A DNA stretch of 39,242 nucleotides from Candidatus Heimdallarchaeota archaeon (GCA_023705945.1 BPTM01000087.1:1-39242), one strand, 5' to 3'. Positions 1 to 39,242 are shown, counted from the first letter of the stretch. Notes: generated from the sequence alone by a model not told the origin. Numbers and translations are program-made.

Positions 1-767
1 GATCTTCTCAAGACAGCAAGTAAATCTACGATGTTATTGAATGACACTTCTCTTCCATGCAACTGTTTATAGAAAGGTTCGTAACCTTCAGTCAGATAAT
101 ATATACCATTTTGATGCCAGTTCTCCCCATACCTTAGATGGATAGGGTGATGCGCGGTGAGATTATATCTCGGACCGAATGGTTCTCCCGTTTGTTTGAG
201 AAAGTAGTTTGAGATATGAGTATCATAACTGGCAGAAACAGCAAATGCTTTCTGAGCAAGCTTCAATCTGTAAGCAGCATCGGGTTCAGGTAGAATATCT
301 ATGAGAGCTGAATAATCATTTGGGTCTACAACAACTACCACATTATGATAATTCTTAGCAGCAGAACGGATAAGTGTACTACCACCAATGTCAATATTCT
401 CTATTGCTTCATCTAGTTGATGGGCAGAGTTAATGACTTCATAAAATGGGTATAAATTGCACACAACTAGTTTCACTGGATTAATTTTGTGTTCTTCCAG
501 CTGAGATTGATGAGATTGATTATCCTTAGCAAGTATACCGGCATGGATATTAGGATGGAGAGTTTTTACCCGACCATCAAGTATTTCAGGAAAACCTGTA
601 ATGTCTTCAACATGTTTTATCGATATATTTGCTTTAGATAATGTCTTAGCAGTTCCACCAGAACATACAATTGTATAATTTTTCGAAATTTCTCTGGCAA
701 ATTCAATAATACCTGTTTTTTCATAAACACTTAGAATAGCTAAAGGTTTAGAGTTGACTTCAGTCAT
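1..767 (-). CDS. purH: Bifunctional purine biosynthesis protein PurH, N-terminal part (cut by window edge)
   Basis: PurH carries IMP cyclohydrolase and AICAR formyltransferase, the last two steps of de novo IMP synthesis in the cytoplasm. Reading from the ATG at 767, the visible 255 codons give the MGS-like cyclohydrolase domain (SVYEKTGI near the start, ILDGRVKTLHPNIHAG, then ENIDIGGSTLIRSAAKN). They continue into the beginning of the transformylase domain (LRYGENWHQ, LHGREVSFNN). The rest lies beyond base 1. A box A (AATAAATA on the minus strand, about 788-797) sits ~25 bases before the ATG, so a leaderless mRNA is likely. It is divergent from the neighbouring phosphotransferase gene. Identity is firm. 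The usual P-S after IDIGG is S-T here, a minor variation. Confidence 0.93.
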   Translation of the reverse strand, partial: MTEVNSKPLAILSVYEKTGIIEFAREISKNYTIVCSGGTAKTLSKANISIKHVEDITGFPEILDGRVKTLHPNIHAGILAKDNQSHQSQLEEHKINPVKLVVCNLYPFYEVINSAHQLDEAIENIDIGGSTLIRSAAKNYHNVVVVVDPNDYSALIDILPEPDAAYRLKLAQKAFAVSASYDTHISNYFLKQTGEPFGPRYNLTAHHPIHLRYGENWHQNGIYYLTEGYEPFYKQLHGREVSFNNIVDLLAVLRR

Positions 768-899
768 ACAACCTTGAAAAAAGCAAAATTATTTATTCTT
801 AAATTTTTTCAATTAGTCTATATCAAAATCTTGAAAATCTATTTATATCAATTTTACATTGAATGTTTGTACTTGGAAAAATCTATAGCGTGCTCCATA

Positions 900-1943
900 A
901 TGAAACAGAAACCTTCAATTGACGACGAAGAACTGATTGAATTAATCAGATTGAAATATAATATAGATGTGGAGAAACTGCACTTTGTACCTGAAGGAGA
1001 GGTTGCATATTCATATGTTGTGCAAACAAGTACAATGAAATATTTTGCAAAGTTGTACGAAACTAATAATCTAACCAACAAGGGTATTCTTAACCTAGAA
1101 TCTGCAATGAATACAGTTTTCCAACTAAACAAGGAAGAAATAAATCAAATAATAAATCCAATTTCAAACATAAAGGGAACATTTAGAACAACTTTGGAGA
1201 ATTACAGCTTAGTTTTGATGTCTTACATTGAAGGCAAAACCGTTAGTGAGAAATTAAGCAAAACAAAAGAGTTTCTAAAGAAAATGGGAAAGCTACTTGC
1301 GGAAATACATTATACTACAAATAAAATTGAACTCAAGCAGAGTAAATTCTTCACAATCAATATTGATTTCAAAGAAGATCTCTTACTTTCCATAAAAGAA
1401 GTAACAACATGTACATCTTCTAAAGATAAGAATTACATCAAGCTCCAGAGTTTGGTTAAACCAAATATTAACTACATCTTGTCCTCCTTAATATATCTTG
1501 AAGAGCTTGCTGGGAAGTTAGAACAAAAGGATGACTTTGATTTAGTATTATGTCATACTGACCCAAATCGAAATAATGTTATCATTGATAAAAACGAACA
1601 AATTCATTTAACAGACTGGGATGGAATTGCACTAGCACCTTTTGAGCGAGACATCTGGTTTTTTATAAATGAGAAACACTGTGAAAGTTTTATTGAAGGA
1701 TATAAAAGAGTACGAGATGTAACAAGCATAAATGAAGATCTTGTTGTCTACCTTTTCTACTATAGAGTTCTAGATGACTTAACAGACTGGATATATCGGA
1801 TATTATTTGAAGATATTAGTGAGGAGCAGATTAAAAGCGATTTCTATGGTCTTGAGGAAGATGTTTGGCCCTTGTTACCAAATATGAAAGAAATAGAAGA
1901 GACAATGAGATACAATTGCAAAAAGTGGGTTAAGAGAGAATAA
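900..1943 (+). CDS. APH/choline-kinase-fold phosphotransferase
   Basis: A 347-residue protein of the aminoglycoside phosphotransferase / homoserine kinase II fold, expected to transfer phosphate from ATP to a small molecule. The catalytic loop is visible as CHTDPNRNN (the H-x-D-x4-N Brenner motif), followed by TDWDG, which supplies the metal-binding Asp. An earlier in-frame ATG exists at 774, but the 42 extra residues are hydrophobic and lysine-rich, unlike the family, and overlap the promoter region of divergent purH. The ATG at 900 (MKQKPSIDDEE) is preferred. Substrate cannot be told from sequence; neighbours give no pathway hint. Fold is well supported, specificity unknown. Confidence 0.8.
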   Translation: MKQKPSIDDEELIELIRLKYNIDVEKLHFVPEGEVAYSYVVQTSTMKYFAKLYETNNLTNKGILNLESAMNTVFQLNKEEINQIINPISNIKGTFRTTLENYSLVLMSYIEGKTVSEKLSKTKEFLKKMGKLLAEIHYTTNKIELKQSKFFTINIDFKEDLLLSIKEVTTCTSSKDKNYIKLQSLVKPNINYILSSLIYLEELAGKLEQKDDFDLVLCHTDPNRNNVIIDKNEQIHLTDWDGIALAPFERDIWFFINEKHCESFIEGYKRVRDVTSINEDLVVYLFYYRVLDDLTDWIYRILFEDISEEQIKSDFYGLEEDVWPLLPNMKEIEETMRYNCKKWVKRE

Positions 1944-2162
1944 ATTGCCACTATTTGGGTTTTAATGCAATTTTTTAAACACCAAATAAACCTGCGTGAA
2001 AAATGCTATTTTCATCAGCTTCCAAGAAGGATGCACTTACAAGAAGATAACCTTGCTGCAAAGTGAAAGAATTAGATAAATATAGATTACATCAGTGAGT
2101 TAGTTTTAAGCATCTCAATAGTTTTATTAATATCTGATTCTCTGAAATATGGTATTAAAAAG

Positions 2163-3236
2163 TTACTTACCTTTAAGATATTTTTCCAAATCCTCTCTTT
2201 TAATTTGAGCACTGATAGACTCTTTGCGTAATTTGAAGCCAAGACGATCATTTATTGAAAGCATAGGTTTATTCTCTGTTGCATTATCTGTCGTTATTAT
2301 TTTTGCCTCCGGATACTCTTTTTTTGTTTTTAGTAGCATAGCAGCTTTCAACCACTTCCCAAGTCCACGACCACGATATTCCTGTTTTACTCCGGTAAGT
2401 AATTGTGTTATCATAGTTTTCCTATCTGACCTATACATCATCTCTGTTAGTCCAGATATTTTCCCATCTGCTTCAATTGTTAGATAGGTGAGCTTAGTTC
2501 TTCCTAGAGAAGATTGTCGTTTTTCGTCTTCTCTAATTGACTCAGGAGTGAAAATGATATCATTTATATCTAAATCGCCCATAGGTTGTTGATTCAAAGT
2601 CTCAGTGAATACTTTTGCATACTCTTCAATAATATCATCAGGAATAGAGAAAAATAGTTTCATGACTGTTCTTGGAGAACGTTTTGGTCCTTGAGTCATC
2701 CATTCATTGACCATCTTCCAGTCGACATCATCAAAATACAGTCGGTTTTCTGCACCTGTGTTAGCTACTTTTGCACCAACCGCTTTAAGGAAAACTTTAC
2801 CATCTTCTTCATCAGAACCTGAAATAAGAACTGATTTTTCTCTTTTTTGAGCAAATGTCAAAATTCGTTTTAACATATTGGTGCCTATTCCCAGACGTCT
2901 ATACTTGGGAAGAAGTGTGGCATCAAATTGCATGACATGTTTATTACCTTCATAGGATGCAGATGTTTCTCGAAAAACTCCACACATCATATGCCCTGCT
3001 TGTTTATTAGTGGAACTATCAATTAAAGAAGTAAGCTCAATTTCAAATTCGGGATGCTGTACTTGAGCCATTAATGATTTTTCCATCATACTATCTTCTG
3101 TATATGGATCGTCTGGATTTATTTGTTCATGTCTAATTCTTCTAAATTCATGAAACAATGTCCATTCTTCTCTTGGGCAAGTTAAAGGATTAAAAGGTTT
3201 AAACTTAATATTTTCAATGTCAAAGGGGTCTGTCAT
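2163..3236 (-). CDS. Tandem GNAT N-acetyltransferase
   Basis: A 357-residue protein with two GNAT domains in a row. Acetyl-CoA pyrophosphate-binding motifs A are visible in both: RRLGIGT in the N-terminal half and RGRGLG in the C-terminal half, each preceded by a beta-4 strand-like stretch (QFDATLLP and QLLTGVKQ). Double-GNAT proteins of this length include mycothiol synthase-like enzymes, but substrate is not inferable. The start at 3236 is chosen because a clean AGGTGG ribosome binding site lies 6 bases upstream; an ATG 30 codons earlier would add a hydrophobic, unlike-family leader. The gene is convergent with the phosphotransferase and divergent from the exonuclease gene. Confidence 0.85.
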   Translation of the reverse strand: MTDPFDIENIKFKPFNPLTCPREEWTLFHEFRRIRHEQINPDDPYTEDSMMEKSLMAQVQHPEFEIELTSLIDSSTNKQAGHMMCGVFRETSASYEGNKHVMQFDATLLPKYRRLGIGTNMLKRILTFAQKREKSVLISGSDEEDGKVFLKAVGAKVANTGAENRLYFDDVDWKMVNEWMTQGPKRSPRTVMKLFFSIPDDIIEEYAKVFTETLNQQPMGDLDINDIIFTPESIREDEKRQSSLGRTKLTYLTIEADGKISGLTEMMYRSDRKTMITQLLTGVKQEYRGRGLGKWLKAAMLLKTKKEYPEAKIITTDNATENKPMLSINDRLGFKLRKESISAQIKREDLEKYLKGK

Positions 3237-3242
3237 TATATT

Positions 3243-3248
3243 CCACCT
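3243..3248 (-). promoter_or_regulatory. Ribosome binding site AGGTGG deciding the GNAT start
   Basis: The minus strand reads AGGTGG, then 6 bases, then ATG at 3236. This match to the archaeal 16S 3' end picks the downstream ATG over the one at 3326. Confidence 0.7.
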
Positions 3249-3420
3249 ATTTATTTGGAAAATTCTTACTATATGTAGGTAGCTATTTACTTTGATTAAA
3301 AAAGCAAAATACGATATATTCTTCAAGAATTCAAAAATGCTTTTATTTTACATTCAGCATGAAATGAATAGGTGTACAATAAATAGTGAAAAGTAATACT
3401 ACATTCAGGAAAGTGGATTT

Positions 3421-4431
3421 ATGGATATTTATGTCATAGATATAGAAACAACGGGTTTAGATGGTTGGCAGAAAGATCATGTTGTTGAAATATCTATCAT
3501 GAAAGCTAATTTGACAAAGCAAAAGATAGAACAGGTCTACCATTCTTTAGTTCATTATAATACAACTAAATGGGACGAAAAAACCCAAAGCGCATGGATT
3601 TTTGAAAAAGGTATCATTAAACTTGAGGAGATTCAGAAAGCAAAAAAAGATGTAAAGGAAGTCTCCAATGAAGTAAGAAAAATATTAACTGGTAAGTTCA
3701 TCTCAGCATACAATAACAATTTTGATTTTGATAAATTCCTTCAGCATGAACCTTGGAATGTTAATCCAGAGAAATGTAAAGTTAAAATTGCTCCCTGTAT
3801 TATGCTGTCAACAACTGATTACATCAAAATACCTACAAAGTATAAAAAACGAAAACTAGTCAATTTATCTGAAGCTAGAAAATATCTTCTAAATGAGGAT
3901 ACTACTAGCATAATAAATAACAAAGAACTTGAAATGATTGTAAGAGAGTATGGAGTGCATAGAGCAAATTGTGATGCTTTCTATTCTGCTTGCGTACTTT
4001 TAGAACTGTACAGAAGGAAGAAGTATCGGGTGTATCCTCGAATCTATTACGCGCACTCTATGCAAATATACAGTTCAAAACGAGAGAAAAAGGAAACAAA
4101 AATTATCAAAAAAATTTTTCCAAAAGCAGAAATTATCAATCCTGCAAAATATGAGAAGAAATGGAAAAAGCTCTCTGGTAAAGAGGTTATGGCAAAATGT
4201 CTTGATCTTATAAGTAAAAGCGAAATAGTCATTTTTTCAGCTATAGAACAGGATAACAAAGATTTTGTTGGAAGAGGAGTATATGTCGAAGTTAAATTTG
4301 CACAAGAAATCGAAAAAGATATTTATTTTCTAAAAGAAACACTCGAGAGCGATTTCTCTATAGAGATTTACAATGATGATGACTGGACTCTTAAGTTTAG
4401 TATTATACAAAGTAAAGAGAAAAAAGTTTGA
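3421..4431 (+). CDS. DEDDh 3'-5' exonuclease fused to a deoxyribosyltransferase-like domain
   Basis: A 336-residue two-domain protein. Residues ~1-195 are a DnaQ-like exonuclease with all five catalytic residues visible: Exo I DIETTG (D7, E9), Exo II NNFDFDKF (D102) and Exo III HRANCDAF (H180, D185). Residues ~205-336 begin YYAHSMQIYSS, with PKAEIINP and a conserved-looking EIVIFSA strand. This resembles the Rossmann-like nucleoside 2-deoxyribosyltransferase superfamily (the YxAHxM...NP pattern). The exonuclease half should degrade DNA or RNA from 3' ends. The second half may handle nucleotides or deoxyribosides, but its function is inferred. It is monocistronic, with box A-like AATAAATA about 36 bases upstream and purine-rich GGAAAGTGG before the ATG. 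Exonuclease call strong, second domain moderate. Confidence 0.82.
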   Translation: MDIYVIDIETTGLDGWQKDHVVEISIMKANLTKQKIEQVYHSLVHYNTTKWDEKTQSAWIFEKGIIKLEEIQKAKKDVKEVSNEVRKILTGKFISAYNNNFDFDKFLQHEPWNVNPEKCKVKIAPCIMLSTTDYIKIPTKYKKRKLVNLSEARKYLLNEDTTSIINNKELEMIVREYGVHRANCDAFYSACVLLELYRRKKYRVYPRIYYAHSMQIYSSKREKKETKIIKKIFPKAEIINPAKYEKKWKKLSGKEVMAKCLDLISKSEIVIFSAIEQDNKDFVGRGVYVEVKFAQEIEKDIYFLKETLESDFSIEIYNDDDWTLKFSIIQSKEKKV

Positions 4432-4460
4432 AGCGAGATTCTTTATTCGGTACTAAATTA

Positions 4461-5186
4461 CTACAATCGATGTTCCAACCATAGAAATATCTGATTTATT
4501 GCTTTGTTACATCCCTTATCAATAAGCATGGCATGACCACCCTTCTCGATTTCAATTAGTTGTTTGTCAGTCGAACTGACTCTATTTAAAATGTTTTTAC
4601 ATCCCTCTAAAGTTACAAGCTTATCACATGTGCTATAAATCACTATTATAGGTTGGGTGACCTTGTGAACAATTTTTTGTAAGTTTTTTGCAAGTTTAGC
4701 AGTATTAATAGCACTGTTAACTGGCAATTTTTCATAAGATTCCCAACTTTTCGGTAAGCCTAGCTTCTTTCCAAGACGTTTCTTCACATTAATCCATTTG
4801 ACAAAATACCGGATAAATGAACAATGGTAAAGCACCCAAGTAAGGAAACTCACTGGTGCTAATGCAGTGGAACAAATTATCAATCCAGCGATATTCGGAT
4901 TATTTGCACCCAAATATAGTGCAATACACCCGCCCAATGAAATGCCAGAGAGATATATTCGCTCGCACTTCTCTTGTAATTGTTCTAATCTCTTTTGAGC
5001 ATATCCCACCCAATCTTGCCATATTTTCGTTTGTAGATCTGCAGAATTTGTATTGTGACCAGGGAGGTCAATATTGTCAACAACAAATCCTTTTTCGGTT
5101 AGGGAGTCTGCAAGAGGTTTCATGGATTTATGACTACTTCCCAGTCCGTGTATAAGAAGAAAACCTATTTCTGAGTTGTTAGTCAT
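4461..5186 (-). CDS. Alpha/beta hydrolase (serine esterase / monoacylglycerol lipase-like)
   Basis: A 241-residue alpha/beta hydrolase. The oxyanion-side HG motif (LLIHGLGSS), nucleophile elbow GISLGG (S83), acid D188 (YSTCDKLV) and H218 (KGGHAML) form a complete triad. A lid-like segment with aromatic and basic residues (VLYHCSFIRYFVKW) sits between residues ~118 and 131, as in carboxylesterase Est30 and monoacylglycerol lipase types. It likely hydrolyses carboxyl esters of short or medium acyl chains in the cytoplasm. A TAATATATT box A about 25 bases before the ATG suggests a leaderless transcript. It is convergent with the exonuclease fusion and divergent from upp. Confidence 0.85.
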   Translation of the reverse strand: MTNNSEIGFLLIHGLGSSHKSMKPLADSLTEKGFVVDNIDLPGHNTNSADLQTKIWQDWVGYAQKRLEQLQEKCERIYLSGISLGGCIALYLGANNPNIAGLIICSTALAPVSFLTWVLYHCSFIRYFVKWINVKKRLGKKLGLPKSWESYEKLPVNSAINTAKLAKNLQKIVHKVTQPIIVIYSTCDKLVTLEGCKNILNRVSSTDKQLIEIEKGGHAMLIDKGCNKAINQIFLWLEHRL

Positions 5187-5293
5187 AATAACAACATTTG
5201 ACTTTCGAATATATTATGATTGTCAACAATAATTTATTGAATCTTCAACACACATTGCAGAAATAGTTTATTAATAGGAAATCAAACTTAAGC

Positions 5294-5938
5294 ATGATGT
5301 TGGAAAATGCTAGTAAGAACAACGTGATTGTTTCAGAAATTATAAGTAAATTACGGAATAAAAATACTGTTCCAACAGACTTCCGATTAAATTTAAGGCG
5401 TTTGGGAAATTTCTTAGCTTTTGAAGCTGCAAAACACCTAGATTATAAGACGAGTAGTGTTCAAACTCCTTTAGGTGAAGCCAAATATAATAAAATAGTT
5501 GACAATATTGTGATTATTTCTATTCTAAGAGCAGCTTTACCGATGTCTGATGGCGTTCATGAAACACTCCCAGATGCTTCTTTAGGAGTAATATCGGCTT
5601 CAAGAGGAAAGAAACTTCAAGATGATGGAAAAGATTTCAGAATAGATTGTACTTATACGAATATACCTTACTTAGAAGGTAGTATTGCGGTAATAGTAGA
5701 CCCGATGCTCGCTAGTGGATCCACTTTACTTTTCTTACTAAGACAAATTGAGAATCAAAAACCTAAGAAAATCATTATTCTTTGTGCAATAGCATCACAA
5801 TATGGTATAGAAAGAATAGAAAAACACAATTCTGATGTCATAATAATTGCAGGAGATGTTGATTCGATTCTCAATGAAAAAGGATACATTATTCCTGGGC
5901 TCGGTGATGCTGGAGATAGGGCTTTCAACACTTCATAG
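5294..5938 (+). CDS. upp: Uracil phosphoribosyltransferase
   Basis: A 214-residue enzyme making UMP from uracil and PRPP (pyrimidine salvage). The PRPP-binding motif is VIVDPMLASGSTL, close to the family's VVDPMLATGxS, and the C-terminus GLGDAGDRAFNT matches the uracil-binding end of the family. Length is normal. Two consecutive ATGs (5294 and 5297) could start it. A TTTATTAATA box A at about 5269-5278 lies ~22-25 bases upstream, so initiation is probably leaderless. It is followed by an independent ABC exporter operon with its own promoter. Confidence 0.93.
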   Translation: MMLENASKNNVIVSEIISKLRNKNTVPTDFRLNLRRLGNFLAFEAAKHLDYKTSSVQTPLGEAKYNKIVDNIVIISILRAALPMSDGVHETLPDASLGVISASRGKKLQDDGKDFRIDCTYTNIPYLEGSIAVIVDPMLASGSTLLFLLRQIENQKPKKIIILCAIASQYGIERIEKHNSDVIIIAGDVDSILNEKGYIIPGLGDAGDRAFNTS

Positions 5939-6027
5939 TATTAACCGTTAATCAATCAGTTTTTGTACAGATCCTTTTTGATTAGTTTTTTCCCAACCAA
6001 TTTGCGCTTTTCTTAAGAATTACAATC

Positions 6028-6035
6028 TTTATAAA
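6028..6035 (+). promoter_or_regulatory. Box A (TTTATAAA) of the ABC exporter operon
   Basis: TTTATAAA centred ~27 bases before the ATG at 6059. It overlaps the earlier in-frame ATG at 6035, so the transcript should begin at or near 6059 and that ATG is the likely leaderless start. Confidence 0.6.
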
Positions 6036-6058
6036 TGCTCTTTGAAACCTCGAACTGC

Positions 6059-7876
6059 ATGAAGGTTCCACTTCAAAAATATTGGGAAGTACAGAAAAAG
6101 TACTTAGCACCCTTCAAAGGAAAGCTTGTGCTATTGGCCATCCTATTGATTAGTGGAACCGCGTTGCAGGTTTTTACTCCTTTAGTTATTGAGAATTATA
6201 TCGATTTAGCGACACAGGAAACAGTGAATCAGGGTCTCAGTTCTTTCCTTAACACTTTAGGAATTCCAATACCGAATGTGGGAAATATTTTGGCAACGCT
6301 CATATTATTAGCGTCAATCTATACTGCCCTAATGCTTATTCAGCAATTTATATTGCTAGGGTCTGTCTACGTTAATCAGAACCTTTCATGGTCTGCAACA
6401 AATAAATTGCGTAATGATTTAACTCAACATTGCGTAGACCTGGATATGACTTTTCACAATGAACACAAACCTGGAGAGATGATAGAAAGAATTGATGGTG
6501 ATGTAAACACCTTAGCACAGTTTCTTTCAACATTCTCAATACAACTTCTGACATCCATTTTACTCATCATTGGTGTTCTAATAACTTTCTTTACAAAGCA
6601 TTGGATACTCGGTGTTGCTTTCACAGTTTTCACCCTCTTAGCGATTGTCATCATGTATATCTTGAGGAATTTCTCGGTTAAAGCATGGGAGAAACAAAGA
6701 CAAACAAGTGCAGATATGTATGGTTCAATAGAAGAAAGTCTAAGTGCTATAGAAGATATAAGAGCAAATGGTGGAGTCAGAAATGCAATGCGTAAGTTTT
6801 TCGATTACTCAAGGAAGGACTTCAAAGCCTTCAAAAAAGCTCTAGTCAGAGGGCAATTATTCGTGATGGCGATTTGGGGTGTCATTGCAATAATCAACAC
6901 ATTAGTTTTTGCTCCAAGTATCCCTCTATTGGATAATAATATTATATCACTTGGTACAGTGTTTTTGATTCAAATCTACGCAGGACTTTTGCTGAGACCA
7001 ATATTTATTATTACACGACAGATGCAAGACCTCCAACGAGCCGGTGCTTCAATAGATAGAATTAACAAGTTATTTGATACAAAGAAAAAAATACTGGATA
7101 CAGGAACAGAGAAACTTTCTTCTGGACCATTGGAAATTGAATTCAACAAGTTGAATTTCGCTTACAATGAGGACACTTATGTACTCAATGATATTTCGTT
7201 CAAGCTTTATCCCGGAAAAACACTTGGGATTCTTGGTCATACTGGGAGTGGCAAAACCACCATTTCTAGGTTATTATTCCGTTTATATGACCCTAAACCA
7301 GATGACGGCGAGATTTTACTAAACAACGTCAAAATTAAAGATATACCACTAGGAGATTTAAGAGACAAAATCTCCTACGTGACTCAGAGTGTAGAATTAT
7401 TTCAAGCATCTGTAAGGGAAAATGTTACATTATTTGATGACCGGGTTTCAGATGAGAAAATTACATCCATACTAAATGACGTTGGTTTGGATGATTGGTT
7501 TTCAAAACTCCCAGAAGGGTTAGATACAATCATCTCATCTAGTGAACATGGTATATCTGCTGGAGAAGCACAATTACTTGCTTTAGCTCGTGTTTTCATT
7601 AAAAGCCCTAATCTGGTTGTTCTGGATGAGGCATCATCAAGATTAGATCCCGTCACAGAAAATCTACTGGATGTTGCAATTGAGAATCTTCTGATAAACA
7701 GAACAGGGATAGTTATTGCGCATCGATTAGCCACATTGGAAAAGGTTGATGACATTTTAATAATTGACAAAGGAAATATTGTGGAATACGGTAAAAGAGA
7801 AGACCTAGCGAATGATCATGATTCACAATTTTACCATCTCCTACAGACTGGAGAGATAGAGGAGTTGTTAAAATGA
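6059..7876 (+). CDS. ABC exporter subunit 1 (fused membrane and ATPase domains)
   Basis: A ~605-residue type IV (B-family) ABC half-transporter. Six hydrophobic membrane helices lie in residues ~20-320, then an ATPase domain with Walker A GHTGSGKTT (~res 392-400), Q-loop VTQS, Walker B LVVLDEASSRLD (~520) and H-loop IAHRLAT. The ABC signature is degenerate: ISAGEAQ in place of LSGGQ. The start is set at 6059 by the box A position (an ATG at 6035 overlaps the box). It overlaps the next gene by four bases (ATGA), so both are co-translated and surely form a heterodimer. Substrate (drug, lipid or peptide) is unknown. The glutamate after Walker B is intact, so this subunit supplies the competent catalytic base. 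Confidence 0.9.
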   Translation: MKVPLQKYWEVQKKYLAPFKGKLVLLAILLISGTALQVFTPLVIENYIDLATQETVNQGLSSFLNTLGIPIPNVGNILATLILLASIYTALMLIQQFILLGSVYVNQNLSWSATNKLRNDLTQHCVDLDMTFHNEHKPGEMIERIDGDVNTLAQFLSTFSIQLLTSILLIIGVLITFFTKHWILGVAFTVFTLLAIVIMYILRNFSVKAWEKQRQTSADMYGSIEESLSAIEDIRANGGVRNAMRKFFDYSRKDFKAFKKALVRGQLFVMAIWGVIAIINTLVFAPSIPLLDNNIISLGTVFLIQIYAGLLLRPIFIITRQMQDLQRAGASIDRINKLFDTKKKILDTGTEKLSSGPLEIEFNKLNFAYNEDTYVLNDISFKLYPGKTLGILGHTGSGKTTISRLLFRLYDPKPDDGEILLNNVKIKDIPLGDLRDKISYVTQSVELFQASVRENVTLFDDRVSDEKITSILNDVGLDDWFSKLPEGLDTIISSSEHGISAGEAQLLALARVFIKSPNLVVLDEASSRLDPVTENLLDVAIENLLINRTGIVIAHRLATLEKVDDILIIDKGNIVEYGKREDLANDHDSQFYHLLQTGEIEELLK

Positions 7877-9687
7877 AAGTTATGAAGATATCTTGGGAGA
7901 TGTTGAAGTACAAACCCGGATTGGTTATCGGAGGTTTCCTATCAGATATACTGTTCTTCCTCCAACCCCTTGCAGCTGCTCTGATAACACGTGAAATCTT
8001 TAACCAGCTTCAAGGAACTGTAGGTTGGAACATAAGCATCAACATTTGGGTTCTTGTGTTATTAGTACTTCCAATAACCTTAACCATGAGACTAATTGGA
8101 GATTTTATCTTTGTCTTCACGATGTGGATATTCATTTTAATGAGTAGGGTATTACTCAGGAAAAATATGTTGGACGGAATATTCAAAAAACCAGGAGCTG
8201 TAGCACTACCAGATTCACCAGGGGAGGCTATCTCGCGGTTCAGAGGAGATATTGAAGAAACCATGTGGTTTGTCTACCATCTCACAGCACTCATAAGTTT
8301 AGGAATATTCACAGGAAGTTCATTTTTCATTATGCAAAGCATCAACTGGAAAATTACTCTGTTTGTCAGCATTCCTCTTGCAATCATGATGGTAATGGTA
8401 TTCTTTACACGCCCGATTTTCACAAGATTACGAAAGCAACGTAGAAAAGCTGCAGGAGCTGTAACGAGAACTATTGGAGAGATTTTCAGATCCGTACAAG
8501 CTATCAAGGTTGCAACAGCTGAAGATAACGTATTAAATTACTTTGGTCATATTAACGATAAACGACGTATTGCTGAAGTGAAAGATGAATTCTTTCACAG
8601 ACTCCTACATTCGATATATAATACAGCCATCTATCTTTGTATTGGGATTATTCTCTTACTAGTTGGAAGCAATATTCAAAACAACTTATTTTCAGTTGGT
8701 GACCTAGCATTCTTTGTAGGTATTCTCGGATCGATGGGTGAATTCATCTGGGACATAGGTGATATAGTTCCACGTTATGTTCGCACTAAGGTATCATTAG
8801 GTAGAATGTTCAAGCTCATTAAGAGTGAAGATGAAGATGTTACAGAATTAGATCTTGCAAAACATGGTGAGATATATATCAAGGAAACATTTCCGCAAAT
8901 TCAAATGTTAAAATTAGAGGACAAAGATAGGCTCAGTAATTTCGAAGTAAGGGGTTTAACATATACATATCCTGGTTCAAATAAAGGAATCAAAAACATT
9001 AATTTCACAATAAACAGAGGTACTTTCACAGTTATAACAGGAAGAATTGGTTCAGGAAAGACAACACTCCTTCGTACAATTCTCGGATTATTACCCAATG
9101 ATGGTGGTGGCCTTTACTGGAATGATAAGCTAGTTGAGAAACCTGAAGAGTTCTTTGTTCCACCAAGAACAGCTTATACTTCACAGGTTCCTAGATTGTT
9201 TAGTGAAACAATCAAAGAAAATATTCTCATGGGATTACCAGAAGAATCTATAGATGTGAAAGAAGCACTCAATTTAGCTGTAATTAACAAAGAAGTTGAA
9301 GAGCTTACTGGTGGTTTAGATACGTTAATCGGTTCAAAAGGAGTAAAATTATCAGGAGGACAAAGACAACGATTAGCAGCTGCTAGAATGTTTGCCCGAA
9401 ACTCAGAGGTTCTTATTTTTGACGATCTTTCTAGTGCTCTTGATGTAGAAACCGAACAACGCTTATGGAAAAGAGTCTTTGCAAGAGAAAGTTCTACCTG
9501 TATAGCAGTATCTCATCGCCCTATTGCTTTGAGAAGAGCAGATAATATTATTGTAATAAAGGATGGCAAAATCGAAGGACAAGGAAAGTTGGAACACCTA
9601 CTTGATACTTGTGATGAAATGAAAAAGTTGTGGGAAGAAAAAATTTTGGGGAGTACTCATCTAACAGCTTCTAGTCACACAAATTAA
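7873..9687 (+). CDS. ABC exporter subunit 2 (fused membrane and ATPase domains)
   Basis: A 604-residue partner of the preceding subunit, starting in its stop codon (ATGA overlap). Membrane helices fill residues ~15-310. The ATPase domain has Walker A GRIGSGKTT (~390), canonical signature KLSGGQRQRL (~492), Walker B LIFDDLSSALD (~513) and H-loop VSHRP. The catalytic glutamate after Walker B is replaced by aspartate (F-D-D). Together with subunit 1's degenerate signature, this places both defects in the same composite ATP site of the heterodimer, as in TM287/288 or BmrCD-type exporters. Substrate is unknown. A small inverted repeat (GAGCG...CGCTC, 9698-9714) follows, in the gap to the convergent peptidase gene. 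Confidence 0.9.
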   Translation: MKVMKISWEMLKYKPGLVIGGFLSDILFFLQPLAAALITREIFNQLQGTVGWNISINIWVLVLLVLPITLTMRLIGDFIFVFTMWIFILMSRVLLRKNMLDGIFKKPGAVALPDSPGEAISRFRGDIEETMWFVYHLTALISLGIFTGSSFFIMQSINWKITLFVSIPLAIMMVMVFFTRPIFTRLRKQRRKAAGAVTRTIGEIFRSVQAIKVATAEDNVLNYFGHINDKRRIAEVKDEFFHRLLHSIYNTAIYLCIGIILLLVGSNIQNNLFSVGDLAFFVGILGSMGEFIWDIGDIVPRYVRTKVSLGRMFKLIKSEDEDVTELDLAKHGEIYIKETFPQIQMLKLEDKDRLSNFEVRGLTYTYPGSNKGIKNINFTINRGTFTVITGRIGSGKTTLLRTILGLLPNDGGGLYWNDKLVEKPEEFFVPPRTAYTSQVPRLFSETIKENILMGLPEESIDVKEALNLAVINKEVEELTGGLDTLIGSKGVKLSGGQRQRLAAARMFARNSEVLIFDDLSSALDVETEQRLWKRVFARESSTCIAVSHRPIALRRADNIIVIKDGKIEGQGKLEHLLDTCDEMKKLWEEKILGSTHLTASSHTN

Positions 9688-9715
9688 GAAAAAAGAAGAG
9701 CGAAAAGAGCGCTCG

Positions 9716-11575
9716 TCACAAACGTCTTTTGAAGAAATCTAATTGTGCAGTAAAGGAACGTATACGGAATTCCTGATCAGATGCTCCACCATGACCAATA
9801 TCTGAGTACTCAATGTATTCAAAGGTTTTATCCCCTTCCTTTCCTTCTTTCCATCCATTTTCAAGTAACTTATCCCGGAAGATTCGAGATTGTTCAACCG
9901 AACATCTTGGATCGTGAGTCCCATGAACAATTAGAAGTGGTACTTTGAGGTTCTCAGCAAAATGTATGGGAGATCTTTCATGATACAAATCCTCACTCTC
10001 ATCTGGCTTTCCAAACAATGAATGTTGATAATGTTTGAAATGAGGCATACTACTTTCATAAAGTTTCATCCAATCAGTAATTCCAACGCTTGCAGCGCCA
10101 ACTTTCCATATTTCTGGCTGTTTAACTGTAGCCCAGAATGTCATATATCCTCCATATGATGAACCAAAAATACCTATTCTTTCTGGATCTACATAATCCA
10201 GAGACTTGAGGTAGTCTACACCTGCTAGTACATCCTCTAAATCCCCTCCACCGATGTCATAGATATTCATATCTTGGAAATCTCTTCCGTAGCCAGTCGA
10301 CCCCCTAAAATTTGGTTTGAAAACAATAAAACCGTTGTTTGTTAGGATTTGGTCAAACATACTGAAGTTTCTGAAATATTGACCAGTTGGTCCCCCATGA
10401 ACTTGAAGAAGAACAGGATATTTCTTACCAGGTTCAAGATTTTTAGGTTTGGATATTATCGCCCCAATGGTCAAGTTGTCTGTAGATGGATATTCAATGT
10501 ATTCATCACTTATAAGGAGACTAGAATCAAAACTTTTCAACTCAACAGGAATTAATTCTTCGATTTCACCATTTTCCAAATTATATTTAACTAGAGAACT
10601 TGGGTTTTTTGATGAATTAACGGTAACAATAAGATGAGAACTGTCTTTAGTTAGTTCAGTACCATGAACGACACCTGGAGGAAAGTCTACTTTTTTCTCC
10701 TCTTTGGTTTCAATATTATAGATGATGGGAACAATTGTAGCTTCATGATTTCGTAAACAGACCAAATATTTTCCATCAGGGGATATTGCTGACGCTACTT
10801 CATCATATTTGCCATCACTCACCCACTTGATTTTCTTGGTTTTAAAATCATATACTCCCGCTTTAGATACTCCCTCATAATCTGAAGTGATAGCTACAGT
10901 CTTTCCATCTTTGGAGATACCTGCAACGCCTTCTTGAGAACCATCTTTCATACTTATTAGTTTCTTCTTTTCCGAGCCATCAACATTCATAATCCAGACA
11001 TCTATATTTTGTAAGTTTTTCATGTCATTATAACCAAATAAAATATAATCATTTGTTGGACTCCATTTTGCACCCATCACAGGTCGAGTAAAATCAGTTA
11101 ACTCTGCCACTTCTCTGTTTTCAAGATTCAATGAAAAAAGGTTCATTTGGCCGTTTCTTGTCGATAAGAATAACAGGTTTTTCGCATCAGGACTAACATC
11201 CCATACATGTTCTTGGAATCGTGGTGTATCTGTTAATTGAGTAATCTCCTTTGATTGTGTATCTAACATGTATAAGTCGTGTTGTTCATTGCCTTCTTTG
11301 TCTTTAGCAAATATGATGTTTCTGTTATCTTTCGACCAGATAAAACCTGATCGTAAAGCCCGGGGAACTTCACCATTACTAATTTGCTCATATTCTTTAG
11401 ACGCTAAATCCATCAGATATAATTCCAACCTTCCTGTTTTGTCCCAGTAGAAAGCAATTTTATTTTTTGATGGACTTAATTTGACATTGTAAAATTGAGG
11501 AATACGAGCTAATTTCTCTATTAACTCATTAGACATGGATAAGGTGAAATCATCCTTTTTGAAAAGAGTTGTCAT
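9716..11575 (-). CDS. S9 family peptidase (acylaminoacyl-peptidase / prolyl oligopeptidase type)
   Basis: A 619-residue cytoplasmic serine peptidase. The N-terminal ~360 residues are a WD/beta-propeller made of TolB-like repeats (patterns such as DGKTVAITSDYEG and SPDGKYLVC). The C-terminal alpha/beta hydrolase has HGGP (oxyanion), nucleophile GSSYGGYM (Ser ~473), Asp in GTHDPR (~554) and His in DIGHGG (~594). It should cleave short peptides or N-acylated residues. Start 11575 (MTTLFKKDDF) is preferred over a start 16 codons earlier because a TTTATATC box A lies ~27 bases before it. It is divergent from the bactofilin-like gene. Confidence 0.9.
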   Translation of the reverse strand: MTTLFKKDDFTLSMSNELIEKLARIPQFYNVKLSPSKNKIAFYWDKTGRLELYLMDLASKEYEQISNGEVPRALRSGFIWSKDNRNIIFAKDKEGNEQHDLYMLDTQSKEITQLTDTPRFQEHVWDVSPDAKNLLFLSTRNGQMNLFSLNLENREVAELTDFTRPVMGAKWSPTNDYILFGYNDMKNLQNIDVWIMNVDGSEKKKLISMKDGSQEGVAGISKDGKTVAITSDYEGVSKAGVYDFKTKKIKWVSDGKYDEVASAISPDGKYLVCLRNHEATIVPIIYNIETKEEKKVDFPPGVVHGTELTKDSSHLIVTVNSSKNPSSLVKYNLENGEIEELIPVELKSFDSSLLISDEYIEYPSTDNLTIGAIISKPKNLEPGKKYPVLLQVHGGPTGQYFRNFSMFDQILTNNGFIVFKPNFRGSTGYGRDFQDMNIYDIGGGDLEDVLAGVDYLKSLDYVDPERIGIFGSSYGGYMTFWATVKQPEIWKVGAASVGITDWMKLYESSMPHFKHYQHSLFGKPDESEDLYHERSPIHFAENLKVPLLIVHGTHDPRCSVEQSRIFRDKLLENGWKEGKEGDKTFEYIEYSDIGHGGASDQEFRIRSFTAQLDFFKRRL

Positions 11576-11691
11576 ATCACGATTAGTATCAAAATTCGAT
11601 ATAAAAACACAAACTGATATCACAACTTGTGATTTTTCTTTTTAAATAGGAAGAGGTAAATGTATATCAGAAAAAAAATTAGTGATTAAAA

Positions 11692-12891
11692 ATGGAAAAA
11701 ATCGTAGTCAAGGATGACGAACAAATCGAGCTAAGTAATGTTGATGGAGACCTTGAAGTTCATGATGGGGCAATAATAAATGTATCTTCAAAGGTTGATA
11801 AATTGGTAATAAATGGTAATCTAGTTAGCAAGGGAGACGTTGAAATCAATGGTTCCATTGAAGTTAAAGAGATTATTCATAAGAATGGCTATCTTGAGAT
11901 TACAGGAGATGTTATCGCAGAAAGAATCAAAATTAGAAATGGAGGAAGGGGAGGATCAAAACTAATTGTTGGAGGAAATCTTACAGCTGAGGAAACTGCA
12001 ATTGATGGTGCATTAATAGTTGAGAAAGATTTCAATTGTCCTCAGGTTAAGATAATGGGTTCTTGTGCAGTTTATGGAAATACTAATGTAGAAACCTATG
12101 AAGTTAGTGGATCAGCTAAGCATGAATTAAATCTCAATGCAACAGAAGTTGATATCAGTGGATCGTTTAAAGTCGGTGAGGATGCAATTATCAAGGAAGA
12201 ATTAGAAGTATCAGGTTCGGCGAAAATAGGTGGAATGTTGGACTGTCCTGAAGTTGAAGTCGGTGGATCCTTTGTATGCAATAACCTAATAACAAATAGT
12301 ACAGATGTAAGTGGATCAGCAAAAACTTCTACTGCACAAGTTGGAGATAAGTTAAATGTTAGTGGATCGTACAAGTGCGAAGGAAGCATCATAGCTGCCA
12401 AATTATCTGTTAGTGGTAGCAGTAAAGTCGGAGACGATTCAAAAATCGAAAAACTATCTGTAAGTGGATCAAGCAGAGCTGGAGACAATTGTAAATTTGT
12501 TGATGTTAAGGTAAGTGGATCTTTAGGACTTGGAGCAAACACCATAGCAGAGAATATCAACGTTAGCGGTTCCTGCAGTTCAAGTGGTCTTCTGAGATTA
12601 AGTGAAAAATTACAAATTAGTGGTTCTCTTAGTGGGGATGAAATTGAAGCGGGAGAGATTAGCGTTAGCGGTAGTTTGAATTGTGAAATCGCAAAAGCAG
12701 ATCTAATAAACATCGGTAGAGACTCTCGTGTAAGAGGAAAACTCTTTGGTGGAACTGTAATAATAGGAGATGGAGCACGAGTCGAAGATATTACTGCTGA
12801 CGAAGTTGAATTAGGAAGAAAAGTTCGAGCTGGAGTAGTTGAAGCTGGAACAATTGATGCGGACCCATCTGCCAAATATACAAAGGGCTAG
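11692..12891 (+). CDS. Bactofilin-like polymer-forming beta-helix protein with VSGS repeats
   Basis: A 399-residue protein built almost wholly of short beta strands. The tetrapeptide VSGS (or ISGS/VGGS) recurs about a dozen times between residues ~140 and 335, typically every 17-22 residues. That is the spacing of successive turns of a right-handed beta-helix, so this is probably a long solenoid. The family (bactofilin / polymer-forming DUF583-type) assembles without nucleotide into filaments or membrane-associated scaffolds. There is no signal peptide or membrane helix, so it is cytoplasmic. The DNA shows the repeats as recurring AGTGGATC-like words, evidence of growth by internal duplication. 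At 399 residues it is much longer than typical bactofilins (100-200). A GTATATC box A lies ~27 bases before the ATG. Confidence 0.8.
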   Translation: MEKIVVKDDEQIELSNVDGDLEVHDGAIINVSSKVDKLVINGNLVSKGDVEINGSIEVKEIIHKNGYLEITGDVIAERIKIRNGGRGGSKLIVGGNLTAEETAIDGALIVEKDFNCPQVKIMGSCAVYGNTNVETYEVSGSAKHELNLNATEVDISGSFKVGEDAIIKEELEVSGSAKIGGMLDCPEVEVGGSFVCNNLITNSTDVSGSAKTSTAQVGDKLNVSGSYKCEGSIIAAKLSVSGSSKVGDDSKIEKLSVSGSSRAGDNCKFVDVKVSGSLGLGANTIAENINVSGSCSSSGLLRLSEKLQISGSLSGDEIEAGEISVSGSLNCEIAKADLINIGRDSRVRGKLFGGTVIIGDGARVEDITADEVELGRKVRAGVVEAGTIDADPSAKYTKG

Positions 12892-12921
12892 ATATCTCCA
12901 ATTTAGTAGGTAGATGTTCAT

Positions 12922-12958
12922 GAGCTCCAGATATTTTGGGGCTCAAACTTTTTATTTC
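12922..12958 (+). terminator. Hairpin plus T-rich tract after the bactofilin-like gene
   Basis: GAGCTCC pairs with GGGGCTC (seven pairs with one G-T) around a 9-base loop, followed by ACTTTTTATTT. This is an intrinsic-terminator-like layout 30 bases after the stop. The T-tract could also serve as box A for the next gene. Confidence 0.5.
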
Positions 12959-12992
12959 TTGAAAATGTAATATGTAACAGAAGGAAATTATC

Positions 12993-13295
12993 ATGCCTGT
13001 TGTAAATAGATCACGTTATGATATTTATGCTGACATCTTGTCAGTTCTTGAATTCTATACAGAAGCGGGAATATCACAGATTGCTAGAAGAGCTAATCTC
13101 CCGCTAGATAGAGCAAAAAAACTAATCATATTCATGCAAGCACGTGGTCTACTTGTGAGATATGATAACCCAGAGAAAAGACCAAAATTCATCTATAGAG
13201 CAACGGGCAAGGGAGCTGAATACATAGCATTATACAAGGAAATGGCAAGATTAGTAGTAGAGATAACAGAAGATGAATTAGGATTCATAGAATAA
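12993..13295 (+). CDS. Small winged-helix DNA-binding protein
   Basis: A 100-residue archaeal winged-helix protein. Residues ~10-60 form the HTH (YADILSVLEF, then AGISQIARRANLPLDRAKKL as helix 2 and recognition helix, then MQARGLLVRYD leading into the wing). The wing residues KFIYRATGKGAEYI follow, then a C-terminal helix that could dimerise. It resembles small ArnR/DUF-type archaeal regulators with one HTH and no ligand domain. AAGGA about 8 bases before the ATG is a usable ribosome binding site. It lies ~100 bases after the bactofilin-like gene on the same strand, but a terminator-like hairpin intervenes, so co-transcription is uncertain. It probably acts as a transcription factor; targets are unknown. 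Confidence 0.75.
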   Translation: MPVVNRSRYDIYADILSVLEFYTEAGISQIARRANLPLDRAKKLIIFMQARGLLVRYDNPEKRPKFIYRATGKGAEYIALYKEMARLVVEITEDELGFIE

Positions 13296-13343
13296 ACAAA
13301 ACAAAACGAAAACACTAAATAAATTATTAACTTTACAACAGTT

Positions 13344-14168
13344 ATGATACATTTTCGAACCTTCAGGGAGAAAGATTGGAAAGAGTTTACAGCTATTGTT
13401 GAAGAAGCTTTCGAGAGGGAAAATGTCCAAAAAGAGAATTTTATTGAGCTTCTAGAGGATGAGGGATTCATTGGTGCTTTTGAAAAAGACAAACTAGTGG
13501 GTTATCTAAGATTGCTAATTATGGAGGGTTATGGCCACTTAGGACAGATAGCGGTTGAAAAAGAAGAAAGAGGCAAGGGATATGGCAATAAACTCATGAT
13601 ATATGCTGTTAATTACTTCAAAGAAAAACAAATTAGTTCTGTTGGATTATATGTTGAAACAAAAAACAATGCCGCTATCTCTTTGTACAAAAAATATGGA
13701 TTTAGAAAAAACCATGAAACTTGGCATTATTGGATAGAGAAGGATGGGTTGAACAAAGTAGAAATAAGTGAAAATAGTTTTAGAAACACAAATCTTCGAA
13801 TCTTAACTTCATCAGATTATAAGGAAGTCATGAGAACTTTTCCTAATGCAAATGGTAACGAGCTAAAATCACATTTAGGAGACACAAGAAATATTGGTCT
13901 TTCAGGAGGGGTTTCTTTACCGCTTGGATTGTTTGTCGATGATAAATTGCAAGTATATGGAAGATTTAATCCTGAATTTCCAGGATGCAGACCATTCTGG
14001 GTCACAAAAGTTAGTTATTTCGATGAGTTTGTTAAACAAATGAAAGAATACAAGGAGAAAGATCATCTAAGAATAACTTTTGATAGGAATAATGACCTAG
14101 CTGAATTCTTTAATCAAAGAAACTACAGACTGCATCATCATTTGTGGATGATGGAGAAACAATTTTGA
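13344..14168 (+). CDS. GNAT N-acetyltransferase with a C-terminal extension
   Basis: A 274-residue protein. The N-terminal ~150 residues are a GNAT domain: motif A is QIAVEKEERGKGYGNKL (the R-G-x-G-x-G CoA-phosphate loop), followed by VETKNNAAISLYKKYGFRK (motif B). Residues ~155-274 (ILTSSDYKEVMRTF to the end) look like a second, degenerate GNAT-like half without the CoA loop, giving a pseudo-duplicated architecture. Substrate is unknown. A/T-rich TAAATAAATT ~22 bases upstream suggests a leaderless start. It is on the same strand as the winged-helix gene, 48 bases away. Confidence 0.8.
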   Translation: MIHFRTFREKDWKEFTAIVEEAFERENVQKENFIELLEDEGFIGAFEKDKLVGYLRLLIMEGYGHLGQIAVEKEERGKGYGNKLMIYAVNYFKEKQISSVGLYVETKNNAAISLYKKYGFRKNHETWHYWIEKDGLNKVEISENSFRNTNLRILTSSDYKEVMRTFPNANGNELKSHLGDTRNIGLSGGVSLPLGLFVDDKLQVYGRFNPEFPGCRPFWVTKVSYFDEFVKQMKEYKEKDHLRITFDRNNDLAEFFNQRNYRLHHHLWMMEKQF

Positions 14169-14266
14169 AAAACAAAAATGTTATTTTTACTTATTAGTTT
14201 AAGGTTTTTATTACAAAAATCTCTTATTTTTTGACTTTTTAAAGGATAGTCACAGTATACTATCAG

Positions 14267-14533
14267 ATGCAATCTCAAGGTATTGAGGGAGTTATTAATA
14301 CAGAATATCTTAGAGGAAAGTATCCTTGCTACAATTATGCTATTCATTTTTTGGAATCTGAAGAAGTAACGAGACGAAGACTAGGTTACGCACTATTAGC
14401 CCCACTCTTCAGGACTTTGCCAGAGGAAATTAAGGAATTAATACGTTATGTTTGGCAAAATGATACTGAGAAATGGAAAATACCTTATTCTTTTGTTAAA
14501 TGTTGTGAGAAAATATTCATGGATGAAGATTAA
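14267..14533 (+). CDS. Hypothetical 88-residue protein
   Basis: Not recognised. A mixed, mostly helical protein of 88 residues with three cysteines (C24, and a C-C pair near the end, VKCCEKIF) and an acidic tail. Coding is supported by a CTTTTTAAAGG box A at ~14234-14243, about 27 bases before the ATG (leaderless pattern), and by ordinary amino-acid composition. No signal peptide or membrane segment is seen. It is convergent with the small membrane protein that follows. Confidence 0.55.
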   Translation: MQSQGIEGVINTEYLRGKYPCYNYAIHFLESEEVTRRRLGYALLAPLFRTLPEEIKELIRYVWQNDTEKWKIPYSFVKCCEKIFMDED

Positions 14534-14552
14534 CTCATGATTCTTTGTATCA

Positions 14553-14801
14553 CTAAACCTGTAATTGAGATTCAGTGTGTATAGCAGAAGCTTCTGCAGC
14601 AGCTTGTTCTCCTTCAGCGCTAAACTCTTTTGTTAAACCACGTTTAATAGGATGTTTCGTGGAACCGCGCATGGAATAACGTCTTTTGATAGTAATTAAG
14701 ATTGAAACAAGAATAAAAAAACCAATAATACCAAATAAAATTAAGAGACCTGTTGGAAACATCAGTAAACTATAGTCATGGAATATAACAATACTTTGCA
14801 T
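14553..14801 (-). CDS. Small single-span membrane protein
   Basis: An 82-residue unknown protein with one clear membrane helix (LLMFPTGLLILFGIIGFFILVSILI, about residues 12-36) followed by basic IKRRY. This predicts a cytoplasmic C-terminus of ~45 residues rich in K, E, A and Q. The start could also be the Met at residue 14. Function is unknown. It is divergent from the phosphofructokinase gene and convergent with the 88-residue gene. Confidence 0.5.
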   Translation of the reverse strand: MQSIVIFHDYSLLMFPTGLLILFGIIGFFILVSILITIKRRYSMRGSTKHPIKRGLTKEFSAEGEQAAAEASAIHTESQLQV

Positions 14802-15017
14802 TTAATATAGAAAAATGGAGAGGAAGTTTTTCTCATGTGAAAGAAAAGCTCATTGCTCCAGAGTTAGAATCATTTTTGTTCATCTAACCAATTTCAATTC
14901 ACTGCTAATCTTAACACATTTTGAGAACTGATATGATATTAGTTTCAAAATATAAAAAACATTGCGAAAATAACGTTTATGTATTTTCATTTGATAATTG
15001 TACTAATTGTGATGCTA

Positions 15018-16046
15018 ATGAGAATAGGTGTATTAACTGGTGGAGGAGATTGTCCTGGTTTGAATGCTGTCATAAGAGCTATAGGAAGAAAAGGTATAGT
15101 TCATTACAATGACGAGTTTATTGGATTAAAAAACGGATGGGCAGGACTAATGTATCTAAATTATGTTAATTTAGAGCGCAAAAATCTAAGTGGGATTTTA
15201 CATTTAGGGGGGACAATTCTTGGATCATCTAGAACCAATCCAGAAAAAGAAGAGGGAGGATACGAACGAGCAATAGAGAATTTCAAAAAACTAGAACTTG
15301 ATGCTTTGATAGTTATAGGTGGTAATGATACATTAGGTGTAGCACAAAAACTACATGAGATGGGGATCCCTGTTGTTGGCGTGCCTAAGACTATAGATAA
15401 TGACATTTGCGCAACTGATATGACCTTTGGTTTTGATACAGCTGTATCAGTTGCAACAGAAGCTATAGATCGATTACACACAACCGCAGAATCACATCAC
15501 AGATGTATGGTGGTAGAAGTGATGGGGAGACACGCTGGTTGGATAGCAACATATTCAGGAATAGCAGGGGGAGCAGATTATATATTAATACCTGAAGAAC
15601 CTTGTACAGTAGATGACATAATTGAGGTAGTAAAAGGAAGAATAGAAAGAGGAAAGCTGTTTTCAATTATCGTGGTTGCTGAAGGGGCAACTTTACTAGA
15701 ACCAGGGGTTTTAGCTCAATCCAGAGAGACGGATGATTTTGGAAATGTTAGACTAGGAGGGATAGGAGAGGGATTAGCAAGAGTTATAGAAAAAAGGACA
15801 GGAATAGAATCAAGAGTGGTGGTATTGGGACATGTGCAAAGAGGAGGGACACCGACAGCTTATGATAGAGTCTTAGGCTCAAAATATGGTGTTGCAGCAA
15901 TTGATATGGTTCACAATGGGGAATTTGGTATGATGACATCTCTTCAAGGAACAAAGGTTAGATCAGTACCAATATTGGAAGGGATAAAGGAATCAAAGAT
16001 AGTCGACAAAGAGACATATGAAGTAGCTAAGGTGTTCTTTGAGTAG
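15018..16046 (+). CDS. pfkA: 6-phosphofructokinase, residues predict PPi-dependence
   Basis: A 342-residue PfkA-family enzyme converting fructose 6-phosphate to fructose 1,6-bisphosphate. Seen: GGGDCPGLNAVIR at the nucleotide loop, GGNDTLG, PKTIDND with catalytic D127, MGRHAGWIA and GHVQRGGTPTAYDR. At the two positions that separate donor use (E. coli G104 and G124) this protein has D104 and K124, the PPi-type combination seen in group III enzymes such as Amycolatopsis PPi-PFK. So PPi rather than ATP is the predicted phosphoryl donor, making the step reversible. Start 15018 (MRIGVLTGG) fits the family. An in-frame ATG at 14979 lies ~26 bases after an ATATAAAA box A and might instead be a leaderless start adding 13 hydrophobic residues. 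Confidence 0.9.
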   Translation: MRIGVLTGGGDCPGLNAVIRAIGRKGIVHYNDEFIGLKNGWAGLMYLNYVNLERKNLSGILHLGGTILGSSRTNPEKEEGGYERAIENFKKLELDALIVIGGNDTLGVAQKLHEMGIPVVGVPKTIDNDICATDMTFGFDTAVSVATEAIDRLHTTAESHHRCMVVEVMGRHAGWIATYSGIAGGADYILIPEEPCTVDDIIEVVKGRIERGKLFSIIVVAEGATLLEPGVLAQSRETDDFGNVRLGGIGEGLARVIEKRTGIESRVVVLGHVQRGGTPTAYDRVLGSKYGVAAIDMVHNGEFGMMTSLQGTKVRSVPILEGIKESKIVDKETYEVAKVFFE

Positions 16047-16079
16047 AAGTGTAGTAAAAATAATTAATAGAGAACTATA

Positions 16080-16159
16080 ATGGTGGGGACTGGGTGATTT
16101 GAACACCCGACCAATTGGTTTTGCCGACATTGTTAAACAATGTTCTCTGGAGCCAACCA
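16080..16159 (-). pseudogene. tRNA-Trp 3' fragment (left att-like repeat)
   Basis: On the minus strand this reads TGGTTGG, anticodon loop CTCCAG, an intron-like hairpin whose arms ACATTGTT/AACAATGT are fully complementary, then ACCAAT, the T arm (GGGTG TTCAAAT CACCC), AGTCCCC and ACCA. No GGGGACT acceptor 5' strand occurs upstream; a short GACTTT/AAAGTC hairpin and GGAGAGC precede it instead. It is therefore a fragment, most simply the far attachment site of the islet. A functional 3' half of a split tRNA is a less likely alternative. Confidence 0.7.
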
Positions 16160-16267
16160 GCTCTCCGACTTTCGAACAAAAACTAAAGTCAAGTATAATC
16201 TGAAGCAAAAGATTGAAAATCCTAAGAAGTAAGGAATATTTTTATTGATAAGCAACAACTGTTTTCT

Positions 16268-17314
16268 ATGGTATCTCAAGAGATGTTGAGAGGTTATATG
16301 TTAGAAGAAGTTTTAGCATATTTGGTAAAAAAGTCGGGTTTCAACTTATTGGTAGACGCTTCACAAGATAGAAATAACCTTGCAATGAAAAGAGGAGATT
16401 TAGTTGTAAGAGGTAGAGGAAAGTATCATCAAGCTAATGTCTTAGGACAACTAGAATGGACACCAGCATTTACATATCCATTAAGACTTTTTGTAGAAGC
16501 AAAATTTAGAAAGGATCCAATAGGAATTGATGTAGTTAGAAATGCAATAAGTATTCTATTAGATGTAAACCAGAAAAGCACCCTCAATGAAGAAGATATC
16601 TTGCTTCAAAAATATCATTATGTATATGCACTTTTCTCTACATCAGGTTTTACGGAAGATTCAGTATACATGGGATTAGCTCATCAAATATCTCTCATTG
16701 ATTTGAATAGTAGTGATTATAGTGTTCTTTTGGAATCAATAAGAACTGCAGCAAGGAACATAAAGGGAGACATTGATAATATGGATAATATTGTATACAA
16801 CTTGAGATATATATTAAGAAGAAAGTTAAGAACATTACCAATCAGAATAGAATACTATGGGGGACGAATGAATGATCATGAACAAATAGAGGAATTGCTT
16901 GGAAACATGATTAAAACAACAGAAAATTATGGTGAATTGTTCATAGGAATGCCAAATATTCCTTTTATGATATTACTAAAACCAGAGAAAAGAGATGAGT
17001 TTATACGCTATTTAGAAAGGAAGCCAAATCATAAAATAAATATTACATGGAGTCATCATATAGATAAGAGGAGAACATGGACAATAAGACCTTCAGAATC
17101 ACCAGAAGAATACAAATTGACATTCAAACTTCCGAGTGTACTTGCGAAGAGAATATTTGGAACAATAGATGAGGGGATATATGAGAGGGCATTGAGTGCA
17201 AAGGAAAAGTATTTTTCTCATATTATTATTTACAGAAAAGTGCAAAGACAAATACAATGGTATAAATTAAATTATGATAGAGATGAAACATTAAAGTATT
17301 TGGAAAATTCATGA
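16268..17314 (+). CDS. PD-(D/E)XK superfamily (restriction endonuclease-like) protein
   Basis: A 348-residue protein. The N-terminal ~120 residues look like a Mrr-type restriction-endonuclease fold: E13 in an opening helix, D44 in KRGDLVVRG, and E77-x-K79 in LFVEAKFRK, the D...E-x-K metal site, followed by a helix (VVRNAISILLDV). The remaining ~230 residues are unrecognised, with a charged C-terminal domain that could sense a ligand or bind DNA. It probably cleaves DNA. It is the first of two genes inside the tRNA-bounded islet and has its own A/T-rich box A (TTTTTATTG) ~27 bases upstream. A host-protection role is inferred from fold and location. Confidence 0.7.
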   Translation: MVSQEMLRGYMLEEVLAYLVKKSGFNLLVDASQDRNNLAMKRGDLVVRGRGKYHQANVLGQLEWTPAFTYPLRLFVEAKFRKDPIGIDVVRNAISILLDVNQKSTLNEEDILLQKYHYVYALFSTSGFTEDSVYMGLAHQISLIDLNSSDYSVLLESIRTAARNIKGDIDNMDNIVYNLRYILRRKLRTLPIRIEYYGGRMNDHEQIEELLGNMIKTTENYGELFIGMPNIPFMILLKPEKRDEFIRYLERKPNHKINITWSHHIDKRRTWTIRPSESPEEYKLTFKLPSVLAKRIFGTIDEGIYERALSAKEKYFSHIIIYRKVQRQIQWYKLNYDRDETLKYLENS

Positions 17315-17615
17315 AAGCAAATTCAAGCTTATTATAACAATATATTGCAATCCTAGAGGGTCTAATATTATAAATCTATAAAAGACAGTGTTTAAAGAAA
17401 AACCCAGAAATTGGTAGAAGATATTGGTGTAAACAGAGGGAGAGAGAGATTCTAGATAAAATTGTTATCTGTTTGAGCAGTGTCAAAAATTAGTTTATTT
17501 GAAGCAGAGCTCCAAAAGATTAAAATCATTACCACCAATATATAATCAGACATTAACTATAGAAAAATACTTCACTCTATGGTTGGTAAATTGAAGAGGA
17601 AAGGAAGTATTAACA
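17315..17615. other. Noncoding gap between the two islet genes
   Basis: About 300 bases with no credible reading frame. It holds TATAAATCTATAAAAG (17372-17387), a plausible box A, and a purine-rich GAGGAAAGGAAG just before the next ATG. The two islet genes thus appear separately transcribed. Confidence 0.4.
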
Positions 17616-19598
17616 ATGAACAATAATCAAATATCTAATAAATCTCCTACGATTTTCTTTTTTGGAGCTGGTTCATCAGCTAAGGCAAATGTGCCTACAA
17701 CTTTTGAATTTGCTAGAAAATTTGAAGCACATTTAAAAGAAGAATACAGTAAAGTAAAAATTAAAGAAACAGAATCTCCATATCATCTTTACCTTGAAAT
17801 TAAAAGAAGAATAAAAAACAAAGTGGGATATAATCCAGATATAGAACAGATTTACGAACTCCTTAATAGACTTCTTAACACTGAAGATGAGATTATACTT
17901 TCAATTTCTGATGATTATAAAGAAACTATTGACAAATATGATTTAAGTAAAATTGAGAGTTTAATTAATGATCTAAAGAAATTTATAAAAGTTAATACTC
18001 ATGTTGAACCTGAAAAAACTAACTATTTGAAAGATTTGAGAAAATATATTAGTTCAGAGTTTCCCGTTGAAATTTATACAACCAATTATGATAATGTCAT
18101 TGAGCAATTCTGTTCTCTTAATGACATAAATTACACTGATGGATTTAAACTAAATTGGGAGATATCAAGTTTTGAGGAAGATTTCCAATTAAATATTTAC
18201 AAAATTCATGGTTCATTATCTTGGTATCAAACCAGATCTGGTAAATTCATTAAAATTCCCTTATTACTTTCTAATAATCAAGGAAATCTACAACTCCAAA
18301 ATGGCGAAAAACTAGAAGATATGCTTATGTACCCAATGCTAAAATTGGAAAGACCAGGACCATTATTAGATTTAATGTATATTCTGAAAAGTAAGTTATA
18401 TGCAAAATCAACAAGAGTAGTGGTAGTGGTCGGATATTCTTTTAGAGATGATTATCTTAAGATGTTGTTTCTAGAAGCCCTGAAGAATAACAAAGGTTTA
18501 CACTTAGTGATAATATCTCCTTCTGCAATAGAAATAAAGAAGACACTTCTAAAAGATGATGCAGAGACGTTAGGTGAACGAATTATTTGTTACACATCTG
18601 TATTTGAACAGATTATAGAAAACTTATATGATATTAGTTCGAACCTCACTCAAGCTATTGACATAGAAAAAAATTGTAAATTAGAAGAAATAAAGGGATA
18701 TAGCTCAAAGGATTGGGATACCGCATTTCATTATTATTTCAAATCATCACATTTCACCAAGATGCATGAAATATCACATAAAGATATTGAGAGAACTAAA
18801 AATAAACCTTTGACAAACAAAATTATGTTATTTTTTGTTCTTGCAATAGGCCTTTATTCCTTAGGTTATAATGTAGAAGCTATAAAATATGAAAAACTCT
18901 TACATTTTTCATTAAAAATTGTGAAAAATTCCTTAAATATTTTTCATGAAACAATTATAGATGGTAAATCATATTTTCAAATGAAAACAGATTATAAATT
19001 CCAGAGAGAAGAAGGTCCCCTACAAGATTACAATATTACTTCTTATGAAATTAATCAAATAACAGAGAATATTGAGAAAATAAATTATTTTTCAAAATTA
19101 GCAAAGATGAAGATTTTGAGATGGATTAATCAAAACAAGCAAAGAATAATAAGTTTTTACGATAGTAATAATGGTATTTCTGAAGACGAAAAGAAATTTT
19201 TTGACAGTATTAACAATGGTATTTCTGAAGACGAAATCGAAATACCAAAAAGATTCTTTGAATGTTTTGAAGATCACAATAAAAAAGATTTCAAATGGGA
19301 TAGAATACTAAATCTGTATCATCTTTCATACATTTTGAAGAAATTCTTTTATAATTGGGAAACTGAAAAAACAAGAATAGTTGATAGTATTAAGTTAGAT
19401 TATAATTCATTATTTCCAGAATCCTCAGATTCAGATGAAAAAAACATTAAATTATCAAACAAGGAAGAAGTAGAAGAATATGTCAAGGGGATGTTTGATA
19501 AAGTTCTGGAAACATATTTAAAAACGGACGAAAGTGTTGATATTAGAAATTCTATTCATCATTGGAACTTACATAAATACAGTGCAGGAAGAAAATGA
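17616..19598 (+). CDS. SIR2-like NADase-family defence protein with unknown C-terminal half
   Basis: A 660-residue protein. Residues ~12-330 are a SIR2-like domain: GAGSSAKANVPTT (NAD loop), TTNYDNVIEQ (~155), KIHGSLSWY with the active-site-type His (~198), and VVVVGYSFRDDYLK (~272). SIR2 domains of this branch act in anti-phage systems (Thoeris ThsA, DSR, SIR2-STAND) by depleting NAD+. Residues ~335-660 are helical, rich in K, E and aromatic residues and unrecognised; this half presumably senses or oligomerises. A 15-residue unit (NNGISEDE...) is tandemly duplicated near residue 520. Purine-rich AGGAAGTATTAACA precedes the ATG. It is the second islet gene. A short open stretch ending YVETERI lies in the +1 frame beyond the stop, so a C-terminal frameshift is possible. 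Confidence 0.8.
   Translation: MNNNQISNKSPTIFFFGAGSSAKANVPTTFEFARKFEAHLKEEYSKVKIKETESPYHLYLEIKRRIKNKVGYNPDIEQIYELLNRLLNTEDEIILSISDDYKETIDKYDLSKIESLINDLKKFIKVNTHVEPEKTNYLKDLRKYISSEFPVEIYTTNYDNVIEQFCSLNDINYTDGFKLNWEISSFEEDFQLNIYKIHGSLSWYQTRSGKFIKIPLLLSNNQGNLQLQNGEKLEDMLMYPMLKLERPGPLLDLMYILKSKLYAKSTRVVVVVGYSFRDDYLKMLFLEALKNNKGLHLVIISPSAIEIKKTLLKDDAETLGERIICYTSVFEQIIENLYDISSNLTQAIDIEKNCKLEEIKGYSSKDWDTAFHYYFKSSHFTKMHEISHKDIERTKNKPLTNKIMLFFVLAIGLYSLGYNVEAIKYEKLLHFSLKIVKNSLNIFHETIIDGKSYFQMKTDYKFQREEGPLQDYNITSYEINQITENIEKINYFSKLAKMKILRWINQNKQRIISFYDSNNGISEDEKKFFDSINNGISEDEIEIPKRFFECFEDHNKKDFKWDRILNLYHLSYILKKFFYNWETEKTRIVDSIKLDYNSLFPESSDSDEKNIKLSNKEEVEEYVKGMFDKVLETYLKTDESVDIRNSIHHWNLHKYSAGRK
19170..19236 (+). 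repeat. In-frame tandem duplication inside the SIR2 gene
   Basis: A 22-base word beginning AATGGTATTTCTGAAG occurs exactly at 19170-19191 and 19215-19236, offset 45 bases (15 codons). It encodes NNGISEDE twice. Confidence 0.85.
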
Positions 19599-19785
19599 GA
19601 ATAACAAAAAGAGATATCTAGAATATTTAAAGGAAGCAATTAGAGAAATAGGAATGTATGTTGAAACAGAAAGAATATAGAAAAAGAATGTTTGAAAACA
19701 AGCAAAAAAGAATGAGAACAGAGAAATAATATCGCAAAAACCTTCTTTGAATAAATATACTTAGAAAAAAATAAGTAAAAGATGA

Positions 19786-19921
19786 TGGTGGGGACTGGGT
19801 GATTTGAACACCCGACCAATTGGTTTTGCCGACATTGTTAAGCAATGTTCTCTGGAGCCAACCACTTTCAGCTTTATCGCTAAGCAAGCGAAGTAAATCT
19901 ACCGGACTGAGCCAAGTCCCC
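19786..19921 (-). tRNA. trnW: tRNA-Trp (CCA) with two predicted introns
   Basis: Minus strand from 19921: acceptor GGGGACT pairs fully with AGTCCCC, then discriminator A and encoded CCA. The D arm begins GCTC AGTCCGGTAG, the anticodon stem is GTTGG/CCAAT around CTCCAGA (anticodon CCA), and the T arm is GGGTG TTCAAAT CACCC. Two insertions must be removed. Intron 1 (32 bases, ~19867-19898) lies at tRNA position 22/23. Its bulge-helix-bulge is good: CGGT pairs GCTG, flanked by 3-base bulges AGA and AAA, with an inner TTTA/TAAA helix. Removal gives D-stem GCTC/GAGT. Intron 2 (27 bases, ~19825-19851) is at the usual 37/38 site with an ACATTG/CAATGT hairpin, though its central helix is weak. The spliced RNA is 74 bases plus CCA. 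Confidence 0.78.
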
Positions 19922-19977
19922 AACCGATGCTCGTTTCCTTGTTCTCTTTATCTTTTTTTAAGGTTTTCTTTAAGCAT

Positions 19978-20712
19978 CTACATATATTCTCCAGCAAACA
20001 AATAAATCCATTTTTCATATAACTGTTTAAACCATAAAATATTTTCAGGTTTATAGTTATTCAGATTATAATCCATTTTTCCTTGTTCTATTGCAGTTTT
20101 TCGAGCATCTTTGTCATAAACTCCAAATATATTATCTGAAATCTGTTTCTTTAGGAAGTATTTTCTACATTCTTCGAAAAGTTCTGCAGCTGTAAAATCT
20201 CCTTCTTCAGTGAACACACCATAAGCAAAAGAAAATAGTATGGCATGATAATTCATTTTTGATGGGTCAGGGAGAGTATTCATTATCTCCATAGCCTTCT
20301 CTCTGGCTTCAATAGCTTCATCATAATTTTTCTTCAGTTTCTCTACTTGCCAGATGAGGATTAAAGCTAAAGCCTTCCCTTCTAGAAAACTGTTCTGCTC
20401 AGCTAATCGTTCCATACGTGAGATAATACCTTCGACTTCAGGTAGAAGATCAATCCTACCAAAAAATAGTCCTTGTTTAGTATAGAGTAGATCAATATGG
20501 GAACGATAATCACCTAATTCTTGGCTTTTCTCTATAGTTTTATTGATAATCTCTAAAGCTTCTTTCTCCTCCCAATTCCTGTAACTCTTTCTAATCTCTA
20601 GAACAATTTCCTGTAACTCTTCTATTGTATTTATCTTTTCTACTTGTTCTCCCAAAGGATGAGAATAGTTTTTTACTGCTAAACTTTTTTCCACTTCGTA
20701 CACCAAATCCAT
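19978..20712 (-). CDS. TPR-like helical repeat protein
   Basis: A 244-residue soluble, all-helical protein. It has repeated antiparallel helix pairs with TPR-like spacing, e.g. LEIINKTIEKSQELGDYRS, ALALILIWQVEKLKKNYDEA and FSFAYGVFTEEGDFTAAELF, which carry the typical G/A-Y-A and A positions. It probably serves protein-protein interaction; no catalytic motif is visible. TTTATAATT on the minus strand ~57 bases before the ATG may be its box A. It lies between the tRNA-bounded islet and the DISARM-like operon, divergent from the latter, so it could be either host or defence-associated. Confidence 0.65.
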   Translation of the reverse strand: MDLVYEVEKSLAVKNYSHPLGEQVEKINTIEELQEIVLEIRKSYRNWEEKEALEIINKTIEKSQELGDYRSHIDLLYTKQGLFFGRIDLLPEVEGIISRMERLAEQNSFLEGKALALILIWQVEKLKKNYDEAIEAREKAMEIMNTLPDPSKMNYHAILFSFAYGVFTEEGDFTAAELFEECRKYFLKKQISDNIFGVYDKDARKTAIEQGKMDYNLNNYKPENILWFKQLYEKWIYLFAGEYM

Positions 20713-21014
20713 GTCTTAAAGTGGGATGATTGAACAAAAAGGGTAAATTACTTTGTCTATAACAATTATAAATAAGTTTGGGAGATTATTTCAAATTTGT
20801 TAACTCAACTAAGATTGGTTACACTTTTGAGCACAATGGTTTGAGTGGCTTATTAACTGTTAGCGATGTTGGTTTGGAGAACAGTCTTATTAAATATGCA
20901 AAAAAATTAAATATAATGAAAAATGCTTTTTAATGAAAGCAAGACAAGATGGGGATTTAAATTACAATTCCAGAATTTCTAAAAGTTGGGAGCATCGTAG
21001 AAAATAGAGCACGA
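20713..21014. promoter_or_regulatory. Divergent promoter region upstream of the DISARM-like operon
   Basis: Holds A/T-rich box A candidates for the rightward operon (AAATATAATG ~20909-20918 and CTTTTTAAT 20926-20934). It also holds an ATG at 20949 whose frame meets TAA at 20958-20960 before running on into the helicase gene. No other gene is seen. Confidence 0.5.
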
Positions 21015-23804
21015 TTGTGGCGTGTGGATGGTATTGAGGGTAACATTGTAACAGCTACAGCATTAGATGGAACCAAAGCAGAAAGACATAGATTCTATGT
21101 TCCTGTTGAGAAATTTAAACCAGGAAAAATGGGTTTACCTGACCCGAAAGTTATAGGGAACATTGCAACTCAACAACTTATGTTAAGGGCATTTAAGTTA
21201 AGCATGATACATGGAACAGCTCCTTTAATAAGTCTTCAACAAAGTCGTGCTATTCCTACCGAATATCAATTGATTCCTATTCTAATGGCTCTTGAATTAC
21301 CAAAAGTAAGAATGTTATTAGCGGATGATATTGGTTTGGGAAAGACAATAGAAGCTGGTTTAATTATTTCGGAACTTTTAGGAAGACAAAGAATAAGTAG
21401 AATATTAATTGTAACACCTGCTAGTTTAAGAGAACAATGGAAAGAAGCAATGGAATATTTCTTCCACCTAGAATTCCGAATAATGTCAACTCGTAATCGA
21501 AGGATTTTAGAAAGATCGCTTCCACCAGGATATAATCCATGGGAATATTATCCTTGTATAATAACATCAATAGATTATGCAAAACAACCAATCCAGAGAA
21601 ATCAGATTCTTGAGCAACACTGGGATATGGTAGTTTTTGACGAAGCACATAATATTGCTAAACCTCACCAATCCGCTAAAAATCAGAAAATCGAAATGGC
21701 TAGATGGGAATTTGCTGAAAAAATTGCTAACTTAACGGATAATCTATTATTTTTGACAGCAACTCCTCATAATGGATATAGAGATACATATGCAAGCTTA
21801 CTTAGAATGCTGGTACCTGAAGGAGTTACTGGATCAATAATTGATCCAAGTATTAATAGAAATAAGTTAAAACATCATGTATGTCAAAGAAGAAGAGAAG
21901 ATGTTCTTAGATGGTTTAAAGAGGCAAATAGCGAAGAATCTCCTTTTCCAGAAAGGCATCAAGAAGAAATCTTCATAAAACCTTCTGAAGAGCAGATAAA
22001 AGCTATTGAGAGCATTGAAGAATTGGCTTCTCATTTATTGAAAATTGTCAAAAAAGGTACTGAACATCAAAAACACTTAGCTAATTGGACAATAATGCAT
22101 CTTCATAAAAGATCTATAAGCTCTTCTCACGCATTAAGAATTTCTCTTGAAAATAGAATCAAAACCGTATCCTATAAACTGAAAAATCTAGATGAGGAGA
22201 TTTTAGTTGGTCTAACTAAAGAAGAAATAAAATCAAATGTCTTAGATGAAGATTCAAGTGAGAATGTTGATGAAGAAGAAATTAGCCTTAGAACAGACAA
22301 AGTAATTTTTGGAGAGGAAAACGATCTAAATGTAGAAATAAAGCTTCTTAAACAATCTTTGAAAATTGCTAAGGAGATAACAGCTGAAAAAGATTCGAAA
22401 TTACAGCATTTAATCTGGAATATAATACCAAAAAGATTGAAGGAATATCCCAAACTGATGATTTTTACAAGATATAGAGATACATTAATTTATTTAAGGA
22501 AACAAATTAAAGAAGCTTACAAAGGTAAAGGAGTAAGAATCTTTTATGTAGATGGTACGATTCCAGAGGGGATTCGTAGAGATTACTTAAAGGATTTTAC
22601 AAATGCAAAATTAGGAATTTTAATTGCAACAGACTGTATTTCAGAAGGAATGAATCTACAATATGCGAGTAATCAGATTGTTCACTATGAATTACCTTGG
22701 AATCCAAACAGGTTGGAACAAAGAAACGGTAGAGTTGACAGATATGGACAACCAAAATCAAAAGTAATTATAAGAACATTGGTTATGGATGATACTTTAG
22801 AAGCAGATATTTTGAAAGTTCTGATAAAAAAAGCAGAACAAATAAGACAAGATTATGGTTTTTCTCCTCCCTTTTTTGGAGATGAAACAACAATTATTGA
22901 TTTAATTAAAAAACATAAACCCACTTTTAAACATGGACCTCAACGTACACTTCTAGAGTTCATTGGAAGTGAAAAGGACCCTTTTGATAAAAACAACATA
23001 GAATTAATCAAGAATGATAGTTTTTATGGAGGTTTAGAGATAGGTCTAGAGGAAGTTCAACAAAGGTTAAATTATACCTACAGTTTAATTGGAAGCTCTG
23101 AAGAAATACAAGAATTTGTTTCAAGTGGTTTGAAAAAATATGGTTGTAAAACAAAAGAAACAGAAGAAGGAATTTGGAATTTCGAATTTTCTGATGAATT
23201 CCTTAGAGGTATAGATCTTGAGAAAAATGTCTTCAATCTAACATTTGATTCTATTACAGCAGCTAAAAATCCCTCTCTCAATCTAATTGATCTTGGTCAT
23301 CCAATTGTAGTAAAACTTATAGAAAAGATAAAATACTCAAGTTTAAATGAGAAGGAGAAATATGGAAGAACGGCCGCAGTTAAGGTTGAAATTAAATATC
23401 CTGTAACAGCTGTTTTTCACATATTAGCTAGGTACATAGTTGACACAGAACCGAAATCAATTGTTGAGGAATTATTTGATGTGGGTATAGAGGTTTATGA
23501 TGGTGAAATTCTGAGTGAGGAAAGTGTTGAGGCCATAAAAAACGCAAATATTGTAATAATGGATAGAACTATGGATGAGATAAAGAAGGACATTAAGAAA
23601 TCTGTAGAGATTCCTAATTTACATCAAATGATTAATGAACAAACAAATCAAAGATGTCTGAAAATTATAGATGAAAGAAAACAGATGAAACAGAAATTAG
23701 AAGATGAAGCTCCCAAAGAATGGTTGGAAGGGATAGACAAAATCAGTGTGGGTTCTACAGACATAATGGCAGTAACTCTATATTATCCATCGTTGGAGGG
23801 ATAA
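21015..23804 (+). CDS. drmD: SNF2-family helicase, DrmD-like (class 1 DISARM)
   Basis: A SWI2/SNF2 translocase of at least 929 residues. Visible motifs are I LADDIGLGKTIEAG, II VVFDEAHNI, III LTATPHNG, and V/VI ATDCISEGMNLQY and RNGRVDRYGQ. The N-terminal WRVDGIEGN...ATALDGT region is the small domain typical of DrmD/HepA-type helicases. It is the first of three tightly packed genes with a methylase and a giant helicase, and should move on DNA for an anti-phage system. The start is uncertain. The only standard start codon in the open frame is TTG at 21015, but family-like residues (PEFLKVGSIVENRARL) are encoded upstream back to 20961. There a TAA interrupts an ATG-GGG-ATT opening at 20949, possibly a nonsense change from AAA. 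Confidence 0.83.
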   Translation: MWRVDGIEGNIVTATALDGTKAERHRFYVPVEKFKPGKMGLPDPKVIGNIATQQLMLRAFKLSMIHGTAPLISLQQSRAIPTEYQLIPILMALELPKVRMLLADDIGLGKTIEAGLIISELLGRQRISRILIVTPASLREQWKEAMEYFFHLEFRIMSTRNRRILERSLPPGYNPWEYYPCIITSIDYAKQPIQRNQILEQHWDMVVFDEAHNIAKPHQSAKNQKIEMARWEFAEKIANLTDNLLFLTATPHNGYRDTYASLLRMLVPEGVTGSIIDPSINRNKLKHHVCQRRREDVLRWFKEANSEESPFPERHQEEIFIKPSEEQIKAIESIEELASHLLKIVKKGTEHQKHLANWTIMHLHKRSISSSHALRISLENRIKTVSYKLKNLDEEILVGLTKEEIKSNVLDEDSSENVDEEEISLRTDKVIFGEENDLNVEIKLLKQSLKIAKEITAEKDSKLQHLIWNIIPKRLKEYPKLMIFTRYRDTLIYLRKQIKEAYKGKGVRIFYVDGTIPEGIRRDYLKDFTNAKLGILIATDCISEGMNLQYASNQIVHYELPWNPNRLEQRNGRVDRYGQPKSKVIIRTLVMDDTLEADILKVLIKKAEQIRQDYGFSPPFFGDETTIIDLIKKHKPTFKHGPQRTLLEFIGSEKDPFDKNNIELIKNDSFYGGLEIGLEEVQQRLNYTYSLIGSSEEIQEFVSSGLKKYGCKTKETEEGIWNFEFSDEFLRGIDLEKNVFNLTFDSITAAKNPSLNLIDLGHPIVVKLIEKIKYSSLNEKEKYGRTAAVKVEIKYPVTAVFHILARYIVDTEPKSIVEELFDVGIEVYDGEILSEESVEAIKNANIVIMDRTMDEIKKDIKKSVEIPNLHQMINEQTNQRCLKIIDERKQMKQKLEDEAPKEWLEGIDKISVGSTDIMAVTLYYPSLEG
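23795..23800 (+). promoter_or_regulatory. Ribosome binding site GGAGGG deciding a TTG start
   Basis: GGAGGG lies at the end of the helicase gene, 6 bases before TTG at 23807. It supports TTG as the methylase start and translational coupling to the helicase stop. Confidence 0.7.
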
Positions 23805-23806
23805 AA

Positions 23807-26800
23807 TTGGTAAGAAGAAGAAGAACTAAAAATTTTGTCGTAAGTGGAGGAATATTAACAATAGATTTCCTTTTGAATCTTCAAGAAGAAGAACCTAAAC
23901 AACCATTAATTAAACCAAATACATTTAGCATTCCACCAAATCTGATTATCGAAAATCAAAATCAATTAGATAATATGATAAAAGAATCTTGGGAGAGACT
24001 ATTAGAAAAATGGGATGAAATAAGTATTAAACTTAAATCAATGAATGAATCTGATTCTAAACAAAAGTGGACAATTCCATTGTTAAAAGCACTTGATTTT
24101 ATAGATATCCAATATTCCAGTAAAGACATTGCATTTGAAGATGGTAAGATTCAGGTATTTATTTCACATAGAGGATGGGCTAGAGCAGATGCACCTAAAA
24201 TACATATTGTTGGACCAAATCAAGAGTTAGATTCGAGATTAGATACAGATAGGAATAACAAAAGTCCTCATGATTCTTTACAACTATACCTTAAGATGGA
24301 TAAATCACTAACAAAATGGGGGATAGTAACGAATGGACTACAGATAAGATTATTGAGAGATTTCTTTCACACTCATACAAGAGGATATGTTGAATTTGAT
24401 TTGGAAAGTATCTTCTATGAAAGGAATTTCACAGACTTCCGAGTTTTGTACCGTTTAATACATGCTAGTAGATTCTTAAAGGATGAAAATAACCAGACCA
24501 TTCTTGATATTTTCTATGAAAAAAGTGTAGCAGCTGGAACAAAGATAGGAGAAGGTTTAAGAGAAAATGTTAAGAAAGCTATAGAATTAATCGGTAACGG
24601 ACTTTTGACTCATGAAATGAGGGAATTAATGATATTAAATGAAGACATCACTAAAGAGTTTTATCAGGAAATTCTGAGGATTATATATAGAATACTATTT
24701 CTTATGTTTGCTGAACAGAGAGGGATGTTACCTATGCATAATTCACTGTATGTTGAAGAATACAGTATTACAAAACTTAGAGAGAGAGCTGAAACAAGAA
24801 TTGTAAGTGATAATCATAGTGATTTGTGGCATGGGTTGTTTTCAACATTTTCACTGATAAGAGAAGGATCAGTCGAATTAGATGTTTTTGGATATAATGG
24901 AGATTTGTTTGATGATTCAAATTTTAAACACACTCAGAACATGGAATGTAGAAACGATTTCCTATTAGGAGCTATAAAAAATCTAACTCTATATGAAAAA
25001 GGAAAAGTTTTACAGAGAATAAATTTTCTTGAATTAGGGGTTGAAGAGATAGGTGCAATTTACGAAAGTTTATTAGATTTCACTCCTAGACTTCTAAAAA
25101 AAGACGAAGAAATCAATAATACACTATATAGAAGGGGAGAATTCATTCTTGATCCAAGAGGAGCTGGAAGGAAAACAACAGGTAGCTATTATACAGATAG
25201 TAAACTAATTGCTAAACTTATAGATTCTGCTTTGAAACCTATCTTCGACAAAGCAATTGATGCATGTGGGGAAGAAAAAGAAAAAAGAGAAAAAGCGATA
25301 TTAAACTTAAAAGTATGTGATCCAGCCTGTGGAAGTGGAGCATTTCTAATTGCTGTAAATAACTTCCTAGGAAAGGAGTTAGCTAAAATAAGAGCTGAAA
25401 CAGAATATCCACCAGAAAGTATTGAAAGACAAGCGCGTAGAGATATTTTAAGCAAATGTATTTATGGGGTAGATCTTAATCCAATGGCTATAGAACTAAC
25501 AAAAGTATCTTTGTGGATTAATGCAGCAGTTAATGACTTTCCTCTTAACTTATTGAATCATCATTTAAAGTGTGGTAATAGTCTAATAGGTACAAATAAA
25601 AAATCGATTAGAAATGGAATATTAAATGAAGCATTTCAGCCTGTTAGAGATGAAGATAAGGTTAAAGTTAGAATAATTAGAAATGAAAATGAATTTCAAA
25701 GAAAACATGTAAAAATGGTTCAACTTGACAAATTCTTACCAGAGATAGAAAAAATTGAATTAGATTACCAATCCTTTATTAAACTGGATGTTATGGTAGA
25801 AAGCACAAAAGCAGATACAATCAAAAAAAGAAGTAAATATTTAAAATTAATTGAGGATGAAAAATATAAACATCAAAAACTAATATATGATACATGGGCT
25901 TCGACTTTCTTTTGGCCCTTTTCAAAAATGCAAAAATCCTCAACTCCTACAAATTCTATGTTTAAAGCTATTTCTAATAATACACCAATGAAAGGGAAGG
26001 AGGAGACAATTACAAAGGTTAAGGAATTAGCTAGTGGGTACAATTTCTTTCATTGGGAAGTAGAATTCCCAGAGGTATTTAGAAAAGAAAAAGGAGGATT
26101 TGATTGTATTATTGGAAACCCTCCTTGGGAAAAAGTGAATATAAAGGAAAAGGAATTTTTTGAGGCATTCAAACCTGAAATTGCAAATGCTCGTAATGCT
26201 GCAACTAGAAAGGATATGATAAAAACCTTAGAAAAAATAGATCAACCTCTTTGGCTGAAATTTCAACAAGCTCAAGAACAAACAGGAAAATTTATCCACT
26301 TTTTAAAGAATTCATCTTTGTTTACATTAACATCAAAAGGTCTTGTTAATCTGTTCGCAATTTTTACAGAAAAATCTTTGTCCTTAATAAACGATAATGG
26401 ATTGGTTGGATTAGTAATCCCTTCAAACATCATGACAGATTTTAATTTCAGTGAGTTCTATGAAACACTTATTGTTAATAATCAGTTAGTCAGTCTCTAT
26501 GATTTCATTAATAGAAAAGGAATTTTTTCAGATTTACACAGAATGTATAAGTTTTGTTTATTTACATCTAGAAAGAAATGTAAGGAAAATTCCTTACAAA
26601 GTTCTCCAGAATTTATATTTAACTTAACTGATTTAAACAAATTAGAAAATGAGAGAAAACTACATATCACCTATCAGGATATTGAGCTTCTAAATCCAAA
26701 TACAAAAACATGTCCTATGTTTAGTGATAATAATGACTATGAGTTAACGAAAAAAATTTATAAAAACTCTAGAATAATCCTAAATCATACAGAACCTTTG

Positions 26801-27712
26801 TTTCCAGAACTCAAAGTTCATAGAATGTTTAACATGTCTGATGACTCCAAACATTTCAAAATTAAGGAGACTATAAACAATTTTGTAAAGGATAGCAATA
26901 CCTCTATTCGAATTTTAGAAAATATAAAATTTTTGCCAATTTATGAATCAAAATTTATATGGATTTTTGATTATCGATTTGCTGGATTCAATAATTGCAC
27001 TGGAGAAGATATTATTAAGGGTCATCCTAAACAAGCAGATAAAAATATATCTGTGTTGAATTATCATATAGAACCTAGATACTGGATAGATAATAATAAA
27101 TTTATGAACAAGAAGAATCACTGGGGTTGGGATTATAATTGGTTTTTAGGTGTAAGGTTAATAACAAATGCCAAAAATTGGAGAACCTGTATTGCAACAA
27201 TAATTCCCAATTATCCAAGTGTCAATTCTTTAAACCTGATTTTGAATATATCACCAAAACAAGCTCTTTTTTTAGTTTCTTCAATGAGTTCACTAGTTTT
27301 TGACTATTGTACTAGACAAAAATTGGTTGGAGTCAATTTAAATCAATTTTTGCTTGAACAACTCCCTGTAGTAGAGTATTCTACTTGGGAGAAATTTCAA
27401 GATATGATAATTCCAAAATCGATAGAGTTATTGTATACTTCTGAAGAATTAAGGGATTTTGCAATGGATTGTGGATATGATAGACCGCCATATCAATGGG
27501 ATGAAGAAAGAAGATTCATTCTTCAAGCTGAACTAGATGCTATATTTGCTCTTTTATATGGAATATCTAAACAGGATTTAATTTATATTATAGATACTTT
27601 TTCTATTCAAAAACAAAAGGATATACTAAAATTTAAAGATTACAAAACAAAGATAACGATTCTCAAGTATTATGATAAATATAGTGATTTAATTACGGAG
27701 GATATTGAATGA
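23807..27712 (+). CDS. drmMI: N6-adenine DNA methyltransferase, DrmMI-like (DISARM) / PglX-Eco57I family
   Basis: A 1301-residue class I DNA methylase. Motif I is VCDPACGSGAF (~503) and motif IV is GNPPWEKV (~771), the NPPW signature of adenine-N6 methylation. The N-terminal ~400 residues carry the SPHDSLQLYLK...WGIVTNGLQIRLLRD block typical of DrmMI and type IIG-like enzymes. The C-terminal ~450 residues are a target-recognition region ending in AELDAIFALLYGI. It should methylate host DNA to mark self. It begins at TTG two bases after the helicase stop, with GGAGGG upstream, and ends in an ATGA overlap with the next gene, so all three are one operon. No nuclease motif was found in the N-terminus. 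Confidence 0.85.
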   Translation: MVRRRRTKNFVVSGGILTIDFLLNLQEEEPKQPLIKPNTFSIPPNLIIENQNQLDNMIKESWERLLEKWDEISIKLKSMNESDSKQKWTIPLLKALDFIDIQYSSKDIAFEDGKIQVFISHRGWARADAPKIHIVGPNQELDSRLDTDRNNKSPHDSLQLYLKMDKSLTKWGIVTNGLQIRLLRDFFHTHTRGYVEFDLESIFYERNFTDFRVLYRLIHASRFLKDENNQTILDIFYEKSVAAGTKIGEGLRENVKKAIELIGNGLLTHEMRELMILNEDITKEFYQEILRIIYRILFLMFAEQRGMLPMHNSLYVEEYSITKLRERAETRIVSDNHSDLWHGLFSTFSLIREGSVELDVFGYNGDLFDDSNFKHTQNMECRNDFLLGAIKNLTLYEKGKVLQRINFLELGVEEIGAIYESLLDFTPRLLKKDEEINNTLYRRGEFILDPRGAGRKTTGSYYTDSKLIAKLIDSALKPIFDKAIDACGEEKEKREKAILNLKVCDPACGSGAFLIAVNNFLGKELAKIRAETEYPPESIERQARRDILSKCIYGVDLNPMAIELTKVSLWINAAVNDFPLNLLNHHLKCGNSLIGTNKKSIRNGILNEAFQPVRDEDKVKVRIIRNENEFQRKHVKMVQLDKFLPEIEKIELDYQSFIKLDVMVESTKADTIKKRSKYLKLIEDEKYKHQKLIYDTWASTFFWPFSKMQKSSTPTNSMFKAISNNTPMKGKEETITKVKELASGYNFFHWEVEFPEVFRKEKGGFDCIIGNPPWEKVNIKEKEFFEAFKPEIANARNAATRKDMIKTLEKIDQPLWLKFQQAQEQTGKFIHFLKNSSLFTLTSKGLVNLFAIFTEKSLSLINDNGLVGLVIPSNIMTDFNFSEFYETLIVNNQLVSLYDFINRKGIFSDLHRMYKFCLFTSRKKCKENSLQSSPEFIFNLTDLNKLENERKLHITYQDIELLNPNTKTCPMFSDNNDYELTKKIYKNSRIILNHTEPLFPELKVHRMFNMSDDSKHFKIKETINNFVKDSNTSIRILENIKFLPIYESKFIWIFDYRFAGFNNCTGEDIIKGHPKQADKNISVLNYHIEPRYWIDNNKFMNKKNHWGWDYNWFLGVRLITNAKNWRTCIATIIPNYPSVNSLNLILNISPKQALFLVSSMSSLVFDYCTRQKLVGVNLNQFLLEQLPVVEYSTWEKFQDMIIPKSIELLYTSEELRDFAMDCGYDRPPYQWDEERRFILQAELDAIFALLYGISKQDLIYIIDTFSIQKQKDILKFKDYKTKITILKYYDKYSDLITEDIE

Positions 27713-30700
27713 ATATTTTCGAAAATCTTAAACTATTGCAGAATTCTTACAGAGACTATGTTTTTACATTTCAAAGATTCAAAAACCCAAAAATCAAAGA
27801 GTGGGTTCACAAAAAAATAGACAAAGGAACATTACTTTGGAAAGAACCCTTCATACAACTTAATAGAAGATACAAACTAGGTGAAGGATTGGATGAATTC
27901 ATACAAAACGGAATAATCCATAATAAATGTAAACGAATATTTTCTTTAGATCCAAAAGAAGAAGATTCTGAGCCGATTAAACCTTATCAACATCAAAGTG
28001 AATCTTTGAAAATTATTTTTGAAAAAAACCAGAATACCATTATTACCACTGGTACTGGTAGTGGTAAGAGTTTCTGCTTTGGTATTCCCATAGTTAGTAA
28101 GTGTTTAGAGTTAAAAGAACAAGGTGTTCAAGGTATTAAAGCGGTTATAGTTTATCCTATGAATGCTCTTGCTAATTCTCAATATGATGATTTTGCTGAG
28201 CGTTTACATGGTTCTGGTTTGAAAATTGCTCTTTATACTGGTGATACTAAAAACAACCCTGAAGAAGCTATTCAATACCTAAAAGAGTCTGCTGAAAGAG
28301 ATCCATATGATTCTGAAATCTTATCTAGAGAAGAGATTCAAAATAATCCACCAGATATTTTACTAACTAATTATGTTATGCTTGATTTAATTCTTACAAG
28401 ATTTGAAGATAGAAAGCTCTTCCCTATACATCATAAAGGAGTATTAGAATTCCTGGTTATTGACGAAATACACACTTTTTCTGGTAAAAAAGGAGCAGAT
28501 TTAGCATGTTTATTGAGAAGACTCAAAGAAAGAACTGGAACCACAGGTAAGGTTCGATGTATAGGAACTAGTGCAACAGTTCAAAGTGCTGAAGGAGAAA
28601 CAGCTCAGGATTTAATAACTGAATTTGCTGAAAACACTTTTGGAGAAGAATTCTTGTCAGAAAATGTTGTAGGAGAATCATTTATTCCATTAACAGTAGA
28701 TGTTGAAACAAAATTACCTCCTATTTCTTCAGACCTCCAAGAAAAGATAATTAATTTTGATAGTACAATTGATTCCACAGCTTCAATCATTCAGTCTCTG
28801 TTGGATGATTCTTCTATAGAGAAAATTAAGGATGAACTATTTTTAGGTGAGAAATTACTTACTCATCCCGCCGTATTATTTCTAGATGAAGAATTATCCA
28901 AAAAACCTCAAAGTTTGACGGATTTAACAACTAAATACAATGAGAAATATCGAAAAAATGCTTCAGAAACCTTATGTAGAGACGAGTTACTTGCTGTTTT
29001 ATTAGCTGGAACTGTAGTTAAAATTATCATTGAGGACCAAATTACGTCTATTTTTACCCTTAAGCTTCATACATTCTTCTCTCAAGGAAGAACAATGATG
29101 TCATGTATTACAAAAAATGGTCCCCATATTCATGATAAGGGAGAAGTGAGCTGTTCAACTTGTGCTCAAAGAGGATTAGAAGCATTCAATTTTCCCATGC
29201 ATTTTTGTCGTTCTTGCGGACAAGAATATTATGGAATTGAAATCTCAGATAATAATGAATTGCTTCCCTGCGATATGGAGAGTGTTGAAGAGGAAACTGA
29301 AACAGGTTATGTTTTTATTCCAACAAAAGAAGATGAAGAGTGGGATATACCTGGTGAATGGTTAACTGATACTGGTAAAGTAAACAAAGCATTTGAGGAA
29401 AACATACCTCAAGAAATTGATTTTTGTCCAACATGCAACAAAATCAGCTCTGATTGTAATCACAGCGATAAATTTAAAGTTTATAAAATTCCCAAACCGC
29501 TCCTTTTTTGTCCTTCTTGCGGAGTTTTCTATGATAGAAGACCTAGAGAGTTTAGTAAGCTTTTCTCCTTTAGTACGGTAGGCAGGAGCACAGGAACAGA
29601 TATTTTAGTCTCTCAAATGTTAGGTGGATTACCAGCCAACCAAAGAAAAGTAATTGCATTTAGTGATAGTAGACAAGATGCAGCTTTACAGTCAGCGCAT
29701 TTGAATCATTTACATAAGCTCATACATTTTAGAAGGGGAATGTATCATGCTTTAGTTGATGAGGGAATAACTGTTGACAATTCCAAAGCTATTTTTCTAG
29801 GTGAGATTGGTCCCAAAATTTATGCAGCTTATGAAAGAGCTGAAGTAATGCCAAATTTCAGAGGAACAGAAAGGATATTTGGGACTTCTGACACATTAAT
29901 TAGCAAATATCAAAAATATTTGCATTTTACAGCTATAAATGATATCGTTGATCCTGCAAGAAGAAATCAACAGAATCTAGAGGATGTAGGATTAATAAAA
30001 ATCACTTATGATGGTTTGAATGATGTTGCAGCTTATTCTTCATTTTATGAAGAAATTCCAGAACTCAATCAGTTATCTCTACTAAGTAGAGCTGATTTTC
30101 TTTCTGGTTTTCTTGATATTTTCAGAAGGCAAAAGATGATACACCATAGATTCTTAAAATATTATGAATTTAGAAATGAAGTAATAGAGCAACTAAATGA
30201 AGATGTTCTTCCTGATGTTAAAAACTTTGGAGATAGACCAAATGGGTATAGTGACGATGCAAAGAATGTTAGAAATTTAGCTCGAGTTTATAGATTAACT
30301 GCATCACAAAGTAGATTGGTATATTGGGCCAAGAAGATATTAAATGTAAGTCAAGAGAGAGCTAAAGAAATCGTTTTAGAAGTAGTAACCATATTCATTA
30401 ATCCAAAAGTAGAATTCTTAATAGAACATAAAATTAAAAGAGTTGGCAGGATTTTGATGATACCTTCTGGAGTCATACGTATTTCCGCCATTGAATCTTC
30501 AAAACACCTAACATGTCCAAAATGTAATAGTATCTACCACTTTAGTGAAATAAGACAGTGTCTAAGATCCAAATGTCCATCTTTAGATGAAATAGACCAT
30601 TCTCTTAATTATTTCCGTAAACTTTACACAATAAAATTAGATAAAGCTATACAAATATTAGCTGAAGAACATAGTGGTCAACTGGAAGGAGACGAAAGAA

Positions 30701-32940
30701 GAAAAATCGAAACAAGATTTAGAGAAGAAAGAAATCCGCTTAATGTTTTAGTCTGTACACCAACAATGGAATTAGGAATTGATATAGGTGCTCTTTCTGC
30801 AATTTATATGAGAAATGTTCCCCCTAATGCTAGTCGTTACGCACAAAGAGCTGGACGAGCTGGAAGAAAAGGTCAACCTTCCCTAATTACAACTTTTTGT
30901 GGAGTAGGTTCTGCAAAAGGTCCTCATGATCAATATTTCTACAAATATCCTGATAAAATAATAGCAGGAAAAATCAGTCCACCAAGATTCTCCCTTGATA
31001 ACGAAAAATTGCTTAAAGCTCATATTCATTCAATCATTATCGAAAAAATCGAAGCTAAAATACCTGGAAAACCTGAAGGAATGATTAGGATTGATTCAGA
31101 TAATCCAAACGAACCTCTTTATTCATTCTATCCCGATTTTGTGAAGGAGCTTAATAATAAAATTAATGCTTCAAGCATAGACATAGTAAATTCAATTAAA
31201 AGAACCTTCAATGCAGAAATTGAAAACATAAATTGGTTTAATGAGGATTTTATTCTTGAAGTTACTAATAATTTTGTTAACGAATTAAATGTTGCTTTTG
31301 AATACTGGAGAAAAGAATACAAAGAACTCCATGAAGAAGCTGAATATATCTCTCACACATTAATTAGACATGGTAAAAGCAGGATTTCTCAAGATAGTGC
31401 TAGATATGAAGCTATTATTCGAAAACTTCAGAATATGAGAGAAGGTAAAAAAGAGTTCTATACTTTTAGATATTTAGCAAATAATGGTTTTCTACCAAAT
31501 TATGGCTTCCCAACAACTGTAGCATCACTAGCGTTTTTTGAGAGAGAAGACGATTTAACAAGAGATATAACTATAGCTTTGAGTGAATTTGCACCTCGCA
31601 ACTCTGTCTATTATAGAGGAAGCAGATATATTATCAATTCCGCTAGACCTAAAAAAGAGTCTCAGCAATTGGTTTTAGAGACAATTCTTGTATGTCCTAA
31701 ATGTCAATCAATAGTCTATGGGCCAGAAGCTAGAATCACAGATGCCTGTAATAATTGTGAAATATCTTTAGAAGATGTACATCCATTCGAAAAATGTTTA
31801 AAATTTCCAGATATGTTTGCAAAGAAGAGCACTAGAATTACAAGTGAGGAAGAGGAAAGAAGAAGACTGGGTTCGAATATCACCTATCATTATGAAAAGG
31901 GAGATAAACCCCTTCAGTATGAACTTAAGTTTCAAGACACCTCAAAAGCTATTCTTACCTATGATCATGGTGCTAGAATAATTATGCTTAACCAAGGAAC
32001 CCGAACTAAAACTGATGGCTTTACAATCTGTAATGCTTGTAATAAATGGCTTTTTGGAGATAAAACAATACAAAAACATTATGATCCAGAAGCATCCCCA
32101 ACAGATAAATGCTCAAAACATGGTGAAGAAGAACAGCTTAACAGAGGAATATATCTATTCACAAGAAATAAACATGATGTTATATCTTTTGATTTTGACC
32201 TTCCTACAAGCATTGATTCTGAAAAAACAGAGAATTTCTATCATACACTTAAAGAAACTCTGATACAAACAATTCAGATATCCTTGGATTTATCAGAAAA
32301 CGAAATAGATGGCTTCTTAAGTCCTCATGCTGTTTATGAAGGATTGTACAGGATTGTTCTTTTTGAGAAAGCTGAAGGAGGAGTTGGGATTCTTAGAAGT
32401 TTAACAAATCCCAATAGATTCAAGGAAATGGTTCAAAGAGCACTTGAATTACTTCACAAGTACGATCCAGAAGATCAAGCATGTCAGATTGCATGTTATA
32501 GCTGTCTATTAACATTCTTTAATCAAAGAATCCATCATCTCATTGATAGAAGGCTTGTTCTACCTTTACTCGAAAAAATGACTGATATTGATATTGTCAA
32601 ATTAGATCAAATTGAAGCAAATGAGATTGATATAGATGAATTATTGGAAAAATGTGATTCAAAATTCGAAAAGGAAGTTTTGCTAAAAATTAAAGAATTA
32701 GGATTAAGAATTCCAGATGAAGCACAAAAAATAATCTATGATAAAAACAAGCCTGTAGCAAAAGCTGATTTCTTTTTCAAACCAAACATAGTTCTTTTTG
32801 TTGATGGTCCTGACCACGATAAAGACTATATTAAAGAAGACGATGAAAGAAAAAGAAATGAACTCAAAGGTCTAGGCTATAGAATATTTGCAATTAAAAC
32901 TGTTAAAGAAGTTGAAGGTCTGAAGAAAATACTCAGATAA
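27709..32940 (+). CDS. Giant DEAD helicase with zinc clusters, DUF1998-type cysteine cluster and C-terminal Vsr-like nuclease
   Basis: A 1743-residue protein, start overlapping the methylase stop. Order: Walker A TTGTGSGKS (~114-121), DEIH box (~252), several CxxC zinc pairs (around 482-510, 575-610, 936-960, 1329-1355, 1441), helicase motifs TPTMELGIDIG and QRAGRAGRKGQ (~1045), a CQIACYSCLLTFFNQ cysteine cluster (~1592-1606) as in DUF1998/MZB proteins, and a final ~60 residues like Vsr/DUF559 nucleases (KADFFF, LFVDGPDHD, DDERKRNELKGLGYRIFAI). It covers the roles of DISARM DrmA (helicase) and DrmB (DUF1998) in one chain; Druantia DruE has a similar helicase-DUF1998 plan. Likely the DNA-translocating and cleaving effector. 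Helicase certain, system assignment inferred. Confidence 0.82.
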   Translation: MNIFENLKLLQNSYRDYVFTFQRFKNPKIKEWVHKKIDKGTLLWKEPFIQLNRRYKLGEGLDEFIQNGIIHNKCKRIFSLDPKEEDSEPIKPYQHQSESLKIIFEKNQNTIITTGTGSGKSFCFGIPIVSKCLELKEQGVQGIKAVIVYPMNALANSQYDDFAERLHGSGLKIALYTGDTKNNPEEAIQYLKESAERDPYDSEILSREEIQNNPPDILLTNYVMLDLILTRFEDRKLFPIHHKGVLEFLVIDEIHTFSGKKGADLACLLRRLKERTGTTGKVRCIGTSATVQSAEGETAQDLITEFAENTFGEEFLSENVVGESFIPLTVDVETKLPPISSDLQEKIINFDSTIDSTASIIQSLLDDSSIEKIKDELFLGEKLLTHPAVLFLDEELSKKPQSLTDLTTKYNEKYRKNASETLCRDELLAVLLAGTVVKIIIEDQITSIFTLKLHTFFSQGRTMMSCITKNGPHIHDKGEVSCSTCAQRGLEAFNFPMHFCRSCGQEYYGIEISDNNELLPCDMESVEEETETGYVFIPTKEDEEWDIPGEWLTDTGKVNKAFEENIPQEIDFCPTCNKISSDCNHSDKFKVYKIPKPLLFCPSCGVFYDRRPREFSKLFSFSTVGRSTGTDILVSQMLGGLPANQRKVIAFSDSRQDAALQSAHLNHLHKLIHFRRGMYHALVDEGITVDNSKAIFLGEIGPKIYAAYERAEVMPNFRGTERIFGTSDTLISKYQKYLHFTAINDIVDPARRNQQNLEDVGLIKITYDGLNDVAAYSSFYEEIPELNQLSLLSRADFLSGFLDIFRRQKMIHHRFLKYYEFRNEVIEQLNEDVLPDVKNFGDRPNGYSDDAKNVRNLARVYRLTASQSRLVYWAKKILNVSQERAKEIVLEVVTIFINPKVEFLIEHKIKRVGRILMIPSGVIRISAIESSKHLTCPKCNSIYHFSEIRQCLRSKCPSLDEIDHSLNYFRKLYTIKLDKAIQILAEEHSGQLEGDERRKIETRFREERNPLNVLVCTPTMELGIDIGALSAIYMRNVPPNASRYAQRAGRAGRKGQPSLITTFCGVGSAKGPHDQYFYKYPDKIIAGKISPPRFSLDNEKLLKAHIHSIIIEKIEAKIPGKPEGMIRIDSDNPNEPLYSFYPDFVKELNNKINASSIDIVNSIKRTFNAEIENINWFNEDFILEVTNNFVNELNVAFEYWRKEYKELHEEAEYISHTLIRHGKSRISQDSARYEAIIRKLQNMREGKKEFYTFRYLANNGFLPNYGFPTTVASLAFFEREDDLTRDITIALSEFAPRNSVYYRGSRYIINSARPKKESQQLVLETILVCPKCQSIVYGPEARITDACNNCEISLEDVHPFEKCLKFPDMFAKKSTRITSEEEERRRLGSNITYHYEKGDKPLQYELKFQDTSKAILTYDHGARIIMLNQGTRTKTDGFTICNACNKWLFGDKTIQKHYDPEASPTDKCSKHGEEEQLNRGIYLFTRNKHDVISFDFDLPTSIDSEKTENFYHTLKETLIQTIQISLDLSENEIDGFLSPHAVYEGLYRIVLFEKAEGGVGILRSLTNPNRFKEMVQRALELLHKYDPEDQACQIACYSCLLTFFNQRIHHLIDRRLVLPLLEKMTDIDIVKLDQIEANEIDIDELLEKCDSKFEKEVLLKIKELGLRIPDEAQKIIYDKNKPVAKADFFFKPNIVLFVDGPDHDKDYIKEDDERKRNELKGLGYRIFAIKTVKEVEGLKKILR

Positions 32941-33014
32941 ATTAATCAGAACACTAAGATATCAAGAATATAGCATAATTGTAGAGAAGTAATGTTAATA
33001 AAAAAGATAATTAT

Positions 33015-34313
33015 TTAAGAAGACATTTCTATAATGAATTGTTTTACAATATTCTCATCATCATCTATTAGCTTCAATTTGACCCATTTATGATACTGTT
33101 GAGCAATTTTCTTCTTAAAATTCGTTGGTTTATTATAAGGATATTTGGATATAATATACCTGAAAAGAATTGGTAAAACCCTTGGTAGATATTGCACACT
33201 TAGACCCTCTAGGAAATATTCCAAGAAACTATTAGCTAGTTTCTCAAAATCATTATCAGATTCTTTACACACAATGAATGAGTTATAAAAGGTGGCTAAA
33301 ACTGATAATTGTGGCGAAAGAAACTGACCATATGGAATTATAGCTAGTTTCTGTTTACCAACAAGTTTTGTTTCTTTTCCTCTTATTTGTTCTACACATT
33401 CCTTTTCAAATTTAAAAAATGTTTTTATGTACGAATATTCTAGTGATAATAGACCATAGATTGTCTGAGCCTTCGATAAATAATGAGAAGCAAATTGAAA
33501 CATTGGAATTCTCCGTTTTATCTCTCCTTTGTGATTCTTGAAAAGTAGCTCTTGAGAACTAAAATTTGGTTCCCAATTATCATGAGCGATTGAATTCCTT
33601 ATTAGCGGTTTAAAATATGTTAAATATGGTTTTATTGGTTCTTCTTTCCAAATTTTCCTAAAAAAAGTCAATAAATCATTATAAGTTACTTTTCTTTTGT
33701 TGAGAGCTTTATTTATAATCCTATCATTCAGAAGAGTATTGTGTAAACCCTCTTTAACTTCACTAACATATTTCTTGAAATCCTCATTCATCAGTCTTAT
33801 TACAAAATACTCGAAGCATTGTTTGTATGATTTTAAGATATATTCTATTGTATCTAAATCGGAAATAGTAAGTTTTTCTCCCTTAGTTAGTGATCTATCA
33901 TAAAAACTTTTTTCCTCTTTTTCTCCTGAGCGAAAATCAACACCATAGAGCAGTTTAATATCTTTCGCTAAAGAATTCATAGCTTGAGCGCTCTTAGAAG
34001 GAAAATTAGACAGATCTAAATTCTTAAAATCAAGTTCTGGAAAAAGGCTCGGTGGAATTATCTCTCGCTTCTCATAATATTTTAAGAAAAAAGTTCTTAG
34101 TTTTATTTGTTCCTTTTTAGCAGATTGTTGTGCTAAGAAATATTGGAAGTAGTAAGGTTTATTTGCATCAGTCAGGTCTATTGGAAAGTTAAACAATGTA
34201 TAGTTTTCTAGTATTCTTTTAATATTCCTTTCACTAATTACAGTTAATGAATCAAAAAAATCATCTATTTCATCATCATAAATTTCTGAGACGCTTGTAT
34301 TTTCCTTGTTCAT
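33015..34313 (-). CDS. Unknown protein with a HEPN-like R-x4-H motif
   Basis: A 432-residue, all-helical, lysine-rich protein not recognised as a whole. At residues 239-244 it has LIRNSIAHDNWEP: R-x4-H with the polar N after R, as in HEPN-domain RNases (R-N-x-x-A-H). Around it, long helices (YLTYFKPL... and QFASHYLSKAQTIYGLLSLEY) fit the HEPN four-helix layout, but catalysis is unproven. The start at 34313 follows AGGTGA by 10 bases on the minus strand; a TTG 7 codons earlier is less likely. It is convergent with the DISARM-like operon (75 bases between stops), so it is a separate unit that may be a toxin or abortive-infection gene. Confidence 0.55.
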   Translation of the reverse strand: MNKENTSVSEIYDDEIDDFFDSLTVISERNIKRILENYTLFNFPIDLTDANKPYYFQYFLAQQSAKKEQIKLRTFFLKYYEKREIIPPSLFPELDFKNLDLSNFPSKSAQAMNSLAKDIKLLYGVDFRSGEKEEKSFYDRSLTKGEKLTISDLDTIEYILKSYKQCFEYFVIRLMNEDFKKYVSEVKEGLHNTLLNDRIINKALNKRKVTYNDLLTFFRKIWKEEPIKPYLTYFKPLIRNSIAHDNWEPNFSSQELLFKNHKGEIKRRIPMFQFASHYLSKAQTIYGLLSLEYSYIKTFFKFEKECVEQIRGKETKLVGKQKLAIIPYGQFLSPQLSVLATFYNSFIVCKESDNDFEKLANSFLEYFLEGLSVQYLPRVLPILFRYIISKYPYNKPTNFKKKIAQQYHKWVKLKLIDDDENIVKQFIIEMSS

Positions 34314-34323
34314 AATCTCAAAT

Positions 34324-34329
34324 TCACCT
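34324..34329 (-). promoter_or_regulatory. Ribosome binding site AGGTGA before the HEPN-like gene
   Basis: AGGTGA on the minus strand, 10 bases before ATG 34313. It favours that ATG over the TTG at 34334. Confidence 0.5.
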
Positions 34330-34872
34330 AGCAATGAGAATAATGGCTAATCAAACAAAAATCTTGTGCTATGGAACTAGGATATATTAAACAGAAGTAA
34401 TTGTTATCCTTTCATATCCAGAAATCACCCATTAAAATATGTGTTTCCACAAAATAACAAAATTTCTTCAAAAGGTTGCTTCAAGTTACATCTTCTTTGC
34501 TGTTTTACTTACTTTTGTTGCAAGATAGAGAAATTCTCAAAAAAAATCAAAACCCTTGTTAAAAATCATATCCTATCAGATGATTAGTATCTGAGCTTAA
34601 AGAGATTTCTTATCTTTTTATACCGTTTTCTCTTCCTCTTTAATGAGTAGATATGTCTTTCAGTTTATGGGGTGAATCTGAGGAAACTAGAGATGTTTCT
34701 TAGAGTTCGTTTGAGAACAGAGTAGAGTTAACCCTTAAGTAAAGGAAAACCATCCATTTTTGATTGATTATTTTATCTTTTGTGGATAAGTTATAACCTC
34801 CTTACTAACTATTAAGGCATTCTTGAAGGTTTAACACACCTAAAGAATCCGACCCTTTTTTAGACATACTTT
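34330..34872. other. Long AT-rich intergenic stretch without a gene
   Basis: About 540 bases with no credible reading frame on either strand. There is a box A-like TTTTTATACC at 34615-34624 facing right, a few 4-5 bp inverted repeats downstream of it (GAAAC/GTTTC, GTTC/GAAC), and T-rich runs. I could not fit it to a box C/D RNA or any known RNA. Confidence 0.4.
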
Positions 34873-35670
34873 CTATTTTAGAACATTTATCGAATTTCGT
34901 ATATTTGTGATTAAATCTTGATATTCTTTTTTGTTGTATCCTTCATTCTTTATAGTTAGTTTTGGATAGTCTTCAACTCTATTTCTACCCTCGCGGATAA
35001 GGACTCCAAATTCAATTTCAGTTCTTTTTGTTTTTATCCATGCAATCTGTTTTTTCTTGTATTTATATCCCACATAACTTTGTGTACAATACTCTTCTAT
35101 TTTTTCATTTATTTCTTTAACACTCGCTCTTGTATCTTCAAAAATAACCTTTAAGTCTTGTTTCTTTATGTAATTTTTGAAATCATCAATTGTTTTAATT
35201 TCAGGAATTGTCTGTTCTACTGGAATGGGGACGGAATTGAATATTGTACCAATTTCATTATTTGAATCGAGAATTGTAGAATATTCATACAAGTCAATTG
35301 TAGGTTTTATATGCATGCACATTCGTTTTGTTTCCTCTGTAAAACTTTGTGCAATTAGAATAATTCTTGGGTCTTGATTGGGATCTATTTTTGAGGCTTT
35401 ATAGATATTTGCTAATTGCCATCTTAGCCTTTCTACTTCAGTATAATACCTTAGTCCTTGAAAGAGAACATTTCTATCTTCATCGAGCTTTATTTCAATA
35501 ATAGATAATCTTGAACCACTGTCTACACATAGAATATCAGGAATGTTTCCATGTAAGTTAATTTCATGTTGAATTTTGTTCATCCCTTCCTCCAAATTAT
35601 CAATATCTTTGATTATTAAGGTATGAAGCTCAGCTTCATCTTTTGGAGTATATTTGTTGATGTTACTCAT
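34873..35670 (-). CDS. PD-(D/E)XK nuclease with DUF5655-like C-terminal domain
   Basis: A 265-residue protein. Residues ~10-125 form a NucS/Mrr-like nuclease core with the complete site: D45 (GNIPDILCVD), E59 and K61 (IIEIKLDED), then a helix with a Q-G-x-R-Y motif (LFQGLRYYTEVERL). Residues ~165-265 (YCTQSYVGYKYKKKQIAWIKTKRTEIEFGVLI) resemble the DUF5655 module that often follows such nucleases. It probably nicks or cuts DNA at particular structures or modifications. GGTGA sits 6 bases before the ATG. It is at the right edge of the defence region, in its own transcription unit. Confidence 0.75.
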   Translation of the reverse strand: MSNINKYTPKDEAELHTLIIKDIDNLEEGMNKIQHEINLHGNIPDILCVDSGSRLSIIEIKLDEDRNVLFQGLRYYTEVERLRWQLANIYKASKIDPNQDPRIILIAQSFTEETKRMCMHIKPTIDLYEYSTILDSNNEIGTIFNSVPIPVEQTIPEIKTIDDFKNYIKKQDLKVIFEDTRASVKEINEKIEEYCTQSYVGYKYKKKQIAWIKTKRTEIEFGVLIREGRNRVEDYPKLTIKNEGYNKKEYQDLITNIRNSINVLK

Positions 35671-35819
35671 TTTTTTTCACCGTGTTCAACTTTATTTCCT
35701 TGGTTTGAATATTTTTCTTAATCTTAAATTATTCTACAACCTTTATAAATGAAATTAATCATTATCTTTACAGATTAGTCCTTACCCTTCTTGTTGTTCG
35801 TCCCACAAAACTATCAGAG

Positions 35820-36227
35820 ATGAACAATATGAGTCAGAAACAAATACCAGAACTCGAACTTAATAATCTTAAATTCTTCCTTTCTCAATTTGAAGAATTG
35901 TATAATGATATTGAATTATTGAAAAAACAACGAGAATTTCTCGAACTTCCTTTGGATCTATCTATCAATCTCAAACCCGTTGATATGAACGATGTAGATT
36001 CTCTTCAACAAGCTCTTCGAGAACACGAACAGATGCTTCTCAAAGGAGCTAAAGATCCTTTAATCTTTGGCTTGAAGAAGATTTTTGAGCAGAACTATAG
36101 AGAATTTAGAACCTTCTTTAACAAGTCATCCTTCTCTTCCAGTAAATTAGTTGAGGATATCAATAATCTTGAGGCAGTAGATAAGGTTCTTGCTAAATTA
36201 GTTGATGAGATACCGAATCTATACTGA
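35820..36227 (+). CDS. Hypothetical 135-residue helical protein
   Basis: Not recognised. It consists of helical segments with heptad-like leucines (LKFFLSQFEELYNDIELLKKQREFLEL), suggesting a short coiled coil, and an acidic character. A second Met three codons in could be the start. A TTTATAAATG box A at ~35739-35748 lies ~75 bases upstream, implying a leader. No membrane or metal motif is seen. Its codon usage, with compact frequent CTT/CTC leucines, looks like a normal expressed gene. Confidence 0.6.
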   Translation: MNNMSQKQIPELELNNLKFFLSQFEELYNDIELLKKQREFLELPLDLSINLKPVDMNDVDSLQQALREHEQMLLKGAKDPLIFGLKKIFEQNYREFRTFFNKSSFSSSKLVEDINNLEAVDKVLAKLVDEIPNLY

Positions 36228-36403
36228 ACAACACATTATTCTTGTTTATCTGAGATTCTACTTTGAATTCCATCTTAAACAAACACTGAATTATTAGTAT
36301 TTATTAGAATTAAATCTTTGAGATTGAAATAAAATTTACTTTGAATTTCTTTACTAGTTGTAAAGAATGTTTATATATTATTTTGAGTAAAAGTCTTTAA
36401 GAT

Positions 36404-37090
36404 ATGAAAATTGGGAAGAGAGAACGCAAAATCATAAGTTTAGTGGTTCTTTGTATGTTAATATTGTTTATTATATTCAATTCAATTTTCTCATTCGTTC
36501 CTATTCTACAATATCGGGAAAATGCCATAGTCATTATAATTGGTGATCTTGGGGAATTAAATGATCAACTTTATGATGATGAGTTCATATCAGAGAGATA
36601 TAAAGAGTACTGGGAAAAAAGAATTGTAGAATTACAATCCTATACCAATTGGAAAATCTATTTCCATTACAAGACAACTTTCAATTTTCAATTAAGTTAT
36701 TTCACGAACCTTTTTCTAATTATTGAAGGTCATGGTTCTTTTTCTGAGTATTACAATAGCCATTACATCAAGATAAATGAAGAGAAGAGAATCTACGCTG
36801 ATGAATTACATCCAAACTGTAAAAATCTAACCCTCGTTATAGATTCTTGCTATAGTAAACATTGGTATTTAGACTTTGATCATGTAGGTTTAAATGGTTT
36901 ATACACTAGTGATCTAAGCTATAATCTTTCTTATTTTGATTACCAAATTCTTTTCCCACCTGATTATAATCTGACAATCCAACGTTTCGATAGATTCTAT
37001 CTTGATGCATTTCTAAAAGGTTTCTCCTATCTAAAATCAAATGAAACGGCATGGATTAATATGACACATTTTGGCTTAGTTAATTCATAA
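36404..37090 (+). CDS. Membrane-anchored clan CD cysteine peptidase candidate (caspase/legumain-like)
   Basis: A 228-residue protein with an N-terminal membrane anchor (ISLVVLCMLILFIIFNSIF, ~11-30) and an exterior or lumenal domain. That domain has the two hallmarks of clan CD proteases: His in LIIEGHGSFSEYY (H110) and Cys in LTLVIDSCYSKHW (C149), each after a hydrophobic beta strand. The 39-residue spacing is close to legumain/GPI8 (about 41). This predicts a cysteine protease or transamidase-like activity outside the membrane, or inside if the anchor is inverted. A TTTATATATT box A ~31 bases upstream supports the start. Small for the family and no S1-pocket assignment was possible, so it could be inactive. 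It is a solo gene. Confidence 0.6.
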   Translation: MKIGKRERKIISLVVLCMLILFIIFNSIFSFVPILQYRENAIVIIIGDLGELNDQLYDDEFISERYKEYWEKRIVELQSYTNWKIYFHYKTTFNFQLSYFTNLFLIIEGHGSFSEYYNSHYIKINEEKRIYADELHPNCKNLTLVIDSCYSKHWYLDFDHVGLNGLYTSDLSYNLSYFDYQILFPPDYNLTIQRFDRFYLDAFLKGFSYLKSNETAWINMTHFGLVNS

Positions 37091-37108
37091 TATCATTTGC
37101 TAAACATT

Positions 37109-37480
37109 TCAGATGAATTTTGTTAGTTCTATTTGTCTTACTTTTTTCTCTTTTTTTCCGTCCTCTAATCTCCCTTCCTTCAGAGCTTTGATATACCATT
37201 TCTTTATTCTCAAGTTTTTCGACACCACTTTCTTTGGTATCCATCTTGGTTCTGTTGTTAGTTCTTCTATTGTTGCGAAAAACGTCTTGAATGATTCTAT
37301 GTATATTATATCTAGTTTGTATTCTGAAAACTCTTCCTCTTTCTCCTCTTCCACTACCAGTTTTCCTTCTCTGAAATAGTGTATCTTTGCCATACTCTTC
37401 TTTTCCATTCTTCTCTTTTCTTTTAATTCTCTCCCTAGAATTAAATTATAAAAACTCCTAGAAAAATTACCTTCCACCAT
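37109..37480 (-). CDS. Hypothetical charged 123-residue protein
   Basis: Unrecognised. It is lysine- and glutamate-rich, with a strand-like YFREGKLVVEEE, a helix EFSEYKLDIIYIESFKTFFATIEELT and a basic helix near the C-terminus that could bind nucleic acid. The opposite-strand reading is hydrophobic and serine-rich, so this strand is favoured. A TATATATAAA box A lies only ~10 bases before the first ATG, so the true start may be one of the Mets at residues 25 or 30 (MEKKS, MAKIHYF). Confidence 0.5.
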   Translation of the reverse strand: MVEGNFSRSFYNLILGRELKEKRRMEKKSMAKIHYFREGKLVVEEEKEEEFSEYKLDIIYIESFKTFFATIEELTTEPRWIPKKVVSKNLRIKKWYIKALKEGRLEDGKKEKKVRQIELTKFI

Positions 37481-37515
37481 TTTGTTTATATATATTTATT
37501 AACTCTCTTCCCTAT
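37481..37515. promoter_or_regulatory. Shared box A tract (TTTATATATATTTATT)
   Basis: A near-palindromic A/T tract at ~37485-37500 can act as box A in both directions: leftward for the 123-residue gene and rightward for the possible RNA that follows. Confidence 0.45.
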
Positions 37516-37640
37516 TCTTTCTTTGGACAGGTTAGGATGTCCTTTAATGAACTTAGGGGATATTGTTGCCTGTACCTAAGATGGAACCCATCAGTTGCCA
37601 ATGAACTTGTCTTCTGAAGGGTTTTATCATTATTTTTCTT
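37516..37640 (+). ncRNA. Possible structured RNA of unknown type
   Basis: Within a 315-base gap, three perfect hairpins follow one another: GGACA/TGTCC (37525-37541), CTTAGG/CCTAAG (37552-37580) and GATGG/CCATC (37580-37592). A small CTTC/GAAG fold and a T-rich tract (GGGTTTTATCATTATTTTTC) come next. The box A lies ~27 bases before 37516. It does not match 5S, SRP, RNase P or C/D-box RNA as far as I can see. Function is unknown; it may be chance. Confidence 0.35.
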
Positions 37641-37795
37641 TTAAGTTTCAATCTTTTAGCAATTTTTTCAAAACTGAAAAAAGATGATTACTACAACAAA
37701 AAAGAGAAAAATGGAAGTTCATAAGATTAAACTACTGTGATAAATTAGACTCAAGAAATGCTTATATCTCTCAGATACAACATATTCTTTGACAC

Positions 37796-37987
37796 ATGTC
37801 CTACAAGAAACTCCCCATAGATTCCCAAGAAGAACATACCTCAAAGCATGTCTCTTCTTATTCTTGCGGGAACTGTGGTGAAAAATTTAAAATTTCTCAT
37901 AAAGAAGACCTACCACCTAAACCCACTGTTTGTCCGAATGCTTTCTGTAGAGAACGAGAAATATTCACTATCATTAAAAAAGAATAA
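37796..37987 (+). CDS. Small zinc-ribbon-like protein
   Basis: A 63-residue protein with CGNC (C-x2-C) about residue 24 and CPNAFC (C-x4-C) about residue 46, a likely single zinc-binding ribbon. The C-terminus is basic. CTTATATC at ~37760 gives a box A ~30 bases before the ATG. Such small archaeal zinc ribbons often bind nucleic acid or act as subunits of larger complexes; no specific role can be given. Confidence 0.6.
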   Translation: MSYKKLPIDSQEEHTSKHVSSYSCGNCGEKFKISHKEDLPPKPTVCPNAFCREREIFTIIKKE

Positions 37988-38064
37988 AATTGCGTTTCTA
38001 TTTGCATCCAATGTTCCAATTTTAGCAGTAAGATAAAAATAGTACTGGTATCTTTGTAATTACT

Positions 38065-39195
38065 ATGACTTATGATGATTTTGAGGTTGAAATTGTTGAA
38101 GCTATACTTACAGGTAAGAATAAAGACAAAATTATCAAGAAGATACTAGAAGAAGAGCGTTCCTTACCTCTAGAATTGATTAAATTGGGTTATAATCAGT
38201 CCTTTTACCGATATGACGCTCAGGGTAAGTTGCTTCATGAAACAACTGGAGCTCGTAAGATTACTAATAAGGATCCCCGATGGATACACATGCTAGCTTA
38301 TTGTGATGATAAATCTGCTGTAGAATATATCGAAGAAATTCTTGTTTCCGAACAACGACATCTAGGTAACTGTATTCTCGCTTTATGGTCAAAAAACCAG
38401 AAAAAAGCTCTCCATTGGTTGAATCTTATACATAAATTTGACCCACAGTTTCAAAGATTACATTTTATTGAAACTTCTTTCATTTCTAAGCTTTGTTCCT
38501 ATTATTCTTGCCAAAAGACGGATCTATTCAATATGCTTTTACTTAGAGAACACAAACAGAAGGGAGAAATAATACATAAAAGCATCCAGAAAGCATTATT
38601 TACAAAAAAGATGTTTTACGATATGTCTCCAGAAGAAAAAAGAGTGAAACAAAAAGAGATGAATGATGCATTTGAAGAAAGAAGAAAGCTAATTGAATCT
38701 GGAACTCTCAGTCCTGAACAAGCTGACCAATTATTCAATGCCTTGTGGGATGGAAATATAGATTTTCAAGAAAAAAATTCTACAATTATCGAGAGAGACC
38801 CTCAAAAAGTATTCCTCTGTTTTAGCTCTGAAGATAGCCCTGTAAATTACAGGTTTAATCAAGAAATACCTCAGTTTCTTGAACTTTTACCACAATTATC
38901 TTCCGCTTTTGATGAAAAAATCATTTCTCTTTATACATATCTGCCTTTTTGGTTAGAACATTATTGGCCAATTGAAGAAGTGATGTATAAACTTAATCCT
39001 AAACAAGTTCTTGAGGATTGGAAAAAATTAATTATAACAGATGAGGAATTTGACAAACCAATAAGAGCTGAAACTGGTGGATCATCATGGTTGAAAATAG
39101 GTAAAAATAGTCGAAAGCACAAATCAAGTTCAGGTAAAGGCAGACCAAGAGGGAAAACAGTATGGTCATCTAGGCCTACTCCTGAAGAAATCATC
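38065..39195 (+). CDS. Unknown protein, C-terminus missing at contig end
   Basis: At least 377 residues from ATG 38065, with GATAAAAATA box A ~27 bases upstream (leaderless). It is a soluble, helical protein with scattered cysteines (for example CSYYSCQ) and a lysine/serine-rich stretch near the visible end (RKHKSSSGKGRPRGK), which could be a flexible nucleic-acid-binding linker. I do not recognise the family. The frame stays open through the adapter bases after 39195, but those codons are artefact, so the real C-terminus is unknown. Confidence 0.65.
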
Positions 39196-39242
39196 AGATC
39201 GGAAGAGCACACGTCTGAACTCCAGTCACGTGAAACGATCTC
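39196..39242 (+). other. Illumina TruSeq adapter contamination
   Basis: From 39196 the sequence is AGATCGGAAGAGCACACGTC and continues through the standard index-read primer. It then reads GTGAAACG (TruSeq index 19) and ATCTC. This is library adapter, not genome. Confidence 0.97.

What the first reader, a model, noticed from the sequence alone, without database searches (positions are those of the whole stretch)
16080..19864. Two-gene defence islet integrated in tRNA-Trp with no integrase
80-bp direct repeats of the tRNA-Trp 3' end flank only a PD-(D/E)XK gene and a SIR2 gene. The intact tRNA is at one end and a 3' fragment at the other, both in the same orientation. Loss of the element would leave tRNA-Trp about 34 bases after the phosphofructokinase stop. 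A cargo-only, integrase-free element implies mobilisation in trans or recent decay.
Basis: partly seen in the sequence, partly recalled or inferred. Interest (0 to 1): 0.75.

Follow-up and report, generated by a model that had tools for sequence, protein, structure and literature searches.

The report
Gene cassette inserted inside archaeal tRNA-Trp
In a Heimdallarchaeota (Asgard) genome, two probable defence genes without any integrase have been inserted inside the tryptophan tRNA gene, which was rebuilt at one end and carries an extra intron right beside the break; similar integrase-free insertions sit at other tRNA genes of the same genome, so this looks like a recurring way of gaining genes rather than a one-off.

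Summary
An 83-bp repeat (98%) of the tRNA-Trp 3' part brackets only a PD-(D/E)XK-like gene and a SIR2 gene. Three congeners have the predicted empty site: pfkA, a short spacer, one tRNA-Trp. Two corrections. First, the 'intact' tRNA-Trp has a 32-nt D-arm insertion that folds as a bulge-helix-bulge intron, ends 2 nt from the repeat, and is absent from all 21 relatives aligned; removing it restores a canonical tRNA-Trp. Second, at least 19 kb on the other side of the tRNA is also foreign: it displaces a core gene block present in eight congeners. The pattern recurs in this genome: tRNA-Lys (6 kb, three empty sites, again a 32-nt D-arm intron), tRNA-Val (different cargo in a close relative), possibly tRNA-Leu. 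A 69% homologue of the nuclease in another species also abuts a tRNA-Val 3' fragment. The two genes do not travel together, and the nuclease has lost its probable catalytic Asp. No integrase of Heimdall composition was found in this 79% complete genome. Best reading: a non-autonomous tRNA-targeted cassette (CIME-like); how it was integrated is unproven. The nearest precedent for intron gain at such a junction is Caldiarchaeum tRNA-Thr.

The parts
14979..16046 (+). pfkA (phosphofructokinase), chromosomal left neighbour
   Evidence: Pfam PFK 9.5e-111; adjacent to a single tRNA-Trp in three congeners
16077..16159 (-). Left repeat: 3' fragment of tRNA-Trp (anticodon stem to CCA, including the canonical intron), no 5' half or promoter
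   Evidence: Direct repeat D1; this stretch matches the empty-site allele of L032 without mismatch through the tRNA body
16160..16175 (.). Left junction: short D-arm-like extension (GCTCTCCGACT against host CTCTACCGGACT), then cargo
   Evidence: Anchored alignment p about 0.01
16268..17314 (+). PD-(D/E)XK-like nuclease gene, 348 aa; motif E13/E14 ... (N57 where both homologues have D) ... E77-A-K79
   Evidence: Alignment with the G016 and Priestia homologues; 69% homologue in G016; plasmid homologue annotated restriction endonuclease
17616..19598 (+). SIR2-domain protein, 660 aa; GAGSS, TTNYD and IHGS motifs kept
   Evidence: SIR2_2 7.9e-12; PADLOC Aga_SIR2 2.6e-27; homologue in G012
19691..19781 (+). 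Inner arm of the right repeat: possible decayed pfkA 3' tail plus spacer (..TTCTTTGAATAA, about 30 nt before the tRNA)
   Evidence: Suggestive only: rank 3 to 95 of 12,530 genomic segments
19782..19864 (-). Right repeat: 3' part of the complete tRNA-Trp
19786..19921 (-). Complete tRNA-Trp(CCA) gene with two introns and encoded CCA
   Evidence: ARAGORN finds tRNA-Trp(cca) with a 27-nt intron once the D-arm intron is removed
19825..19851 (-). Canonical anticodon-loop intron, 27 nt
   Evidence: present in congeners
19867..19898 (-). 32-nt D-arm intron at position 22/23; bulges AG^A and AA^A, helix CGGU:GCUG, inner helix UUUA:UAAA
   Evidence: Shuffle p about 7e-4; absent from the 21 relatives aligned; single copy in the MAG
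19924..19975 (-). Conserved tRNA-Trp upstream (promoter) region
   Evidence: Alignment with L032
19976..39195 (.). Second foreign stretch (TPR gene, DrmD/DrmMI/DruE-like genes, others) in place of the pepF-NMD3-aIF2beta-RIO-KH-PHP-LysS block seen in congeners
   Evidence: PADLOC hits

Best explanation
A foreign 3.7-kb cassette with two independently acquired, probably defence-related genes was inserted by recombination inside tRNA-Trp of a Heimdallarchaeota lineage. The crossover lay in the stretch shared by both copies (anticodon stem to CCA). The host 5' half and promoter were rejoined to a cassette-borne 3' part, giving one complete tRNA, and the old 3' end was left as a fragment beside pfkA. 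The cassette has no recombinase, so it is either the decayed remnant of a tRNA-targeted integrative element or a satellite moved by an integrase supplied in trans: CIME-like in anatomy. Shown: repeat, empty sites, rebuilt tRNA, no integrase in the cassette, recurrence at other tRNAs. Inferred: site-specific integrase chemistry, trans supply or loss, and the defence role. The D-arm intron lies on the host side of the inferred crossover, so the simplest order is that it was already there when the cassette arrived or arose later, perhaps as protection of the target.
For: 83-bp 98% same-orientation repeat. Empty sites with a single tRNA-Trp in L032, L033, L035. The left copy carries the ancestral allele at the variable base, and its non-tRNA side is pfkA. 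The left extension is not host D-arm, which puts the crossover inside the 83 bp. Same arrangement at tRNA-Lys (L163: 32-nt exact fragment 6 kb downstream; in L224-L226 the flank follows the tRNA directly) and at tRNA-Val (L114, L111: different cargo in two close relatives between matching flanks). The nuclease homologue in G016 lies beside an exact 20-nt tRNA-Val 3' end. Cassette GC 28% against 35% for the left flank, with atypical dinucleotides.
Against: No integrase, excised circle or second copy of the cassette was found. The inner arm of the right repeat may be a decayed pfkA tail, which would suggest homologous recombination with DNA from a relative's own tRNA-Trp locus instead of a viral or plasmid attP. 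The adjacent foreign stretch of at least 19 kb leaves open that the cassette is the edge of a larger island. The MAG is 79% complete and no reads were available.
Confidence: 0.58

Rival explanations
1. Integrase-free entry by homologous recombination: DNA from another Heimdall strain, carrying cargo joined to that strain's pfkA tail, spacer and tRNA-Trp 3' part, recombined with the resident gene through the conserved tRNA.
For: Possible pfkA-tail relic at the right distance inside the right repeat; cargo exchange at tRNA-Val between conserved flanks; no integrase in the MAG apart from a fragment on a contaminant-like contig.
Against: The relic is short and only suggestive (p about 0.0002 to 0.008); tRNA-Val and tRNA-Leu fragments of 17-24 nt are short for homologous recombination.
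Confidence: 0.22
2. One island of at least 23 kb split the resident tRNA-Trp and carries its own complete intron-protected tRNA-Trp as a rescue copy; the two genes are its left edge and the resident 5' half lies beyond the contig.
For: The core block next to tRNA-Trp in eight congeners is displaced by at least 19 kb; atypical composition continues from 16.2 kb to the contig end; in G012 a tRNA-Val(CAC) is split by 3.66 kb that carries another complete tRNA-Val(CAC).
Against: No second tRNA-Trp 5' half in the MAG; the pepF block was not found in about 1.16 Mb of the genome read, so its junction is unseen; the promoter region of the complete copy looks native.
Confidence: 0.13
3. Assembly artefact: the 83-bp repeat joined unrelated contigs or strains.
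For: MAG with 432 contigs; untrimmed adapter at the contig end.
Against: The same arrangement occurs at other tRNAs with fragments of 17-32 nt; GC and dinucleotide shifts start at the junction; both junctions carry unique sequence.
Confidence: 0.05

Closest known systems
Caldiarchaeum subterraneum tRNA-Thr(GGU) locus (Sugahara et al. 2012, PMC3293823)
   Same: An insertion between a tRNA fragment and a complete tRNA that has gained a D-arm BHB intron, with an intron-poorer uninterrupted allele known
   Different: There the fragment is the 5' part, the 1.8-kb insert has a putative recombinase, and the intron was ascribed to attP. Here the fragment is the 3' part, there is no recombinase, and the intron lies on the host side of the inferred crossover
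CIME, cis-mobilizable element (PMC5704250); integrase-free ssrA islands of Dehalococcoides (PMC3146451)
   Same: att-like repeats bracket cargo with no integration or transfer genes
   Different: Those derive from known integrase-bearing parents in tandem arrays; no parent is known here
Heimdallarchaeum HeimM2 and aloposons (PMC8813620)
   Same: Small Heimdall elements at tRNA genes; HeimM2 is ascribed to an endonuclease, not an integrase
   Different: HeimM2 lies between 16S rRNA and tRNA-Arg and encodes a homing endonuclease; aloposons carry giant genes. In the passages read, none is reported to have rebuilt a tRNA with a new intron
SSV-type and pNOB8-type archaeal integrative elements (PMC8371274)
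   Same: Integration in the tRNA 3' half; anticodon-loop crossover is possible
   Different: Those encode the integrase, split or intact; here there is none

Membership tests
tRNA-targeted genomic island | Complete target tRNA at one end, displaced 3' fragment at the other, same orientation | tested here: met
tRNA-targeted genomic island | Uninterrupted site in relatives | tested here: met
   L032, L033, L035
tRNA-targeted genomic island | Integrase gene next to the tRNA | tested here: not met
   No integrase ORF between the repeats; MAG-wide only a fragment on a 53% GC contig
CIME (cis-mobilizable element) | attL and attR kept, no integration or transfer genes | tested here: met
CIME (cis-mobilizable element) | att sites still usable by an integrase of a related element | not testable with these tools
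   Needs an excision assay and a candidate integrase
Archaeal BHB tRNA intron (for the 32-nt insertion) | 3-nt bulge, 4-bp helix, 3-nt bulge; splicing restores the tRNA | tested here: met
   the default MFE fold did not show it
Archaeal BHB tRNA intron (for the 32-nt insertion) | Spliced in vivo | not testable with these tools
   No RNA data
PD-(D/E)XK nuclease | D...ExK catalytic residues | tested here: not met
   D in both homologues, N57 in the window copy; E77 and K79 kept
PD-(D/E)XK nuclease | Fold | tested here: inconclusive
   AlphaFold model pLDDT 33; no Pfam family above cut-off
SIR2 NADase defence proteins | SIR2-like domain with catalytic motifs | tested here: met
Thoeris, SIR2-HerA, SPARSA | Partner gene (ThsB, HerA, pAgo) adjacent | tested here: not met
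   The only other gene in the islet is the nuclease; the neighbours scanned hit no such family

The most novel reading that the evidence does not exclude
In this lineage 32-nt D-arm introns at tRNA position 22/23 are gained together with, or selected by, tRNA-targeted insertions and act as a lock that stops the rebuilt tRNA from being cut or recombined again. tRNA-Trp and tRNA-Lys of one genome show both features, with introns of equal length, position and layout but different sequence.
Probability: 0.22. Interest if true: 0.78.

Novelty: new variant of a known kind. Interest (0 to 1): 0.55.

Why it matters
The proposal that tRNA introns arise with, or protect against, integrating elements rests largely on one archaeal population (Caldiarchaeum). 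This locus adds a second lineage, an Asgard archaeon, with empty intron-free sites in several named relatives and two tRNAs in one genome showing both features, which makes the idea testable by comparative genomics. It also shows that Asgard genomes take up small defence-like cassettes at tRNA genes without a resident integrase.

Tried and rejected
Split-tRNA half for the left copy: rejected, no 5' half, acceptor partner or promoter, and the right copy is complete. 32-nt insertion as a transposed copy of another intron: no second copy in the MAG with up to 3 mismatches. The two genes as a conserved operon: rejected, each homologue occurs alone. Intron delivered by attP (Sugahara model): less likely, since the left junction is not the host D-arm that model predicts. 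Association of D-arm introns with insertions in this genome: 2 of 3 against about 2 of 22 tRNAs, Fisher p about 0.06, and one D-arm intron (C225, probably tRNA-Met) has no fragment, so not established. Homologues of the nuclease in viral contigs and phages: none. Nuclease structure: unusable. Far end of the foreign stretch: pepF block not found in about 1.16 Mb of non-masked own sequence. Helper integrase beside a tRNA in congeners: none within about 1.5 kb. pfkA-tail relic: first looked strong, only suggestive against a genome-wide background.

Full report
The window is one complete contig (G000:C87) of a 79% complete, 432-contig Heimdallarchaeota genome; named congeners are Candidatus Heimdallarchaeota. 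The 83-bp repeat is real: 16077-16159 and 19782-19864, 81 of 83 identical, same orientation. It is the 3' part of tRNA-Trp(CCA) on the minus strand, from the anticodon stem to CCA, including the canonical 27-nt intron. The right copy continues into a 5' half and a promoter region conserved in congeners; the left copy does not. No other copy is in the genome.

Empty site. In L031 and L034 a 3-kb gene for a surface-type protein lies between pfkA and the single tRNA, without a repeat. The left window copy has the ancestral flank and allele and the right copy the ancestral promoter region, so the insertion lies inside the tRNA gene.

The intron. The right copy has 32 extra bases in the D-arm that are absent from the tRNA-Trp of all 21 relatives aligned (20 congeners and one genome of the same family). 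They form a bulge-helix-bulge: exon CGGU pairs with intron GCUG, bulges AG^A and AA^A, inner helix UUUA:UAAA. Shuffled introns satisfy this in about 7 of 10,000 cases. The unconstrained minimum-energy fold does not show it, so this is a motif match, not proof of splicing. With the 32 bases removed ARAGORN reports tRNA-Trp(cca) with its 27-nt intron; with them it reports nothing. The insertion begins 2 nt from the end of the repeat. The left copy beyond the repeat reads CAGCTCTCCGACT where the host has CACTCTACCGGACT: similar (p about 0.01) but not host. If the cassette contributed that side, the crossover lies inside the 83 bp and the intron belongs to the host half. This differs from the model of Sugahara et al. 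2012 (PMC3293823), in which attP brings the intron, although the anatomy is otherwise very close. Two congeners, G016 and G013, have T-loop introns in tRNA-Trp and no repeat, so intron gain in this tRNA also occurs without an insertion.

The cargo. The SIR2 protein has a good domain match and intact motifs; its best solved relatives are SIR2 chains of two entry groups (identified from memory as SIR2-HerA-type proteins), but no HerA, ThsB or pAgo lies beside it. The 348-aa protein has an E...D...ExK pattern shared with a G016 homologue (69%) and a Priestia plasmid protein annotated restriction endonuclease (34%). The window copy has Asn in place of Asp57, so it may be catalytically dead. Each gene's nearest relative stands without the other, so they are two cargoes, not a system. 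The defence role is inferred.

Recurrence. (a) tRNA-Lys(CTT) in the same genome (L163 1230-1338) is followed 6 kb downstream by an exact 32-nt 3' fragment; in three congeners the conserved flank follows the tRNA directly. Its D-arm also carries a 32-nt BHB intron at 22/23 (helix AGGU:GCCU, same bulges) that the three congeners lack; they have an anticodon intron instead. About 2 kb of that insert is masked, so a recombinase there cannot be excluded. (b) tRNA-Val(TAC): G000 and its close relative G004 have unrelated single-gene inserts (467-aa and 295-aa ORFs) between the tRNA and a 22-24-nt 3' fragment, with flanks 90% and 96% identical. The 28 bases after this tRNA are conserved in relatives, so classical integration is less clear here. 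(c) tRNA-Leu with a TnpB-like gene and a 17-nt fragment (TnpB by eye). (d) In G016 the nuclease homologue lies beside an exact 20-nt tRNA-Val 3' end. In all, the nuclease gene is found beside tRNA 3' fragments of two different tRNAs in two species.

Wider locus. In eight congeners the gene block on the 5' side of tRNA-Trp is conserved (an M3-type oligoendopeptidase, then NMD3, aIF2beta, RIO, KH, PHP and LysS-like genes; names by eye). In the window 19.3 kb on that side has no match to it and holds DrmD-, DrmMI- and DruE-like genes. So either two insertions met at this tRNA, or one larger island carries its own tRNA-Trp. A case with both ends visible exists in G012, where tRNA-Val(CAC) is split by 3.66 kb carrying another complete tRNA-Val(CAC). 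The far end could not be found in the roughly 1.16 Mb of own sequence read.

Mechanism. Tyrosine integrases use tRNA anticodon and T-arm sites, and archaeal att sites can reach the D-loop (PMC8371274). The anatomy fits an integrase acting within the shared stretch, followed by loss or trans supply. No integrase of Heimdall composition was found in this genome, though 8 of 21 genomes of the genus, this one included, have a match over the cut-off. A weaker clue, a possible pfkA-tail relic inside the right repeat, favours homologous recombination with DNA of a relative. I rate the integrated-cassette reading at 0.58, with the recombination chemistry open.

Noticed in passing
L163 1230-1338 and 7311-7342 (G000:C200): tRNA-Lys(CTT) with a 32-nt D-arm BHB intron and a 6-kb insertion ending in a 32-nt tRNA 3' fragment; empty site in three congeners; ARAGORN miscalls it as tRNA-Gly.
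   Followed up: yes
L114 2052-3618 and L111 7081-8278: tRNA-Val(TAC) followed by different single-gene inserts in two close relatives, each ending in a 22-24-nt tRNA-Val 3' fragment.
   Followed up: partly
L110 12606-16347 (G012:C145): tRNA-Val(CAC) split at the anticodon loop by 3.66 kb that carries a second, divergent, complete tRNA-Val(CAC), a possible transposase-type ORF and two small ORFs.
   Followed up: partly
L022 (G016) and L023 (G013): T-loop introns in tRNA-Trp of two congeners, not seen in the other relatives aligned.
   Followed up: partly
L171 (G000:C225): A probable tRNA-Met gene with a 32-nt D-arm insertion that fits a BHB (GUUA:UAAC), without a nearby 3' fragment.
   Followed up: partly
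window 21015-32940: Adjacent DrmD-like helicase, DrmMI-like methylase and DruE-like helicase genes: a DISARM/Druantia-like mix next to the islet.
   Followed up: no
window 39196-39242: Illumina TruSeq adapter left at the contig end; the same adapter ends G015:C4.
   Followed up: yes
L116 (G000:C289): 53% GC contig with an integrase C-terminus in a 34% GC genome, probably contamination of the MAG.
   Followed up: partly
L031 2684-5680 and L034 10812-13745: About 3-kb gene of endonuclease/exonuclease-phosphatase, Ig and lamin-tail type (by eye) between pfkA and tRNA-Trp in two congeners, without a tRNA repeat.
   Followed up: no
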